64,000 bases of DNA from Lysobacter sp. (GTDB lineage: Bacteria > Pseudomonadota > Gammaproteobacteria > Xanthomonadales > Xanthomonadaceae). Below, in pieces: positions 1-64,000 of the stretch. Below the pieces are notes generated by a model that was given only the letters and a program-made list of their open reading frames with translations, searched no databases and was not told the DNA's origin. Each line of letters opens with the position of its first letter. The first letter of the stretch is position 1. The stretch is from the NCBI GenBank assembly GCA_011526085.1, contig WYBC01000022.1:1-64000 (forward strand), read 5' to 3'. The translations under genes were made by a program, and so were the position numbers.

Positions 1-9
1 CACAGGGGC

Positions 10-40
10 GTTCGTGGGAGCGACGCAAGTCGCGACGAAC
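10..40. repeat. REP-like palindrome of the xanthomonad GTGGGAGCGAC type
   Basis: An imperfect hairpin is visible: outer arms gttcgt (10-15) and acgaac (35-40), inner arms gcgac (20-24) and gtcgc (29-33), with a GCAA tetraloop. The unit gtgggagcgac resembles short dispersed REP elements common between genes in Xanthomonadaceae. It lies about 170 bases upstream of aceE. Family assignment rests on pattern memory; a genome-wide count would settle it. Confidence 0.55.
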
Positions 41-117
41 CACCGCGTTCCCTCCGCAGCACCAGCCCACCGAAATCGATTTCCTGCCCGGATCGCCCCC
101 ACCGCACGCCCCCGTAC

Positions 118-146
118 GGAGCAGCGCCATGGGCCGCTGCTAGAAT
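118..146 (+). promoter_or_regulatory. Possible aceE promoter
   Basis: TAGAAT at 141-146 matches the sigma-70 -10 consensus at five of six positions and lies 62 bases upstream of the aceE start. The hexamer 17 bases upstream (ggagca, 118-123) is a poor -35, so this is a weak prediction. No operator was recognised. Confidence 0.22.
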
Positions 147-208
147 CCCTGCTCTAACTTGACGATCCCCCATCGAAGCGGCCCCGGGCCGCGCGCGGAG
201 CCCACGGC

Positions 209-2899
<2,691 letters not shown>

Positions 2900-2910
2900 T
2901 CCTTGAAATG

Positions 2911-2934
2911 AAGGGCGGCAGTACTGCCGCCCTT
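2911..2934 (+). terminator. 24-bp perfect palindrome after aceE
   Basis: The 12-base arm aagggcggcagt is followed immediately by its exact reverse complement, 11 bases after the aceE stop. It would form a very stable hairpin with a gtac turn. There is no strong U-tract, so it is terminator-like rather than a canonical intrinsic terminator. It also marks the left edge of the AT-richer island. Confidence 0.6.
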
Positions 2935-2958
2935 CCCTCATGTGAAAAGGATAATTCA

Positions 2959-4707
2959 ATGGCGACTACCGAACAATTAGCAGCCGATCCAGTCACGCTT
3001 CATCAGCTCTTTTCGGCAGACAATATTCTTAGGTGTCCGCTTTTTCAACGTCCTTACGTCTGGAAGGCCGAGAACATCCGGCAACTATGGGAAGACATTG
3101 ATTCCGTCATCGAAGGACAATGCGATGTTCGATTCCTCGGCGCACTCGTGTTCGACAACGAGTCCGCATCGACATCCAGCTCGCCAGGACTTTACTGGGT
3201 AATTGATGGGCAACAGCGTTTGACAACCCTTTACTTAAGCCTTTGCGCCTTGTCACTCGTGGCCCGAGAAACGGGAACAACCGACATATCAGACGCGCTC
3301 GCCGACGAATATTTGCTTTCGCGGAAATCATCGTCCAGACAGCAACCAAAGTTTAGCCCAACGCTACGTGACACAAGGCAGTTCAACCAAGTCGTATTGA
3401 GCTCTCTTGGCAATAGAGCCCGAGTATCACAGGCAAAAGAATCCGGCGAGAGTTCGGGCGCATTAACGGACGCATACGAGTTAATAAAACGCGAAGTCAG
3501 GAAAAAATGCCTAGACGCAGACGATCGAATTTCTCCGGAGCAAGTTGCCAAACTGAGAGAAGTATTACTTGAACGACTAGAATTCGTCGAAATAAGGTTA
3601 GGCCAGAAGCACGACGCCAATGAAGTTTTTGATCGACTAAACAAGGAAGGGACTCGCCTTGGCATTGTCGACCTAGTGCGGAATGAGGTTCTCAAACGCC
3701 TTAAAGATGATGCCAGCTTGGCCGAGGAAGTTTATGCGACACAATGGAGGTCATTTGAAAACTCTTTCGATTCACTAGAGTCGATGGAAGGATATTTTTT
3801 CCCCCATGCACTGACTCGCGACAGCACAATAACAAAATCTCGCACCTTCAACTCGCTCGCCAAAAGATGGGCAACGTCATACGGAGATTCAGCCGAACCT
3901 CACGAGCAGGTTGCGGCCATCATGGAAGATTTGAGAGAGCACGTTTCCATATACAGACATCTTCGCCTCGGAATGCCAATCAATTTGACCAATGGGGCAT
4001 ATAAAAACTCACTGGCCGCCATGTCAAGAATGAAGGCGCCTTCTGTCGTTTTTCCATATTTTTTTAGCCTTCACTCTGCCGTCATTTCAGGGGAAGTTGA
4101 GCCCAATGACGCCGCAACTGCAGTAAATCTCATTGAAACATTTCTATTTCGACGCGCCGTATTTGGGCTTGAACCAACAGGCTTGCACGCAGTATTCAAA
4201 GGTCTTTGGGCGCAGGTAAGAACTAATATTGAAGATTTGCGCAATCAGCTTGAAAATAAAACAGTTAAATTTCCCAACGACACTGAATTTGAAGTTGCAA
4301 TAAAAACAGTCCCAATGTACTCCCGAAAGATTCGCAATTTTGCACTTCTTGAATTAGAAAGATCATTTACTAGAGGTGATGTTCTTGAAGTCTTCCCCTC
4401 AGCGACCATAGATCACATTTTGCCGCAGTCAGCAAAAGGTGAGTGGCGTGAAAAATTTTCATCGAGCCAGATTGAAAAATGGGGAGACACGTGGGCTAAC
4501 TTGGTACCCTTGTCAGCAAAAGCAAATTCAGAAAAAGGAACGCGATCCTGGGCTGAAGCCAAGCAACTATTAAAATCTGAAACAGTCTTTTCTACGACTA
4601 AACGCTTACTAGATCGCTATACCGACTGGACACCTGAAGCATTAGAAGAGAGAGCCAGTGAAATTGCCGCTTGGTCGTTAAAGAGATGGCCAGACGTACG
4701 GAAATAG
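2959..4707 (+). CDS. DUF262/DUF1524 protein, GmrSD-like type IV restriction nuclease
   Basis: 582 residues. The N-terminal half carries the DUF262 (GmrS-like) signatures LFQRPYVW and IDGQQRLTTLY, which form the nucleotide-binding/ParB-like part of this family. The C-terminal part carries a DUF1524 HNH-type nuclease motif, IDHILPQS, followed about 30 residues later by NLVPLSAKANSEKG. Single-chain proteins of this layout include GmrSD and BrxU, which cleave modified phage DNA. The ATG at 2959 begins MATTEQLAAD; the same frame stays open upstream through aceE, but that part is antisense-style shadow. Base composition is clearly more AT-rich than aceE, and AAA/ATT-type codons are frequent, suggesting transfer. 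It sits next to a restriction-modification system. Substrate specificity cannot be read from sequence. Confidence 0.85.
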   Translation: MATTEQLAADPVTLHQLFSADNILRCPLFQRPYVWKAENIRQLWEDIDSVIEGQCDVRFLGALVFDNESASTSSSPGLYWVIDGQQRLTTLYLSLCALSLVARETGTTDISDALADEYLLSRKSSSRQQPKFSPTLRDTRQFNQVVLSSLGNRARVSQAKESGESSGALTDAYELIKREVRKKCLDADDRISPEQVAKLREVLLERLEFVEIRLGQKHDANEVFDRLNKEGTRLGIVDLVRNEVLKRLKDDASLAEEVYATQWRSFENSFDSLESMEGYFFPHALTRDSTITKSRTFNSLAKRWATSYGDSAEPHEQVAAIMEDLREHVSIYRHLRLGMPINLTNGAYKNSLAAMSRMKAPSVVFPYFFSLHSAVISGEVEPNDAATAVNLIETFLFRRAVFGLEPTGLHAVFKGLWAQVRTNIEDLRNQLENKTVKFPNDTEFEVAIKTVPMYSRKIRNFALLELERSFTRGDVLEVFPSATIDHILPQSAKGEWREKFSSSQIEKWGDTWANLVPLSAKANSEKGTRSWAEAKQLLKSETVFSTTKRLLDRYTDWTPEALEERASEIAAWSLKRWPDVRK

Positions 4708-4935
4708 GTGCCAAGTCATTTCAAATGGCTTGAGAATAATTGATGCTGATGCATTGCCCTGCGACTTTTTGATCTCATTTAGTGAGAAAAATACAATTTA
4801 CTAAAGAAAATCTACCCAGGTTTTCTTCCGCTCCCCCTATTACCATATTTTCTTAGAAGCCAGCGGCATAGGTGCCTAATACAGAAAACACTGAAAAACC
4901 AAGATGCGGCCTGCCTGCGCGCACCATGACGAAAA

Positions 4936-6057
4936 TCATTTAAGTGTGAAATAGCTGCCACCAAGAATAATCTCGTCGCCTTCAAAAGGTAGCAAATCTG
5001 GACGGATGGAGATGGAATCTAACGTAACGCCACCCGGCAGAGAATCCACAACGCCCAATATTGCTCTCAAATGAATACCAATATTTTTAGCTAGGCGCAT
5101 TCTCGCCGTATTCTCATTCAAAAAATAAATTCTGAAAATGTCATAAGGCTCAGGCCCATGCACTGCACGAAGAATTTCACCGTAAGACATATGAATAGGA
5201 TTGGAAAAATCTCCGCGGGTACTTTTTGCATCAACTACTCTTGCTTGAGATTGGCTTGATATTTCAACCCTGAAATCATATGGGGAAATCGCATTGAGAC
5301 TGGATGTCCATTCAAAGGAATGAATCTGCCCGAGATCAAGCAATTGCTGAAAATACTGATTGAGAAACTCTTCGCCTGAAACGCCCGTCTGCTCTGCGGC
5401 TTGCTTTGATCGCATGAACTCTACTGGAGTCACACCTCTTCCAGCACGCCGCCGGTTGACAGCGTCAATTCCGATCGCACCGCCAAGGACCACATCCTCC
5501 AGCGCAGCACTTTCGAACCACTCGCTCAACGGATGCCCAAGTTGGGGCGGCGCAGCTTTCAGCACAGCAGAAACATCTTCCTCCCGCATCGACCACATTG
5601 ATCCTACGGCATAGCGTCGACTCAACTCCTGATGAAGAATAGCGTCGGCTTGATCTGCCGCTGCGATCAGTGTGATGCTGCACGCCTCAGGCACGCGCTC
5701 ACCAGAGAACTCAAGCAATGCATAATCGCCAGGCTGCAGTGTGTTGTAGCGATCAGGGGCATCGACTGGATTGTCAATCAGCTCTCCGTTGAGTCGCCAG
5801 TTCTTCTGCTGCTTGAGAATTTTCCTCTGCAGGTTGTCGATCGCATGCAAACCAGGGCCTTGCAGGTACAAGTCAATCTGATAGCGCGGAATCGGAATGC
5901 TCGATGGTTCTCCCAGAGCGGGATACAAGGCTGAAACCAGGACCCGAGCATCAAGATTGAAAGCCTTTTGCTTGCCCGCCGGACGATTCTGATAGTGCCA
6001 CTTGAACAGGGTCAGATCAGAAGCCGTCAGTCGCTTCAATGCTATTTTCCGAGACAC
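4936..6057 (-). CDS. Probable type II restriction endonuclease with DUF3883-like PD-(D/E)XK core
   Basis: 373 residues from a GTG at 6057, chosen because AGGAGG lies five bases upstream; the frame stays open to an ATG at 6354, but that stretch reads as non-coding. A PD-(D/E)XK-like core is visible near the C-terminus: YDFRVE (Asp about 261), then VVDAKST (Asp about 276, Lys about 278), then YGEILRA and YDIFRIYF, the layout of DUF3883-type nucleases. The N-terminal 200 residues are not recognised and may hold specificity. It is divergent from the cytosine methyltransferase, with vsr beyond, which points to a restriction partner rather than a stand-alone nuclease. Recognition sequence unknown. 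It converges on the GmrSD-like gene with 228 AT-rich bases between. Confidence 0.75.
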   Translation of the reverse strand: MSRKIALKRLTASDLTLFKWHYQNRPAGKQKAFNLDARVLVSALYPALGEPSSIPIPRYQIDLYLQGPGLHAIDNLQRKILKQQKNWRLNGELIDNPVDAPDRYNTLQPGDYALLEFSGERVPEACSITLIAAADQADAILHQELSRRYAVGSMWSMREEDVSAVLKAAPPQLGHPLSEWFESAALEDVVLGGAIGIDAVNRRRAGRGVTPVEFMRSKQAAEQTGVSGEEFLNQYFQQLLDLGQIHSFEWTSSLNAISPYDFRVEISSQSQARVVDAKSTRGDFSNPIHMSYGEILRAVHGPEPYDIFRIYFLNENTARMRLAKNIGIHLRAILGVVDSLPGGVTLDSISIRPDLLPFEGDEIILGGSYFTLK

Positions 6058-6400
6058 TGCACCCTCCTGATGTCGTTTCTGAATAGAGACTGGGCTTCCA
6101 GTCGTGGCCGTTGAAGCTGTCGATAGTGAAATCATATTCATTCTGGTGCATGCTTGCACCATACTTACCCGAAGGCTCTGGCCCATGTCACACAGCTCGG
6201 TCATCCCTGATCGTGGAACTGTCAGGACATCGGTCCTGCTGCCAGAAGGTGCTGATGCCAGGGGCTTGCACTGGTTGAAGCCAACAATGTTTCGACCGCC
6301 TGAGCGATCAGAGCAGCCGCAAAGCGTATCCTTGATGAACATCGCGGACAGCATGTACTGCCGTGCGTACCGTCCGCCACAAGTAAGAAGATAATTGAGT
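6058..6400. promoter_or_regulatory. Divergent intergenic region between restriction and methyltransferase genes
   Basis: This 343-base stretch must carry the promoters of both genes. Short inverted repeats are visible: actgg/ccagt around 6088-6101 and caggac/gtcctg at 6223-6238 with a four-base loop. These could be operators for controlled expression, but no controller (C) protein gene was found. The open frames here look like shadows. Confidence 0.4.
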
Positions 6401-7900
6401 ATGAGAGATGAACTTATCGCAAGAAAGCTTGAGCGACTAAGAAATGGCGCAAAGCCCAGAGCACTTGACTTGTTCGCGGGCTGTGGCGGGATTTCATTGG
6501 GATTGGAAGCGGCAGGCTTCGAAATTTCTGCTGCCGTGGAATTTGATGCTGATGCAGCTCGCTCGCATGGCCTGAATTTTCATGGAGGAGCTTCTGCACA
6601 CTCGGCACCAATCGACATCACGGAGACAAGCCCACAGGCTTTAAGCAAGCTTCTTTCAACGGAATCAGTGGAAGATACCTTTGACGTCATCGTCGGTGGA
6701 CCGCCCTGCCAAGCGTTTGCGCGTGTTGGGCGATCAAAGCTTCGCGAAATTGAGGACCATCCTGACGCATTCATTCATGATCCAAGAGCGCAACTCTACA
6801 AGCGCTACCTGGAATACGTAGATGCATTCCAGCCACTGGCCGTAATGATTGAGAATGTCCCAGACATTCTCAATCATGGTGGTCAAAACATTGCTGAAGA
6901 GATATGTGAGGTCCTTGGAGACAAAGGCTACATCTGTGGCTATACACTTTTAAATGCCGCATTCTATGGCGTTCCGCAGATGCGGGAACGCATGTTTCTA
7001 CTCGCATATCGAAGTGAAATTGCGAAATGCATCGAGTTCCCAGCACCAACACATTGGTTGATTCTTCCGCCAGGATATGAAGGCTCACGGTCCGTTGCAC
7101 TAAAGACATTAAACGGCCTTTTGAGCGACGCTCATTGTTACATAGAGCCTCCAGCTGCAACAAAGGATCTCCCTGCCGCAATAACAGCTGAAGATGCGTT
7201 GAGAGACCTACATCCAATTTACGCTCGCGAGTTGCTTGAAAAGGGCGAACTCAAGCGAGGCGCTCGTCGGTTTGAAACGCCAGCCAAGTACGGCCGAAAG
7301 CAGCCGACTGAATACGGCATCTTGATGCGCAATTGGCCAGGGCACGAAGCACCTGCTGATGGTGTTCGTGATCACGTCATTCGCTACCTGCCCCGAGACT
7401 ATGAGCTATTTTCACGCCTGAACCCTGGAGATCAGTATCCGGAGGCCTATGCGCATGCGGTTACCCTCTTTGAGGAGCGGCTAAAGACTCTACGCGCCAC
7501 TACCAAAGAGAAAATTACAGAGGGCTCTGCTCGTTACAAATCTCTTTGGGATTCAATTGTCCCGCCCTATGATGTCACCAAGTTTCCAAACAAATGGAGG
7601 AAAATGTGGGCAGACAAACCAGCGCGGACATTGATGGCGCATCTGGGAAAAGATAGCTATAGCCATATTCACTATGACAGCGAACAAGCTCGCACTATAT
7701 CTGTGCGTGAAGCTGCGCGACTGCAGTCATTCCCCGATGGCTTCGTGTTCAGCGGCACAATGAATCCAGCATTCAAGCAAATCGGCAATGCAGTACCTCC
7801 GCTGCTAGCCAAAGCCTTGGGCCAGATGATGATAAAGACTTTACAAAATGCCATATCGGCACCGGCTATCTCCGCAAAGGAAAAGCAACGGGCCGCATAG
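6401..7900 (+). CDS. DNA (cytosine-5-)-methyltransferase of a type II restriction system
   Basis: 499 residues. Transfers methyl from S-adenosylmethionine to C5 of cytosine at the sequence cut by its partner. Motifs appear in canonical order: I, DLFAGCGGISLGLEAAGF (about residues 22-39); IV, GGPPCQAFARVG with the catalytic Cys; VI, MIENVPDI; VIII, PQMRERMFLLAYR; a variable target-recognition segment; IX, REAARLQSFPDGF; X, QIGNAVPPLLAKAL. The ATG at 6401 is preferred, with aagaag about ten bases upstream; a TTG at 6395 is possible. It is divergent from the endonuclease and 33 bases ahead of vsr. The large target-recognition region suggests a distinct specificity that is not readable here. Confidence 0.95.
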   Translation: MRDELIARKLERLRNGAKPRALDLFAGCGGISLGLEAAGFEISAAVEFDADAARSHGLNFHGGASAHSAPIDITETSPQALSKLLSTESVEDTFDVIVGGPPCQAFARVGRSKLREIEDHPDAFIHDPRAQLYKRYLEYVDAFQPLAVMIENVPDILNHGGQNIAEEICEVLGDKGYICGYTLLNAAFYGVPQMRERMFLLAYRSEIAKCIEFPAPTHWLILPPGYEGSRSVALKTLNGLLSDAHCYIEPPAATKDLPAAITAEDALRDLHPIYARELLEKGELKRGARRFETPAKYGRKQPTEYGILMRNWPGHEAPADGVRDHVIRYLPRDYELFSRLNPGDQYPEAYAHAVTLFEERLKTLRATTKEKITEGSARYKSLWDSIVPPYDVTKFPNKWRKMWADKPARTLMAHLGKDSYSHIHYDSEQARTISVREAARLQSFPDGFVFSGTMNPAFKQIGNAVPPLLAKALGQMMIKTLQNAISAPAISAKEKQRAA

Positions 7901-7933
7901 ATCAGAAACCTTGGTTGATGGTGGAATCGCGTG

Positions 7934-8380
7934 ATGGCTGACGTGATGAGCGCGGAAAAGCGATCTTCGCTGATGTCCCGCATCAAGGGCAAGGACACGC
8001 GCCCCGAAATGCTGGTGCGGCAGGGCCTTTGGCGCGCAGGCCTCAGATATCGTCTTCATGATCGACGTTTGCCGGGGCGTCCCGATCTTGTGCTGCCCAG
8101 ATGGCATGCGGTGGTGCTCGTGCATGGATGCTTCTGGCATCAGCATCCAGGCTGTCCGTACGCAGCCGTGCCGGCTACACGTGCGGAGTTCTGGCAGCAA
8201 AAGCTGTCGGCGAACCGGGAACGCGATACCCGGGCACAGGATGCACTGCTTGCATTGGGCTGGCGCGTCGCCGTCGTCTGGGAATGCGCGCTGCGACAGG
8301 ACGTCGAGCGATACATCAGGACGCTGGAACAGTGGGTGCGCCGCAGCGGGCAGACCATCGAGATCGGCCGTCAGCCCTGA
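7934..8380 (+). CDS. vsr: Very short patch repair (Vsr) T:G mismatch endonuclease
   Basis: 148 residues. Nicks DNA 5' of the T in T:G mismatches made by deamination of 5-methylcytosine at the site of the linked methyltransferase. It aligns by eye with E. coli Vsr through SSLMSRIKGKDTRPE, LPGRPDLVLP (catalytic Asp), VHGCFWHQHPGC (the two metal-site His) and GWRVAVVWECALR. The residue matching E. coli Thr63, before HGCFWH, is Val here. Start ATG 7934; a GTG at 7931 is adjacent. It is 33 bases downstream of the C5 methyltransferase and probably cotranscribed. Composition returns to GC-rich within this gene. Confidence 0.95.
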   Translation: MADVMSAEKRSSLMSRIKGKDTRPEMLVRQGLWRAGLRYRLHDRRLPGRPDLVLPRWHAVVLVHGCFWHQHPGCPYAAVPATRAEFWQQKLSANRERDTRAQDALLALGWRVAVVWECALRQDVERYIRTLEQWVRRSGQTIEIGRQP

Positions 8381-8440
8381 AGTGTTCAACCGACTCGCTT
8401 ACGGCCATTTCCTTCGATGGGGTCGCCCCCGGTATGGCGC

Positions 8441-9448
8441 TCAATCGAGGAACGGTATGCCATCTTCTTCGCACAGCTTTTTCAGTTCCAGAACCGCGTC
8501 CCCAAGCACCGGATGGTGCCGGTCGACCAAAATTTCGATATCCCCATCGATCTTCAATGCAGCCCTCGCTGCCTGATCAAGAAATACCGTCAGCCTGTCA
8601 TGGCCCGCGCTGACCTCAACGATCCCGCCATATCCCGATCGCGATTCATCCTCGATCTGGATGTGAACCTTGTCGAATCCCATTGCGCGATCACGCTCAT
8701 CGACCTTCAGCGATTTCTGGACAAGCACGAACCTCGATGGCGAGAATTCATTATCAGCGAAGCCGATGACGACCGCCGAGCCATCGGTATCGACTGCAAT
8801 GTGGTGCGCGTTGAATTGATATTTCGCTGCAGTATTGATCATTGGGTGACTCAAATTTCCTATCTCACCATATCCATTCATCGCCTTGCGCTCACCAATA
8901 AAATCACGACTCATCGCCTGAGCCGACCTTATTGCCTCCAAGTCCGAGTCCTGTCGCTCAAGCTCTTTCTGCATCAATGGATGCCTCACTATCTTCGCCT
9001 CAAGCTCAGGATCACCCGGCTCGATCCCATCCATTTCTTGAACAAACAGATCCACGGAATCGGTCGCGTACGTAGCCGCCTGCACGATCATGTCGATGTC
9101 GTTCTCCAGGACGTAATCCAGGAGACCGCAAACAGCGAAACATGCATCCTGGGCCGCAGTCACGTATATGGACGTTAAGTCATCCGAGCTTGGCGCAGCC
9201 AATTCGCACGCACCGCTCGCGTCGACAATTTCCGCAGCCTGCTGCGCATTGCCGTAAACATGCGCCCACACACAATCAAGCGCCTTTCGTACTGCGGCGA
9301 AGTCGCCCCATCCAGAATCCCTCTGAAACAATATGTAATTGGGCAGCAGCCTCTCGCAGCAAAGAGCGCCAAAGACGAGCCTTCTGCCGCTATCCAGCGC
9401 TACAAGTTGCTCACGAATGTATGTGGTTCGGGGCCTGCCGATTGCCAT
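8441..9448 (-). CDS. DUF416-Imm10 two-domain protein, probable immunity protein
   Basis: 335 residues. Residues about 10-200 resemble DUF416 (YjaG-like): FGALCCERLLPNYILFQ, GWGDFAAVRKALDCVW, and an Asp-Ala-Cys helix (AAQDACFAVCGLLDYVL). Residues about 205-330 match the Imm10 immunity family pattern: AVVIGFADNEF, FVLVQKSL, SGYGGIVEVSAGHDRLTVFL. The two parts are in one frame with no stop; Met at the junction (MINTAAKYQF) could be an internal start, so a decayed boundary between two genes is possible. It ends the minus-strand immunity run below the Rhs toxin. Which toxin it would neutralise is unknown. Confidence 0.7.
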   Translation of the reverse strand: MAIGRPRTTYIREQLVALDSGRRLVFGALCCERLLPNYILFQRDSGWGDFAAVRKALDCVWAHVYGNAQQAAEIVDASGACELAAPSSDDLTSIYVTAAQDACFAVCGLLDYVLENDIDMIVQAATYATDSVDLFVQEMDGIEPGDPELEAKIVRHPLMQKELERQDSDLEAIRSAQAMSRDFIGERKAMNGYGEIGNLSHPMINTAAKYQFNAHHIAVDTDGSAVVIGFADNEFSPSRFVLVQKSLKVDERDRAMGFDKVHIQIEDESRSGYGGIVEVSAGHDRLTVFLDQAARAALKIDGDIEILVDRHHPVLGDAVLELKKLCEEDGIPFLD

Positions 9449-9467
9449 TTTGATCTCATGCCATGAA

Positions 9468-9500
9468 ATGAAGATGCGTGCGTTCCGCAGGCATCTTCAT
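9468..9500 (-). terminator. Hairpin between two immunity-type genes
   Basis: Arms atgaagatgc (9468-9477) and gcatcttcat (9491-9500) are perfectly complementary, with a 13-base loop. On the minus strand it follows the 9511-9948 gene and precedes the DUF416-Imm10 gene. It may be a terminator or attenuator; no long U-tract follows. Confidence 0.4.
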
Positions 9501-9510
9501 TCGATCGAAT

Positions 9511-9948
9511 TCAAACCGTGGCCGCGCTGATGGTGATGAGCCTGACAGATTGATTGTCTTCTGCGTACTCAAGATGCAGCCTCTGCCCATCAACGATAAA
9601 GGCATCCCATGCTGGACGAGGACCGAGCAGAAGAACCGGACCGCCATCCCCGCACTGCGCCGGATTGCCAAGGCGAGCTCTTGCCTCCTCGCGAGACATC
9701 GCAAAGACGATGCCTGCAGGCAGCTCACCCTGAAATTCGGAATAGCCCTCATGCCCGGAAGCGTGCAAATGGACTGCAGAGATCGTCTCGCCATCCGGCA
9801 GAACCATCGAAATTCCGAGCAATGGAAGTTGCAGATAGCTCTCGTCTCCGATCTTCTCAACGTCCAGCATCGCAACATCTCGAAAGATGCCCATGCCGTG
9901 GACATCATTGATATTTTGCCCAACAAGCGACTGGATTGGCGCTTTCAT
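9511..9948 (-). CDS. Hypothetical immunity-type protein, DUF6392-like
   Basis: 145 residues from ATG 9948 (a TTG directly precedes it). The C-terminal segment with MSREEARARLGNPAQ, GPRPAWDAFIVDGQRLHLEY and SVRLITIS recalls DUF6392 proteins found as pyocin/Rhs immunity partners; this is a weak pattern match only. No signal peptide or membrane segment, so probably cytoplasmic. It lies 18 bases below the 9967-10254 gene on the same strand, in the run of small genes after the Rhs toxin, which is the main support for an immunity role. Confidence 0.55.
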   Translation of the reverse strand: MKAPIQSLVGQNINDVHGMGIFRDVAMLDVEKIGDESYLQLPLLGISMVLPDGETISAVHLHASGHEGYSEFQGELPAGIVFAMSREEARARLGNPAQCGDGGPVLLLGPRPAWDAFIVDGQRLHLEYAEDNQSVRLITISAATV

Positions 9949-9966
9949 CAATATAATTCTGTTTTT

Positions 9967-10254
9967 CTATTTGGCACGAGCAGACAATACTTCAGCCCAT
10001 TCACCATTCGCCTTGCTTATGGCTTCCGACAACGGCCATCCGGGTGCTTCCTCGATGATGTGAACCAACGCCCATGCCAGACCATGGCAGTCATCTGGAC
10101 CCAACAGTCCAACCAATGTCTGGGCTTCTTGATCAGTGACAGGCCGTTGAATCATCGATAGCAAATTCTGAAACTTCTCAAGAAAATCGGGATCAGCCTC
10201 ATCGACGCTCGGAAGTCCGCCTAGATTTGCCAAACTCTCTATTGAAGCTTGCAT
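9967..10254 (-). CDS. Hypothetical protein in Rhs immunity cluster
   Basis: 95 residues, acidic, no membrane segment or signal peptide. Central sequence LVGLLGPDDCHGLAWALVHI followed by APGWPL is distinctive, but I do not recognise the family. Start ATG 10254 has no strong ribosome site. It lies between two other small minus-strand genes with short spacing and is probably cotranscribed with the 9511-9948 gene. Position suggests a cytoplasmic immunity protein; that is inference. Confidence 0.55.
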   Translation of the reverse strand: MQASIESLANLGGLPSVDEADPDFLEKFQNLLSMIQRPVTDQEAQTLVGLLGPDDCHGLAWALVHIIEEAPGWPLSEAISKANGEWAEVLSARAK

Positions 10255-10361
10255 TGCGTGAAAAATTAAAACTTCCGGATGATCGTCGTTTTAAATCCAA
10301 CGGCCGATAGCGACCGCTGACCCATTCGTATTTTGCATCATTGAATTCGAAAGTCGGCGAT

Positions 10362-10817
10362 CTATTGTCGCTGAAAACCTTCAATTTCCGACAATACCAT
10401 CCGCAGATCACTCAGATCTTTCGACGAATACTGCATCTCGTTGCAGCGAATCAACAACCTCCTTGCAGCATCCACGAATGAATCCCTGAAAGCCACCACG
10501 GACTCCTGACACGCAGCCACGATATTTCGGTCAAACGATTCGTTGATCGCACTGAAGTGAAGTTCTGCGCTATCAGGAAGTCTTATCACGCTCACCGAAA
10601 AAGATCCTTCCATGAAATCGATATCTTCATCGCAGGATTGGCCTGTCAGGATCCGAAGCAATGCTGCCCCCCACCAGCCCATAAGGACAACGGGGAAATC
10701 GATCCAATTCCGTTCTGGGAAATCAATGCCGTCGAAACTCATCCAAATGCCGCCGATCATTGGCCCTACCTTGCCCACAGCAAGATTCTTCAGGTCTATT
10801 TCAATGGATACGCTCAC
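10362..10817 (-). CDS. Hypothetical protein, probable orphan immunity protein
   Basis: 151 residues from a GTG at 10817. The sequence has a Trp-rich core (RNWIDFPVVLMGWWGAALL) and DIDFMEGSFSVSVIRL, followed by a helical C-terminal half. The family was not recognised. It has no signal peptide. It lies on the same strand and between other probable immunity genes below the Rhs toxin, so an immunity role is plausible from context only. Confidence 0.55.
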   Translation of the reverse strand: MSVSIEIDLKNLAVGKVGPMIGGIWMSFDGIDFPERNWIDFPVVLMGWWGAALLRILTGQSCDEDIDFMEGSFSVSVIRLPDSAELHFSAINESFDRNIVAACQESVVAFRDSFVDAARRLLIRCNEMQYSSKDLSDLRMVLSEIEGFQRQ

Positions 10818-11170
10818 GAGTCATTTTCCCAGCATGGACTTGATCTTCGGAAATGCAGACTCGCTTGTTCCGCACACCCACGATGAAGTCATGGCAGATC
10901 GAAGCTCTTATGGAAGACACGATCCCTCACTTGACCCATCACTTCGCGCAATTGTTGCTTCAAAAAGCAAACCCAGGCGTCGGCTGAGCTTTGCAGCAAC
11001 AGCCCATCGATCTCATGAGAATTGCATACAACTCGCGCCGCACTGATCAATGGTATCCCCGCAAATCGTGGTCCAAGCCTCGCATCATCCTTCGATGCAT
11101 AAATCAAGGTGCTTCCCGATTCTCATTCCATATCTCTTGATTTCGAAACGCCTCCATCTGTCGCACAGGA
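10818..11170 (-). other. Intergenic stretch with a possible immunity-gene remnant
   Basis: 353 bases between two immunity-type genes. On the minus strand 10889-11107 is open for 72 codons from a TTG (IYASKDDARLGPRFAGIPLI, then EIDGLLLQSSADAWVCFLKQ). There is no good ribosome site and the frame closes just upstream, so it looks more like the 3' end of a decayed gene than an intact one. Nothing else was seen. Confidence 0.35.
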
Positions 11171-11806
11171 TCAATCGACAACATCGAACCCGATGCTCTC
11201 TCCATCCGGCAGACCCTTGATCCGGCATGCGATTTCCCCGCGGTATCTCATTCCTGAAACGGCCTCGACCGCATGCAGATTTTCAATGGAATAGCTTCCG
11301 CCGGCCACGAAGGGGATCTTCGGAAGCAACCTTTTCCCGACGGGAATGGGACCATGCGCGACCTGCCACGCATGACCCAAGGGGTATCCCGTCAGGAATT
11401 CATGGTCGGACAAGATGAGCCCGGCCCATTCGTCCATGCTGTCGGCCAGATGATTCATCTCTCCCGTTTCAGGATCGAAGGAATGAATCGAACCATCGGA
11501 AATGCAGAACTGCCCACCGAATATATCTTCGGCGAAGAACAGGCGATCGTCCGCCAGCCCTTCATAAGCATCAATCCATAGCTCGGCGAAATTCCATTCA
11601 TCGATCGAAATTTCTGGAGCCAACGCGCTTGCAGGAAAAAAATGGAGGGCGGATTCAAATGCATAGAATCCATTATTTCTTCCTAAAATCTCTTGAATCT
11701 CGTTCGATTTTGAGCCAGCCATACGGCGAATTTTTTCGCCCAAAATTGCACCGGGCATACCAATCGGCCCAGAGGCGATCGACAGAAGATTTTGGATATT
11801 TTTCAT
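11171..11806 (-). CDS. SMI1/KNR4 (SUKH) family immunity protein
   Basis: 211 residues. Predicted cytoplasmic immunity protein that binds and blocks the nuclease tip of the Rhs protein encoded just upstream. SUKH features are clear: LGRNNGFYAFESALHFFP, DRLFFAEDIFGGQFCI, GSIHSFDPETGEM, then GYPLGHAWQ, IPFVAGGSYSIENLHAV and KGLPDGESIGFDVV. The start ATG at 11806 is two bases beyond the rhs stop codon, with GAGG inside the end of rhs, so translation is probably coupled; a longer frame to 11875 lies inside rhs and was not used. SUKH proteins are established partners of HNH and NucA-like nuclease toxins. Confidence 0.88.
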   Translation of the reverse strand: MKNIQNLLSIASGPIGMPGAILGEKIRRMAGSKSNEIQEILGRNNGFYAFESALHFFPASALAPEISIDEWNFAELWIDAYEGLADDRLFFAEDIFGGQFCISDGSIHSFDPETGEMNHLADSMDEWAGLILSDHEFLTGYPLGHAWQVAHGPIPVGKRLLPKIPFVAGGSYSIENLHAVEAVSGMRYRGEIACRIKGLPDGESIGFDVVD

Positions 11807-11808
11807 TC

Positions 11809-14800
11809 TCAATCTACAACCTCTATTCGTACTCGTGCTCCATTCGGCAGGCCTCGACACTGAGCGCCGATACATGCGCCAGCACCACGATTGTCACTTG
11901 GCTTGATGTGCCTCACCGAAGCCCCGCGCCCTCCCTCCTGGAACATAGCAGGAGGATACTCATCGCGATCATAACCGCGCCTCGTTTGCACTCCTCTCAA
12001 CGACTCTCTCCTGTTGGCTGCTGAATTCGCTCTATCAATCGTTAGCTTCCTCGGCTTACCGGATGCAACAGCATCTTCGATGTGCTTCGCCGATTCTGGA
12101 TACTTCTTCCTGCTGATACTAACTCTTGGACCACACGAAGGAGGATTCTTTTTGACTGCTGCAATCTGCGGTCTTGTTCCTTGCGCAAGTCTCGCGATCT
12201 TTATCCGAGCGTTTCTTATCGCAGTCCTTGCACCCAGCCGCGCAACCAAACGAGGCAATACATACCGGACTCCGATCTCAAAGATCACTCTTTGTACATA
12301 CAGCCCTTCCGGATCGCCGTACACCAGCGGCGAGCCATCGGCATAGCCGTAGGTGCTCATGCCGCCGGCCAGACCGATCGGGTCGGACTCGACGTAGCGG
12401 CCGGTGGTCGGATCGTAGTCGCGGAAGTAGTTGTAATGGAAGCCGGTGACGCTGTCGAACTGCTGGCCCGGCAGGCGCAGGTCGAGGTTGAAGACGAGGC
12501 CGTCGCCGTCGGGATCTTCCTCGGGATGATCGCGGCCGAAGGCTTCGCCCAGCGGGTCCCAGCGCCAGACCGCGACGTTGCGCTGCGGGTCGATCACCGC
12601 GCGCGGGCTGCCCAGCGCATCGGCTTCGATGTAGTGCAGCGTCTGGCCAGGGTTGCTGCCGGTCAGCAGGCCCACCGGGAGATCATCCAGCCAGATCGCC
12701 AATTGCACCGGCTGGCCGCTGCCGTTGAAGTCGCCCAGCCAGCGGCCGTCGCTGTCGTACAGCGTGTAGGTATCGACGCCGTAGATGGTGCGACGCACGC
12801 GCTCGCCCAGGGCGTTGTAGGCATAGGTCGCCAGTACGGTATCGATCGGCGGGTCGGTGCCGTTGACGATCGGCGCACCGGTCCAGACCGCGCTGAGGCG
12901 GTTGGCATCGTTGTAGCCGAACCGGCGACGCGGGCCGCCCGGAGCGTTGGGGTCGCCCTGTTGCGTGAGGTTGCCGGCATCGTCGTATGCGCGGGGCTCG
13001 CCGCCCACATCCAGCAGGCGATGGCTGTCGCTGGCGTAGCCGTAGTTCGCGGTCTGGAATGCGTAGGTCGGCGCACCGCCGCCGGGACCGCCGCCGGCGT
13101 CGGTCATCACCCATTGGCCCGCCGTCAGACGGTTGCCGGTGCGGTCGTAGCCGTACCGCTCCAGCACGACGGCGTTGGCGTCCTTCGCCTCGGTCAGACG
13201 ATCCTGGCCGTCGTAGCCGTAGGTTTGAACCGTTGCGTCGGGCGAGCGGCCGCTGCGCAACTGCGCGAGGTTGCCGACCGCATCGAAGCCATAGCCCAGC
13301 GCGATGCCGGGGCCCGCGCCGTTCTCCGGGCCGTCCTCCACCGCCAGCGGCCGGCCGTTCCGGTCGAGCGTGCGGCGCAGTTCGAGATCGTTGCCGAACA
13401 CCCAGCGCGCGACCGGGCCGAAGGGATGGTAGGTCGCGTTCTTCAACAGCACCTGCCGCGCGCCGCCGGTGGTCACCCCGATCTCGGCGACGCGGCCCTG
13501 CGCATCGTAGCGATAGTCCACCTCGGTACTGCCGGGGTAGATCATCTTCTGCAACCGGCCATCCGCCTGATACACCCAGCGCAGGGTGAAGGTGCGGTTG
13601 CCGGTGCGCTGCACCTTGCGGACGAGATCGCCGAAGCGGTTGTAGCAGAACACGGTGCTGCCGCTGGCGTCGGCGATTCGGCCCAGGCGCCCGGCGGCGT
13701 ACTGTTCGCCGGCCGCGCAGTCGCCCATGGCGGTGTCGTAGGCGAACGGCTCATCCGGAACCGCCGCGGCGTAGTCCACCATTTTCAGGCGATTCAATGC
13801 GTCGTAGCGGAACTGCGTGGACTTGCCGTTCGCATCGATCTGGCCGGTGGTGTTGCCGGCGGCATCGTGGGTGTAGCCCGTCAGACCCGTGTCCGGACTG
13901 TCGAGTTCGACCAGTTCGCCGAAACCGTTGTAGCGGTAGTCGGTGTGCAACCCCTTCGGGTCGGTGATGCGGGTGATGTTGTCCAGCGCATCGTAGCGAT
14001 ACAGCGTCTCGGCCGATTCGGCGGTGCTGGTCGCGTTGCGCAGATTGCGGACGAGACGACCGAGCGGGTCGTAGTCGCGATCGTCGCGGCGCGTGAGCGG
14101 ATCGGTGGCGGTCTTGAGCCGCCCCTCCGCGTCGTAGCCGAACACGGTGCTGCGGTTGTCGGCATCGACGACCGATTGCAGGCGTCCCAGCGTGTCGAAG
14201 GTGCGCGAGACGGTCTGCAACAGCGCGCCACCGGCATCGCGGATGTCTTCGCGCTCGTGCTCGCCGGCCGCGTTCAGCGTGTAGACCATCCGATGACCGT
14301 CGCGATCGGTGATCGACGTGAGCCGCTGGATGTCGTCGTAACCGAAGGTGACGAACACGCCGTCCGGCTGGACGACGCGATGCACCAGTCCGTCGGCGGT
14401 GTACTCGATCCGCTCGATGCGATCGTCGGTCTCGCCGGCATCGTTGGTGCCGCGCATCTTGCGCGCGACCAGCCACCCGCGCGGGTCGTATTCGAAATCG
14501 GTGACGATGCCGGCGACATCGCGGATGGATCGGATCCGGCCGGCGCCGTCGTAGGCCAGCAGTTCCGTGATCTGGCCCTTGGCGTCGACGATCCGCCACA
14601 GATCGCCCTTGCGCCAGAGGCAGGTCGCGGGCGCCGTCGCGCAACCGGACGCATCGGCATCGCGATATTCGTAGCGGGTGACATCGGCGACATCGAGAGC
14701 GTTGTCGCGGGCGCCATCGACGCTCAGTACCAGTCCGACAAGGGGACAGACCCCCACGGCGACATCGGCCGCTTCGCAATAGGCGATCGTCGTGGTGCGG

Positions 14801-16833
14801 GTCGCACCGGTCGTCGGATCGACTTCGGTCGTCGTGAGCGGCTGACCCCGGCCGTTGTAGGTCCACGTCGTCTGCGCCTTGAGCGCACCGGCGGCATCGC
14901 GTGTCCGCTGTTCGGTGACGCGATGGGTCGCCGGATCGCGGACGGTCTCCGTGCGCCGCTGTTGCGGCGTGCCCACCGCTTCGATCACCGCGGACAGATA
15001 GGCATCGGTGGCGTGGTACTCGTAGTCCGTATGCTCGCCGAGCCGGTTCGTCTGGCGCTGCAGTCGACCCTGCGCATCGAAGACCTGCGCGTCGCTTGCG
15101 GTCTGACCGGCGGTCTTCACGTCGGTGATGCGTCGATACAGACCGGGCGCGATCGTGTAGATCCGCTGCTCGCCGGTGGCGGCCGCCACCGTGGCCTGCG
15201 TCTCGCTGTCGTAAACGACGGTGGTGACGTTGTTCGGCGTGCCGAAGGCCCGGCTCTCGATCACGCGGCCGCGGTCGTCGTAACGGAACGAGGCGAATCG
15301 ACGGCCGGTCTCGGCGGTGATGCCGGTCAGGTGATGGCGCTGGCTGGGATCGCCGATCAGCCCGGATTCGGCGTAGTGATACCGCTTGATGCGGCCGTTG
15401 CCGTAGTCGGCGGAAATCAGATTGCGGTCGGCATCGTAACCGTAGGCGACGGATGCGCCATCCGGCAGTACGGCGCGCGTCATCAGCTTGGCGGCGTTGT
15501 ACTCGAATCGCAGCACGCGCCCCTGTCCATCGGTCGCGGTGGCGAGCAGGCCGTTGCGATAGCCCAAGACCACGTCGAGACGCGGATCGTCGGGGTGACG
15601 GATCGCCGTCAGGATCCTGTTGACGTCGAATTCCCGGATTTCGCCGTCCGGCGAACGCAGGCGCCAGCGGACCGCACCGGACGCGATGTATTCGAGCACG
15701 TGATCGGTCGAATTGACGCCACGCAGACGATCGGTCGCGAACGGCGCATAGCCTTCGTACGCGCCGGTCTCGTCCACGATCGCGGCGACACTGCTGCCGT
15801 TGGTGCCGGTCAGACGATCGCTGAAGGTATGGGTCCAGCCTTCCGCGAACCCGATGTTGTTCCGGAACTGGCGCAGCGAATGGTAGTAACGCGTGAAGGT
15901 GTGGCCTGCGAACTCGAAGTCCGGTTCGGCCCTGACCTTCTCGCCCGTGGCCGGATAGACGGGGTAGTCGCTGGCCTCGCAGCTCGCGCACTGCTGTATC
16001 GGACCGCTGATGCGGACGGACCCGCGGTTGTATGCGCAGAGGATCGGGAGCGTGAGATCGCCGATGCCATCGTTGGGCACGATGTCGCTCAACCGGTCGT
16101 ACCGCGACGGACAGGTGAAGGAAGCTTCCTGCCGGATCATGAAATGGAACGCGCCGGCGCTGCCGCTTTCGCAGCTGAACTGGGTCATGTAGCGGCGATG
16201 GCCGTAATTCACGACCCCGTGCGTGGCCTGCGAAATGTTCTGCATGCCATCCACCGCCTTGTAGGGGGAGACACGCAGATCGGTCGCCAGACTCGCACCG
16301 CCGAAGGTGCAGGTCGGATAGAGCGCGCGATATTTGTCGACGGCCCTGGCGACCAGATCGCCCTCGTCGGCGCACAGATAGGGCCGATTCGGATCGCTGC
16401 CTGGGGCGCAGCCATGACCACCGGAAATGAGGTTGCCATCGGTGCCGACCGCATCGACGGTGAATCCGCCCGTGTACAGGGTGCCCGGCTGATCCTTCAC
16501 GCGATACACGTACTCGGCGCGCTCCTGGGCCGGAATGACGTTCGTCTCCGCCTGTTCCAGCAGGGTCGCGACCGGGGCATGCACGGAATCCGCACGCATC
16601 GCCTGTTCGGCCTTGTCGAGCGTATTCGCGCACTGCTGCGTCGCGCCCTGATAGCAGAACTGCGGCTCGGGCCCGGTCGCGACCTGGGCCACCGCCGCTG
16701 CAGCGATCAGCAAACCCATGAACGAGAGCGCGCGCATCGGTCGATTGCGCCACCCTCTCCCCAGCAGATCGATCGCCCTGCTTTTCATCGCATCGCTCTT
16801 CATGGTGTCTTCACCGTGTTTTGACTCGTCCAC
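11809..16833 (-). CDS. Secreted Rhs/YD-repeat polymorphic toxin with NucA/NucB-type nuclease tip
   Basis: 1674 residues. A GTG start at 16833 has GAGGAG eight bases upstream; ATGs 30 and 45 bases later are alternatives. A signal-type hydrophobic segment (ALSFMGLLIAAAAVAQVA) ends near residue 55. A Cys-containing N-terminal region precedes a DUF6531-like start (YPVYPATGEK, about 290), then many YD repeats (e.g. GYDAEGRL), and an Rhs core around 1440-1511 (RDYDPTTGRYVESDPIGL, ending DPEGL). The variable tip (1512-1674) has the NucA/NucB signature: KYPESAKHI, DRDEYPPAMFQEGG, DNRGAGACIG. It is a predicted DNase toxin used against neighbouring cells. No PAAR or VgrG part is present, so export is probably Sec-dependent and WapA-like. 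The tip is visibly more AT-rich than the repeats. Confidence 0.93.
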   Translation of the reverse strand: MDESKHGEDTMKSDAMKSRAIDLLGRGWRNRPMRALSFMGLLIAAAAVAQVATGPEPQFCYQGATQQCANTLDKAEQAMRADSVHAPVATLLEQAETNVIPAQERAEYVYRVKDQPGTLYTGGFTVDAVGTDGNLISGGHGCAPGSDPNRPYLCADEGDLVARAVDKYRALYPTCTFGGASLATDLRVSPYKAVDGMQNISQATHGVVNYGHRRYMTQFSCESGSAGAFHFMIRQEASFTCPSRYDRLSDIVPNDGIGDLTLPILCAYNRGSVRISGPIQQCASCEASDYPVYPATGEKVRAEPDFEFAGHTFTRYYHSLRQFRNNIGFAEGWTHTFSDRLTGTNGSSVAAIVDETGAYEGYAPFATDRLRGVNSTDHVLEYIASGAVRWRLRSPDGEIREFDVNRILTAIRHPDDPRLDVVLGYRNGLLATATDGQGRVLRFEYNAAKLMTRAVLPDGASVAYGYDADRNLISADYGNGRIKRYHYAESGLIGDPSQRHHLTGITAETGRRFASFRYDDRGRVIESRAFGTPNNVTTVVYDSETQATVAAATGEQRIYTIAPGLYRRITDVKTAGQTASDAQVFDAQGRLQRQTNRLGEHTDYEYHATDAYLSAVIEAVGTPQQRRTETVRDPATHRVTEQRTRDAAGALKAQTTWTYNGRGQPLTTTEVDPTTGATRTTTIAYCEAADVAVGVCPLVGLVLSVDGARDNALDVADVTRYEYRDADASGCATAPATCLWRKGDLWRIVDAKGQITELLAYDGAGRIRSIRDVAGIVTDFEYDPRGWLVARKMRGTNDAGETDDRIERIEYTADGLVHRVVQPDGVFVTFGYDDIQRLTSITDRDGHRMVYTLNAAGEHEREDIRDAGGALLQTVSRTFDTLGRLQSVVDADNRSTVFGYDAEGRLKTATDPLTRRDDRDYDPLGRLVRNLRNATSTAESAETLYRYDALDNITRITDPKGLHTDYRYNGFGELVELDSPDTGLTGYTHDAAGNTTGQIDANGKSTQFRYDALNRLKMVDYAAAVPDEPFAYDTAMGDCAAGEQYAAGRLGRIADASGSTVFCYNRFGDLVRKVQRTGNRTFTLRWVYQADGRLQKMIYPGSTEVDYRYDAQGRVAEIGVTTGGARQVLLKNATYHPFGPVARWVFGNDLELRRTLDRNGRPLAVEDGPENGAGPGIALGYGFDAVGNLAQLRSGRSPDATVQTYGYDGQDRLTEAKDANAVVLERYGYDRTGNRLTAGQWVMTDAGGGPGGGAPTYAFQTANYGYASDSHRLLDVGGEPRAYDDAGNLTQQGDPNAPGGPRRRFGYNDANRLSAVWTGAPIVNGTDPPIDTVLATYAYNALGERVRRTIYGVDTYTLYDSDGRWLGDFNGSGQPVQLAIWLDDLPVGLLTGSNPGQTLHYIEADALGSPRAVIDPQRNVAVWRWDPLGEAFGRDHPEEDPDGDGLVFNLDLRLPGQQFDSVTGFHYNYFRDYDPTTGRYVESDPIGLAGGMSTYGYADGSPLVYGDPEGLYVQRVIFEIGVRYVLPRLVARLGARTAIRNARIKIARLAQGTRPQIAAVKKNPPSCGPRVSISRKKYPESAKHIEDAVASGKPRKLTIDRANSAANRRESLRGVQTRRGYDRDEYPPAMFQEGGRGASVRHIKPSDNRGAGACIGAQCRGLPNGARVRIEVVD

Positions 16834-17688
16834 TGAACGCTCTCCTCGACAGAGGTCGATACATCGATCCGGGTACGCCTACGGAATGATCAGCAGTACA
16901 ACCACATGATCACGAACATCCAGAACTTCGCGACATTCTCGATCCAATCCAGCAGCGACCAACGCTTTCGCCTTCGCATGCTGCGTCAGGCTACCGGGCG
17001 GGCATGCATGGAGGCGCGCAAATGCGGCGCACGAACCGCTCGCGCACAGTCTGCGCCGGCAGAATCGCAGCGCCTGAGACCGCGTGTATTCGACAGACGC
17101 ACGTGAACCGCGCGTCCACAGCGACCCGGCTGCATGATCGGCGCGATCCGCTCTGCCGTTCGGCCCTTGCACCGGGCCCTGCGCCACAAGCGGCGACCTG
17201 TCCTGAAAATGGAATGAGAACACATGTTCCGTTGCTTTCCCCGCTGCCTTTCCGATCATGGGGCGTTCCAGCCGCCCGTCCCTTCGGGCGCCATGCACTC
17301 CACCGTCATGGATGCCCCATGGACGGAAACCTACCAACTTTCCTTTTATGTTGCAACAATATGAAACATGTTGTTGATACCCGCCGTGGCGACGGGCCAT
17401 CAGAGGCAGAGCCAAGCGGAGCGAGGGGGGAATGAGGACAGGGTTAATTTTTGGCGGAAACAAGCACCGCAGTGGGCTTCATGCCCACCGCAAGGAAGCA
17501 TCAATGCCGGGAAAACGGCTTCACATCGCACACTGGATGCCGGACTGCGTGAGGGGATGGCATCGTCTCTCGGAGCGTGAGGCCTGAGCCCAACCTGCTG
17601 AATCCGGAACGGCTGGCGATTAGACTATGCGGGCCAGCGGGCGTCGCCGCCGCCATCGCGTCGCGGCATTCCTCACTGGAGTCCATGC
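16834..17688. other. 855-base region without a recognised gene
   Basis: This lies upstream of the Rhs gene and of the DUF3817 gene, which are divergent, so promoters for both should be here. The longest open frames (a minus-strand one at 16879-17463 and a plus-strand one at 17004-17435) are Arg/Cys/His-rich and look like GC-rich shadows. A short AT-rich patch around 17335-17375 contains caacatgtt-like inverted repeats (atgttgcaacaat, aacatgttgttg). No RNA gene or mobile element was seen. Confidence 0.5.
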
Positions 17689-18006
17689 ATGTCGTCTTCC
17701 CTGTCGCCCGCCGGGCGTCTGTTCGCCATCGCGGCCTTCGCCGAAGGCCTGACCTGGGCCGGGCTGCTGGTCGGGATGCTGTTGAAGTACGGCACGCAGA
17801 CCACCGACCTCGGGGTGTGGGTGTTCGGGCGCCTGCACGGCGCGGCGTTCCTGTTCTACGTGATCGTGACGCTGTTGTCGGCCATGCGTCTGCGCTGGCC
17901 CTGGTGGGCATGGACCCTGGCCCTGCTGGCGGCCGTGCCGCCGCTGGTGACGGTGCCGCTGGAAATGTGGTTCCGGCGGATCGGTTTGCTGGGGTACGGA
18001 ACCTGA
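17689..18006 (+). CDS. DUF3817 family small membrane protein
   Basis: 105 residues with three or four hydrophobic segments. The family pattern is visible: FAEGLTWAGLLVGMLLKY near the N-terminus, then GRLHGAAFLFYVIVTLL, WWAWTLALLAAVPPL and a short basic end (WFRRIGL). DUF3817 proteins are inner-membrane proteins of unknown function. The ATG at 17689 has GGAG about ten bases upstream. The last 20 codons recur as a non-coding fragment at 19542-19603. Confidence 0.85.
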   Translation: MSSSLSPAGRLFAIAAFAEGLTWAGLLVGMLLKYGTQTTDLGVWVFGRLHGAAFLFYVIVTLLSAMRLRWPWWAWTLALLAAVPPLVTVPLEMWFRRIGLLGYGT

Positions 18007-18153
18007 CCGTAGCGCAGACCGAAGAGATTGAAGTCGAACTCACGACGATGTTCGTCCAGGGCGACGGGCCGGGCAACGCCGGACTCGACACGATCGCGGT
18101 CATCCTGCCGATTTTCCGTGAGCCCTGCGTGTCTGCATTGCGAGCGCATCGGC

Positions 18154-18182
18154 TTGACAATGGCGTCTCCCGAAAGGAGGAT
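18154..18182 (+). promoter_or_regulatory. Possible promoter of the Cys-rich peptide gene
   Basis: A perfect -35 hexamer TTGACA (18154-18159) is followed after 17 bases by GAGGAT (18177-18182), which matches the -10 consensus at only three positions. Transcription would begin at the hairpin at 18189-18207. The placement is suggestive, but the -10 is weak. Confidence 0.35.
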
Positions 18183-18188
18183 CGGGGG

Positions 18189-18207
18189 CCGGTCCGCAAC
18201 GGACCGG
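18189..18207 (+). promoter_or_regulatory. Perfect hairpin in the leader of the peptide gene
   Basis: Arms ccggtccg (18189-18196) and cggaccgg (18200-18207) are exactly complementary around a CAA loop. It lies 33 bases upstream of the peptide ATG and just past the predicted promoter. It could be an operator for a dimeric regulator or an mRNA-stabilising 5' hairpin. No U-tract follows, so it is not an intrinsic terminator. Confidence 0.55.
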
Positions 18208-18240
18208 ACGACGATACAGGTCAACCGTAGGGAGACGACG

Positions 18241-18393
18241 ATGAGCGATATACAGGACACGAAGCGGGAGTTCCGCCTGAGCGATCTCGATGCGCAGTTG
18301 CAGGCGCTGCTTCCGGACAAGGAAGCGTTCCTGCGCGCGTTCTATTACTGCTGCGAGTGCGTAGGCAATCCGGACTGCCCGAGCCAGAGTTGA
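18241..18393 (+). CDS. 50-residue Cys-rich peptide, candidate RiPP precursor
   Basis: The start is well supported: AGGGAG lies six bases before the ATG. The first 34 residues form a charged, helical, leader-like region (FRLSDLDAQLQALLP then DKEAFLRAF); the last 16 are YYCCECVGNPDCPSQS with four Cys (37, 38, 40, 46). A charged leader followed by a short Cys/Gly/Pro core is the usual layout of ribosomally made, modified peptides. It has no signal peptide. It is framed by two perfect hairpins (18189-18207 and 18421-18447) and followed, 63 bases later, by an LpxL-like acyltransferase gene. I do not recognise a named family; a metal-binding small protein is the main alternative. Confidence 0.7.
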   Translation: MSDIQDTKREFRLSDLDAQLQALLPDKEAFLRAFYYCCECVGNPDCPSQS

Positions 18394-18420
18394 GCCGGCG
18401 AACGGCGCGAAAACAGTGCT

Positions 18421-18447
18421 CCGGGGCCGGATGAACGCCGGCCCCGG
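18421..18447 (+). terminator. GC hairpin between peptide and acyltransferase genes
   Basis: Arms ccggggccgg (18421-18430) and ccggccccgg (18438-18447) pair perfectly around a seven-base loop. It begins 27 bases after the peptide stop. With no U-tract it would act as a partial terminator or 3' stabiliser, giving more peptide message than enzyme message, a common arrangement for precursor peptides. Confidence 0.6.
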
Positions 18448-18456
18448 GACATCCCG

Positions 18457-19536
18457 ATGAATGGATCGCGAAGCCCCGCGCGCATGAACGCCTTCGCATT
18501 CTCGCCGCAGGCCGAAGCCGTCATCGCGCGGATCGATGCCGAACTGGCGACGCTCGATGTCGACGCGAACGAAACGCACCCGCCGGAACGGGATCACGCG
18601 TTCGCCAACGCCTTCCACATCGCGGACGCCAATCTGCGGCACTTTCTTCCCGATCTGGACGGCGCCGGTTGCCGTCGTCTGATCCGCGAAATCCTGTTCC
18701 ACCAGCGCATGAGCACGCTGGACCAGAACGATTTCGACCTGCTGCGCGTCACCGGCGTCGACAGCCGCTGCGGCGACCTGCCGTGGTCGAACGGCACGCC
18801 GCGCATCTTCTGCACCTATCACCTCGGTTCCTACAAGTTCCTGTTCCATGCGCTCGCCGCGCGCGGCGTCGACTGCATGCTGTTCGTCTCCGGACGCACG
18901 CTGATGAAACAGGGAGAGTCGTTCCTGCAGGCCGCGCAGCGCGCGCGGGAGACCCGCGGCTGGACCGGAAGGCTCGAGATCGTCGATGCGGAGAACCGCA
19001 ACAGCGTATTGGTCGGCATGCGGGCGCTGCGGCGCGGCAAGGCGCTGGTGCTGTACGCCGACGGCAACGCCGGCACCGGCGAAGGCGACGAGCGCTTGCG
19101 CCCGGTGTCATTCTTCGGCCGCACGCTCGCGGTGCGTTCCGGAATCGCCTATCTCTCGCATGCCGGAGGCGCGCCGGTGGTGCCGACGACCTGCCGACGT
19201 CGCGCCGACGGCAGTCTGGACCTGGTGTTCCACGAGGCGATCGCGCCCGATGGCTGCGAGCGCACGGCCTATATCGATGCGACCCTGCAGACGATCCACG
19301 ACCGGCTCGCGTCGATCCTGCGCACCTCGCCGGGGCAATGGGAGGGCTGGCTGTACGCGCATCGCGCGCTTGCCTGCACGGCGTTCGACGGCGGCGCAGG
19401 CGCGCCGCTCGCGATGGCCGAGGCGATGCAGCGCGCGCTCGACCGGGAACGATACGCACTGCTGCGCTTTCCCGGATTGCGGTTGTTGCTCGACAAGCGC
19501 GCCTTCACCTGCACGGTGATCGAAGCTGCCGGATGA
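18457..19536 (+). CDS. LpxL/HtrB-like acyltransferase family protein
   Basis: 359 residues from ATG 18457 (GGGA seven bases upstream); ATG 18484 is an alternative. The fold is recognisable from the second half: RIFCTYHLGSYKF as the catalytic His block, NSVLVGMRALRRGKALVLYA, then FFGRTLAVRSGIAYLSHAGG and APVVPTTCRR, the order seen in lipid A/lysophospholipid acyltransferases. In the His block the residue five after His, normally acidic, is Lys. There is no N-terminal membrane anchor, unlike LpxL, so it is probably soluble. The first 100 residues are not recognised. Adjacency to a tiny Cys-rich peptide gene suggests it may acylate that peptide; this is inference. Confidence 0.75.
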   Translation: MNGSRSPARMNAFAFSPQAEAVIARIDAELATLDVDANETHPPERDHAFANAFHIADANLRHFLPDLDGAGCRRLIREILFHQRMSTLDQNDFDLLRVTGVDSRCGDLPWSNGTPRIFCTYHLGSYKFLFHALAARGVDCMLFVSGRTLMKQGESFLQAAQRARETRGWTGRLEIVDAENRNSVLVGMRALRRGKALVLYADGNAGTGEGDERLRPVSFFGRTLAVRSGIAYLSHAGGAPVVPTTCRRRADGSLDLVFHEAIAPDGCERTAYIDATLQTIHDRLASILRTSPGQWEGWLYAHRALACTAFDGGAGAPLAMAEAMQRALDRERYALLRFPGLRLLLDKRAFTCTVIEAAG

Positions 19537-19541
19537 CGGCA

Positions 19542-19603
19542 GCCTTGCCGCCGCCGGTGACGGTGCCGCTGGAAATGCGGTTCCGGCGCATCGACTTGCC
19601 GGG
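19542..19603 (+). pseudogene. Fragment duplicated from the 3' end of the DUF3817 gene
   Basis: These 62 bases match 17932-17993 at 55 positions by direct comparison. Read in the same frame they give LPPPVTVPLEMRFRRIDL versus VPPLVTVPLEMWFRRIGL in the intact gene. The copy lacks the rest of the gene. The two copies bracket the peptide-acyltransferase segment, so they may record a duplication or insertion event. Confidence 0.7.
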
Positions 19604-19742
19604 ACACCGCAAGCAGCAGGTCGCCCGGGCAAGGCCGAAGACCGCACCCGGCGTTCTCGAACGTGAAGATGTCCGTTTGCACCCCGAGCGCGCATGCGCT
19701 CCAATCAGCGATGGGCGATGCACGCAGGCCACTCTGGAATCG

Positions 19743-20036
19743 ATGAAAACGTGGGTCTACTTTCTGCTGTGCGAGAACGACGCGCTGTACACGGGTACGG
19801 CGATCGACCCCCTGAGCAGGTTCAGGGCCCACTGCGCGGGGCGCGGGGCGCGGTTCACGAAAATGCGAAAGCCCATCCGGTTGCTCGGCGCATTCGTCTT
19901 CGAGAGCCGCGGCGAGGCGCTGTCGAACGAGTATCGGTTCAAGCGCCTGCCCGTTCTCGAAAAGCGCCGGCTCGCAGCGTTGGCCTCCGAGGACCCTGCC
20001 TGGCTCGCTTATCTCATGCAACACGAAACGGGATGA
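19743..20036 (+). CDS. GIY-YIG domain protein (UPF0213/YhbQ-like)
   Basis: 97 residues containing essentially only a GIY-YIG nuclease-type domain: VYFLLCENDALYTGTAIDP stands for the GIY...YIG elements, followed by RFRAHCAGRGARFTKMRKPI and a Glu/Asn helix (ALSNEYRFKRL). Small stand-alone proteins of this type are widespread, with poorly defined roles in DNA repair or nucleic acid cleavage. The ATG at 19743 was chosen by homology; the frame is open upstream through the DUF3817 remnant without a ribosome site. Confidence 0.88.
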   Translation: MKTWVYFLLCENDALYTGTAIDPLSRFRAHCAGRGARFTKMRKPIRLLGAFVFESRGEALSNEYRFKRLPVLEKRRLAALASEDPAWLAYLMQHETG

Positions 20037-20157
20037 GCAGGAGAACCGGGAGCCGCGCCGACTGTTTGACGACGCGAAAGATGTGCTCCCGGCTTATGGT
20101 CCCGCCAGACGCACAGCGCGGACCCCAATCAGGCGCAACCACCGATCACGGGATCGA

Positions 20158-20526
20158 TCAGACGACCCACCGCCATGCGTACCAGATCACCATCACGTTG
20201 AAGATGAAGCTGACGCCGATGAGGAAATTGTCGTAGGCGCCCTTGTAGGGCAGGCTGATGATGTTGAAGGGGATCACGATGCCGGCCACGATGATGTTCG
20301 TCCAGCGGGCGGCGGGATACGGCAGTATCAGACTCAGCACGATCATGAAGATGGGGACCAGCATGATCGCCGCGACGATCAACCAGATTTTCTCGGTGCC
20401 CGGCGTTTTTTCGTTGAGCATGCCCGGCGTGACGTGGCCCGCCAGAATCCGCAGCACGTCGCCCCAGAGATAGGTCAGCATCGTCGCGACCCACAGCCCC
20501 GAAAGCACAATCCTTGTCTCCAGCAT
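20158..20526 (-). CDS. Small integral membrane protein, DUF6326-like
   Basis: 122 residues with four predicted membrane helices, e.g. VLSGLWVATMLTYLWGDVL, LIVAAIMLVPIFMIVLSLIL, WTNIIVAGIVIPFNII and FLIGVSFIFNVMVIWYAW. The start ATG 20526 has GGGAGG nine bases upstream. The pattern recalls DUF6326, of unknown function. It is followed after 115 bases on the same strand by nothing recognised, and the YHS protein gene upstream is a separate unit. Confidence 0.8.
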   Translation of the reverse strand: MLETRIVLSGLWVATMLTYLWGDVLRILAGHVTPGMLNEKTPGTEKIWLIVAAIMLVPIFMIVLSLILPYPAARWTNIIVAGIVIPFNIISLPYKGAYDNFLIGVSFIFNVMVIWYAWRWVV

Positions 20527-20641
20527 CGTTCGCCTCCCTCCCCGAAGCCCGCGAGTTTACACCAGAGCCGAACGGGGCCGGATGCGTCGGGGGATGGCAA
20601 GGCGCTCGACGCCTCGGTCGATACGCCTTGCGGCGGCGGCG

Positions 20642-21118
20642 TCATTTGCCGGTTTCGTATGCGGCATGTTCGAGCATGCGCCACTGTTCGTCCGCCTTGC
20701 GGATATGGCCGGGGCGGTCCTCGTTCCAGGTCTTCTGCACCGGCAGGCTGTAATTCAGATAGAGCCTGCCGTCGACGATCGCGAAGGCCTGCGGGTCGGT
20801 CGAGACCTTGTAGCCCCGCGAGGTGCCGTAGGCGCAGAAACCGCCGTAGCGCGGGGCGTAACGCTCGGGATCGGCCGCGAACAGGGTGCGATTGGCCTCG
20901 CTGGCGAAGCGCCAGGTGGCGCCGTTCCAGGTCAGGGTGATGTCGGCCCGGCCGGGAACGGGTTTTGCCTGGGTGTGGTACGCGACCGGGTCGTAACCCC
21001 GGATGGCGCCGTCGGCGGTGACGAAGACCTCGTCGGCGGCGTTGGCCGACCGGAATCCGGCCACGACGGCGAGCGATGCCAGCGCGAGCAGCAGCGGCAG
21101 GGAAAAGCGGCGAAGCAT
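20642..21118 (-). CDS. Exported YHS domain protein
   Basis: 158 residues with a Sec signal peptide (MLRRFSLPLLLALASLAVVA, cleavage probably after SANA). The mature part carries the YHS-type motif set GYDPVAYHTQAKPVPG, WNGATWRFASEANRTLF and YAPRYGGFCAYG. Related periplasmic proteins bind metal or haem-type ligands through the conserved Tyr/His/Cys residues, but this is not established for this protein. The start ATG 21118 has a perfect AGGAGGT seven bases upstream, which excludes the longer frame to 21325. Confidence 0.9.
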   Translation of the reverse strand: MLRRFSLPLLLALASLAVVAGFRSANAADEVFVTADGAIRGYDPVAYHTQAKPVPGRADITLTWNGATWRFASEANRTLFAADPERYAPRYGGFCAYGTSRGYKVSTDPQAFAIVDGRLYLNYSLPVQKTWNEDRPGHIRKADEQWRMLEHAAYETGK

Positions 21119-21357
21119 GGGACACCTCCTGTTCGAACGATGGTCTCCACAAGAGGCGCGCAGCGCGCGAAGCGTTGCGCGTGCCCCGGATCGCGATGCG
21201 CCCGGGCGGCCTTTGCCGGAATGAAGTCCGGGAGATCGAAGACCGGGACACATGCTTTCGGACGAACGGTGCGACGGCCGCGCCCGACCGCCCCGCCTTT
21301 CCAGCCACGGCGCGATCGCACACACTGCATCTCCGCGTCCACGACATGCATCCCCCC

Positions 21358-22464
21358 ATGGCGATCACGCTCGATCATCTGCGCCGGCATGCGGTGGCGC
21401 GCACCCTGTTCAGGCCGACGACGCTCGCGCGGGCGATCGATCGGCTCGGGTTCGTGCAGGCCGATCCGATCCGCGCACCGGCGCGTGCGCAGGACCTGAC
21501 CCTGCGCCACCGCGTCGCCGGTTATCGCGCCGGCGATCTGGAACGCCGGTATCCGAAGCTGCCGATTGAGGAGGACTATTTCGTCAACTACGGCTTCCTG
21601 CCGCGCGCGCATCATGCGTTGATGCATCCGCGCACGCCGCGTGCGGCGTGGACGCCGGCGCGCTGGAAGCAGGCGCGTGCGGTGCTGGACTTCATCGCCG
21701 AGCGCGGCACGGCGCATCCGCGCGAGGTCGACGCGCATTTCGCGCACGGCAAGGTCGCCAACTGGTTCGGCGGTTCATCGAACGCGAGCACGCAGCTGCT
21801 CGACGCCATGCACTATCGCGGGATGTTGCGCGTGGCGCGTCGCGAGGGCGGCACGCGGGTGTACGCGCCTCGCGTCGGCGATGCCGCGCCAGTCGACGTC
21901 GATGTTGACGCCGACACCGTGCACGCACGCATGGATGCGCTGGTCGACCTCATCGTGGACAAGTACGCGCCCCTGCCCGCACCGAGCCTGGCGCAGCTCG
22001 TCCGTTTCCTCGGCGGCGGCGTGCCGCAGTGGGAAACGCAGCGCGCGGCGGCATTGACGCGCGCGAAACGGCGACTCGGCCAGGCGCGCGTGGACGGCAT
22101 CGACTGGTATTGGCCGATCGGCGAGAACCCCGCCGCGGCACGCTGGAAGCCCGACGACGCGGTGCGCCTGCTCACGCCGTTCGACCCGGTGGTCTGGGAC
22201 CGCCGGCGCTTCGAGACCCTGTGGGGCTGGACCTACCGCTTCGAGGCCTATACGCCCGCGCCGAAACGCAAGCTCGGCTACTACGCGCTGCCATTGCTGT
22301 GGCACGACCGCGTGATCGGCTGGGGCAACCTGAGCGTGCGCGAAGGCGAACTCGCGAGCGATTTCGGTTACATCGACGGCCGCGCGCCGCGAGACGCGGC
22401 GTTCCGCGCCGGACTGGACGCGGAACTGTCGCGGATGCGGCGCTTTCTCGCGCTGGAGGATTGA
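21358..22464 (+). CDS. YcaQ/HTH_42-like DNA glycosylase
   Basis: 368 residues. It aligns by eye with E. coli YcaQ, a winged-helix glycosylase that unhooks interstrand crosslinks: FVQADPIRAPARAQD contains the catalytic QxD, and the C-terminal block TPFDPVVWDRRR, YRFEAYTPAPKRKLGYYALP and VIGWGNL is nearly identical in pattern. Start ATG 21358; an in-frame ATG at 21346 is possible. It is cytoplasmic. No operon partner is evident. Confidence 0.88.
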   Translation: MAITLDHLRRHAVARTLFRPTTLARAIDRLGFVQADPIRAPARAQDLTLRHRVAGYRAGDLERRYPKLPIEEDYFVNYGFLPRAHHALMHPRTPRAAWTPARWKQARAVLDFIAERGTAHPREVDAHFAHGKVANWFGGSSNASTQLLDAMHYRGMLRVARREGGTRVYAPRVGDAAPVDVDVDADTVHARMDALVDLIVDKYAPLPAPSLAQLVRFLGGGVPQWETQRAAALTRAKRRLGQARVDGIDWYWPIGENPAAARWKPDDAVRLLTPFDPVVWDRRRFETLWGWTYRFEAYTPAPKRKLGYYALPLLWHDRVIGWGNLSVREGELASDFGYIDGRAPRDAAFRAGLDAELSRMRRFLALED

Positions 22465-22518
22465 ATCGCGCACCGGGTCCGATGGCGGCTGTCGCATCCG
22501 CCTGTCGGACGATCGCGA

Positions 22519-22686
22519 TCAACCCGACGGCTGTTCGCCGATCCGTGCGGCGGAAGCGGGCGTGAGGCGGCGCCGCAGCCAGGCCTTCAGCCACGTGAGC
22601 ATGGGCGACGTCGCCGGTGCCTCGGCCGAGGTGGACGCGACGGCGATGGCGAGCAGCGTGCGGTCGATCAGTGCGCGGTCGTACAT
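22519..22686 (-). CDS. Small 55-residue protein downstream of the desaturase gene
   Basis: An AGGAG sequence nine bases before the ATG supports real translation. The product starts MYDRALIDRTLLAIAVAST, has an Ala/Ser/Thr-rich middle and a basic helix (TWLKAWLRRRLTP). It begins 28 bases after the stop of the sterol-desaturase-like gene on the same strand, so the two are probably cotranscribed. The family is unknown; amphipathic ends suggest membrane association, which is inference. Confidence 0.5.
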   Translation of the reverse strand: MYDRALIDRTLLAIAVASTSAEAPATSPMLTWLKAWLRRRLTPASAARIGEQPSG

Positions 22687-22714
22687 GGGACGGGTCTCCT
22701 GTGGTCGATCGCGT

Positions 22715-23971
22715 TCAGTGACTGAGGCCGATGCGGTTCGGCGGCTCGTAGGACGTGTGGGCGAACAGGATCTTCGGCCAGGTCCGCAGCGGGTTCGCGC
22801 GCAACTCGAGCGCCATGCGCAGCGGCGGAAGCAGCAGGTAACGCACCGGGTTCACGCAGGCGTCGGCGTGCGGATCGAACAGGCCGGTCTCCGGAATGTG
22901 CGCGGTGGGTTCGACATAGGTGCCGAACAGCCGATCCCACAGCGTCAACCGCGCGCCGAAGTTGCAGCCGGTGCCGTGCGGTCCTTCGCTCTCGCGGGCG
23001 TGATGCATGAAATGCACGCCGACGGTCACGAACAGCAGGCGCAGCGACCTGAGCGCCTTCGACTTCGACTCCAGCTGATACATCGCCGGCGAATGCGAGG
23101 GGTCGGTCCAGGTGTCGATCAGCATCAACACCACCAGCGCGATGCCGGCCGAGGCGATGTCGGTGGTGAACAGCTTGGACAGCAGCGGCAACAGCAGCAG
23201 CGAGAGCGCGCCGGACGCCTGCAGCAGCTTGAACGGCGGCTCGATCGCCGTGGTGAGCTGGGACAGACTGCGGTTGCGGTGATGATAGATATGGCCGAGA
23301 TACCAGAAGAAGCGGTTGCCGTGGCACAGCCGGTGCGACCAGTAGAAGCAGAAGTCGCCGATCAGGGCCGCCAGCACCAGCGCCAGCGCGCCGTGCAGAT
23401 CGATCAGGGTGGGCACGCGCGCGAGCAGGGCATCGTATGCCTGCATGGCCGCGTCGATGGGCAGGTGCAGCAGGGCCAGGCCGCCCAGCGCGATGAAGAT
23501 CGCATTGACGATGGAAACATTGATCATCGATTCCCAGTCGAACGGTTTGCCGGTGATGCGCTCGTAGAGCGCCATGTCGAGCAGCCCGACCAGGATCACG
23601 AAACCGGCGCGCGCGACCGCCAGCCACAGCAGCAGGCGCGCCATCGAGCCGTCCACGTCGGCGAGGCCGAGGTCGGCGACCATGTAGAACACGCGCACCG
23701 CGTCCGCGCCGGTCAATGCGCCGATGTCGGAAACGATGTCCTGCGGCCACAGCCACAGCGCGATGCCCGCGAGCGACGCCAGCGCCAGCCACAGCCGCTG
23801 CGCGCCGCTGCGGGCGAAGCGGATGTCCGCGTGCCACAGCCGCTGCAGCGCCACGCCGATGCGATGCAGGGCGCGCTGCGCCGGGCCCGGCGCTTGCGAT
23901 GGAACGGCATCCGGACCTGGACCGCGATTCGCGGTGTCGATGCCTGCGATCTCGATATCGAACTCGTGCAT
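22715..23971 (-). CDS. Sterol desaturase / fatty acid hydroxylase superfamily protein
   Basis: 418 residues, integral membrane di-iron oxygenase. The eight-His pattern is present: SHRLCHGN, LGHIYHHRNRS and later VHFMHHARES, between hydrophobic segments (e.g. LWLALASLAGIALWLW). Substrate is unknown; family members hydroxylate or desaturate sterols, carotenoids or fatty acyl chains. The start ATG 23971 has AGGAG ahead of an eight-base spacer; the frame is open further upstream to 24334, but that part lies in the divergent intergenic region. A 55-residue gene follows. Confidence 0.88.
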   Translation of the reverse strand: MHEFDIEIAGIDTANRGPGPDAVPSQAPGPAQRALHRIGVALQRLWHADIRFARSGAQRLWLALASLAGIALWLWPQDIVSDIGALTGADAVRVFYMVADLGLADVDGSMARLLLWLAVARAGFVILVGLLDMALYERITGKPFDWESMINVSIVNAIFIALGGLALLHLPIDAAMQAYDALLARVPTLIDLHGALALVLAALIGDFCFYWSHRLCHGNRFFWYLGHIYHHRNRSLSQLTTAIEPPFKLLQASGALSLLLLPLLSKLFTTDIASAGIALVVLMLIDTWTDPSHSPAMYQLESKSKALRSLRLLFVTVGVHFMHHARESEGPHGTGCNFGARLTLWDRLFGTYVEPTAHIPETGLFDPHADACVNPVRYLLLPPLRMALELRANPLRTWPKILFAHTSYEPPNRIGLSH

Positions 23972-24323
23972 GTCGGCGACTCCTGTCTGATGCCCCGCGT
24001 TCTTGTGATGGCGCGAGTGCGTTGTTGCCTCCCGGACGCGACCATACATCGAAAATGTTGCGGCGCAACATCCATCGCGCGAAATCGTGCATGAAAACGA
24101 CGCCATCGATCCCGACGACGCGCGCATGCGCCGTGACATCGCGCGTCGAGCGATCCGATCGCGCAGAAGCGCACGATGCGATGCGCGCGCATGAAAACGA
24201 ATACATCGGCAACGGTCGCACGACGCCGGAGCACGCCGGCTATCCTGCGCGGACAGTGACGCCCGGACGATCGCGGTGCGCACAGCGCATTTTCTCCGCC
24301 GGCCGCACACGTTCACCCTCCGC
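23972..24323. other. Divergent intergenic region
   Basis: 352 bases between the divergent desaturase and DUF1993 genes. Open frames here are extensions of neighbouring frames without ribosome sites. A run with several gcgcgc/cgatgcg repeats is visible, but no clear promoter or structured RNA. Confidence 0.4.
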
Positions 24324-24917
24324 ATGCGCGACACCGCCCTTCCGCCGCTCTACACCGCGTCCGTGCCGGTCTTCCTGCAGGCGCTGCAGCGCCTGCGCGA
24401 CTGGCTCGCGCTGGCGGACGCGCACGCGGCGCACGCCGGCATCGCGGCCGATGCGACGATGCGCGCGCGGCCCGCGGCCGACATGTTTCCGTTCGGGGTG
24501 CAGGCGCAGATCGTGGTCAATTTCACCCTGCGCGCGGCCTTCCCGCTGGCCGGACAGGCGCGACCCGACTACGGCGATTTTCCGGACGATCCCGAAGGCC
24601 TGCGCGCGCGCATCGCGCGCGCGGTCGCGCTGCTGCGCACGCTGGATCCGCAGGCGTTCGCCGGCGCCGAGGACCGTCGGGTGAGCGACCGCGCCGGCGA
24701 GGCGGACGTGAACCTGCCGGGAGATCTCTTCCTCCGCGACTACGCCCTGCCCAATCTGTATTTCCATCTCACCGCCGCCTACATCGCCCTGCGCGGCGCC
24801 GGTGTGCCCCTGGGCAAGGCCGATTTCGATGGTCTGCACGCGTATCCGCCGATACCGGGGCGCATCGCCGCCGCTCAGGGTCCCATTCAGGGCCCCACTC
24901 AGGGTAACCAGGCGTAG
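24324..24917 (+). CDS. DUF1993 family protein
   Basis: 197 residues. The family pattern is clear: LYTASVPVFLQALQRL at the N-terminus, PADMFPFGVQAQIVVNF, then FAGAEDRRV and YALPNLYFHLTAAYIALRGAGVPLGKADF. These are helical DinB-like proteins of unknown function. ATG 24324 is preferred over an upstream GTG at 24276. The gene overlaps the 3' end of the convergent DUF5916 gene by 19 bases; the last residues (GPIQGPTQGNQA) look like a recent C-terminal extension. Confidence 0.88.
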   Translation: MRDTALPPLYTASVPVFLQALQRLRDWLALADAHAAHAGIAADATMRARPAADMFPFGVQAQIVVNFTLRAAFPLAGQARPDYGDFPDDPEGLRARIARAVALLRTLDPQAFAGAEDRRVSDRAGEADVNLPGDLFLRDYALPNLYFHLTAAYIALRGAGVPLGKADFDGLHAYPPIPGRIAAAQGPIQGPTQGNQA

Positions 24918-27232
24918 CTGATCTTCAGGAACAGATTGCGGCTGCGGTCGGTCAGCCCATCGGTGCGTTCGTCGGAGAAGCCGCCGTGCGCGTAGCCCGC
25001 GTACAGACCGGTGCGCGGGTCGATCCGATACGAATAGATCAGCTGCGCACCGATCTCGCGCGTCCGCGATTGCACCGGGTCGACGTAGCGCGCGCGATCG
25101 CGGCGCACATCGATGCCCTGCATCGACAGCCGCAGGCGCTGCCGCGTGTCGAACTGCCAGCTCAGGCGCAGGTCCAGCACCTGGGCGTCGAACGCCACGC
25201 CGCCGTCGCGGCGCAGCCGCTGTCGCAGATGATTCAGACTCAGGTTCACGCCGCGTCCCGCATCCAGCACCAGCGCGGGCTGCCATTCCTGCACCTGTCC
25301 GGTGCGCGCGGCGACCAGATCCAGCTGCTCGCCCGCACGCAGCGTCAGCGCGAGTTTCAGGCCCGTGCGTGCGGTGAGCGCGGCCGAGGCGACGCCCCAA
25401 CGCTCATCGAACAGGCGGCCGCCCCAGGCGCGGGTGCGCGTGAGCGCGGACAGCGCATAGGTCGCCTGCAGCGGACCTGAGACGCTCAGCCCGGCTTCGG
25501 CCTGACGTTCGAGCAGGCCGCCATCCTCGCCGTGCGACATGCGCCAGTCGCTGCTGAGCACGATCTTGTTGAACGCGGCGTCCGGCGCGCCGTACCAGCT
25601 CCGGCTTCCGCCCAATGCGGTGCGGCGGAAGCCGACCTGTCCGATGAAGCCGAGGTCCGCGGCGAAACCGCTGCCGATCCGGGTGTGGTTGAGGCGCGCG
25701 GTCCAGCGGCTGTCGCTGTAGCGATATTCCGCCACGCCGGCATCGCCGGCCACGCGCGTGTCGCCGGCGCGCAGGCCCGCGGGATAGCGCGATTCGCTGC
25801 GCAACCACTGCGCATCGACCGTGTGCACGCCCCGCAGCCAGCGCAGATCCGCGCCGACCAGCGCATTGCGGTAATCCTCGCCCTGTCGATACGTGCCGAT
25901 GGCCCCGAAGCTCGCGCGCCCTGCGATGTCGTAGCGATAGCGGCCGATCAGGGCGTCGTTGGGCGTTTCCAGCACGCGCAGCGCCGAGCCGAGCACACCC
26001 GGCAGCAGCAGCGTGGTCACCGCATCGCGCGCCACCACCGCGCTGTAGGCGTGTCGACCGCTGCGCCCCGTCGCACGCAGGCCGACATCGGGATCGGCGA
26101 TCTGCCGGGTGTAGATCGCGTTCAACGGCATGTTGAAGTAGTCCGAGCCCTCCAGAAAGAACGGTCGCTTTTCCGGAAAGAACAGCGCGAAGTTGGAGGT
26201 CGGATCCAGGCGCGCGCTGTCCGATTCCACCTGCGAGAAGTCAGGATTCAGCGTGCCGCCGAGGGCGAGACTGGGGCTGGGCGTCCAGGCCACGTCCAGC
26301 CCGGGCTCCACCTGCATGCCGTCGATCTCCCGCCACGCACCCGGCTCCCGCCGCTGCGCGTAGCCGAGGGTCAGGGTCGGCACGATCTCCAGATCGCGGC
26401 CGCCGCGGATCCCGCGCGGCGCTTCGAGTTTGCCCATGGTGCAGAGGTTGCAGGCCGCGCCGCGCGGGCGCGGTGCGTCGAAATAGACGTAGAGGTAATC
26501 GCGCGGGCGGATCCGCATCAGCCGCATGCCCCAGCGACGCGGCACGTGTCCATCCGGAAAGCGCAGGGTCGAGAACGGAATCCGCATCTCGGTCTCGAAG
26601 CCGTTGCCGGTGATCCGGCCGGCGCTGCTCCACAGGCCGTCCCAGGACGCATCGCCGACATTCCGGGTTTCGTCGAACAGGCCGTCGGCCTGCACGCCGA
26701 GCGGATTGACGAACATCTCGTAGGCGCGGCGCTGGTCGTCGAAGGTGTCGATCTGGATGCCGACGAAATCGTCCTCGTACAGCGCGTCGCGGTCGCGCAG
26801 GAAGGCGCGGATCGCTGCGGGATCCGGATCCTCCGCGCGAAAGGCCAGATACAGCGCGTCGACGGTGTGGAACAGCAGCGCGGTGGTGCGCACGCCGGCG
26901 GCGCTGTTGTCGCCCGGGTTGTTCTCGTACGCCAGTTCGACCCGGGTGGCGGTGGCCCAGGCGGCCTCGTCGAGACGGCCATCCACGATCACGGCAGGGT
27001 CGCGCGCCGCCGCGGCATCGCCACCGAGATCGGCGATCTCCAATGCCGGCCCCGCCTGCGCCACGGTCGCGGCGCAGGCCAGCCACACGCAGGCGAACCA
27101 TGTCAGCAACGAGGATGCGCGAAACGAACGCGCGCGGCGGCCGCGCACGCGCGTGCCGGGTGGTCGCATCGGCGATGCGGCGTGCGGGCATGCGCCGGTC
27201 GGCACGCCGGCGGGCAGGAGATCCGTGTCCAT
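24899..27232 (-). CDS. DUF5916 protein with CBM9-like N-terminal domain, outer-membrane type
   Basis: 777 residues. A signal segment (LLTWFACVWLACAATVAQA) precedes a CBM9-like beta-sandwich with VIVDGRLDEAAWATA, TALLFHTVDALYLAFRAED, DDFVGIQIDTFDDQRRAYEM and FETEMRIPFSTLRFP. The remaining 550 residues are DUF5916, rich in alternating aromatic strands and ending in a Trp-Leu-Pro C-terminus, consistent with an outer-membrane barrel. Members are common in Xanthomonadaceae and Bacteroidetes; the role is unknown, possibly carbohydrate or polymer handling. The long N-terminal region before the signal may be overcalled; Met at MRPPGTR is an alternative start. Confidence 0.85.
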   Translation of the reverse strand: MDTDLLPAGVPTGACPHAASPMRPPGTRVRGRRARSFRASSLLTWFACVWLACAATVAQAGPALEIADLGGDAAAARDPAVIVDGRLDEAAWATATRVELAYENNPGDNSAAGVRTTALLFHTVDALYLAFRAEDPDPAAIRAFLRDRDALYEDDFVGIQIDTFDDQRRAYEMFVNPLGVQADGLFDETRNVGDASWDGLWSSAGRITGNGFETEMRIPFSTLRFPDGHVPRRWGMRLMRIRPRDYLYVYFDAPRPRGAACNLCTMGKLEAPRGIRGGRDLEIVPTLTLGYAQRREPGAWREIDGMQVEPGLDVAWTPSPSLALGGTLNPDFSQVESDSARLDPTSNFALFFPEKRPFFLEGSDYFNMPLNAIYTRQIADPDVGLRATGRSGRHAYSAVVARDAVTTLLLPGVLGSALRVLETPNDALIGRYRYDIAGRASFGAIGTYRQGEDYRNALVGADLRWLRGVHTVDAQWLRSESRYPAGLRAGDTRVAGDAGVAEYRYSDSRWTARLNHTRIGSGFAADLGFIGQVGFRRTALGGSRSWYGAPDAAFNKIVLSSDWRMSHGEDGGLLERQAEAGLSVSGPLQATYALSALTRTRAWGGRLFDERWGVASAALTARTGLKLALTLRAGEQLDLVAARTGQVQEWQPALVLDAGRGVNLSLNHLRQRLRRDGGVAFDAQVLDLRLSWQFDTRQRLRLSMQGIDVRRDRARYVDPVQSRTREIGAQLIYSYRIDPRTGLYAGYAHGGFSDERTDGLTDRSRNLFLKISYAWLP

Positions 27233-27474
27233 GCAGCCAGCCTAGCCGCTCGGCGCTGCGCTGTGTCGTCGACGAAATCGTATTCGCAACGATGCATACC
27301 CGATCGCGGCAACGCATTCGACCGTTGGTCGGCGCGATGGCGGGTCTGGACACGCCGCTGCGACGGAAGGAAGCGGGATGGTCGCATCGCATGGGCGCCC
27401 TCCCCGCGTCGCTGCGTGCGAAGGGCGACGCATGGCTTCAATTCCCTTCCCTTCCGATCGAGAGGATCTCCGTC

Positions 27475-28017
27475 ATGAATACACCACGTATCGCCGCCAG
27501 CCTGCTGCTGGCACTCGGCGCACTGCTGCCGCCGCTCGCGACCGCCGACGATGTCGCCGTCCAGACCAACACCGGCGGCATCCCGATTCCGGTGGGGCCG
27601 GCCGATGTCGAGTTCATCGCCAAGACCATCGCCACCACCGGTCCGCGCACGCTGCTGATCCACTATGCCGCCGAATGCCAGGTGGTGCGCGGCCACGTCG
27701 AGTACGACATCGTGGTGAGCCGCGACTTCCTCACCCTCACCGCACGCCAGGCCGCGCCGACCAACGACACGCTGAGCGCGCTGTGCTCCAACGATGGCGC
27801 GTCCGCCGAAAGCAACCTGCGCGCCGCGAGCGTGGGCACGGTGGTCGCCTGCACGGTGGACGCCGCGGCGAATTACACCGTGCGCGTCCGTGGCCATGTC
27901 GAAGGCCCCGGGCTGGTGGGCGCCGGCATGGTCGACGATCAATCGCTGGTGATCGAAGAACGCGCGTTCTCGTCGGGCGTCCCGGCCTGCGTCAACGCCC
28001 TGATCGGATCGCAGTAG
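27475..28017 (+). CDS. Hypothetical exported protein
   Basis: 180 residues with a clear Sec signal peptide (MNTPRIAASLLLALGALLPP, cleavage near ATA-DD). The mature protein has about four Cys and beta-rich sequence (TLLIHYAAECQVVRGHVEYDI, GTVVACTVDAAANYTVRV). I do not recognise a family. GAGAGGAT about eight bases before the ATG 27475 supports this start over the longer frame. Monocistronic by appearance. Confidence 0.8.
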   Translation: MNTPRIAASLLLALGALLPPLATADDVAVQTNTGGIPIPVGPADVEFIAKTIATTGPRTLLIHYAAECQVVRGHVEYDIVVSRDFLTLTARQAAPTNDTLSALCSNDGASAESNLRAASVGTVVACTVDAAANYTVRVRGHVEGPGLVGAGMVDDQSLVIEERAFSSGVPACVNALIGSQ

Positions 28018-28184
28018 ACGGCGATGCGTCCGGCGTGCGCCGAATGCACGCCGGACGATGGATTCTGCACGATCCACACCGCATTCCGCACACGATGAAA
28101 CGCAACTGACCGCCCCTGCGCGATTTCACTTTCCGTTGATGTTGCGATGCCGATACTCGGCACTCCCCACCGCAGGAGACGCCC

Positions 28185-28649
28185 ATGCGTCGCACGACCC
28201 ACAACACGACTGCACATGCCACTGTCCGCCGCGCGCTGTTGCGCACCGGCATGTTCGCTTCGCTGGCGTTCGCAGGCGCCGCCGCCGCACAGGATGCCCT
28301 CACCGAGGCGCAGGTGAAGGCGATGCTCGAAGCGCAGGGGTACACGCGCATCAACGACGTGAAATTCAAGGACGGCACGTGGAAGGCCGACGCGCGCAGC
28401 GCCGACGGCAATCGCGTCGACCTGCGCGTCGATGCCGCCACCGGCAAGGTCTATCCGGACACCCAGGTCTCGAACCTGAGCAAGGCCGACGTGGAGGCGA
28501 AGCTCGCCGCGGCCGGCTATGTCGACGTGCACGATCTGGATTTCCGCAACGGCGTGTGGACCGCGGAAGCCGAGAACGACAGCGGCAAGGACTTCGAACT
28601 GCGCATCGATGCCGCGACCGGCAACATCATCGGCAAGCGCAAGGATTGA
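28185..28649 (+). CDS. Exported protein with two PepSY-like repeats
   Basis: 154 residues. A signal peptide ends near AGAAAAQ (residue 36). Two similar units follow: ALTEAQVKAMLEAQGYTRIN ... GNRVDLRVDAATGKVY, and LSKADVEAKLAAAGYVDVHD ... FELRIDAATGNIIG, each matching the PepSY pattern. Such periplasmic domains often act as inhibitors or sensors. AGGAGA nine bases before the ATG supports the start. A strong hairpin lies 27 bases after the stop. Confidence 0.85.
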   Translation: MRRTTHNTTAHATVRRALLRTGMFASLAFAGAAAAQDALTEAQVKAMLEAQGYTRINDVKFKDGTWKADARSADGNRVDLRVDAATGKVYPDTQVSNLSKADVEAKLAAAGYVDVHDLDFRNGVWTAEAENDSGKDFELRIDAATGNIIGKRKD

Positions 28650-28675
28650 GGTCGCGCGGAAGCGCGGCTTTCCCG

Positions 28676-28704
28676 CCTTCATCCGCCCTAAGGGCGGATG
28701 AAGG
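28676..28704. terminator. 13-bp stem hairpin between convergent genes
   Basis: Arms ccttcatccgccc (28676-28688) and gggcggatgaagg (28692-28704) pair perfectly around a TAA loop. It sits between the convergent PepSY gene (ends 28649) and the 28743-30506 gene and probably terminates both. Confidence 0.75.
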
Positions 28705-28742
28705 ATGGTATTGACGGACGATCCCCGGAAACGGCGAACGCT

Positions 28743-30506
28743 CTAGGGCAGATACGTCACCGACGGATCGAAGCGGGTGTTGTCGCAATAATTGTTCGCG
28801 CCGGGCGCGACGATGAAGAACAGGCCGTCGCCGGCGGCGACGGGTCGCGTGGTGTTGATGCTTTTGCCGACCGTATCCGCCACACCGATCTGCGCGTTGA
28901 AAAGCGAAGACCCGTTGTGCATCACCGCGACCGCGACGCCATCGCCGCAGGCGGGCGTGCCGTCGCCCAGCAGCAGCGGGTTGGCGGAACGCGCGGTGCC
29001 TTCGATGCGCACGGTGCCGGCGCGCGGCGCGATCCATTTCAGCACCGGCATTTCGCTGATGCCGGGATGCATCGCATCGCTGTAGATGTGGTTGTAGGCC
29101 TGGGTGCCGGCCCAGTAGGACGACTGCGGAAGCATATCGAACAGACCGCTGCCGTCGCCGCGCTGATAGACCCAATACGGTCCCTGCGTCAGCGTGAAGT
29201 CGACGGATTGCCGGAAGGTGTCGACGGAAGCGCCGAGATTCACCTGCCAGCGATACAGCGCGAAATTGCGCACGCCCGCACCGCCGCCGTACTGCGCCTC
29301 GATGATCGGATCCTTCATGCAATACAGGTAGAAACGCTGGCCGACCACGGCATTCCCCTGCCCCGCGCTGTCGGCGATGCTGCAGTACTGATAGCCGCCC
29401 GTGTGGCGCAGGGTGGCGCCGGCTTCGTCGGCGACGACGAAGGCGGGCGATGGCGACCAGGTCACGGCATCGGTGGATTCGTAGATCTTCACCGACGAGT
29501 TGATCCACTGGCCGGCGTTGCCGGGATCCCAGGACAGGAAGGTCAGCGGCAGGTAGTACTTGCCGGTATGGGTGCTGTAGGCCGCCTGGGTATGGGTGAT
29601 GCCCCAGAGGCCGTTGCCGCCGGCGTTGCCGCCGAGGCCGAAGCTGACGAACGATCCACCGCCCGGGGTCTCGAAACCATCGCCGCCGGGCGCGGAAAAC
29701 TTGCGCCACAGATTGTCGCCGACGCTGTCGGCACGCGCCGCGGCGACGACGCTGTCGATCGGTGCGCGCGCGGTCGCGATCAGCTCGCCGGTCTTCTGGC
29801 CACTGCCGTCGATCAGCGCGTCGGTGTAGTAGACGTACAGATAACCGTCCTTGACCACGTACGGCGTGCCCTGCACGTTGTGCTTCGCGGGGTCGCCATG
29901 GGCGATGAGGATGCGGCCCAGGTAGGTCCAGCTCTGGCCGGCGTCGGTCGAACGCGCCAGCCCGATACGGGTCTTGCCTTCGGGATTCTCGGGCGTACCG
30001 CCGGTCCAGCCCGCGCGCTCCTCGTGCACGAAGGCGAGCAGTTCGTCGCCGTTGCCAGTCGGCACCTGATACACGCTGGTGATCCAGAGACTCACCACAT
30101 CGCTCGGCAGCACGCGCGTGAACAGATGGCCGGGGTGGGTGCCGGCGGCGCAGAACATGCCGTTGGTCTTGTAGCAGGTCGGGCGCGTCCACAGCGTGGT
30201 CGCGTACGGCGCGTCGAGACCGCCCTGATGCAGCGAATGGCTGATGCCGCCGGGTGGCGTGTCGCGGATCCACTGCGAGGTGATCCAGTAGCGGTCGCCG
30301 TTGGCGCGCACGAACGTGGCGACGGGCGCATCCATCTGGGTCCCGGCGAGGCCGGTGCCGGCGGTCATCTGCGCATGATCGGCCACGATCACCGGCGACG
30401 AGATCTTCGCGGTGGTGGCGATCTGCGCCTGTGCCGCGCTGCCGCACATCAGCGCGGACAGCGCGAGCAGGCAAGTCAGGGGCTTGTCGAGTCCGGTACG
30501 TTTCAT
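28743..30506 (-). CDS. Exported sialidase/glycosyl-hydrolase-like beta-propeller protein
   Basis: 587 residues from ATG 30506 (GGGAG six to eight bases upstream). A signal peptide is visible (LTCLLALSALMCGSAAQAQ). Repeated motifs typical of BNR/Asp-box propellers occur: ARSTDAGQSWTYLGRI, YESTDAVTWSPSPAFV, with YVVKDGYLYVYYTDAL and KYYLPLTFLSWDPG. Two Cys and a C-terminal beta domain (TVRIEGTARSANPLL) complete it. A carbohydrate-active or binding role is plausible; catalytic residues were not identified. It shares its strand with the TPR lipoprotein gene 25 bases upstream, so the two may be cotranscribed. Confidence 0.7.
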   Translation of the reverse strand: MKRTGLDKPLTCLLALSALMCGSAAQAQIATTAKISSPVIVADHAQMTAGTGLAGTQMDAPVATFVRANGDRYWITSQWIRDTPPGGISHSLHQGGLDAPYATTLWTRPTCYKTNGMFCAAGTHPGHLFTRVLPSDVVSLWITSVYQVPTGNGDELLAFVHEERAGWTGGTPENPEGKTRIGLARSTDAGQSWTYLGRILIAHGDPAKHNVQGTPYVVKDGYLYVYYTDALIDGSGQKTGELIATARAPIDSVVAAARADSVGDNLWRKFSAPGGDGFETPGGGSFVSFGLGGNAGGNGLWGITHTQAAYSTHTGKYYLPLTFLSWDPGNAGQWINSSVKIYESTDAVTWSPSPAFVVADEAGATLRHTGGYQYCSIADSAGQGNAVVGQRFYLYCMKDPIIEAQYGGGAGVRNFALYRWQVNLGASVDTFRQSVDFTLTQGPYWVYQRGDGSGLFDMLPQSSYWAGTQAYNHIYSDAMHPGISEMPVLKWIAPRAGTVRIEGTARSANPLLLGDGTPACGDGVAVAVMHNGSSLFNAQIGVADTVGKSINTTRPVAAGDGLFFIVAPGANNYCDNTRFDPSVTYLP

Positions 30507-30531
30507 TGCAGAAGCTCCCGAGGCATGCGAT

Positions 30532-32718
30532 TCATTTCCCGGCGGCGGCATCGAACGCCGCCAGCGCCTTGCGCGCGTCCGCATCGCCCTTGGCGGCCTG
30601 CGCCGCGAGGCGTTCGCGCGGCGTCATCGTGCCGCCACAGCGTCGCGTGGTGTCGGCCTTCTTCTGCAGCAGCAGGGTCAGGGTGCGGGCATCGTTGCGC
30701 GCGGCCGCGCCGCAGAGCGCGGTGTCTCCCCACAGCCCGCTCAGCGGCTGATCGATGTCCCTCGCGTAGCGCAGCGCGACCGCCACCGCGTCCGGCCTGC
30801 GTTCGCTCACCGCGCAGCCGAGCAGCGCATCGGCGATGTACGCCTCGCTGCCGGGGTTGGGATTGGCGCGGATGATCGTCTCGATGATCGCGGCATCGCG
30901 CGCACCGCAGAGCGCCTGACCGGTGACCTGCGTGTCGCGCGAGATTTCGTGCACGCGCTTCGCTTCCTCGGCCCGGACCGCGGGCGCGGCTTCGATCGCC
31001 CGCTGCACCTGCACGCGGGTCATCGCGACCTTGCGGCGCGGCGGCTGCCATGTTTCCGGCACGGACGCGATCGCCGCCTGCGCATCGGCGGCGGTGCCGG
31101 CGCCGTCGAGCAGCGCATCGGCGTAATCGAAACGCAGCGGCCACAGGTCCGGGAACGCCTGCAGCGTCTGCGCGGCGATGGCGGGATACTCGCCGCCGCG
31201 GCCCTGCGCACGCAGGGCGTTGCCCAGATGCCGGGCCGCGAGATCGCGCACCGACGGCGCCGCTTCCGCGGCCGCCAGCGATTCGCGGTACAGGCGTTCG
31301 GCCTTCGCGGCATCGCCGCCGACGTAGGCCAGATCGCCTTCGAAGAGCGCCAGCGTCGCCGGATCGGCCTGCAGCCGTCGCGCTTCGCGCAGCATGTGCG
31401 CGGCGACGGTATCGTTGCGCTGCAGGAACTTCGAGCGGCCGAGATACAGATGCGCTTCGGCGTTCGCGGGTGCGAGCAGGATTGCTTTTGCGAAGTCGCG
31501 GTCGATCTGCTCGTAACCGCTCGCCATGTCTGGGCCGCCCGGCGCGACGCGATCGCGGATCTGCCCGCGATCGTGCGGCGCCGCCATCGCCAGGTGCGGA
31601 CGCAGGGCCATTTCGATTCGCGCCTTCAGCACGAGCACGTCGGGATTCTTCGGTTCAAGCCGTTCGGCGTTCTGCAGCAGCGTGCGCGCATCGTAGAGCC
31701 CCTGCGGATACTCCTGCGCCGGCATCGCCTCGGCTTCGAGCAGGCGACGCGCTTCGGCGAGTTTGTCGCCGGAAGTGCCGGCGCCGAGCGCCGCGGCCTG
31801 CGGCGCGATCTGCGCGTTCGCGGCCGTCTGCAGGCGCGCCAGCCAGTCACGCATGCCGGCGCCGTAGGTCGCCTGTCGCGCGCGGTAGAACGCGCGTCCC
31901 GGCTCGGATTCGGCGAAGGCGAGGAAGCGCTGCAGCGCGGCGTCATCGATCCCGTCGAGTTGCATCGCGAACCAGTCTTCGGCGGCGCGCTGGCGTGGAT
32001 CCGGCGGTGGCCGTGTCGCCTGTCCGTCCGGTCCGCGTCGGTTCGGCGTGCGCTTCTGCGGCGGAACTCCACCCGGCGGCGGTGCAGCGGTCGCGGGCTT
32101 GCCGGGCGCGGGTTTGCCGAGCGCGGATTTGCCCAGCGCAGTTTCGATGATCGCGTTCGACGCGCGCGATGTGGATTCGGCCGCGGTGGACATTTCGACG
32201 AATCCGGTCGCGCGCATCACCCTTCGCAGCAGCGCGACGCGCTGGGCATCGGGCGGCGCGCCGGTCGGTCCGCGCAGACTCGGCGGGCCGAAGATCCGGC
32301 CATGGATCCCGCGCATGTCGGCATCCGCGATCCAGGCATCCCAGGCATCGAGCGTGGCGCGACCGCGGCCTTCATGCGCGAACGCGCAGGTGAGCCGTCG
32401 CTGGATTTCCGCATCGGCGAACAGCGGATCCAGCGCCGGCCTGAACCGCTCCGGCGCGGCGACATCGAACTTCGAGAGCGTGCGCTCCAGGTCCAGCCGC
32501 AGCAGGCGGAAATGCTGGCGGCCGGCCTCGATATCGCCGCTGCGCGTCAGCAGCGGGACGAGCCGCGGATCCACGGAGGCGTCGCCGGCGCGCGCGTCCT
32601 CGCAGGTCGGCGGCATCTTCGCGGCGGCGCGGAAACCCGACGCCGATTGCGCGCCACCATCCTCGGCGCAGGCGGCGAGCGCCACCATGCAGAGCAGACC
32701 CACGAATCCTCGGCGCAT
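30532..32718 (-). CDS. Lipoprotein with TPR-like repeats (paralogue 1)
   Basis: 728 residues with a lipobox (LLCMVALAAC, Cys 16), so it is an exported lipoprotein. The N-terminal third holds a conserved helical region, then a Pro/Gly-rich linker (GKSALGKPAPGKPATAAPPP), then TPR-like sequence around PANAEAHLYLGRSKFLQRND and GDLAYVGGDAAKAERLYRES, and a C-terminal ankyrin-like stretch (GDTALCGAAARNDARTLTLL). It is similar in layout and sequence to the gene at 32889-34958. Start ATG 32718 has GGAGAA five bases upstream. The open frame runs on upstream through the neighbouring gene, but that extension is a shadow. Confidence 0.82.
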   Translation of the reverse strand: MRRGFVGLLCMVALAACAEDGGAQSASGFRAAAKMPPTCEDARAGDASVDPRLVPLLTRSGDIEAGRQHFRLLRLDLERTLSKFDVAAPERFRPALDPLFADAEIQRRLTCAFAHEGRGRATLDAWDAWIADADMRGIHGRIFGPPSLRGPTGAPPDAQRVALLRRVMRATGFVEMSTAAESTSRASNAIIETALGKSALGKPAPGKPATAAPPPGGVPPQKRTPNRRGPDGQATRPPPDPRQRAAEDWFAMQLDGIDDAALQRFLAFAESEPGRAFYRARQATYGAGMRDWLARLQTAANAQIAPQAAALGAGTSGDKLAEARRLLEAEAMPAQEYPQGLYDARTLLQNAERLEPKNPDVLVLKARIEMALRPHLAMAAPHDRGQIRDRVAPGGPDMASGYEQIDRDFAKAILLAPANAEAHLYLGRSKFLQRNDTVAAHMLREARRLQADPATLALFEGDLAYVGGDAAKAERLYRESLAAAEAAPSVRDLAARHLGNALRAQGRGGEYPAIAAQTLQAFPDLWPLRFDYADALLDGAGTAADAQAAIASVPETWQPPRRKVAMTRVQVQRAIEAAPAVRAEEAKRVHEISRDTQVTGQALCGARDAAIIETIIRANPNPGSEAYIADALLGCAVSERRPDAVAVALRYARDIDQPLSGLWGDTALCGAAARNDARTLTLLLQKKADTTRRCGGTMTPRERLAAQAAKGDADARKALAAFDAAAGK

Positions 32719-32836
32719 CGTCGTTCTCCGGTTCGGACCGGATCGGTCCGGGTCACAAAGCATGTCCACACCGCATGCACGAACGGCGATGGACCGCATC
32801 CGCTTTTGTTGCACGTGCCCTGTTGCACGCGGCGCC

Positions 32837-32864
32837 CGGACCGACGCCGCGTGGCGTCGGTCCG
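32837..32864 (-). terminator. 12-bp stem hairpin between the two TPR lipoprotein genes
   Basis: Arms cggaccgacgcc (32837-32848) and ggcgtcggtccg (32853-32864) pair perfectly around GCGT. It begins 24 bases after the stop of the upstream minus-strand gene (32889), so it likely terminates that transcript and separates the two paralogues. Confidence 0.65.
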
Positions 32865-32888
32865 CTTGCGAGGCGGCGCCGCGCAGAC

Positions 32889-34958
32889 TCACTGCTTGCG
32901 ATAGAACCGGCTCATGATGCCCTGCATCTGCGGGATGGCGCGATCGCCGCCGTACGCCATGCGCGACAGTCGCTCGGCGACCGGGTTGCCGTCGTTGCAC
33001 TTCACCACCGGGTTCACCTGCAGCTTCGCCAGCGCGCTGAACGCCTTCACGTCCTTCAGCGCCGCGGCGTAGCACATCGGCGTGTCGCCCATCAGGTCCT
33101 GCTGCGGCTGGCTCAGCACCGTGGACTGCGCGCTGGGGGTGACGACGCGGATGATGTCCGCGCGCCGCCAGCGCAGGGCGCAGACGACCATGGCGCTGGC
33201 CACCGCCGGCACGTTCTTGCTGGCGTCGCGCACGAACACCGCGATCTTCGCGTCCACGCCGGAACGGCACACGGCCTCGGCGAGGCTGCGCGGATCGGGG
33301 TTGAGCGAAATCGCGCGGCGCATCGCGGCCATGCCTTCGCCGATCGGTTCGCCGGTCTTCTTCTCCACCCGCTCCGACGCCTTGCGCACCAGCGCGGCGG
33401 ACAGCACGCCGTACTTGCGGGCGGGCTGCCAGGCGTCGGGCACCGGCTCGGCCACCGCGATGATCTTGTCGGCCTTGATGTTCGTCGACATCAGATAGTC
33501 GGCGTAGTCGAGGCGGATGTTCCAGGCATCGGGATGCTTCGCGAGATACGCGTCGGCGTGGCGCGGATAGTCGGCGATGCGGTTGCCCTTGCGCAGCGCG
33601 ATCTGCAGATGCGCCATCGTGATGTAGTGCTGGTACGGCTGGCTTTCGGGCTTGGCCAGCACCGCGAGGTAATAACGCGCGGCCTTGCTGTAGTCCGGCG
33701 CTTCGAAGAACAGGTCGCCGAGATTCTGATCGAGGCTGGGATGCAGCGGATCGATCTCGCCGGCGCGCTGGTAGGCCTGCATCGCTTCGGCATCGCGGCC
33801 CTGCAGATAACGCAGGCGGCCCAGCCACATGTGCGCGTTGGGATCCAGCGGCGCGAGTTCCAGCGCCTTGGCGATGTGCTTGTCGGCCTGCTCGTAGTTC
33901 GGCGATTCGATCACCACCCGCAGCTGGTCGGGGCCCAGCGGCATCGTCGTGCTCTTGATCGCGGCTTCCGCCATCAGCAGATGCACCTCGGGATTGCGCG
34001 GATCGATCTGCTCCACCTGCTGCAGCCGGGCCATCGCATCCACGGCGGCGGCCGGCGTGGCGATGTTGCGCAGCAGATTGCGGGCATCGGCGATGACCGC
34101 GTCCTTGCCGGGATTGCCTGCCGGCAATTCGCCGGGCGCGCTCGCTTCGCGCAGTTGTTCGTAGAGCTTCGTGTACCAGTCGCCGTTGCGGAAATCGTAG
34201 GCCGAGGTCAGGGCGACGTAGTAATCGGCGCCGAACGGGCTCTCGACGAAGTTGAGGAAGGCCGCCAGATCGTCTTCGGGAATCTTGATCAGCGCCGGCG
34301 TCAGCCAGCGTTCCACCACTTCCTCGATCGACACCACCCGCTTGGTCGCGGGCGCGCCTCCCTGCGGCGAAGCCGGCGCATCGAGCGCGGCGACCAGGTT
34401 CGCGGCCTCGCCGGCCGCGACCACGTCCATGTTCGCCTGGATCTGCTGCAGCGCCATCGCGGTGGCGATGTCGCGCAGCAGCGTTTTGCGCTTCGGCGTC
34501 ATCTCGGCGTTGTCCTCTTCGGACGGCGCCGGCTTGCGGTTCCAGATCGATTGATTGATGGCGCGCATCTCCGGCGAACGCGACCATTCGTCGAGCGCGG
34601 CGACCCCGCCGCCGCTGCCTGCCAGCGATGCGAAACCGCAGCCCGCGCGCGCGCGCAGCGTCTCGTCGGAGAAAAACTTGTCGAGCACCGGCTTCAGCCG
34701 CTGCACGAGCGTCGGATCGCGCTTGGCGAGCGCGGTTTCGAGGGCCTTGCGGTGATCGTGGAAACGCTGCACCACCGCGGGCAGGTCGCCTGCGCGGTCC
34801 TGGGCCGAAGCGACACGGGCGAACGCCTTGGCGGCATCCTCCCCGACGGCCTCGCACTTGGGGGTCGGATACTTGGGCCGCTTGGCCTCGTAGTCGTCCT
34901 TGCCGCAACCGGCGACCAGCACGACGGCGATCCCCAGGCACACAATCGCTGAACGCAT
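32889..34958 (-). CDS. Lipoprotein with TPR-like repeats (paralogue 2)
   Basis: 689 residues; lipobox VVLVAGC (Cys 18). TPR-type segments are clear: [40 protein letters not shown] and [20 protein letters not shown]. The C-terminal ankyrin-like part reads [20 protein letters not shown]. The order of regions matches the downstream gene, so the two are tandem duplicates that have diverged; this copy lacks the Pro/Gly linker. GGAGTGG before ATG 34958 supports the start. Function unknown; probably a periplasmic scaffold. Confidence 0.85.
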
Positions 34959-35145
34959 TTCAACCACTCCGTTCCGTTCGGAAGCGATCAGGATAAGGCC
35001 AAACGCGGGGGGATTCGCCACCGATCCCGCGGACCCGCGCGCGAAAACGCGATCACAGGCACGTCCGCGGGCGGCCGAAGCCCCGGATCCCGCGCCAGAC
35101 CGGGCCGCGGCCGTACTGCGGGCGATCTCGGTAGACTGGCGACTC

Positions 35146-35691
35146 ATGACCGACGCCATCGTTTCCGCCAGCAGATTCCTCAGCCTGATCCTGCGCCATC
35201 GGCCAGAAGCCATCGGCCTGACGCTCGACGACGCCGGCTGGGCCGGGATCGAAGACATCCTGCGCCTCGCCCCACCGGACCTGCGCCTGACGCGCGAGCG
35301 CATCGATCGCGCGGTCGCCGAGAACGGCAAACAGCGGTTCGCGATCAGCGAAGACGGCACCCGCATCCGCGCGCGCCAGGGACATTCGATCGAAGTCGAC
35401 CTGCAATTGCCCGCGGTCGCGCCGCCACCGCGGCTGTATCACGGCACCGCGATCCGCTTCGTCGCATCGATCCGCCGCGACGGTCTGCTCAGGCGCGATC
35501 GCCGGCATGTGCATCTGTCCGCGGACGCGGGCACGGCCGCGACCGTGGGCGCGCGCCACGGCAGGCCGACCGTGCTCGTCGTGCGCGCGGACGAAATGGC
35601 GGCGGCGGGACACGCGTTCTTCCTCTCGGAAAACGGCGTGTGGCTGACCGATGCCGTGCCGGTCGGGTTCATCGACTTCGACGCGGGCTGA
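35146..35691 (+). CDS. kptA: RNA 2'-phosphotransferase (Tpt1/KptA family)
   Basis: 181 residues, cytoplasmic. Transfers an internal RNA 2'-phosphate to NAD+, as in eukaryotic tRNA splicing. The family signatures are clear: [20 protein letters not shown] (with the LRH.P element), [47 protein letters not shown] and [11 protein letters not shown]. Bacterial substrates are unknown, since bacteria lack this splicing pathway; roles in RNA repair or ADP-ribosylation have been proposed for the family. The gene is followed 56 bases later by a small membrane protein gene. Confidence 0.95.
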
Positions 35692-35747
35692 CGCGCATCG
35701 ATGCGTGGACCGCCTATGATGACGGCGCTTCCGGAACCCCATCGCGC

Positions 35748-36209
35748 ATGTCCCGTACCGCTCCACCACCGCTGCCCCGTGCCGCGCCGTCGCCGCCCGC
35801 CGTCGTCGCCCCATGGCAATCGCGCAATGCGTGGTATCACCTCGCCGCCGCCATCGCGCATCTGGTCGCCGCCGCGTACACGCAGCGCTGGATGGCCGAC
35901 CACTGGGCCACGCACTGGGGCGATCAGACCGTCATCGAGGCGGTGCAGGGCCTGTACGACGGCCCCCTGCTCGTCGAATTCGGCCAATGGCTGCTGATGG
36001 TGATGCTGCTGGCGTATCTCGTGCTGGGTGCCGTGCAGTTCGTCGTGACCGCCGGCGTGTTCCGCTATGCCACCCGCCGCGGCATGCTGCTGACCTTCGC
36101 CTGGTTCAGCATCCTGGCGCCGCCGGTGGGCACGCTCGCCGGTCTGCATGCGCTTCGCCATCTGAAAACGACGAACGCATCGACGAGCGCATCAACGCGC
36201 GCGCCGTAG
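35748..36209 (+). CDS. Hypothetical membrane protein
   Basis: 153 residues with a Pro/Ala-rich cytoplasmic start, then about three hydrophobic segments: AWYHLAAAIAHLVAAAY, FGQWLLMVMLLAYLVLGAVQ and LLTFAWFSILAPPVGTLAGL, ending in a basic/Ser-Thr tail. Family not recognised. The ATG at 35748 lacks a strong ribosome site. It may be cotranscribed with kptA. Confidence 0.65.
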   Translation: MSRTAPPPLPRAAPSPPAVVAPWQSRNAWYHLAAAIAHLVAAAYTQRWMADHWATHWGDQTVIEAVQGLYDGPLLVEFGQWLLMVMLLAYLVLGAVQFVVTAGVFRYATRRGMLLTFAWFSILAPPVGTLAGLHALRHLKTTNASTSASTRAP

Positions 36210-36445
36210 ACGCGTCGCGCATCGCACCGGCCATCCGGGCGAAGCGCGGCGCCATCCGAGAATACGTTTGCAGGCGACCGGGCTCGCCTTGTACTCGCTG
36301 CGCGGATCATCGACAGTGCAACGCCGGTCGCCCGGCAATGCGTTTTCGCTGTTTTCCCCCGGTTTTTTTGCTGCAACGCACAACCCGCCGGCCGTCGCGA
36401 TGCCCCGCTGCGATGCGCCCGATGCGATGTGCCATGGAGGTCAGG

Positions 36446-39400
36446 ATGCGTCCGTTTTCCACACGCGGCAGCCACGCGCTGCCGGCGATTCTCGTCTTCT
36501 TCCTCACGCTGCTGCTCGCGGCCTGCGATCTGCCGCTGGGCGGCGACGTCGCGACCGACGCCGCCGATGCGGTCTCGATTCCGAAACACGGTTCCTCCGG
36601 CAACGGCGGCGCGACCAGCGGCATCTGCGATGCGACGACCGCGAGCACCGTGCTGACGCCGGTGCCGGCGCCGCCACGCGACGGTGCGCCGGTCGACGTG
36701 CGCATCCACTACAACCGCGCGGACGGCAACTACGGCGACTGGGGCCTGCACCTGTGGCAGGTGAACGAAGCCGGGCAATACGTCGCCGATTATCCCGGCG
36801 TGTCGTGGAATGAGCCGCTGGTGCGATCCGGCATCGACGCCTACGGCGCGTATTTCGACATCCGCGCGGACCGGTTCACGAATCCCGCGGCCGCCGGCTT
36901 CGGCTTCATCGTGCATCCGCCGGGCCAGGGCGGCGATCCGGGCATCGATCGCATCGTGAAATTCACCGATGGCGGCGAATTCTGGCTGCGCTCCGGCGAC
37001 GCCACGGTGTATCGCAGCAATCCGCTCGGCGCGACGCCGGACATCGATACGGTGCGCGTGCACTACAAGCGTTTCGACGGCGCCTACGACCAGTGGGGCC
37101 TGCATCTGTGGCCGACCAGCGGCATCGATCCGGCGCGGCTCGCCGGGCTGACCCTGGACCAGTGGGGCAATCCGGTGCCGCTGGCGTCGATGCCGGGCTA
37201 CGCCGCGGGCGGCAGCGAGATCGTCTTCGATCTGCCGGTGCTCAATCCGCAGGGCGACGCCAATCGCAGCGCGGTGGAATTCATCATCCACGGCATGCCC
37301 TCGAACCCGAACGGCGGCGTCAACAACAAGGACGGCTGGAACGACAACATCCGCGTGAGTTATGCGGCGCTGTCGATCAGCAACCGCGTCGGCCAGGTGT
37401 GGCTGGTGCAGGGCACGCCGACCGTGTTCACCGCGCCGCCCAACACCCGCCGCGTCTCGACCACCGACGCGCGCGCCGCATGGCTCACCCGCAATCTGCT
37501 GAAGTGGCCGCTGGCCGACGACTTCGGCACGTTCAGGCTGTATCACTCGGCGAACGGCCAGATCGTCGCGCCGCGCGGACAGCCGGTGAGCGGCGCCGAC
37601 GGCGCGCTGACGCTGCAGGTCGGCGGCAGCGTGCCCGCGGACGCGGCCGAGCGCTTCAAATACCTCGATGCCGGTGTGGTGCTGGCGGTGAATCCCGCCG
37701 ACGAACCGCGGCTGGCCGATCTGGCCAAACATCAGCTGGTGCTGGTGCAGGAAGACGCCGACGGCAAGGTGCTGGGCGCGACCACGCCGCAGCTCGCGGG
37801 CCTGCTCGACGATCGCTACGCCGCCGCCGAAGCGGTGGACGACCTCGGCGTCTCGCTGCGCCGCGGCCGTACCGCATTCAAGCTCTGGGCCCCGACCGCA
37901 CGCAAGGTCACGCTGTGCACCTATGGCGCGCAGGGCGTCGCCCACAGCGAAGACGCGATGACCTTCGACGCGGCCACCGGCATCTGGCGCGCCGACGCGC
38001 GCGGCGAACGCCACGGCCGTTACTACAGGTACGCGGTCGAAGTCTTCGTCCGCGGCGTCGGCGTGGTGCGCAATCTCGTCACCGACCCGTATTCGATCGG
38101 CCTGAACGCCGACTCGCAGCGCAGCTACATCGCCGACCTCGATTCGCCATGGCTGATGCCGCCGGGCTGGCGCCACGCCCGCTCGCCGGACAACGTCCGC
38201 GCGCAGGAAGACATGTCGATCTACGAGCTGCACGTGCGCGATTTCTCGGCCGGCGACGACAGCGTCAGCGCGCGCAACCGCGGCAAGTACCTCGCGTTCA
38301 CCGAGTGGAACTCGAACGGCATGCGCCATCTGCGCGGCCTCGCCCGCGCCGGCGTCACCGACGTGCACCTGCTGCCGGTGTTCGATTTCGCGAGCACGCC
38401 GGAACGCGGCTGCGTCACGCCGGTCATTCCGGTGGCGGCCCCCGATTCCGACGCGCAGCAGGCCGCGGCCGGCGCCGCGCGCGGCAGCGACTGTTTCAAC
38501 TGGGGCTACGATCCCTGGCACTTCACCGCGCCGGAAGGCAGTTACGCCAGCAACGCCGACGACGGCGCCGCGCGCATCCGCGAATTCCGCGCGATGGTGA
38601 TGGCGCTGAACGAGGCCGGCCTGCGCGTGGGCATGGACGTGGTCTACAACCACACCAGCGCCTCCGGCCAGGGCGACCGTTCGGTGCTCGATCGCGTGGT
38701 GCCCGGCTATTACCACCGCCTCAACGGCGCCGGCGACATCGAACGCTCGACCTGCTGCGAGAACACCGCGACCGAAAACCGGATGATGGCCAAGCTCATG
38801 ATCGATTCGGTCAAGACCTGGGCCACGCAGTACCGGATCGACTCGTTCCGCTTCGACCTGATGGGCCACCAGCCGCGCGCGGCGATGGAACGACTGCGCG
38901 ATGAGGTCTCCGCGGCCGCCGGTCGTCCGATCCAGCTGATCGGCGAAGGCTGGAACTTCGGCGAAGTGGCCAACGGCGCGCGCTTCGTGCAGGCCTCGCA
39001 GCTGTCGCTCAACGGCAGCGGCATCGGCACCTTCAGCGACCGCGCCCGCGATCATGTCCGCGGCGGCTCCGGTTTCGATGGCGGCAACGCGCTGCGCAGC
39101 AACCAGGGCTACATCAACGGCATGCACTACGACGACAACGGCGCCGGCGGCAACAAGAGCCGCAACGACCTGATGTGGTCGGCCGACGTGATCAAGGTCG
39201 GCCTCGCCGGCTCGATCCGCGACTACGTGCTGCAGACCCACTGGGACGCCTCGCTGCGCCTCGATCAGATCGATTACGGCGGCCAGCCGGCCGGCTACGT
39301 GGTCGATCCGCAGGAAGTGGTGAACTACGTCGAGAACCACGACAACTGGACGCTGTTCGACAACAACGCGTTCAAGCTGCCGGTCGGCACCAGCCGCGAG

Positions 39401-40054
39401 GACCGCGCGCGGGTGCAGATGCTCGGCGCGGCGATCAACAGCTTCAGCCAGGGCGTGGCCTATTTCCACGCGGGCATCGACACCCTGCGCAGCAAATCGC
39501 TGGACCGCAACAGCTACGACAGCGGCGACTGGTTCAACCGTATCGACTGGCGCTACCTCGACAACGGCTATGCCGCCGGCCTGCCGCCGCAGGGCGACAA
39601 CGGCGACAACTGGCCGGTGATGGCACCGCTGCTGGCGAACGCCGACATCAAGCCGACCGCGACCGAGATCCGCTGGACCCGCGACGCGTTCCGCGACCTG
39701 ATGAAGATCCGCGCCAGTTCGCGCCTGTTCCGCCTGCGCAGCGCCGACGAGATCAAACAGCGGCTCAGCTTCCGCAACACCGGCAGCGCGCAGGTGGCGA
39801 CGGTGCTGGCGGGCCATCTCGACGGCCGGGGCTATCCCGGCGCGGGCTTCCGCGAGGTGCTGTACTTCGTGAACGTCGACAAGGTCGCGCAGTCGTTGAC
39901 CCTGCCGACCGAAGCCGGCAAATCGTACCGCCTGCATCCCGTGCACACCGCCCACGACGCGGCAGACCGTCGCGCCGCGCAGGCGGCCTACGAGCGCGCG
40001 AGCGGCCGCTTCACCCTGCCGCCGCGCACGGCCGTGGTGTTCGTGGTGCGCTGA
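36446..40054 (+). CDS. pulA: Pullulanase-type alpha-1,6-glucosidase, lipoprotein
   Basis: 1202 residues. Hydrolyses alpha-1,6 links of pullulan and branched glucans at the cell surface. A lipobox (LTLLLAAC) indicates lipid anchoring. Two CBM41-like domains follow ([20 protein letters not shown] and [20 protein letters not shown]). GH13 regions are in order: YELHVRDF (about 592), MDVVYNHT (region I, about 729), FRFDLMGH (region II, nucleophile Asp about 803), IGEGWN (region III, acid/base Glu about 833), NYVENHDN (region IV, about 959). ATG 36446 is preferred over 36434 because GGAGGT immediately precedes it. A strong hairpin follows the stop. No other glucan genes are nearby. Confidence 0.95.
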
Positions 40055-40083
40055 ACGCCACGAATCCACGCATGGCAACACAT

Positions 40084-40113
40084 GGAAACGGCGACCGCAG
40101 GGTCGCCGTTTCC
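40084..40113 (+). terminator. Intrinsic terminator after pulA
   Basis: Arms ggaaacggcgacc (40084-40096) and ggtcgccgtttcc (40101-40113) pair perfectly around GCAG, 30 bases after the pulA stop, followed by a T-rich gtttccgtctcc. It may also end the convergent 40169-41050 transcript. Confidence 0.8.
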
Positions 40114-40168
40114 GTTTCCGTCTCCATTTCCGCTTGCGGATTACCCGCAGCGCGGGTGTGCGAGCCGA

Positions 40169-41050
40169 TCAGGGCGCGAGCGGTGCCGCCGGCGCCACGG
40201 CGGTTCCGGACAGCGCGTCGCGCACCTCGGCGTCGCGCCAACCGCGGCCGGTATCGAGGCCGGTCGTCCACCATGTGTGCGCGTCGATGCGCAGCGGTCC
40301 GCGCACGCGTTCGTGGAAGCGCACCGGCAGCAGGTAGCCGTCGACTTCGCGATACGCCAGGAACGTGGTGTCGACATGCGCGCCGACCGTGGTCTCGAAC
40401 CCGTTGAGGCTCATGTGGATGCGGTACAGGCGCGCATCGTCGCGGTCGATCCACAGCACGACCTCGTCTTCGGCGGCCTCGCCGAAGCCGGGCCGCACGG
40501 TGCCGCGCAGGCGATGGAAACAGCGGCCCGCGTCCTCCGCGTCGCCCAGCCGGACCCAGCGATCGACGCGATCCAGGAAGAAGCTCGGACCGAAATGGAA
40601 CATGCGGAACGCGTCGTTGGTCATCGCGGTCGCGCGCAGCTTCGCCGGATCGGTTTCGCGCACGCCGTTGTACGACACCGTCAACCCTTCGCGGCTGCGC
40701 ACCACATGCTTGATCCCCTGCGGACCGGAATGGCTGATCGCATACAGACCATCGCCCGGGCGGTAGCGCTCCTCGGAGCGGATGCGGAAGCCGCTGTCGC
40801 TCACCAGCGGCTGGATGCGCTGGATCAGCGCGAACCAGCGGCCGTCGGTCGACAGATTGATGTCGCCGGGATAGGTGCGCAGGTCGCCGCCGTGGGCGGC
40901 CAGGGTGCGCGCGAAGATCGCATCGCCGTCGAGCCCGTCCGCGAACGGGGCGGCCGGCGGCTCGGGCGGAAAGCGGAGGCTGGCGCAGCCTGCCGCCAGC
41001 AGGCAGGCCAGCACCGGCAGCAGGAACGCGGAAGCGGGCGACAGGCGCAT
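40169..41050 (-). CDS. Hypothetical outer-membrane-type lipoprotein
   Basis: 293 residues with a clear lipobox (ACLLAAGC, Cys about 22). The mature part is beta-rich (DINLSTDGRWFALIQRIQPL, GLYAISHSGPQGIKHVVR, ARLYRIHMSLNGFETTVGAH), reminiscent of LolA/LppX-like lipid-binding folds; this is a structural guess. Start ATG 41050. It is divergent from the polysaccharide deacetylase gene with about 100 bases between, and convergent with pulA. Confidence 0.8.
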   Translation of the reverse strand: MRLSPASAFLLPVLACLLAAGCASLRFPPEPPAAPFADGLDGDAIFARTLAAHGGDLRTYPGDINLSTDGRWFALIQRIQPLVSDSGFRIRSEERYRPGDGLYAISHSGPQGIKHVVRSREGLTVSYNGVRETDPAKLRATAMTNDAFRMFHFGPSFFLDRVDRWVRLGDAEDAGRCFHRLRGTVRPGFGEAAEDEVVLWIDRDDARLYRIHMSLNGFETTVGAHVDTTFLAYREVDGYLLPVRFHERVRGPLRIDAHTWWTTGLDTGRGWRDAEVRDALSGTAVAPAAPLAP

Positions 41051-41154
41051 GATCGGGTTCCGGAGGGATGAGAGTGAACATCGTACGGAGCGGGCACGGG
41101 CGTCGGATGCAGCGCCGCCGTGTACAGTGCGGCATCGCCGACCCCGGATCCCGC

Positions 41155-42126
41155 ATGCGCCGTCTGTCCTGTCTGCTCTGGCTGTTCTGGCTGTTCTGGG
41201 CCTGCGCCTCGCTCGCCGCAGAACCCGACCGCCGCATCGCGGTCACCATCGACGACCTGCCGTGGCAGCGGATGGCGACGACCTCGCCCGCCGATCTGCG
41301 CACACGCCATGCCGCGCTGCTAGCGCAGTTGCGGCAGGCGGGCGTGCCGGTGGTCGGTTTCGTCAACGAGGACAAGCTCGAGGTCGACGGCGTGGCGCAG
41401 CCGGAACGCGTCGCGATGCTCGAGGACTGGCTCGACGATGGCCACATGCTCGGCAATCACACCTACGGGCATGTCGATGCGCACGTCGTCGGCATCCCCG
41501 CGTTCCAGGACGCGATCCTGCGCGGCGAGCGCGTGCTGCGGCCGATGCTGGCGAAGCGCGGACAGACGCCGCAGTGGTTCCGTCATCCGTACCTGCGCGC
41601 GGGCCGCACCGCCGAAGACAAGGCCGCGATCGGCGATTTCCTGGCGAGCCACGGATACCGCATCGCACCGGTGACCGTGGACAACGGCGAGTGGGTCTGG
41701 GCCTTCGCCTATGCGCGCGTGCTCGATGGACAGGCCGACACGCCCGAGCGCGCGGCCGTGCTCGAACGCCTGCGCCTGGGCTACGTGCCGTACATGCTCA
41801 ACAAGATCGACTACTACGAACGGCAATCACAGGCGCTGCTCGGCTACGCGCTGCCGCAGATCCTGCTGTTGCATGCGAACGAACTGAACGCGGTCGCCTA
41901 CGCGGAGCTGATCGCGGGCATCCGGCGTCGCGGCTATCGTTTCGTCACGCTCGAAGACGCCATGCGCGATCCGGCCTATCTGCGCGAAGACGGCTATCAC
42001 GGCCGCTACGGTCCAAGCTGGCTGCACCGCTGGGCGATGGCGGAGCAGAAGCCGAAGGACTTCTACGCCGGTGAGCCGGTGGTGCCGCCGTGGGTGCTGG
42101 CGCTGGCGGGCGTGGACAGCGAATGA
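41155..42126 (+). CDS. Exported polysaccharide deacetylase (NodB homology)
   Basis: 323 residues with a signal peptide (LLWLFWLFWACASLAAE). The NodB metal-dependent deacetylase motifs are present: VTIDDLPW (catalytic/metal Asp), GNHTYGHVD (metal His pair), RHPYLRAG, and ILLLHANELNA near the end of the domain. It removes acetyl groups from a polysaccharide or peptidoglycan; the substrate is unknown. Start ATG 41155. It is probably periplasmic. Confidence 0.9.
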   Translation: MRRLSCLLWLFWLFWACASLAAEPDRRIAVTIDDLPWQRMATTSPADLRTRHAALLAQLRQAGVPVVGFVNEDKLEVDGVAQPERVAMLEDWLDDGHMLGNHTYGHVDAHVVGIPAFQDAILRGERVLRPMLAKRGQTPQWFRHPYLRAGRTAEDKAAIGDFLASHGYRIAPVTVDNGEWVWAFAYARVLDGQADTPERAAVLERLRLGYVPYMLNKIDYYERQSQALLGYALPQILLLHANELNAVAYAELIAGIRRRGYRFVTLEDAMRDPAYLREDGYHGRYGPSWLHRWAMAEQKPKDFYAGEPVVPPWVLALAGVDSE

Positions 42127-42292
42127 GGGTGGCATCCGCCTGCGGCCGGGCATCGCCCGAACGCATGCGGTCGATCCTGCAGTCCACCCGCCCGGAACCA
42201 TCGGTATCGCGCAGCGCTACCCACGCGACGGCGCTTGCCGGCCCCACGCGGCGCGGCTTTGCTGGAAGCCCGCAGCCACGCATGGCATCCCG

Positions 42293-43708
42293 ATGGACGG
42301 CGCCCCGCGACACGACCGCACTCCGCACGAGAACGATGTCCACAGCCGGCTGAATCCGACCCGGCACGCGCGCATCTTCGCACCACGCCACGCGGACGAT
42401 CTTTCCGAACTCCTGCAGGCCGCACGTCGGCAACACCGGCGCATCGCCGTCGCCGGCGCGCGCCATGCGATGGGCGGGCAGCAGTTCGCCGAAGGCGGTT
42501 GGCTGATCGACACCCGCGCGCTCGACGGCATCCTCGATTTCGATGCGGTCGGCGGACGCGTACGGGTCGCCGCCGGCATCCGCTGGCCGGCGCTGCAGGA
42601 CTTCCTCGCCGCGCAGCGCGACCGCCACGGCCGCGGCTGGTCGATCCGCCAGAAACAGACCGGCGCCGACGATTTCAGCCTCGGCGGCGCGCTTGCCGCG
42701 AACATTCACGGCCGCGGCCTGGACATGGCGCCCTTCGTGGACGACATCGAAGCCTTCACCCTCGTGAAACCCGATGGCACCGTCGTCAGCGTGGACCGCG
42801 CGCGCGAACCCGAGCTGTTCGCGCTCGCGGTCGGTGGCTACGGATTGTTCGGCGTGGTCGTCGATCTGACCCTTCGACTCGCGCCGCGACGGATCGTGCG
42901 GCGTCGGGTCGACCTGCTGCGCCGCCGCGAACTCGCCGCCGCCTTCGCGCAGGCGCGCGACGACGGTGCGCGGTACGGCGATTTCCAGTTCGCGATCGAT
43001 CCGGCGGACGACGGTTTCCTCGATCTCGGCGTGTTCGCGCGCTACGAACCACTGGCCGAAGGCGGGCCGCCGGAAACGCCCGCACGACATCTGTCGGTCG
43101 AGGATTGGCGCACGCTGCTGTCGCTGGCGCATACCGACAAGCGCGAAGCCTTCCGCCGCTACAGCGCGTTCTATCTGGCCACCGACGGCCAGCGCTACGG
43201 CAGCGACGATCACCAGTTCGGTGTCTATCTCGACGGCTACCACGATGCGATCGATGCGACGCTGGGGCACACCGGCTCGGAAATGATCACCGAACTGTAC
43301 GTGCCGCTCGCCGATCTCGACGCCTTCCTCGGTCTGGTCGCGGACGACAGCCGCCGCCACGGCACCGATCTCGTCTACGGCACCGTGCGCCTGATCCGTC
43401 GCGACCGCGAGACCCTTCTGGCCTGGGCGCGCGAGGACTGGGCCTGCATCGTGCTGAATCTGCACGTGCACCATGATGCCGACGGTCGTGCGCGGATGCG
43501 CGCGGACCTGCAGCGACTGATCGATCGCGCGCTGCAGTTCGGCGGCAGCTTCTATCTCACCTATCACCGCGAGGCGCGCGCCGACCAGCTGCGCGCGGCC
43601 TATCCGCACATCGACCGGTTCCTCGCGGCCAAGGACCGGCACGACCCCGACGGCGTGCTCGACAGCGACTGGCATCGCGCACTGCGCGCGACCCTGTCGG
43701 CGACATGA
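42293..43708 (+). CDS. FAD-binding oxidoreductase (PCMH/vanillyl-alcohol oxidase type)
   Basis: 471 residues. The FAD-binding PCMH domain is seen at the N-terminus: FAPRHADDLSELLQAARRQH, IAVAGARHAMGGQQ, VRVAAGIRWPALQDFL, FSLGGALAANIHGRGL and VVSVDRAREPELFALAVGG. The C-terminal half is the substrate-cap type, ending with FLAAKDRHDPDGVLDSDWHR, a characteristic end of this oxidase group. Substrate unknown. Start ATG 42293 has no strong ribosome site. The last four bases overlap the start of the methyltransferase gene (ATGA), so the two are translationally coupled. Confidence 0.85.
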   Translation: MDGAPRHDRTPHENDVHSRLNPTRHARIFAPRHADDLSELLQAARRQHRRIAVAGARHAMGGQQFAEGGWLIDTRALDGILDFDAVGGRVRVAAGIRWPALQDFLAAQRDRHGRGWSIRQKQTGADDFSLGGALAANIHGRGLDMAPFVDDIEAFTLVKPDGTVVSVDRAREPELFALAVGGYGLFGVVVDLTLRLAPRRIVRRRVDLLRRRELAAAFAQARDDGARYGDFQFAIDPADDGFLDLGVFARYEPLAEGGPPETPARHLSVEDWRTLLSLAHTDKREAFRRYSAFYLATDGQRYGSDDHQFGVYLDGYHDAIDATLGHTGSEMITELYVPLADLDAFLGLVADDSRRHGTDLVYGTVRLIRRDRETLLAWAREDWACIVLNLHVHHDADGRARMRADLQRLIDRALQFGGSFYLTYHREARADQLRAAYPHIDRFLAAKDRHDPDGVLDSDWHRALRATLSAT

Positions 43709-44559
43709 TCGCGGGACGCCCCAGCGCGACGGCGTTGATGGTCGCGCTGTCGGTCGTGCGCCGCGGCCGCGCATTCGCGTTGCCCGACGCGTCGCTGCGG
43801 ATCGCGGCGCATGCGCTCGATGCCGCGGGCGGCGGCTGGCGCCTGCTCGCGCGTCTTGCCCGCCATCGCGTCGGCAGCGCGCTGCTTGATGCGATCGAAC
43901 GCGTCGCCCTGCCCGGTCTCGCGACGCATCACTGCCGGCGCAAGCAATGGCTGCTGCAACGATTGCGCACGCTCGCGCCGGGCACGCGGCTGCTGTGGCC
44001 TGCGGTCGGGTTCGACGGCACCGGTCTCGCGCTGCGCACGGAGGCATCGCATCCGGATCGCCACGATCTGCAGCTGCACGAGCTCGATCATCCCGACAGC
44101 CTGCGCCTGCGCGAACGCATCGTCGGCGACACCCCCGGCGTTTCGCGCTCGGCGTTGCGCCTGCCGGACGACGGCGGCGTTCTGCTCGATCTCTGCGCCG
44201 CATCGACCGCGCCCTGCGTGATCGTCGTCGAAGGCCTGGCGATGTATCTGCCCGCGCGCCCGCTGCTGCGATTGCTGCGCGCGCTGGCCGCGCTGCCGTC
44301 GCCGCCGCGGTTGCTGTGCACCGCCCTGGCACCGACGCACCGGGATGGCACGGGTTTCGCCGCGAAGAACGGCATCGTCCGCCGCTGGCTGTCGCGGCAG
44401 CGCGAACCCTTCCTCTGGCGGTGCCCGCAGGCGCGTCTGCATGCTCTCTTGCGACGGCTCGGCTACCGCATCGACGCCGACTGGGACGGCGCCGGTTACG
44501 GCGAATACGCGATCGATGCGGTGCCGCGGGCGGCGCGTTTCGTCATGCCTGCGGCGTGA
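43705..44559 (+). CDS. Ppm1/leucine carboxyl methyltransferase-like SAM methyltransferase
   Basis: 284 residues. Pattern matches the leucine carboxyl methyltransferase family: HHCRRKQWLLQRL, LLWPAVGFDGTGLAL in place of the usual glycine motif, ELDHPDSLRLRER, and CVIVVEGLAMYLP. Its start overlaps the end of the oxidoreductase gene (ATGA), so the two probably act in one pathway on a small molecule. Its 3' end overlaps the convergent MOSC gene by 17 bases. The glycine-rich SAM loop is degenerate, so binding is inferred from family only. Confidence 0.75.
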   Translation: MIAGRPSATALMVALSVVRRGRAFALPDASLRIAAHALDAAGGGWRLLARLARHRVGSALLDAIERVALPGLATHHCRRKQWLLQRLRTLAPGTRLLWPAVGFDGTGLALRTEASHPDRHDLQLHELDHPDSLRLRERIVGDTPGVSRSALRLPDDGGVLLDLCAASTAPCVIVVEGLAMYLPARPLLRLLRALAALPSPPRLLCTALAPTHRDGTGFAAKNGIVRRWLSRQREPFLWRCPQARLHALLRRLGYRIDADWDGAGYGEYAIDAVPRAARFVMPAA

Positions 44560-45364
44560 CCGCATCGCCCACGCGCACGATGCCGACACCGCGCGCGCCG
44601 AGGCGCGGGATCAGATTCATGCCGAAGGTGACGCCGGCCGGCGTGCGCCGGTATTCCTTCAGCAGATGCAGCGGCTGACCATCGTCGCGGCGACGGCCGA
44701 GCGCGGGATCGACCGTGGTGAACACGCAGCGCGTACACGGCTTCACCGCATCGAATTCGACCTCGCCGATGCGCACACGCCGCCAGTCGTCTTCCGCATG
44801 CGCGGCGACGCCGTCGACGACGAGATTCGGCCGGAAATGCGCCATCGTCACCGGCGCCGCACCTTCCGCCGTCAGCCGCGCGTTGAGTCCATCCAGCGCG
44901 GCCTGCGAAATCACCAGCAGCGGATAGCCGTCGGCGAAACTCACCTCGTCGCCGGGCTGCGCATACGCCGGATCGACCGCGCGCCGCGCGTGTTCGTCCA
45001 TGTACGCCAATCGCACCGGCCGCTGCAGGAAGGCGCTCAGCCAGGCATCGGCCTCCGGTGTCGCGATCGACGCCTCGACGGTGTCCTTCCAGACCGTGAT
45101 CCGCTGCCGCGGCGCGTCGGCGGCGGGCGCGGCAACATCGATCGCGGGCAGACCCGGCACAGACAGCCGCAGGCCGTCACCCAGCGGTTCGGCGCGGATC
45201 AGCACCATTTCCGCGGTCTGCCGCGCGGTGACGAACCGGCCTTCGGCATCGACCACGATCCAGCGCCGGTCGTGACGCGGGCCGCGCGGCTCGATCTCGA
45301 GCGCATCGACCGACAGGCCGGCGGCGGATTTCAGCGGATGGCGATACAGGGCGGAGAGGCGCAT
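44543..45364 (-). CDS. MOSC domain protein (YcbX-type)
   Basis: 273 residues. An N-terminal beta-barrel domain (LSALYRHPLKSAAGLSVDAL, PRHDRRWIVVDAEGRFVTAR) is followed by a MOSC domain with VSFADGYPLLVISQAALDGL, HFRPNLVVDG and KPCTRCVFTTVDP, whose Cys is the usual molybdenum cofactor ligand. Related proteins reduce N-hydroxylated bases. ATG 45364 has AGGAG ten bases upstream. It is divergent from the radical SAM gene. Confidence 0.9.
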   Translation of the reverse strand: MRLSALYRHPLKSAAGLSVDALEIEPRGPRHDRRWIVVDAEGRFVTARQTAEMVLIRAEPLGDGLRLSVPGLPAIDVAAPAADAPRQRITVWKDTVEASIATPEADAWLSAFLQRPVRLAYMDEHARRAVDPAYAQPGDEVSFADGYPLLVISQAALDGLNARLTAEGAAPVTMAHFRPNLVVDGVAAHAEDDWRRVRIGEVEFDAVKPCTRCVFTTVDPALGRRRDDGQPLHLLKEYRRTPAGVTFGMNLIPRLGARGVGIVRVGDAVTPQA

Positions 45365-45481
45365 GGACGTGCGCTCCTGTCGGAAGCGGGTTGAGAGAGC
45401 GGACATTGTGCCGCATCCGGACGCCCGTTCGCCGCGTATCCGTCTCATCGCATGAGACGCACGCAGTGAGACAATGCCGCC

Positions 45482-46741
45482 ATGGAGCTGATCCGCAAAC
45501 TCTCGATCCTGGCCGACGCGGCCAAGTACGACGCCTCCTGCGCTTCCAGCGGCGCCGGCGGACGCAACTCGCTGAAGTCGGGCGGCATCGGCAGTACCGA
45601 AGGCATGGGCATCTGCCATTCCTACACCCCCGACGGCCGCTGCGTCTCGCTGCTGAAGGTCCTGCTCACCAATTTCTGCATCTACGACTGCGCCTACTGC
45701 GTCAACCGCGTCAGCAGCAACGTGCCGCGGGCGCGCTTCGCCGCCGATGAAGTGGTGCGGCTGACGCTCGATTTCTACAAACGCAACTACATCGAAGGCC
45801 TGTTCCTTTCCAGCGGCATCATCCGCAGCGGCGACTACACCATGGAGCAGATGGTGGAGGTCGCGCGCAGCCTGCGCGAGGATCATCGCTTCGCCGGTTA
45901 CATCCACCTCAAGACCATTCCCGAAGCGTCGCCGGAACTGCTGGCGCTGGCCGGCCGCTACGCCGACCGCCTCAGCATCAATGTCGAACTGCCGACCGAA
46001 GCCGGGCTGAAGAAACTGGCGCCGGAAAAAACCCTGCCCGGCATCCGCGCCGCGATGGGCGAAGTGCGCTGGCGCATCGACGAGAATCTCGAAGCCCGCA
46101 AGCCCAGGGCCGCACCGAAACGCAGCAAACCGCCGCGCTTCGCGCCCGCCGGGCAGAGCACGCAGATGATCGTCGGCGCCGACGATGCCGACGACCGCAG
46201 CATCCTGCGCACCTCGCACGGTCTGTACAACGACTTCCGCATGCGCCGCGTGTACTACTCCGGTTTCAGCCCGATCCAGGACGCGTCGTCGATCCTGCCG
46301 GTGAAGGCGCCGCCGCTGCTGCGCGAACATCGGCTGTATCAGGCCGACTGGCTGCTGCGGTTCTACGAATTCGGCGTCGACGAAATCGCGCCCGACACGA
46401 CGCATGGCGGCAGCGGCATGCTCGATCTCGACATCGACCCGAAGCTCGCTTGGGCGCTGCGCCATCCCGAGCAGTTTCCGGTGAACCTCAACCGCGCCCC
46501 GCGCGAACGCCTGCTGCGCGTGCCGGGGCTCGGCACGCGCAACGTCGACCGCATCCTGATCGCGCGCCGCCACGGCGCGCTGCGGATCGCAGACCTCGCC
46601 CGCCTGCGCGCGCCGATGCAGAAACTGCTGCCGTTCGTGCAGTTGGCGGATCACCACCCGCGCAAGCGACTCGACGACCCCGCCACGCTGCGCGCGCAGC
46701 TGGCGCCGAAGCCGCGGCAGCAGGATCTGTTCGCGGCATGA
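45482..46741 (+). CDS. Putative DNA modification/repair radical SAM protein (TIGR03916 type)
   Basis: 419 residues. The radical SAM cluster motif Cx3CxxC is in NFCIYDCAYCVN. Family blocks include AKYDASCASSGAGGRNSLKS, the GYIHLKTIPEASPELL strand, LSINVELPTE and YYSGFSPIQDASSILP. A helix-hairpin-helix element (LNRAPRERLLRVPGLGTRNV) implies DNA contact. This family is known for its linkage to DUF4130 proteins and uracil-DNA glycosylases; the chemistry is uncharacterised. The start ATG 45482 is reached soon after a 117-base gap from the divergent MOSC gene. Confidence 0.93.
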   Translation: MELIRKLSILADAAKYDASCASSGAGGRNSLKSGGIGSTEGMGICHSYTPDGRCVSLLKVLLTNFCIYDCAYCVNRVSSNVPRARFAADEVVRLTLDFYKRNYIEGLFLSSGIIRSGDYTMEQMVEVARSLREDHRFAGYIHLKTIPEASPELLALAGRYADRLSINVELPTEAGLKKLAPEKTLPGIRAAMGEVRWRIDENLEARKPRAAPKRSKPPRFAPAGQSTQMIVGADDADDRSILRTSHGLYNDFRMRRVYYSGFSPIQDASSILPVKAPPLLREHRLYQADWLLRFYEFGVDEIAPDTTHGGSGMLDLDIDPKLAWALRHPEQFPVNLNRAPRERLLRVPGLGTRNVDRILIARRHGALRIADLARLRAPMQKLLPFVQLADHHPRKRLDDPATLRAQLAPKPRQQDLFAA

Positions 46742-46778
46742 ATCGCGCGCGCGACGACAGCGGTTCGGACGCGATCGC

Positions 46779-47603
46779 GTGAGCCTGTATCGCGTCCGCA
46801 TCGACCCGCCGTGGGATCTCGCCGCATGGCGTACGGCGGCGCGCACGGCGCTGCGCGCGGACCTGCGGCCCGAAGACATCGATTGGGACGGCGACGCGCA
46901 GGCCAGCCTGCTCGCGGCGCCCGATCTCGCCACCGCCGAACCGCAGCGTCCCGCACCGCAGGTCCCGTCGGCGCTGTTCGAACTCGCCGATGCCGCGCTG
47001 TGCCACAGCGACCCGCAGCGCCATGCGCTGTTGTATCGGATCGCCTGGCGGATCGCGCAGGGCGAAAAGCATCTGCTCGCCCGCCTCACCGACGCCGACG
47101 TGCGCCGCGCCTCGGAACTGGCGAAGGCCGTCGGCCGCGACACCCACAAGATGAAGGCCTTCGTGCGCTTCCGCGAAATCCCCGGCCAGACCGACACCTT
47201 CATCGCCTGGTTCGAACCCGCGCACCACATCGTCGACCGCGTCGCCCCGTTCTTCGCCCGCCGCTTCGCCGGCATGCGCTGGGCGATCCTCACGCCTTAC
47301 CGCAGCGTCGCATGGAACGGCAGCGCGCTCGGCTTCGGGCCCGGCGCGCAGCGCGACGACGCCCCGGACGACGACGCCCACGAAGATCTCTGGCGCACCT
47401 ACTACGCCCACATCTTCAACCCCGCGCGCCTCAACCCGCGGATGATGCGCCAGGAAATGCCGCAGAAATACTGGAAACACCTGCCCGAAGCGCAACTCCT
47501 GCCCGACCTCATCCGCACCGCCGGCGAACGCGTCCGCGACATGCAGGACCGCGAAGCGCAGGCACCGCGGCGGAAGATCCGACCGCGCGGAGAGCGTTCC
47601 TGA
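46779..47603 (+). CDS. TIGR03915/DUF4130 family DNA repair protein
   Basis: 274 residues from GTG 46779, 37 bases after the radical SAM gene. DUF4130 features are clear: AQGEKHLLARLTDADVRRAS, VGRDTHKMKAFVRFREI, FIAWFEPAHHIVDRVAPFFA, RRFAGMRWAILTPYRS and QEMPQKYWKHLPEA. It is the usual partner of the TIGR03916 radical SAM protein; the pair is thought to process a DNA lesion or modification. The third frequent partner, a UdgX-type glycosylase, is not next to it here. Confidence 0.92.
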   Translation: MSLYRVRIDPPWDLAAWRTAARTALRADLRPEDIDWDGDAQASLLAAPDLATAEPQRPAPQVPSALFELADAALCHSDPQRHALLYRIAWRIAQGEKHLLARLTDADVRRASELAKAVGRDTHKMKAFVRFREIPGQTDTFIAWFEPAHHIVDRVAPFFARRFAGMRWAILTPYRSVAWNGSALGFGPGAQRDDAPDDDAHEDLWRTYYAHIFNPARLNPRMMRQEMPQKYWKHLPEAQLLPDLIRTAGERVRDMQDREAQAPRRKIRPRGERS

Positions 47604-48035
47604 AGCCTGTCTGGAATCTCCACGACCTCGCAATACCACCGGTAGAGCGGCCTTCAGGCCGCTGATTCGACCATCCCGCGACAATGCAGCGGCCTGGCGT
47701 TCAACAGTCGAACGACGGGTCAGGCCGCTGTGCCAATGCGCGCTCTGGACTCGGCATGATGTCCGTATCTTCCACGCGCTTCAGCGAACGGCGGCCAATA
47801 TCGCAACATGCGGACTATCGGGACGATGCCGAATGAAGCCCTGATAGTGGGACTGCCCGCCGCCGATCGCGATGCTCACACGCATGGCACCGCTTATCGG
47901 AAGCGACCAAACTTACGGCGTTTCAAGGCGTTGCGAGATTGACACGCATCTTCTAGCAGTGGCAGCGTATGCGTCACAGCCCGGGTTGAGGTCTATTAGT
48001 AGTTAGTCTGCTTTACTACCTTTAAGGAGTTCGTT
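47604..48035 (+). other. Intergenic region upstream of the cassette array
   Basis: 432 bases with no convincing gene. It holds the REP-like hairpin at 47646-47663, copies of agcggcctg-type sequence at about 47683-47735, and near the end gttagtc (48003-48009), which resembles an attC/attI core. No integrase gene is present on either strand. Confidence 0.5.
47646..47663. repeat. Short palindrome, REP-like
   Basis: agcggcc (47646-47652) and ggccgct (47657-47663) pair perfectly around TTCA, preceded by ggtag. This ggtagagcggcc-type unit resembles dispersed hairpins of Xanthomonadaceae genomes. Confidence 0.5.
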
Positions 48036-48272
48036 ATGCCAAGGCATGCAATCACACTCGCTCGCAATGACAATAGAGACACTTCACCGAAAACAATCGG
48101 AACTGATGCGGCAACTGCTCTATCCACCATTCGAGGCATAGATGACATCAACATTGAGTCTGAGTCTGAGTCTGATGAAAAGGTAGAGCTCTCCTATACT
48201 TGGACAGGTACGGATAAGTTCTGGGAGACGGATGAGTATCTTTCTCGCTACGGGTTTCATCGAGTCTGGTAA
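48036..48272 (+). CDS. Cassette gene 1, hypothetical 78-residue protein
   Basis: AAGGAG six bases before the ATG gives a strong start. The product is acidic in the middle (repeated SESESD, visible in the DNA as a tgagtc repeat at about 48158-48175) and ends with DKFWETDEYLSRYGFHRVW. Family unknown; no membrane segment. It is followed 26 bases later by an attC site, as expected for the first gene of a cassette array. Base composition is more AT-rich than the left flank. Confidence 0.6.
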   Translation: MPRHAITLARNDNRDTSPKTIGTDAATALSTIRGIDDINIESESESDEKVELSYTWTGTDKFWETDEYLSRYGFHRVW

Positions 48273-48298
48273 TTCATGCTCAAACTCAACCATGCGCA

Positions 48299-48410
48299 GC
48301 CTAACAATTCGTTCAAGCCGACCCCACATCGTGGCGTCGGTCACGTGCCCGCGCTACGCTAGCACGTGTCCGCTACGCTGCTACGGCGCGACTTAACTCA
48401 GGCGTTTGGC
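48299..48410 (+). repeat. attC recombination site 1 (112 bp)
   Basis: It opens with the inverse core gcctaac (48299-48305) followed by aattcgttcaagccgac, and closes with cgacttaactcaggc plus the core-like gtttggc (48404-48410; consensus gttaggc). These are the paired R and L boxes of a 59-base element. The central loop contains gcgctacgctagca, also found in other sites of the array. Confidence 0.8.
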
Positions 48411-48439
48411 GCGCAGCCGACAGGACGATAGAACGAAGG

Positions 48440-48835
48440 ATGAGAAAGCAGAACTCGATAAGCTACGAAACTTCTCGGACCTTCTTCGACGCGACATCAG
48501 AAGCCGAGGCTGGAGGGTCTTTCTTCATCGTTCGTGGCGGTCCCGAGCCGATCAGGATTGATGTTCCTACTTCGGTTATGCACCGACTGTTCCGCCTCGG
48601 CCAGGCGTACGGCCTTAGGCAGCTTCGCTATCTCGAGTCAGATGCAAAGTTCTTGGTCGGTCAGGTCGAGATTCCCGAGTTTGTGCAAGACCTCAAGAAG
48701 TTGCTCTCGCTGATCAATGATGAGGTTCTGCATGACGTGATCAAGCCGCTCGTCTCCGCAATCGAAGCACATCCGGGTTCTAGTCGAAAGCACGTCATCG
48801 TCTCGTCGGGTCGCTACTTTGAGAAGCACGCCTAA
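48440..48835 (+). CDS. Cassette gene 2, hypothetical 131-residue protein
   Basis: It starts MRKQNSISYETSRTFFDATS with GAAGG close before the ATG. The sequence includes SVMHRLFRLGQAYGLRQLRY and a helical segment IPEFVQDLKKLLSLINDEVL. No signal peptide or membrane helix; not recognised. Its stop codon lies inside the core of the next attC site, the usual compact cassette form. Confidence 0.65.
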   Translation: MRKQNSISYETSRTFFDATSEAEAGGSFFIVRGGPEPIRIDVPTSVMHRLFRLGQAYGLRQLRYLESDAKFLVGQVEIPEFVQDLKKLLSLINDEVLHDVIKPLVSAIEAHPGSSRKHVIVSSGRYFEKHA

Positions 48836-48902
48836 CTATTCACTCAAATGGACCAATCAACCGCTCCGCGATTGATGAGGCCGCTTAGTTCAATCGTTAG
48901 AA
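48830..48902 (+). repeat. attC recombination site 2 (73 bp)
   Basis: It starts with gcctaac (48830-48836) and tattcactcaaatgg, and ends ccgcttagttcaatc plus gttagaa (48896-48902), a two-base variant of the core. The arms are partly complementary around a loop with an attgat/caat-type repeat (ccaatcaaccgc ... gattgat). The site separates cassette genes 2 and 3. Confidence 0.75.
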
Positions 48903-48905
48903 CTC

Positions 48906-49457
48906 ATGAGAGAAGTACTCAGAAAACTGAAAGATGGAGAATATTGGATCTACGGTCCGTCCGCTCATGAATTTGAGAATGTGATCGAATTTATTCAGAG
49001 GCTCTCTGACTATGCCGATGAATGCATTGACAGAATGACATCAAATGAAGATGTTGATCCTGAACTCACCGAGGCACACGAGGAGGTTTCGTCCGACCTG
49101 AGATACTACAACCATATTGAAAAAGGACTTCTATGGTCGTTTGCGCTATGGAGGCTTCAAGGCATGCTTGAGGCTACAATTGTTGATCATTACTTATTAA
49201 ACCGCCCCACCAAGCCCCTCGTAGGGTTGCGCTCAAAAATTAGTGCACTATTGGCCGATGGATACACCATCAGCAAAAAGCACGATGCAGATTTGCATGC
49301 TTGGGCTAACCTCAGAAATCTGCTATCACACATGCCTCCCGAGCATTACAGAACAGTTGCAATTGATCGTTATGACATTGATGAGTATGTCGCCTTATTG
49401 AAGGCCGTTTGCGCCATCTGGAGCGTTGAGCGCAAAACCATCCACAATGAATCCTAA
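48906..49457 (+). CDS. Cassette gene 3, HEPN-like protein with RNxxxH motif
   Basis: 183 residues, all helical in appearance. Near the C-terminus WANLRNLLSHMPP contains Arg137-Asn-x-x-x-His142, the catalytic RNxxxH (Rx4-6H) motif of HEPN ribonucleases. Upstream helices (EFENVIEFIQRLSDYADECI, LLWSFALWRLQGMLEATIVD) fit a HEPN-type bundle. HEPN proteins are common toxin or abortive-infection RNases; no MNT antitoxin is adjacent, which is usual for single-gene cassettes. The stop lies inside attC site 3. The family was not matched to a named Pfam entry. Confidence 0.65.
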   Translation: MREVLRKLKDGEYWIYGPSAHEFENVIEFIQRLSDYADECIDRMTSNEDVDPELTEAHEEVSSDLRYYNHIEKGLLWSFALWRLQGMLEATIVDHYLLNRPTKPLVGLRSKISALLADGYTISKKHDADLHAWANLRNLLSHMPPEHYRTVAIDRYDIDEYVALLKAVCAIWSVERKTIHNES

Positions 49458-49509
49458 CAATTAGTTCAAGCCCACCCCGCATCGGGTCGACTTAACTCAG
49501 GCGTTAGGC
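49452..49509 (+). repeat. attC recombination site 3 (58 bp)
   Basis: This is the best preserved site: tcctaac (49452-49458), then aattagttcaagcc, a short loop, cgacttaactcaggc and the exact core gttaggc (49503-49509). Size and layout are those of a classic 59-base element. Confidence 0.9.
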
Positions 49510-49535
49510 CTCAGAACGAGGAATTATTCAGTTCA

Positions 49536-50387
49536 ATGCAATTTGACATAGCCATTTCTTTTGCTGGCGAAGATCGCCAAACTGCGCAGCGACTTGCAGA
49601 AGCCTTTACAAGCAGAGGGCTGGTGGTTTTCTACGACGATGATCGGCAAGCCGACCTGCTTGGAGAAAATTTAACTGAGTATTTGAGTGACATATATAGA
49701 AACAGATCGAGATACTGCGTTGTCTTGGTTTCAACGCATTACGTGAAGAAACGTTGGACACGGCACGAATGGCGTGCGGCGCAAGCAAGAGCTTTCCAGC
49801 ATTTTGATAGCGCCTATATCCTTCCAGTCCGCCTTGACGGATCCGAATTGCCGGGCCTTTTGCCGACCACCGGGTTTATGAACCTTGATGTAAGCGATGA
49901 AGAATCATTTCAAAATGCTATCAAAGTAATTTCAGATAAAGTTAACCAAACCGCTGAGCTAAGGAAAATAATTACCTTAGCCAGGGCCGCCTACACCCGC
50001 GGAGACCTCGAACTTGTCTGTGACCTGCTAAAAAATCAGAAAATTTCGGAAGAGATTGAAGCAGATCACGATGCGTTACGACTCCTTGCGGACACGGAGT
50101 TGATGCGCGGAAGGCATGAGCAAGCGTTACCTTACTATAAAGTTATAGTCAAAGCATTTCCTTCAGATGCAGACGCATGGTTCCAAGCAGGCGTTTGCCT
50201 CGTCCGATCCGGACTGCTAGAGGACTCAATTGAAATGTTTCAAAGGACAATTTCTTTGGCTCCCGGCCACACAACTGCACAAGCCGAGTTAGAACGTATT
50301 TCTAAGCAACGCCGCCTTGAGTCAATTCCTTTTTTTGGAAGTATCTACCGCCGCATGAGCTCTTATTCACGCCGAAGTCTGCGGTGA
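49536..50387 (+). CDS. Cassette gene 4, TIR domain protein with TPR repeats
   Basis: 283 residues. Residues 1-140 are a TIR_2-type domain: FDIAISFAGEDRQTAQRLAE, LVVFYDDDRQADLLGENL, SRYCVVLVSTHYVKKRWTRH and AYILPVRLDGSELPGL. Glu78 in RHEWRAAQ is the likely catalytic Glu of NADase TIRs. Residues about 150-270 hold TPR-like helices (RGDLELVCDLLKNQ, GRHEQALPYYKVIVKAFPSD, WFQAGVCLVRSGLLEDSIEM). Bacterial TIR proteins act in anti-phage NAD+ depletion, and a TPR part may sense the trigger. The start ATG 49536 follows attC site 3 by 26 bases. Confidence 0.85.
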   Translation: MQFDIAISFAGEDRQTAQRLAEAFTSRGLVVFYDDDRQADLLGENLTEYLSDIYRNRSRYCVVLVSTHYVKKRWTRHEWRAAQARAFQHFDSAYILPVRLDGSELPGLLPTTGFMNLDVSDEESFQNAIKVISDKVNQTAELRKIITLARAAYTRGDLELVCDLLKNQKISEEIEADHDALRLLADTELMRGRHEQALPYYKVIVKAFPSDADAWFQAGVCLVRSGLLEDSIEMFQRTISLAPGHTTAQAELERISKQRRLESIPFFGSIYRRMSSYSRRSLR

Positions 50388-50465
50388 GCCAACTAATGCT
50401 CCTGCGCTACGCTAGCAAGCTTCCACCGCCCTATTGTTGATGCGCTTTCACTCAGCGCCTTTGGC
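50388..50465 (+). repeat. Degenerate attC-like site 4
   Basis: gccaact after the TIR gene stop and a terminal gcctttggc (50457-50465) occupy the R-box positions. The loop contains gcgctacgctagca (50404-50417), the 14-mer seen in attC site 1. The arms pair poorly, so the site is probably inactive. Confidence 0.5.
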
Positions 50466-50521
50466 CGCCTCATGAGACTGTCGTTATCCAATTCAACCAA
50501 CCTTGCAGGCCGGAGCTCCTC

Positions 50522-50803
50522 ATGCGCTATGTACTCGGCGTCCTCGGAATTCTGCTGCTGCAGGTCGGCTTCTCTTTTGCAGTCATCTCGGCTACCTCTG
50601 GCGGCGGATCGTTCGTCGGTCTGGGCGCCATGCTGCTGGCCATTCTGGGGATCCCGCTGACCGCGCTGATCAACGCTCTCCTCCTTCACTCCCAGCGTAA
50701 GAACGGTACATCGCACTTCCTTCTGCGGCTGGCCCTCGTCTCGCTGGCCCTGCCCGCCGCACAATTGACCCTCATGATTCTCGTCTCTGTCTTTCGGCTC
50801 TAA
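50522..50803 (+). CDS. Cassette gene 5, small membrane protein
   Basis: 93 residues with three hydrophobic segments: MRYVLGVLGILLLQVGFSFA, LGAMLLAILGIPLTALINAL and LALVSLALPAAQLTLMILVS. GGAGCTC precedes the ATG. Family unknown. The stop TAA falls in a ctctaagc core-like sequence of the next site. Confidence 0.6.
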   Translation: MRYVLGVLGILLLQVGFSFAVISATSGGGSFVGLGAMLLAILGIPLTALINALLLHSQRKNGTSHFLLRLALVSLALPAAQLTLMILVSVFRL

Positions 50804-50896
50804 GCCGTATCTCTACCGTGTCCGTACGATCCAACCCTGCGTTCCGACTGACCTTCGCCAGCCGCGATTCGACTTGACTCATGCACCGGGTGTCAG
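50799..50896 (+). repeat. Degenerate attC-like site 5
   Basis: It opens with tctaagc around the stop of cassette gene 5 and closes with cgacttgactcatgc and gggtgtcag just before the next ATG. The cgacttgactcatgc string parallels cgacttaactcaggc of the intact sites. The rest has decayed. Confidence 0.45.
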
Positions 50897-51403
50897 ATGA
50901 AGACCATCTTCGCTCTACTCTCAATTCTGCTCAGTGGATCGGCTTTTGCAGCCAAGCCATACGACATGCGAGGCGTTTTGCTTCTGCAGCCCGACTTCAT
51001 CCTGAGCGAGCGCGTCGAAGTCGCCGATCTGTCCACCTACATCAAGTCGGTCACTGCTGCTGCGGATACAACCTTGGCCGGCATCGACAAACCTGTTCCG
51101 TCGGCTGGCTTCATCGTCATTGCAGTTCGCCCTGACGGCCGATCCAAGGTTTGGCTGGATTTCTCGCCCGCACTGCCACCTACCATTGCCGCACGGCTAC
51201 GCGCCTCGTTGGAGCGAGTCGCACCTTTCCGAGCCGATGGCGGCATCGTTGTCTTCGCTCTCAACTCCACGCTGTGGGGCGCCGAAGCTAGCTCACGTCC
51301 AATGCCGTCTCCTTTCGAATGGAACAACGCCATGAAGTCTTTGGACGGCCCCATGGAGATCGAAGCGCTTGTTGAGCGGGTGTGGCCGAAGGACGGCCCC
51401 TGA
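50897..51403 (+). CDS. Cassette gene 6, exported hypothetical protein
   Basis: 168 residues with a signal peptide (MKTIFALLSILLSGSAFAA). The mature part includes GFIVIAVRPDGRSKVWLDFS and GGIVVFALNSTLWGAEASSR. Small exported proteins of this kind are frequent in chromosomal cassettes of this family of bacteria, but the function is unknown. The stop TGA overlaps the following attC-like core (ccctgac). Confidence 0.7.
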   Translation: MKTIFALLSILLSGSAFAAKPYDMRGVLLLQPDFILSERVEVADLSTYIKSVTAAADTTLAGIDKPVPSAGFIVIAVRPDGRSKVWLDFSPALPPTIAARLRASLERVAPFRADGGIVVFALNSTLWGAEASSRPMPSPFEWNNAMKSLDGPMEIEALVERVWPKDGP

Positions 51404-51509
51404 CTTTTCGCACAAACCGATGCAAGCACCGTGCGTCGGCCACGAGCCTGCGCTACCCTGCCACGCATCCGCCGCCCCGCTCTGGTGCGGCTCAGCTGGG
51501 GCATCAGGC
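51400..51509 (+). repeat. Degenerate attC-like site 6
   Basis: ccctgac at the gene 6 stop and gcatcaggc (51501-51509) form the R boxes; cggctcagctgggg replaces the usual cggcttaactcagg. The loop has gcgctaccctgcca at 51450, a variant of the 14-mer in sites 1 and 4. Confidence 0.5.
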
Positions 51510-51524
51510 TGCCGGGAAAAGTCC

Positions 51525-51764
51525 ATGGCATACATGACGATTGAGGTTCCTGGCTGCGTCATCGGCGACATCCAGTCCGCTCTCATCAGGTCAGGCTTCG
51601 GACATCTGGACAGCGCCGAGTTTGCAGAGCACATCATCAGCAGCGTCTCTGTCAGCTTCAAGAGCAGTCACTTGGACAAGGCCGGTGTCGATCCTGCCTT
51701 TCTCGTTCAGGAGCTGCGTGCTGTCGGGCTTCTCGTCCGTTGGACGGGCGAGCCGGCGATCTGA
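51525..51764 (+). CDS. Cassette gene 7, hypothetical 79-residue protein
   Basis: It starts MAYMTIEVPGCVIGDIQSAL from ATG 51525 (MTIEV at 51537 is an alternative), with GGGAAAAG close upstream. Soluble, mixed helix and strand. Not recognised. The stop TGA lies in the next attC-like core (ctgacaatgc). Confidence 0.55.
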   Translation: MAYMTIEVPGCVIGDIQSALIRSGFGHLDSAEFAEHIISSVSVSFKSSHLDKAGVDPAFLVQELRAVGLLVRWTGEPAI

Positions 51765-51818
51765 CAATGCATTCAAACCAAACCGGCTCCGCGGCTTGGC
51801 TCAATTCAGGCATCAGTC
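51760..51818 (+). repeat. attC-like site 7 (about 59 bp)
   Basis: tctgacaatgcattcaaacc, a ggctccgcggcttgg loop region, then ctcaattcagg and catcagtc. Length and box order match a 59-base element, with altered cores (tctgac, catcagtc instead of cctaac, gttaggc). Confidence 0.6.
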
Positions 51819-51823
51819 CTCAC

Positions 51824-52198
51824 ATGAAGCTGCTGGTTCTTTCGACAAGTCTGTTGCTGTTGGCGGCTTGCGGCCCTCGGGGTCCCGCCCCGTCTGGGAC
51901 AACGGCATCGATGTCGCCGGCACCCGATGTCGGCGACATCGGGGCTTACCACCATTGCTCGGCAACGCCTCGACGCGCACTGTCCGAGCGCGAGAGATGC
52001 GAAGTGGCGGCCTTTCGCTCGCGCTGCACCGCCCTCGATGACTGCCATGTCAGCTGCATCAGCAGCCCTTCGGGGTCATTCGCAGGCGGTCGCTGCGCTC
52101 ACGTTTGCAGCAGGGGACCGCATCGGGGCGCTCCACCGCCGGACGCACTCTCGGCCTGCGCCAGTCTCGCAGGGCGCTCGGGCGTGGACGCAGAGTGA
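51824..52198 (+). CDS. Cassette gene 8, Cys-rich lipoprotein
   Basis: 124 residues with a strong lipobox (STSLLLLAAC, Cys 16). The mature part has about eight Cys in RERCEVAAFRSRC, DDCHVSCISSPSG and GGRCAHVCSRG, probably disulphide-bonded in the periplasm. Family unknown. The ATG follows attC-like site 7 by five bases. Confidence 0.6.
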   Translation: MKLLVLSTSLLLLAACGPRGPAPSGTTASMSPAPDVGDIGAYHHCSATPRRALSERERCEVAAFRSRCTALDDCHVSCISSPSGSFAGGRCAHVCSRGPHRGAPPPDALSACASLAGRSGVDAE

Positions 52199-52311
52199 GG
52201 TCCGACCATTCGTTCGAGTCGAACCCGCATCGTGGCGTCGGCCGCTTTTTTTGCGCTACGCTGGCACGCGCCGCCGCCCCGCCATCGAGCCCTTCGATTC
52301 CGGCATCCGGC
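52199..52311 (+). repeat. Degenerate attC-like site 8
   Basis: gtccgaccattcgttcgagtcgaac parallels the cctaacaattcgttcaagccgac of site 1, followed by cgcatcgtggcgtcgg, also present in site 1 as cacatcgtggcgtcgg. gcgctacgctggca at 52253 is the shared loop 14-mer. It ends with gattccggcatccggc. Confidence 0.55.
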
Positions 52312-52344
52312 GCTTGTCCGCCACGACCGTCAAGGGAGAGAAGC

Positions 52345-52599
52345 ATGGGTCACTTCAGCGTGTGGCACTGGGTCATCGTGTTGTTCCTTGCAGGCATCCC
52401 CGTCGCAGTGGTCGGCCTGATCGTTTGGCTGGTGGTCCGCGCTTCGAATCGCCCGGTCGCGCCGGCATCGCCCCTTCCGGCATCCAATCGCCCATCGGTC
52501 GAATCCCGGCTGCAGGAACTCAATACGCTCAAGGACAAGGCGTTGATCACGGACGCCGAGTACGAGCAGCAGCGCGCATCGATTCTTCGCGGGGTCTAG
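52345..52599 (+). CDS. Cassette gene 9, SHOCT domain membrane protein
   Basis: 84 residues: one N-terminal membrane helix (WVIVLFLAGIPVAVVGLIVW), a Pro/Ala/Ser linker, and a C-terminal SHOCT domain (SRLQELNTLKDKALITDAEY then EQQRASIL). AGGGAGAG six bases before the ATG gives a strong start. SHOCT domains mediate oligomerisation; the role here is unknown. Confidence 0.75.
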   Translation: MGHFSVWHWVIVLFLAGIPVAVVGLIVWLVVRASNRPVAPASPLPASNRPSVESRLQELNTLKDKALITDAEYEQQRASILRGV

Positions 52600-52705
52600 G
52601 CGCGCGCCCTACCGTCAGCGGATCCCGCCTCGCGGCATCGAACGCACGCCTGCACCACGCCAGCCTGCGTTCGCCAGCCGATTTCGAGGCCGCCTGGAAA
52701 GTTCA

Positions 52706-53104
52706 ATGGATCACTCGAACCCGTACACCCCGCCCGCTTCCCGTGTCGCATCGAGACAACGGGGCCTGGCAGGTTCCACTCGCATCCTGCTGATGTGTCT
52801 GATCAGCGCACAGCTCGCCGTCGCGCTGCTCTCTTTGCCTGGCGGATTGCAAATGGTCCAGCACGGAGACATCTCACCTCTCGCATTGCTCGGAGCCGTA
52901 CTGGCCACGGGCGTGCTTGTCCTGGGCGGTGCGCTCGTCGTGGCTCGGCGGCGTCCTGTAACGCTTTTGTTCATCGCGGCTGCGCTGGGCGTGCTGACCG
53001 CCCTGCAGTGGCATCCACCCTTCGTATTCACATGCATTGCGATCGGCTCGCTTTCGGCGATCATTGCGCTCCTTGCCGGCCGACCCGCGCGAACAGTGCC
53101 CTGA
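52706..53104 (+). CDS. Cassette gene 10, membrane protein
   Basis: 132 residues with four hydrophobic segments, e.g. ILLMCLISAQLAVALLSLPG, LALLGAVLATGVLVLGGALV, TLLFIAAALGVLTAL and CIAIGSLSAIIALLAG, after an NPYTPPAS-type start often seen in small membrane proteins. Unknown function. The preceding 106 bases probably hold a further decayed attC. Confidence 0.6.
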   Translation: MDHSNPYTPPASRVASRQRGLAGSTRILLMCLISAQLAVALLSLPGGLQMVQHGDISPLALLGAVLATGVLVLGGALVVARRRPVTLLFIAAALGVLTALQWHPPFVFTCIAIGSLSAIIALLAGRPARTVP

Positions 53105-53163
53105 TCATTCATCGAAACCGGAGTTGTTTCACGGCCCACTTTGCCCGGACGGAAAGCATCATC

Positions 53164-53427
53164 ATGGCGCTACGGGATTCCAGACTGTTTCGCGCTGTCG
53201 CGTACACGTTGTTCGGCCTGTCATTGGCCAGCTTCGTGTTCGCCGTCGTCATGCGGGTTTCCAGCGGCCATGGCGCGGATATTTATCATGGTGGCCGCGG
53301 CCTGCCCATTCCCAACATCGCGGCGCTGGTCACGATCGTCGCCATCGCTCTGGTGCTGGTTGTCTGGCTGTTTCAACTGGCATGGCGGAAGTGGCGTCGC
53401 CTGCGGATTCGCAGGCATGAAACATGA
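53164..53427 (+). CDS. Cassette gene 11, small membrane protein
   Basis: 87 residues: helices at AVAYTLFGLSLASFVFAVVM and IAALVTIVAIALVLVVWLFQ, with a very basic tail (RKWRRLRIRRH). Not recognised. The preceding gap (cctgatcattcatcgaaacc ...) retains a faint attC look. It is the last plus-strand gene before the dehydrogenases. Confidence 0.6.
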   Translation: MALRDSRLFRAVAYTLFGLSLASFVFAVVMRVSSGHGADIYHGGRGLPIPNIAALVTIVAIALVLVVWLFQLAWRKWRRLRIRRHET

Positions 53428-53574
53428 ATTCATCCGGCTGGCTCCGGCATGGCATCCGGTCGGCGCAGCGCAAATGCCGACGCCTTTCGCGAAGACGACG
53501 CGAACTCGCCGGAGTTGAAGAGTTGAAGACGTGATCGATGATCGTGCCGCCACAGGCCCTGCAAGGTCACCCCG

Positions 53575-53593
53575 ATGGCCTCGGTGAGGCCAT
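53575..53593 (-). terminator. Hairpin after the minus-strand dehydrogenase gene
   Basis: atggcctc (53575-53582) and gaggccat (53586-53593) pair perfectly around GGT, four bases beyond the stop of the gene at 53598. No U-tract follows. Confidence 0.5.
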
Positions 53594-53597
53594 GCGA

Positions 53598-54368
53598 TCA
53601 GGCCAGATAACCGCCATCCACCGTGAGGCAGGTGCCGGTGACGTAACCCGACGCCGGCGATGCGAGGAACAGCACCGCGGGCGCGATTTCGTCAGGCTGC
53701 GCGCTGCGGCCCATCGGGATCAGCTGCGACATCATCGCCATCAGCTTCGGGTTGCCGGTGATCGCGGAGGCGAACTTGGTGTCGGTGAGGCCGGGCAGCA
53801 CGGCATTGACGCGCACGCCATGCGCCGCGAGCTCCTTCGCGAAGCCTTCGGTCATGTTGACGATGCCGGCCTTGGTCATCGAATACACGCCCTGCCCCCA
53901 GGCCGGGCGACGCGCGTTCACCGACGCGATGTTGACGATGCTGCCGCCGCCGTGGTCCTTCATCCGCCGCGCGGCCTGCGCGGTGGCCCAGAAATAGCCG
54001 CGCAGATTGACCTCGACGGTCTTCTCGTAGCTGGCGAGATCCATGTCGATCATCGGGCCGTAATACGGATTCGCGGCGGCGTTGTTGACCAGGATCGACG
54101 GCGTGCGGCCGTCGGCGTCGAGCGCGGCGAACAGCGCTTCGATCGCCGCGGGATCGCCGACATGCAGGGCGCGGGCTTCGGCGGAACCACCGGCCTCGCG
54201 GATGGCCGACGCGACGGTTTCGCAGGCGTCGATCTTGCGCGAGCTGCAGACGACGTGGGCGCCGTGGGCGGCGAGCAGGTGGGCGATGGCTTCGCCGATG
54301 CCGCGCGAGGCGCCGCTGACGAGGGCGGTCTTTCCGGTGAGGTCGAACAGCGGATCCGGGGTCGGCAT
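53598..54368 (-). CDS. Short-chain dehydrogenase/reductase
   Basis: 256 residues, classical SDR. NAD(P) motif VSGASRGIGEAIAHL, NNAAANPY for NNAG, catalytic Ser in IVNIASVNARR, YSMTK for YxxxK, and the C-terminal GYVTGTCLTVDGGYL. The Arg in ASRGIG and the downstream SSRK favour NADP, which is inference. Substrate unknown. ATG 54368 is divergent from the second SDR gene with 79 bases between, so they may share control. Confidence 0.93.
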   Translation of the reverse strand: MPTPDPLFDLTGKTALVSGASRGIGEAIAHLLAAHGAHVVCSSRKIDACETVASAIREAGGSAEARALHVGDPAAIEALFAALDADGRTPSILVNNAAANPYYGPMIDMDLASYEKTVEVNLRGYFWATAQAARRMKDHGGGSIVNIASVNARRPAWGQGVYSMTKAGIVNMTEGFAKELAAHGVRVNAVLPGLTDTKFASAITGNPKLMAMMSQLIPMGRSAQPDEIAPAVLFLASPASGYVTGTCLTVDGGYLA

Positions 54369-54447
54369 GGTCGGGACATCCTGGGCGAAACGGGTGGGCG
54401 ATGATGACGGGCGCGGGTATGCTGGCGAGCCTAGCACAGCCCCGCGG

Positions 54448-55254
54448 ATGCCCATGCACACTCCACGTCGACGCGTTCTGATCACCGGTGCCGGCAGCGG
54501 CCTCGGCCTCGCGCTCGCGCTGCGCTATGCGCGCGCCGGCGCCCGCGTGGCCTGCGTCGACCTGCTGCCCGAACGCACCGAAGCGGCGCGCGCGGCGCTG
54601 GCCGGCGACGGCCATCTCGCGCTGCAGGCCGACGTCGGCGACGACGCGTCGATGCAGGCGCTGCACGATGCGGTGCAGGCGGCCTGGGGCGGCGTCGACG
54701 TGCTGGTGAACAACGCCGGCATCGCGTCGGTCGGCGCGATGGTCGAGACCACCATGGACGAATGGCGGAAGATCATCGAGATCGATCTGCTCGGCGTGGT
54801 GCGCGGCTGCCGGTTGTTCATCCCCGGCATGCTCGCCGCAGGCCGCGGCCAGGTGTTGAGCACCGCGAGTTTCGCGGGCCTCGCCGGCGCGCCCGGCATG
54901 ATGAGCTACGGCGTGGCCAAGGCCGCGGTGGTGGCGATGTCGGAACAGTTGCGCGCGGAAATGCACGGCACCGGCGTGCGCGTCGGCGTGATCTGTCCGG
55001 CGTTCTTCCGTACCAATCTGCTGGACACCGCCATCGCCAGCGACAAGATCAAGGCGAAGGTCGTGAAGCTGATGGACACCGCGCCCGATACGCTAGACAG
55101 CGTCGCCGACAAGGTCTTCGCCGCGGCGGAGCGCGGCGATTTCATGATCATCCCGACCAAGCGCGAACCGTTCCGCTGGTGGTTGAAGCGCTATCTGCCG
55201 CGGGTGTATTTCCGGATGCTGCAGAAGCTGGCCAAAAAGCGACGCGACGCGTAG
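54448..55254 (+). CDS. Short-chain dehydrogenase/reductase
   Basis: 268 residues. ITGAGSGLGLALALRYARAG is the cofactor loop, with Asp (VACVDLL) after the second strand indicating NAD preference. DVLVNNAGIAS, VLSTASFAGLAG (Ser) and YGVAKAAVV (Tyr, Lys) complete the catalytic set. The C-terminus is long and basic (WWLKRYLPRVYFRMLQKLAK), possibly membrane-attached. ATG 54448 was chosen; 54454 is also possible. Confidence 0.92.
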   Translation: MPMHTPRRRVLITGAGSGLGLALALRYARAGARVACVDLLPERTEAARAALAGDGHLALQADVGDDASMQALHDAVQAAWGGVDVLVNNAGIASVGAMVETTMDEWRKIIEIDLLGVVRGCRLFIPGMLAAGRGQVLSTASFAGLAGAPGMMSYGVAKAAVVAMSEQLRAEMHGTGVRVGVICPAFFRTNLLDTAIASDKIKAKVVKLMDTAPDTLDSVADKVFAAAERGDFMIIPTKREPFRWWLKRYLPRVYFRMLQKLAKKRRDA

Positions 55255-55282
55255 CCGATCGCGTCGCGCCTGATCGAGGCAA

Positions 55283-55303
55283 GGTCGGCGATCGCGGCCG
55301 ACC
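55283..55303. terminator. Hairpin between convergent genes
   Basis: ggtcggc (55283-55289) and gccgacc (55297-55303) pair around a seven-base loop, between the SDR gene ending at 55254 and the convergent gene ending at 55320. Confidence 0.45.
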
Positions 55304-55319
55304 CTGCGAACCGTGGGCT

Positions 55320-55865
55320 TCAGCCGCCCGGAAAATCGCGTTCCCAACCGCCCGTGCCCCACCACGGCGGCGGTCCCGGAGGCCACGGCCAGGGCTGCGG
55401 CGGGAACGGACGCGGCGGCCACGGGATCTGCGGCGGCCAACCGCGCGGCCGCCTCGGCCAACGCGGCAGGCGCGGCGGAAGAAGATCGGGCGGCAGCGGC
55501 GTCAGTCCCGCAGGCATGCCGCGGGTGGCGAAAGCGAATGCCGCTTCCAGCGCATGGTCTTCCTTCGAGACCATGTGCTGCTCGACGACCTCGACCGCTT
55601 CCAGCGCCTCGGCCAGCAGCCGCCCCAACCCGTCTTCGCTCTTGGCGCTTTTCGCCGCCGCGAGCGTCTCGCGCAGTTCCTTCGCGCAGACGGCCATCGC
55701 GCCCTCGGGGATCGTGGCCGAGCCGCGCCGCAGTTCGATGGCCAGGTTGCGCAGGTCCAGCGCGCACACCAGCAGTTGTTTCCGCATTTTCTCGCCCGCG
55801 GCCTTGCCGGCGGCCGACGATACCGCGCTCGACGCCAGCGCAAGCGATTCGATCAGATCATCCAT
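55320..55865 (-). CDS. Helical protein with Pro/Trp-rich C-terminal tail
   Basis: 181 residues from ATG 55865. Residues 1-118 are helical, starting MDDLIESLALASSAVSSAAG and including LLVCALDLRNLAIELRRG. The last 60 residues are a low-complexity Pro/Trp/Arg tail (e.g. PWPPRPFPPQPWPWPPGPPP), which may bind SH3-like or polyanionic partners. No signal peptide. It starts 84 bases after the lipoprotein gene on the same strand, so the two are probably cotranscribed. Family unknown. Confidence 0.65.
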   Translation of the reverse strand: MDDLIESLALASSAVSSAAGKAAGEKMRKQLLVCALDLRNLAIELRRGSATIPEGAMAVCAKELRETLAAAKSAKSEDGLGRLLAEALEAVEVVEQHMVSKEDHALEAAFAFATRGMPAGLTPLPPDLLPPRLPRWPRRPRGWPPQIPWPPRPFPPQPWPWPPGPPPWWGTGGWERDFPGG

Positions 55866-55949
55866 CGTGCATTCTCCTCGTGGTGGGAAGCGTCGTCGCA
55901 CGGTGCGCGCGGCGCGAAGCCCGTCGGCGGGTCGAAACCGTTCCCGGTC

Positions 55950-56972
55950 TCAGAAAACGCCGGCGATATCGAGATAGAGCCTGGCGATACGCCTGAAATT
56001 CTCGCGCTTCAACGCGATGAGACGCGCTTTCTGGCGCTTGCTCATCCGGCCGTCGATCAGATCCAGGAAGGCGCGATGCGAACACCATGCCGCCAGCATC
56101 ACGCCTGCCTCCGGGAACCCGCAGAGATCGCGCTCGCCGATACCGATCTCGGGATAAACGTCGGCGCTCGCGCTGTTCCCGCAATCCTCGGTGCGCTGCC
56201 GGGCATCGATGTCGGCGTAGTGCAATTCGATCACCCGCTTTCTGGACGCCGCGCCGAGGCTGCCGTCGGCCGCCGTGTCGGCGACGATGGCGAGCGCGCT
56301 TTTCGCGGATCCCAGCGCGATCTGATGATGCTGATCGCCCTTGAGGGCGAGGATCAGCTGGCGGAACGCCTTGTCCGTCGCATCGCGGTTTTCGGCGACG
56401 ATCGAACGGATCTCCGCCGCGCTGCGGTGCTCTTTCGCGAGTTCTTCGATCAGTCCGAGAAGATCGCCGACGGCATCGATGCGGTTCTGCGCGATGCCCT
56501 GCTGCCGGAATACTTCCAGCAGGAGATTGAGGTCACCCGCCGCCGCGACGAAGTCTTCGCGCGCGCCGAGTTCCGGGTCGGCAGCGGCTTTCGACAATGC
56601 CGTGAGATAGCGCGAGATGAACGCGAGCGCGGCGTACTCGGCCGCGAAATCGCTGCGCTTGAGGTCGAAGGCGGGCCGTTGGCCGGGCCGCTCCGGCGTC
56701 GCGTCGCAGAGCCGGCGCCCCGGAAGATCGGAACGGAAGAAACTGGGCTGCATCGAATGCGGTTTGCAGTTGGTATCGAACTGATGCAGCGCGATCCACA
56801 GCTCGCGGTCGTTCTTGATCAGATCGTCGTAGAACGCCCGGCCCCGGACTTCCGAATCCTTGGCCGACGCGGCGAAGTCCTTCGTTTCCAACCGCAACAG
56901 TTTGTCGTGCGCGCAACCGGAGAGGCCGGCGAACGACAGCGCCAATGCAGCGACGAACAGGTTCCGGAACAT
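55950..56972 (-). CDS. Hypothetical lipoprotein
   Basis: 340 residues with lipobox FAGLSGC (Cys 20). The mature protein is helical (FAAEYAALAFISRYLTALSK, LNLLLEVFRQQGIAQNRIDA) with a few Cys, and repeats the pattern of a fixed-size exported helical domain. Family not recognised. It precedes the Pro/Trp-tailed gene by 84 bases and starts about 130 bases after rodA, beyond a palindrome. Confidence 0.75.
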   Translation of the reverse strand: MFRNLFVAALALSFAGLSGCAHDKLLRLETKDFAASAKDSEVRGRAFYDDLIKNDRELWIALHQFDTNCKPHSMQPSFFRSDLPGRRLCDATPERPGQRPAFDLKRSDFAAEYAALAFISRYLTALSKAAADPELGAREDFVAAAGDLNLLLEVFRQQGIAQNRIDAVGDLLGLIEELAKEHRSAAEIRSIVAENRDATDKAFRQLILALKGDQHHQIALGSAKSALAIVADTAADGSLGAASRKRVIELHYADIDARQRTEDCGNSASADVYPEIGIGERDLCGFPEAGVMLAAWCSHRAFLDLIDGRMSKRQKARLIALKRENFRRIARLYLDIAGVF

Positions 56973-57074
56973 ACGGCCTCCATCTACGCGAAGGATATGG
57001 AAGCCGTTATCGCATTCCGGGACACCTGCCTCGGTATCGATCGCGCATCAATCCGGCGCCTGGACCGGCGCATT

Positions 57075-57092
57075 CATGCCGCATGCGGCATG
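57075..57092 (-). terminator. 18-bp perfect palindrome after rodA
   Basis: catgccgcatgcggcatg reads the same on both strands, 11 bases beyond the rodA stop. It probably forms a hairpin ending the rod-shape operon transcript; no U-tract is evident. Confidence 0.45.
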
Positions 57093-57102
57093 CATGGCGC
57101 GC

Positions 57103-58200
57103 CTAGCGCCGATCCCGCATCGCCATCACCACGCCGAGGCCGGCGAGCAGGGACACCGCGGCGGTGCCGCCGTAGCTGAGCAGCGGCATCGGCACGCCGA
57201 CGACGGGCAGCAGACCGGAGATCATGCCGGCGTTGACGATGACGTAGACTGAGAACGCGAGGCCGAGCGCACCGGCGAGCAGGCGCGCGTAGGTGTCGCG
57301 GGCTTCGCTGGCGATCCACAGACAGCGGCCGACGACGAACAGGTACAGCGCGAGGGTGATGCTGACGCCGACCCAGCCGAATTCTTCGGACAGCACCGCG
57401 AAGATGAAGTCGGTGGTGTGTTCGGGCAGGTAGTCGAGATGCGATTGCGTGCCTTGTCCCCACCCCTGGCCGGTCCAGTTGCCGGAGCCGATCGCGATCT
57501 TCGACTGGATGATGTTCCAGCCGGTGCCGAGCGGATCGGATTCGGGATCGAGGAAGGTGCGGATGCGGTCCTTCTGGTACGGACGCAGGAACCAGAACCA
57601 CGCCACCGGCGCGGCCGCGGCGACGCTGATGCCGCCGGCCGCGAACCAGCGCCACGGCAAACCCGCGAGGAACAGCGCGAACGCGCCGCTGGCCGCGACC
57701 AGCATCGCGGTGCCGAAGTCGGGCTGCAGCAGGATCAGCAGGGTCGGCACGGCGATGATGGCGCCGGCGATGAGCACCGTCGTGAAGCGCGGCGGCAGCC
57801 GCTCCTGGTGCAGATACCACGCCGCCATCATCGGCAGGCTGAGCTTGAGCAGTTCGGCCGGCTGGAAATAGAACACGCCGAGATTGATCCAGTGATTGCC
57901 GTGTTTGCCGTCGCCGATGAACAGCACCGCCACCAGCGGCAGCAGCGAGCCGGCGAAGATGAGCGGGGTGACGCTGCGCAACTGCGTCGGCGACACCCGC
58001 GACAGCAGCCAGAGCGCGCCGAGCCCGATCACGTAGCGCGCGCCCTGCGCCATCACCAGGCGCGGGCTTTCGTTGCCGGCGCTGTACAGCACGGCCAGAC
58101 CGATGCCCATCAGCGCGAGCAGCGCCGCGAGCAGCGGCAGATCCAGCGTGCGCGTGAAGCGCAGGAACAGATCCAGCAGCCAGCGGACGAAGGTCTTCAT
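57103..58200 (-). CDS. rodA: Rod-shape peptidoglycan polymerase RodA
   Basis: 365 residues, inner-membrane SEDS glycosyltransferase that polymerises glycan strands with PBP2 in the elongation complex. About ten membrane segments are present, with family motifs NHWINLGVFYFQPAELLKLS, LILLQPDFGTAML (catalytic Asp), IQSKIAIGSGNWTGQGW, FIFAVLSEEFGWVG and MPLLSYGGTAAVSLLAGLG. The start overlaps the mrdA stop by four bases (ATGA). Last gene of the mreB-rodA operon. Confidence 0.96.
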   Translation of the reverse strand: MKTFVRWLLDLFLRFTRTLDLPLLAALLALMGIGLAVLYSAGNESPRLVMAQGARYVIGLGALWLLSRVSPTQLRSVTPLIFAGSLLPLVAVLFIGDGKHGNHWINLGVFYFQPAELLKLSLPMMAAWYLHQERLPPRFTTVLIAGAIIAVPTLLILLQPDFGTAMLVAASGAFALFLAGLPWRWFAAGGISVAAAAPVAWFWFLRPYQKDRIRTFLDPESDPLGTGWNIIQSKIAIGSGNWTGQGWGQGTQSHLDYLPEHTTDFIFAVLSEEFGWVGVSITLALYLFVVGRCLWIASEARDTYARLLAGALGLAFSVYVIVNAGMISGLLPVVGVPMPLLSYGGTAAVSLLAGLGVVMAMRDRR

Positions 58201-60179
58201 CGTGCGGGGGCCTGCGTGGTGGCCTGCGTGTTGGCCGGCGGCGCGGCGGCGGCGCTCGTGGTGGTGCTGCTGCTGACGACGTTCGCGAACGGATTGGCGG
58301 CGAGCGTCGCGGCCACGGTGCCGGGTTCGGGCTCCGGCATCTTGCCCAGCAGCCAGGCGTCGAAGATCTTGCGCGCGATCGGCGCGGCGGTGCTGGCGCC
58401 GTAGCCGCCGCCTTCGACCACCACCGCGAGCGCGATGGTCGGCTTGTCCGCCGGCGCGTAACCGACGAACAGCGCGCGATGGCGCAGATGCATCGGCAGC
58501 TTGCGCGGATCGAGGCTGACGGTGCCGCGGCGGCTGATCACCTGCGCGGTGCCGGTCTTGCCGGCGATGGTGTACGGCAGGTTGTAGCTGATCACCCGCG
58601 CGGTGCCGCCGGGCCCGTGCACGGTGCGGATCATGCCTTCGCGCACCACCTGCAGATGCGCGGCGCTGTCGCTGATGATGCGCGGCGCGGGCTGCTCCAC
58701 CATCGTCCACGGTTTGTCGAAATCGTCGCGACGTTCCTTCACCAGATGCGGTCGACGCAGATGGCCGCCATCGGCGAGCGCGGCGGTGCCCTGCGCGAGC
58801 TGCAGCGGCGTGGCCTTCCAGAAGCCCTGGCCGATGCTGGAAATCACGGTGTCGCCCGGATACCACGGCCCCTGCTTCTTCGCGTTCTTCGCCTTCCACT
58901 CGGGCGAAGGCAGGATGCCGCCGGTTTCGCCGGCGAGATCGATGCCGGTCGGCGCGCCGAAGCCGTAGAGCGCGAGGTATTCGTCGAGCTTGCGGATGCC
59001 CATGTCCAGCGACAACCGGTAGTAGTAGGTGTTCACCGAATCGCCGATCGCCTTGCGCGCATCGGTCCAGCCGTGGCCGCCGCCGTGCGAATCGCGATAG
59101 CCGCGTTTCTGCCCGGCGATGCGGAATTCGCCGGTGGACAGCACCTTGTCGTCGGGCGTGCGCAGGCCGCTGTCGAGACCGGCCAGGGTCAGCAGCGGCT
59201 TCAGCGTCGAACCCGGCGCGACACCGCCGAGCACGTTGCGGTTGAACAGCGGTCGCGCCGGGTCGTCCATCAGCCGCCGGTAATCGGTGTGCGAGATGCC
59301 GTTGACGAACAGGTTCGGGTCGTAGGTCGGCAGGCTCACCATCGCCAGCACTTCGCCGCTGCGCGGATCGACCACGACCGCGGAGCCGGTGAGATCGCCG
59401 AACGCGATCGTCGCCGCGCGCTGCAGATCGGTGTCGATGCTCAGGCGCAGATCCGCGCCCGGCTTCGCGGGGATGCGGCCGAGACTGCCGATGATCCGGC
59501 CTTCGACGTTGGTTTCGATCTGTTCGTAGCCGATTTCGCCGCGCAGGATGTCGTCGTAGGCGCGTTCGATCCCGGACTTGCCGGTGTGGCTGAACGCAGC
59601 GGTGCCTTCGCCGAGCTTTTCCAGATCCGCCTTGTCGATGCGGCCGACATAACCGATCACGTGACCGAACAGATCGCCCTGCGGATAACGGCGGGTGAGA
59701 TACGGGACCAGTTCGACGCCCGGATAACGCCAGCGGTCGACCGCGAAGCGCGCGGCCTCTTCGTCGGTGATCTTCAGGCGCAGCGTCACCGGCAGGAAGC
59801 TGCGGGTGGCGCGACGCGTGTCGTTGAAGCGCGCGATGTCTTCGGGCGTGAGCGCGATGATCTTCGACAGCGACGCCACCAGCGCATCGATGTCGCCGGC
59901 TTCGGCCGGTACCACGTCGAGACGGTAGGCCGGCACGTTGTCGGCCAGCACGCGGCCCTTGCGATCGTAGATCAGGCCGCGCGCCGGCACTTCGGGCCGC
60001 TGTTTGACGCGGTTGGCCTGCGAGCGCTTGGCGTAGTCGACGTGGTCCAGCACCTGCAGCTTGAAGTACCACGCCGCCAGCGCGCCGAGCGCGAGCACCA
60101 CGCCGAGGAAGCCGAGCGCGGCGCGCGCGCGGAACTGCGCGGTCTCTTCGGCCGAATTGCGGATGTAGCGGCGCTTCAC
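58197..60179 (-). CDS. mrdA: Penicillin-binding protein 2 (peptidoglycan transpeptidase)
   Basis: 660 residues, membrane-anchored periplasmic transpeptidase of cell elongation. One N-terminal helix (ALGFLGVVLALGALAAWYF), a pedestal domain with PARGLIYDRKGRVLADNVPA, and a transpeptidase domain with active-site Ser324 in PGSTLKP, SVN at 381-383 and KTG at 541-543. The C-terminal tail is Ala/Thr/Pro-rich (ASSTT-type). The start is GTG 60179, with GGAGGT just upstream. It lies 121 bases after mreD and overlaps rodA by four bases. Confidence 0.96.
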   Translation of the reverse strand: MKRRYIRNSAEETAQFRARAALGFLGVVLALGALAAWYFKLQVLDHVDYAKRSQANRVKQRPEVPARGLIYDRKGRVLADNVPAYRLDVVPAEAGDIDALVASLSKIIALTPEDIARFNDTRRATRSFLPVTLRLKITDEEAARFAVDRWRYPGVELVPYLTRRYPQGDLFGHVIGYVGRIDKADLEKLGEGTAAFSHTGKSGIERAYDDILRGEIGYEQIETNVEGRIIGSLGRIPAKPGADLRLSIDTDLQRAATIAFGDLTGSAVVVDPRSGEVLAMVSLPTYDPNLFVNGISHTDYRRLMDDPARPLFNRNVLGGVAPGSTLKPLLTLAGLDSGLRTPDDKVLSTGEFRIAGQKRGYRDSHGGGHGWTDARKAIGDSVNTYYYRLSLDMGIRKLDEYLALYGFGAPTGIDLAGETGGILPSPEWKAKNAKKQGPWYPGDTVISSIGQGFWKATPLQLAQGTAALADGGHLRRPHLVKERRDDFDKPWTMVEQPAPRIISDSAAHLQVVREGMIRTVHGPGGTARVISYNLPYTIAGKTGTAQVISRRGTVSLDPRKLPMHLRHRALFVGYAPADKPTIALAVVVEGGGYGASTAAPIARKIFDAWLLGKMPEPEPGTVAATLAANPFANVVSSSTTTSAAAAPPANTQATTQAPAR

Positions 60180-60300
60180 GCGACCTCCGCCGCGCGGATG
60201 CGCCGTGGCGCATCGACATCGCGACGCACGGTATCGCCGCCGGCATCGACGGCGACGTGCGGGAGCAGGATCGCGGCGTTCGCCGGCACGGTCGACCTCC

Positions 60301-60780
60301 TCAGCGCTTCCGGCCCACGCGCAGGCCGTCCAGCAGCACGAACAGCGGCGGCCACAGCGCGGCGCCGATCAGCGGCGTCCACCAGTGCAGCCAGCCCTGG
60401 ATCTTCTGGCCGAGCACGAAATGCGCGGCGCTGACGATGATCAGATCGTTGAGCAGCAGGCCGGCGATGGCCAGCGCCTGCTGCGCCATCGGGAAGAACC
60501 GCAGCTGCGGCCGGAAGCGCTGCAGGATGAAGGTCATCACCGTCAGCCGCAGCGCCTGTTCGCCGAGCACGCTGCCGAAGGCGATGTCGGCGATCAGGCC
60601 GATGACGAAGGCGAGGCCGAGGCCGACGCGTTCGTGGTCTTCCAGCAGCCAGTAGGCGAGCACCAGCGCCAGCCAGTACGGCCGCAGCGGCGCGATCATC
60701 GCCGGCAACGGCATCAGGCCGAGCAGCAGCGCGGCGAAGATGCTCGCCGGGAACAGCCAGGGGCGGCGCGCGCGGCTCAT
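60301..60780 (-). CDS. mreD: Rod shape-determining protein MreD
   Basis: 159 residues, inner-membrane elongasome subunit with about five membrane helices: WLFPASIFAALLLGLMPLPA, YWLALVLAYWLLEDHERVGL, AFVIGLIADIAFGSVLGEQA and ALAIAGLLLNDLIIVSAAHF. The region AFVIGLIADIAFGS is typical of MreD. The start overlaps the mreC stop by four bases. Confidence 0.94.
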   Translation of the reverse strand: MSRARRPWLFPASIFAALLLGLMPLPAMIAPLRPYWLALVLAYWLLEDHERVGLGLAFVIGLIADIAFGSVLGEQALRLTVMTFILQRFRPQLRFFPMAQQALAIAGLLLNDLIIVSAAHFVLGQKIQGWLHWWTPLIGAALWPPLFVLLDGLRVGRKR

Positions 60781-61733
60781 CGTGCGGGCTCCCGGGGCGG
60801 CTCGGCGGGTTTGGCGGCCGGGTTGACGGCACGTTCGGCGGCACCGGTGGCCGCCGCGGGCGCCAGCGGTGGGGCGGGCGCGGGCGACGACAACGGCGGC
60901 GCCGCGCCACGACGCAGCAGCAGCACGTCACGGCCGCGGTCGAGCTGCGCGGCGGGCTGGAGATCGCCCACGAGGAAGGCGCGGCTCTCGTCGCGGCGCA
61001 GCTTGACGATGGTGCCGACCGGGAAGCCCGGCGGAAAACGGCCGCCGAGCCCGGAGGTGACGATGCGGTCGCCGACCTTCACGTCGCTGGAGGTCGGGAT
61101 GTTCGCCAGTTCGATGCGGTCGCCGCGTCCGTAGGCGACCAGGCGGATGCCGTTGCGCGCCACCGCCACCGGTACCGCGTGGTCGGGGTCGGTGAGCAGC
61201 AGCACGGTCGCGGTGCTCGAACGCACTTCGGTGACCTGTCCGAGCAGGCCGCCCGCGTCGATCGCCGGTTGACCGATGGTCACGCCCTGGTCGGCGCCGA
61301 TGTCCAGCGTGAGCCGCTGGCGGGTGGGATCGAGCGCGATGTCGAGCACCGGCGCCAGCTGCACGTCGAGGCCGCCCTGCTCGACCGCGCCGAGCAGGCC
61401 GCGCAGCCGCGCGTTCTCGGCCGCGGCCGCCTGCAGCCGCGCGATCCGCGCGCTGCTGATCAGCAGCGCATTGCGCAGGGTCTCGTTCTCTTTCGCGAGC
61501 CGCGACCGCGTGGACGCATCGTCGCGGACGGTGTCGCCGAGCTTCGCCGGCAGCCCCGCCAGCCGCCACAGCGGCTGCGCCGCGGTTTCGATGTGCCCGC
61601 GGATCGCGGTGAGCCAACCGCCACGGTGATCCATCACCATCAGCGCGATCGCCAGCGCCAGCGCGACCAGCAGTCGCAGAGTCCCGGCGATATCGTCGGA
61701 GCGCGATGCGGAAGGGCCGGCGTAGGGAGGCAC
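60777..61733 (-). CDS. mreC: Rod shape-determining protein MreC
   Basis: 318 residues from a GTG at 61733 (VPPYAGPSASRSDD), chosen by similarity to xanthomonad MreC starts; the longer frame to 61847 includes hairpin sequence. One membrane helix (LRLLVALALAIALMVMDHRG), a coiled-coil (RSRLAKENETLRNALLISSA), then two beta domains with VTIGQPAIDAGGLLGQVTEV and VTSGLGGRFPPGFPVGTIVK. The C-terminus is Pro/Ala-rich. Links MreB to the periplasmic PBP2/RodA machinery. Confidence 0.95.
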   Translation of the reverse strand: MPPYAGPSASRSDDIAGTLRLLVALALAIALMVMDHRGGWLTAIRGHIETAAQPLWRLAGLPAKLGDTVRDDASTRSRLAKENETLRNALLISSARIARLQAAAAENARLRGLLGAVEQGGLDVQLAPVLDIALDPTRQRLTLDIGADQGVTIGQPAIDAGGLLGQVTEVRSSTATVLLLTDPDHAVPVAVARNGIRLVAYGRGDRIELANIPTSSDVKVGDRIVTSGLGGRFPPGFPVGTIVKLRRDESRAFLVGDLQPAAQLDRGRDVLLLRRGAAPPLSSPAPAPPLAPAAATGAAERAVNPAAKPAEPPREPAR

Positions 61734-61803
61734 GTCAGAATACCGAGTCAGAGGCGCGGCGATGGGTTGGTCGAAGCAGTTGATGTGGTCCACGGAGGGA
61801 CCA

Positions 61804-61862
61804 CCGCAACCGGCCACAGGTCGGTTGCGGCCTCGGGCAAGAACCACGTTTCTTGCCCGAGG
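61804..61862 (-). promoter_or_regulatory. Two adjacent hairpins between mreB and mreC
   Basis: Stem 1: ccgcaaccg (61804-61812) with cggttgcgg (61822-61830). Stem 2, directly abutting: cctcgggcaagaa (61831-61843) with ttcttgcccgagg (61850-61862), 13 perfect pairs. On the minus strand stem 2 comes first, 39 bases after the mreB stop. They may be a partial terminator or RNA-processing site that keeps MreB more abundant than MreC/D. Confidence 0.65.
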
Positions 61863-61901
61863 CTTCGGAGCGGGCCAGGGATGGCCCGTCTCCGAATACG
61901 G

Positions 61902-63303
<1,402 letters not shown>

Positions 63304-64000
63304 ATGGCTGCCCTGATCTGCGGGTCCCTGGCGTACGACACCATCATGGTGTTCCCCGACCAGTTCAAGAACCACATCCTCCCGGACAAGGTCCACATCC
63401 TGAACGTCTCGTTCCTGGTGCCGAGGATGCGCCGCGAGTTCGGCGGCTGCGCCGGCAACATCGCCTACAACCTCAAACTGCTGGGCGGCGACCCGATCCC
63501 GATGGCCACGGTCGGCGCCGATTTCGGCCCCTACCGCGACTGGTTCGCGGAAATGGCGATCAACCTGGACCACGTGAAGGAAATCCCGGAGCTGTTCACG
63601 CCCCAGGCCTTCATCACCACCGACCACGACAACAACCAGATCACCGCCTTCCATCCGGGCGCGATGATGCGGTCGTACGAGAACCACGTGAGGGACGTTC
63701 CGGGCGTCACGTTCGGCATCGTCAGCCCCGACGGCCGCGAGGGCATGCTGCAGAATTCGAAGGAATTCGCCGAAACCGGCATCCCGTTCATCTTCGACCC
63801 CGGCCAGGCCATGCCGCTGTTCAACGGCGAGGAACTGCGGGCGTTCATCGAGCAGGCTGACTACGTGACCGTGAACGACTACGAGTCCAACCTGCTGCAG
63901 GAACGCACCGGCTGGAGCGAGGAGACCATCGCCGGCAAGGTGAAGGCCTACATCGCCACCCAGGGCCCGCGCGGCGCCCGGATCTTCGCCGACGGCAAGA
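63304..64000 (+). CDS. PfkB-family carbohydrate/nucleoside kinase, truncated by window end
   Basis: 232 residues are visible and the frame is open at the window edge. It begins MAALICGSLAYDTIMVFPD, has the PfkB signature 1 (FGGCAGNIAYNLKLLGG), then TAFHPGAMMRSYENHVRD, FIFDPGQAMPLF and VTVNDYESNLLQERTGW. The pattern is close to adenosine/ribokinase-like proteins annotated as adenosine kinase in related bacteria, but the substrate is not certain. The catalytic GAGD segment lies beyond the window. Confidence 0.92.
   Translation, partial: MAALICGSLAYDTIMVFPDQFKNHILPDKVHILNVSFLVPRMRREFGGCAGNIAYNLKLLGGDPIPMATVGADFGPYRDWFAEMAINLDHVKEIPELFTPQAFITTDHDNNQITAFHPGAMMRSYENHVRDVPGVTFGIVSPDGREGMLQNSKEFAETGIPFIFDPGQAMPLFNGEELRAFIEQADYVTVNDYESNLLQERTGWSEETIAGKVKAYIATQGPRGARIFADGK

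Follow-up and report, generated by a model that had tools for sequence, protein, structure and literature searches.

The locus described here lies in a 64,000-nucleotide stretch of contig WYBC01000022.1 of Lysobacter sp. (assembly GCA_011526085.1), the whole of which is called the window. On its forward strand, the gene for a 50-residue peptide precedes a gene encoding an LpxL-like acyltransferase-like protein, here termed AT. The following features were assigned to the locus and its borders:

17928 to 17993, + strand: left copy of a direct repeat, 66 nt, at the 3′ end of the DUF3817 gene
18154 to 18159, + strand: TTGACA, a possible but weak -35 element for which a scan gave no matching -10
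18189 to 18207, + strand: hairpin 1, 8-bp stem and 3-nt CAA loop, 5′ of the peptide gene
18229 to 18234, + strand: AGGGAG ribosome-binding site
18241 to 18393, + strand: candidate precursor peptide gene, 50 aa, from ATG 18241 to TGA
18268 to 18300, + strand: leader motif EFRLSDLDAQL (EFRLTELEERL in genome G531)
18346 to 18378, + strand: core motif YCCECVGNPDC (YCCECVGRPMC in G531)
18421 to 18447, + strand: hairpin 2, 10-bp stem and 7-nt loop, between the peptide gene and the AT gene
18457 to 19536, + strand: AT, candidate maturase of the LpxL acyltransferase type, 359 aa (Pfam PF03279 and structure model), in which HX4K replaces HX4(D/E)
19538 to 19603, + strand: right copy of the direct repeat, 66 nt, 88% identical (E 8.9e-17), with its first base 2 nt downstream of the AT stop codon

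The two-gene locus and its insert

The hairpins and the short elements were read from the sequence, and the peptide gene was recognized as an ORF with a homologue beside the AT gene of G531. An earlier note on this DNA had described an AGGGAG followed by ATG 18241, a 50-residue Cys-rich ORF and two perfect hairpins framing it, and all of these are present as claimed. Both stems are perfect, and compared with dinucleotide shuffles the region 18154-18240 folds with -38.1 kcal/mol and a z-score of -3.54, the region 18391-18460 with a z-score of -2.92. A stable structure in the 75 nt after the stop codon was found for 9 of 10 precursor genes folded. The TTGACA pointed out in the earlier note is also there, but its role as a promoter is weak: a scan of 17990-18520 revealed neither a sigma-70-like promoter nor a T-tailed terminator, hairpin 2 lacking a U tract, so that the lone TTGACA means little. 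The peptide has no match in Pfam. By eye, its 50 residues include no lipoprotein signal peptide, lipobox or hydrophobic signal, and the leader is charged. Neither a protease nor an exporter lies beside the pair, which agrees with the earlier description of a locus without an adjacent transporter or protease and leaves the precursor and AT as its sole members in the window.

The 66-nt repeat copies bracket the precursor gene and the AT gene. The flanking segments 17702-17993 and 20171-20565 are 2177 bp apart in the window and 184 bp apart in G001, a genome of the same genus and the one comparison available, as other genomes of the genus gave no usable alignment here. A GIY-YIG ORF (19743-20036; PF01541, 43.3 bits) directly follows the repeat and belongs to the same insert. 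Because of the alignment gap in G001 and the bracketing repeat, the pair and the GIY-YIG gene either came in as a block or were lost as a block in G001. A plasmid-borne origin was rejected, since no plasmid match was obtained for AT of the window or of the locus G1328, and so was an anti-phage system, for which PADLOC gave nothing for four proteins. On the minus strand, the region is adjoined by an ORF of 1674 aa (11809-16833) with RHS/YD-type repeats recognized by eye.

Loss of the HX4(D/E) acid in the AT family

AT matches the Pfam family Lip_A_acyltrans (PF03279) with 28.8 bits against a cut-off of 22.3, and no GNAT match was found for it in Pfam. The structure model (pLDDT 77.3, pTM 0.79) resembles PatA (E 5.1e-11) and LpxM (E 3.8e-10), and a profile search of the sequences of solved structures returned no sensible match. 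As modelled, AT is thus a member of the LpxL/PatA fold class, in line with the lipid A acyltransferase fold proposed earlier for the gene next to the peptide.

Relatives were collected from genome samples that overlap. In the genus sample (11 genomes), AT matches its own genome and, weakly, G004. In the family sample (297 genomes), 22 genomes match at E 1e-3, the own genome alone exceeding 40 bits. The nearest relative was found in the order sample (398 genomes), where AT of G531 is 45% identical over nearly the full length (254.9 bits) and weaker relatives occur in G506, G330, G429, G410, G498 and G393. A profile search added G495 and confirmed others in the family of G531 (6/202), in whose own genus one of eight genomes has an AT relative. 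The class sample yielded the own genome only (1/369) and the phylum sample two of 398, the own genome and G1328. Bacteroidota contributed 15 loci, found with a two-sequence alignment: two of Ferruginibacter, 12 of Spirosoma type and one of Crocinitomicaceae. A scan with a single AT had revealed no relative among 60 pattern matches. Altogether, the AT family comprises 26 loci in the lineage of the window and in Bacteroidota, found by AT similarity alone and not by the peptide; seven of them (G004, G330, G393, G410, G429, G495, G498) had first been controls or weak matches and were counted as family once a precursor and an M50 protein were seen. In view of the few matches across the genus to phylum samples, the family is rare and patchy. 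G004, from the genus of the window itself, carries a locus of the second clade described below (L063, 8650-11701) with AT, a precursor with an RCNGRCD core and an M50 protein.

At the acid position of HX4(D/E), the 26 family members have arginine (24), lysine (one, the window, with HLGSYK) or tryptophan (one, G506), and the acid is therefore absent from all of them. Every one of the 26 retains the histidine of LpxL (H122) as well as D202. Of the 21 control proteins, which are canonical-side relatives from the family sample, 19 have glutamate at the acid position and keep HX4E and DQ; the two controls without HX4E (L017, L025) sit on long branches and may not be canonical LpxL. The title of PDB entry 5knk names E127 of LpxM as a catalytic residue. 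The C-terminal motif of AT is QWEGW, compared with QY(Q/L)-W in LpxL, LpxM and PatA, and its conservation among the loci L064 to L078 is partly given by construction, since the retrieval of these loci relied on the patterns PGQWEGW and [HD][AP]F[AS]NAFH.

In a tree of 47 proteins, a branch with support 97/95 parts the 26 members from the 21 controls. Within the family, clade B is firm (100/98) and clade A is not (75/80), and joins involving the long branches (G506, L077, G1328 and two controls) may be false. The view that AT is a plain orphan LpxL was rejected, as HX4E and DQ are found in 19 of the 21 canonical-side relatives and an ORF with the leader and Cys in none of these 21 loci.

Precursor peptides and companion genes across the family

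By reading, a small Cys-containing ORF belongs to the gene set of all 26 loci, which speaks against the earlier concern that the acyltransferase might occur broadly without the peptide. The precursor of G531 (MNTSSAISAITSDVAEFRLTELEERLEMTAMSAATESRYCCECVGRPMCDSET) is located upstream of its AT gene and has in common with the window peptide the leader EFRL-x-(D/E)-L and the core YCCECVGxPxC. The two peptides reach a Smith-Waterman score of 85 against 45 for the best of 2000 shuffles; the cores alone score 68 against 45, and the leaders alone 37 against 36 for the best shuffle, a thin margin. Cys residues and leader are thus conserved between the window and its closest relative, as the earlier note had asked. 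In the family sample, the peptide search was confident for the own genome only, with no homologue in the 296 other genomes and a best other E of 0.02. No significant similarity was obtained between the window peptide and the precursors of G506, whose score was equalled by 189 of 2000 shuffles, or G1328, with 756 such shuffles of 2000. The precursor of G531 resembles that of G506 significantly (0/2000) and that of G1328 nearly so (14/2000), so that the window peptide is linked to the distant precursors through G531 only.

A leader motif of the type x-E-L-E-x-R-(L/V/I)-E recurs in several other precursors. Those of Ferruginibacter (LTIEELEAKL...SCG) have a single Cys, the one of G506 reads ESRLEM...QCCTVNGGC, and that of L077, with RCNNRCNG, lies before an arginase gene. 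G1328 has two precursors ending in RCC-I, located 3′ of AT. In a second clade (G498, G330, G393, G429, G410, G495, G004) the precursors lie between AT and an M50 gene and are SITELEQRVEFSCCGGGG-, LDDLEDRIEFGLCGGG- and IELEDRLELADRCNGRCN-like, with four of them in G393. Core lengths vary widely, and in most precursors Cys is placed well inside the C-terminus.

The 12 Spirosoma-type loci carry precursors of 52-65 aa with CC in the core, in one to three tandem copies directly before AT (one copy is also readable from an earlier ATG). Seven pairs gave a pN/pS of 0.11 (70.8 synonymous and 26.2 non-synonymous differences over 249.8 and 872.2 sites), and judged by this ratio the Spirosoma-type precursors are under purifying selection. 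A leader expression followed by a later Cys, which was written after the peptides had been seen, matched 13 of the 26 members, none of the 21 control LpxL loci and none of the 26 opposite strands. The bare CC criterion matched 23/26 members, 6/26 opposite strands and 10/21 controls, and because of these controls CC alone proves nothing. A mechanical filter requiring a ribosome-binding site was overly stringent, with 5 and 8 of the 26 members and 0/21 controls recovered. Precursors of the Spirosoma type are not matched by the leader expression, and the argument for them comes from their position, their copy number and the selection on them.

The M50 proteins with HExGH, present in 10 of the 26 loci, are the companions of AT in several relatives. 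For four of them, the best NCBIfam match is the daptide protease (131.9, 107.2, 114.9 and 91.9 bits), all below the cut-off of 300. The AlphaFold2 model of the M50 protein of G531 (pLDDT 77.5) has an N-terminus of four strands and three helices. Its best Foldseek match is SpoIVFB (E 0.012), followed by PqqD (E 0.66, probability 0.80), ThcOx (0.60, 0.75) and TbiB1 (1.5, 0.54), the latter three being RiPP leader-binding folds. Although E-values of 0.6 to 3.5 make for a weak RRE match, an RRE-like N-terminal domain is suggested by this model. In the window's own genome, no relative of this M50 protein was obtained at E 1e-3, and the best match to the daptide-protease model reached only 21.6 bits; an empty result of this kind has little weight.

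Radical SAM proteins were found in G506 and G410 by Pfam and in G495 by eye, and arginases (PF00491) in L077 and G1328. The genes of G1328 form a row on a single strand that comprises M50, arginase, AT, glutaredoxin, two precursors, HlyD, an ABC ATPase, a MacB-type permease, a FabF-like ketosynthase, MaoC, ACP, TauD and SDR; a PPTase gene is not contiguous with it, being located beyond a gene of the opposite strand. These fatty-acid genes, present in one of the 26 loci, are the best evidence pointing to an acyl-ACP donor. The precursor row of G1328 (L096 and L098) includes a TauD-type dioxygenase along with the small fatty-acid pathway, and the acyl chain may be hydroxylated.

In the fetched flanks of the 12 Spirosoma-type loci, the pair is accompanied by no further conserved maturase and by no gene that seems dedicated to it, and the two-gene layout of the window is the same as theirs. 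The suggestion of the earlier note that further parts are encoded elsewhere is compatible with relatives that have an M50 protein, radical SAM enzyme, arginase or exporter. In the window's own genome, no protein for leader removal or export turned up, which is a weak negative. Two observations concern regulators. In a Ferruginibacter locus (L064, 9037-10904), a protein with a His_kinase domain directly follows AT, then a response-regulator-like ORF recognized by eye; sensing of the product is possible. In L066 (6578-7582), a LytTR-domain protein is encoded divergently from precursor and AT, and the cluster to which it belongs is represented in 12 of the loci compared.

Proposed peptide acylation and comparison with known systems

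With the pairing in 26 of 26 loci and a leader and core in common with the closest relative, the pair of the window is very probably a RiPP-like system, and the minimal pair proposed in the earlier note is supported. For catalysis, acyl donor, acceptor residue, processing and export, and with them for the biological role, we infer the following scheme. The 50-aa gene would encode a precursor with the charged leader EFRLSDLDAQL and the Cys-rich core YCCECVGNPDC, which AT would recognize. AT would most likely use acyl-ACP (or acyl-CoA) as the donor and transfer its fatty acyl group to the core, with the conserved histidine as the base. The missing acid would suit a nucleophile that is easily deprotonated. 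Examples are the thiol of a Cys, an N-terminal Cys (S then N) and, in loci with an arginase, ornithine. The hairpin after the precursor gene could hold the precursor mRNA in excess over the AT mRNA. In relatives, the M50 membrane protease would bind and cut the leader by way of its RRE-like N-terminal domain, and in the case of the window removal of the leader and export would be carried out by proteins encoded elsewhere. That the AT family acylates the peptide is the likely mechanism predicted from these data. As a whole, a minimal RiPP-type locus with a core acylated by AT is the best explanation and has a reasonable probability of being correct.

The catalytic step is the point at which another reading has to be weighed. 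AT could be a pseudo-acyltransferase whose part is to bind the leader or to accompany the peptide, with modification left to other enzymes; the loss of the acid in all 26 members may mean the loss of acyl transfer, given the catalytic role named for E127 of LpxM in 5knk, and other maturases occur in many loci. However, all members keep H122 and D202, the 12 Spirosoma-type loci offer no other conserved maturase that could take over, and acyl-ACP genes stand next to AT of G1328, which makes this reading unlikely.

The M50 relatives in 10 of 26 loci allow a further reading, in which the peptide serves as scaffold or carrier, much as in pearlins. A lipid would be built on it or transferred to it by AT, the M50 protease would free a small molecule, and the final product would not be the peptide. 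Such a role has precedents in the M50 proteases TglG and TmoG, by which scaffold peptides are cut so that modified C-terminal residues come free (PMC10885120, available part). This is improbable here, as no peptide aminoacyl-tRNA ligase was noticed when the loci were read (without a model) and both the varying core lengths and the internal position of Cys in most precursors argue against it. There is about as little to recommend the view that the pair has decayed and is what is left, without function, of a larger cluster resembling the one in G531 or G506. It would explain the pair's position in an insert with no protease beside it, but both ORFs are intact and have conserved motifs and a ribosome-binding site, and 12 Spirosoma-type loci have the two-gene layout on its own as a stable arrangement. 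It is hardly credible that the small ORF encodes a regulatory leader peptide through which, via the hairpins, translation of a lipid-modifying AT is controlled: strong hairpins do lie on either side of the window ORF and its Cys codons could sense the Cys supply, but precursors occur in one to three tandem copies and 3′ of AT in G1328 and the second clade, their amino acid sequence is conserved, and RiPP proteases and radical SAM enzymes stand alongside.

Acylation of the core by AT can be compared with several known systems. AT has the fold and Pfam family of LpxL, LpxM and PatA and keeps the equivalents of H and D202, but it differs from them in the missing HX4(D/E) acid, the QWEGW motif, its separate place in the tree (97/95) and the peptide gene alongside. 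Selidamides such as phaeornamide are RiPPs acylated by a dedicated GNAT acyltransferase after an arginase has made ornithine; RiPP acylation is called very rare there, and GNAT is the acyltransferase fold given (PMC9505594, available part). Arginase and acyltransferase are likewise paired in G1328 and L077, but the maturase here has an LpxL/PatA-like instead of a GNAT fold, and neither the NHLP-type precursor nor the lanthionine synthetase of selidamides was seen in the window. Moreover, selidamide peptide arginases belong to pfam12640 (PMC10028609, available part), whereas those found here belong to PF00491. A PF00491 peptide arginase acts together with a radical SAM enzyme in the maturation of enteropeptins, for which the available part of the same source mentions no acyltransferase (PMC10028609). 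PF00491 arginases are shared by two loci of the AT family, but the window contains neither an arginase nor a radical SAM enzyme.

Among M50 proteases, EpeP matures an epipeptide (PMC10885120, available part). The M50 proteins of the relatives score best with NF041824 and NF058609 of the epipeptide/daptide group (YydH/LiaK, EpeP, daptide HExxH), but remain below the curated cut-offs (92-132 vs. 300 and 43-56 vs. 225), and the window has no M50 protein. DAG-RiPPs (chryseobasin-like) are lipidated via the lipoprotein pathway with the involvement of Cys and are found partly in Bacteroidota including Spirosoma (PMC12636315, available part). They have a lipoprotein signal peptide and an MNIO enzyme, whereas the leader in the window is charged and no MNIO enzyme was noticed. 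Among the papers listed in searches of the open-licence literature, no LpxL-type RiPP maturase was found, and the word acyltransferase does not occur in the available text of PMC12703449. Lipidated RiPPs are already known, but none with the fold of AT in the literature searched.

The pair probably represents a family of fatty-acylated peptides of ribosomal origin that is so far undescribed. More tentatively, and as parts of a single claim, it could define a new class of lipidated RiPPs, in which a maturase of the LpxL/PatA fold, its acid traded for a basic residue, acylates the core from acyl-ACP, probably at Cys (or ornithine), and which spans the lineage of the window and Bacteroidota, from two-gene pairs to clusters that encode a small fatty-acid pathway of their own. 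If this is true, a second, unrelated fold would have been recruited for the acylation of peptides, and there would be more routes to gene-encoded lipopeptides. The lipid A annotation would then become a handle for genome mining, by looking for H-x-x-x-x-R acyltransferases beside a small Cys-containing ORF, and a housekeeping annotation can in this way hide RiPP maturases.
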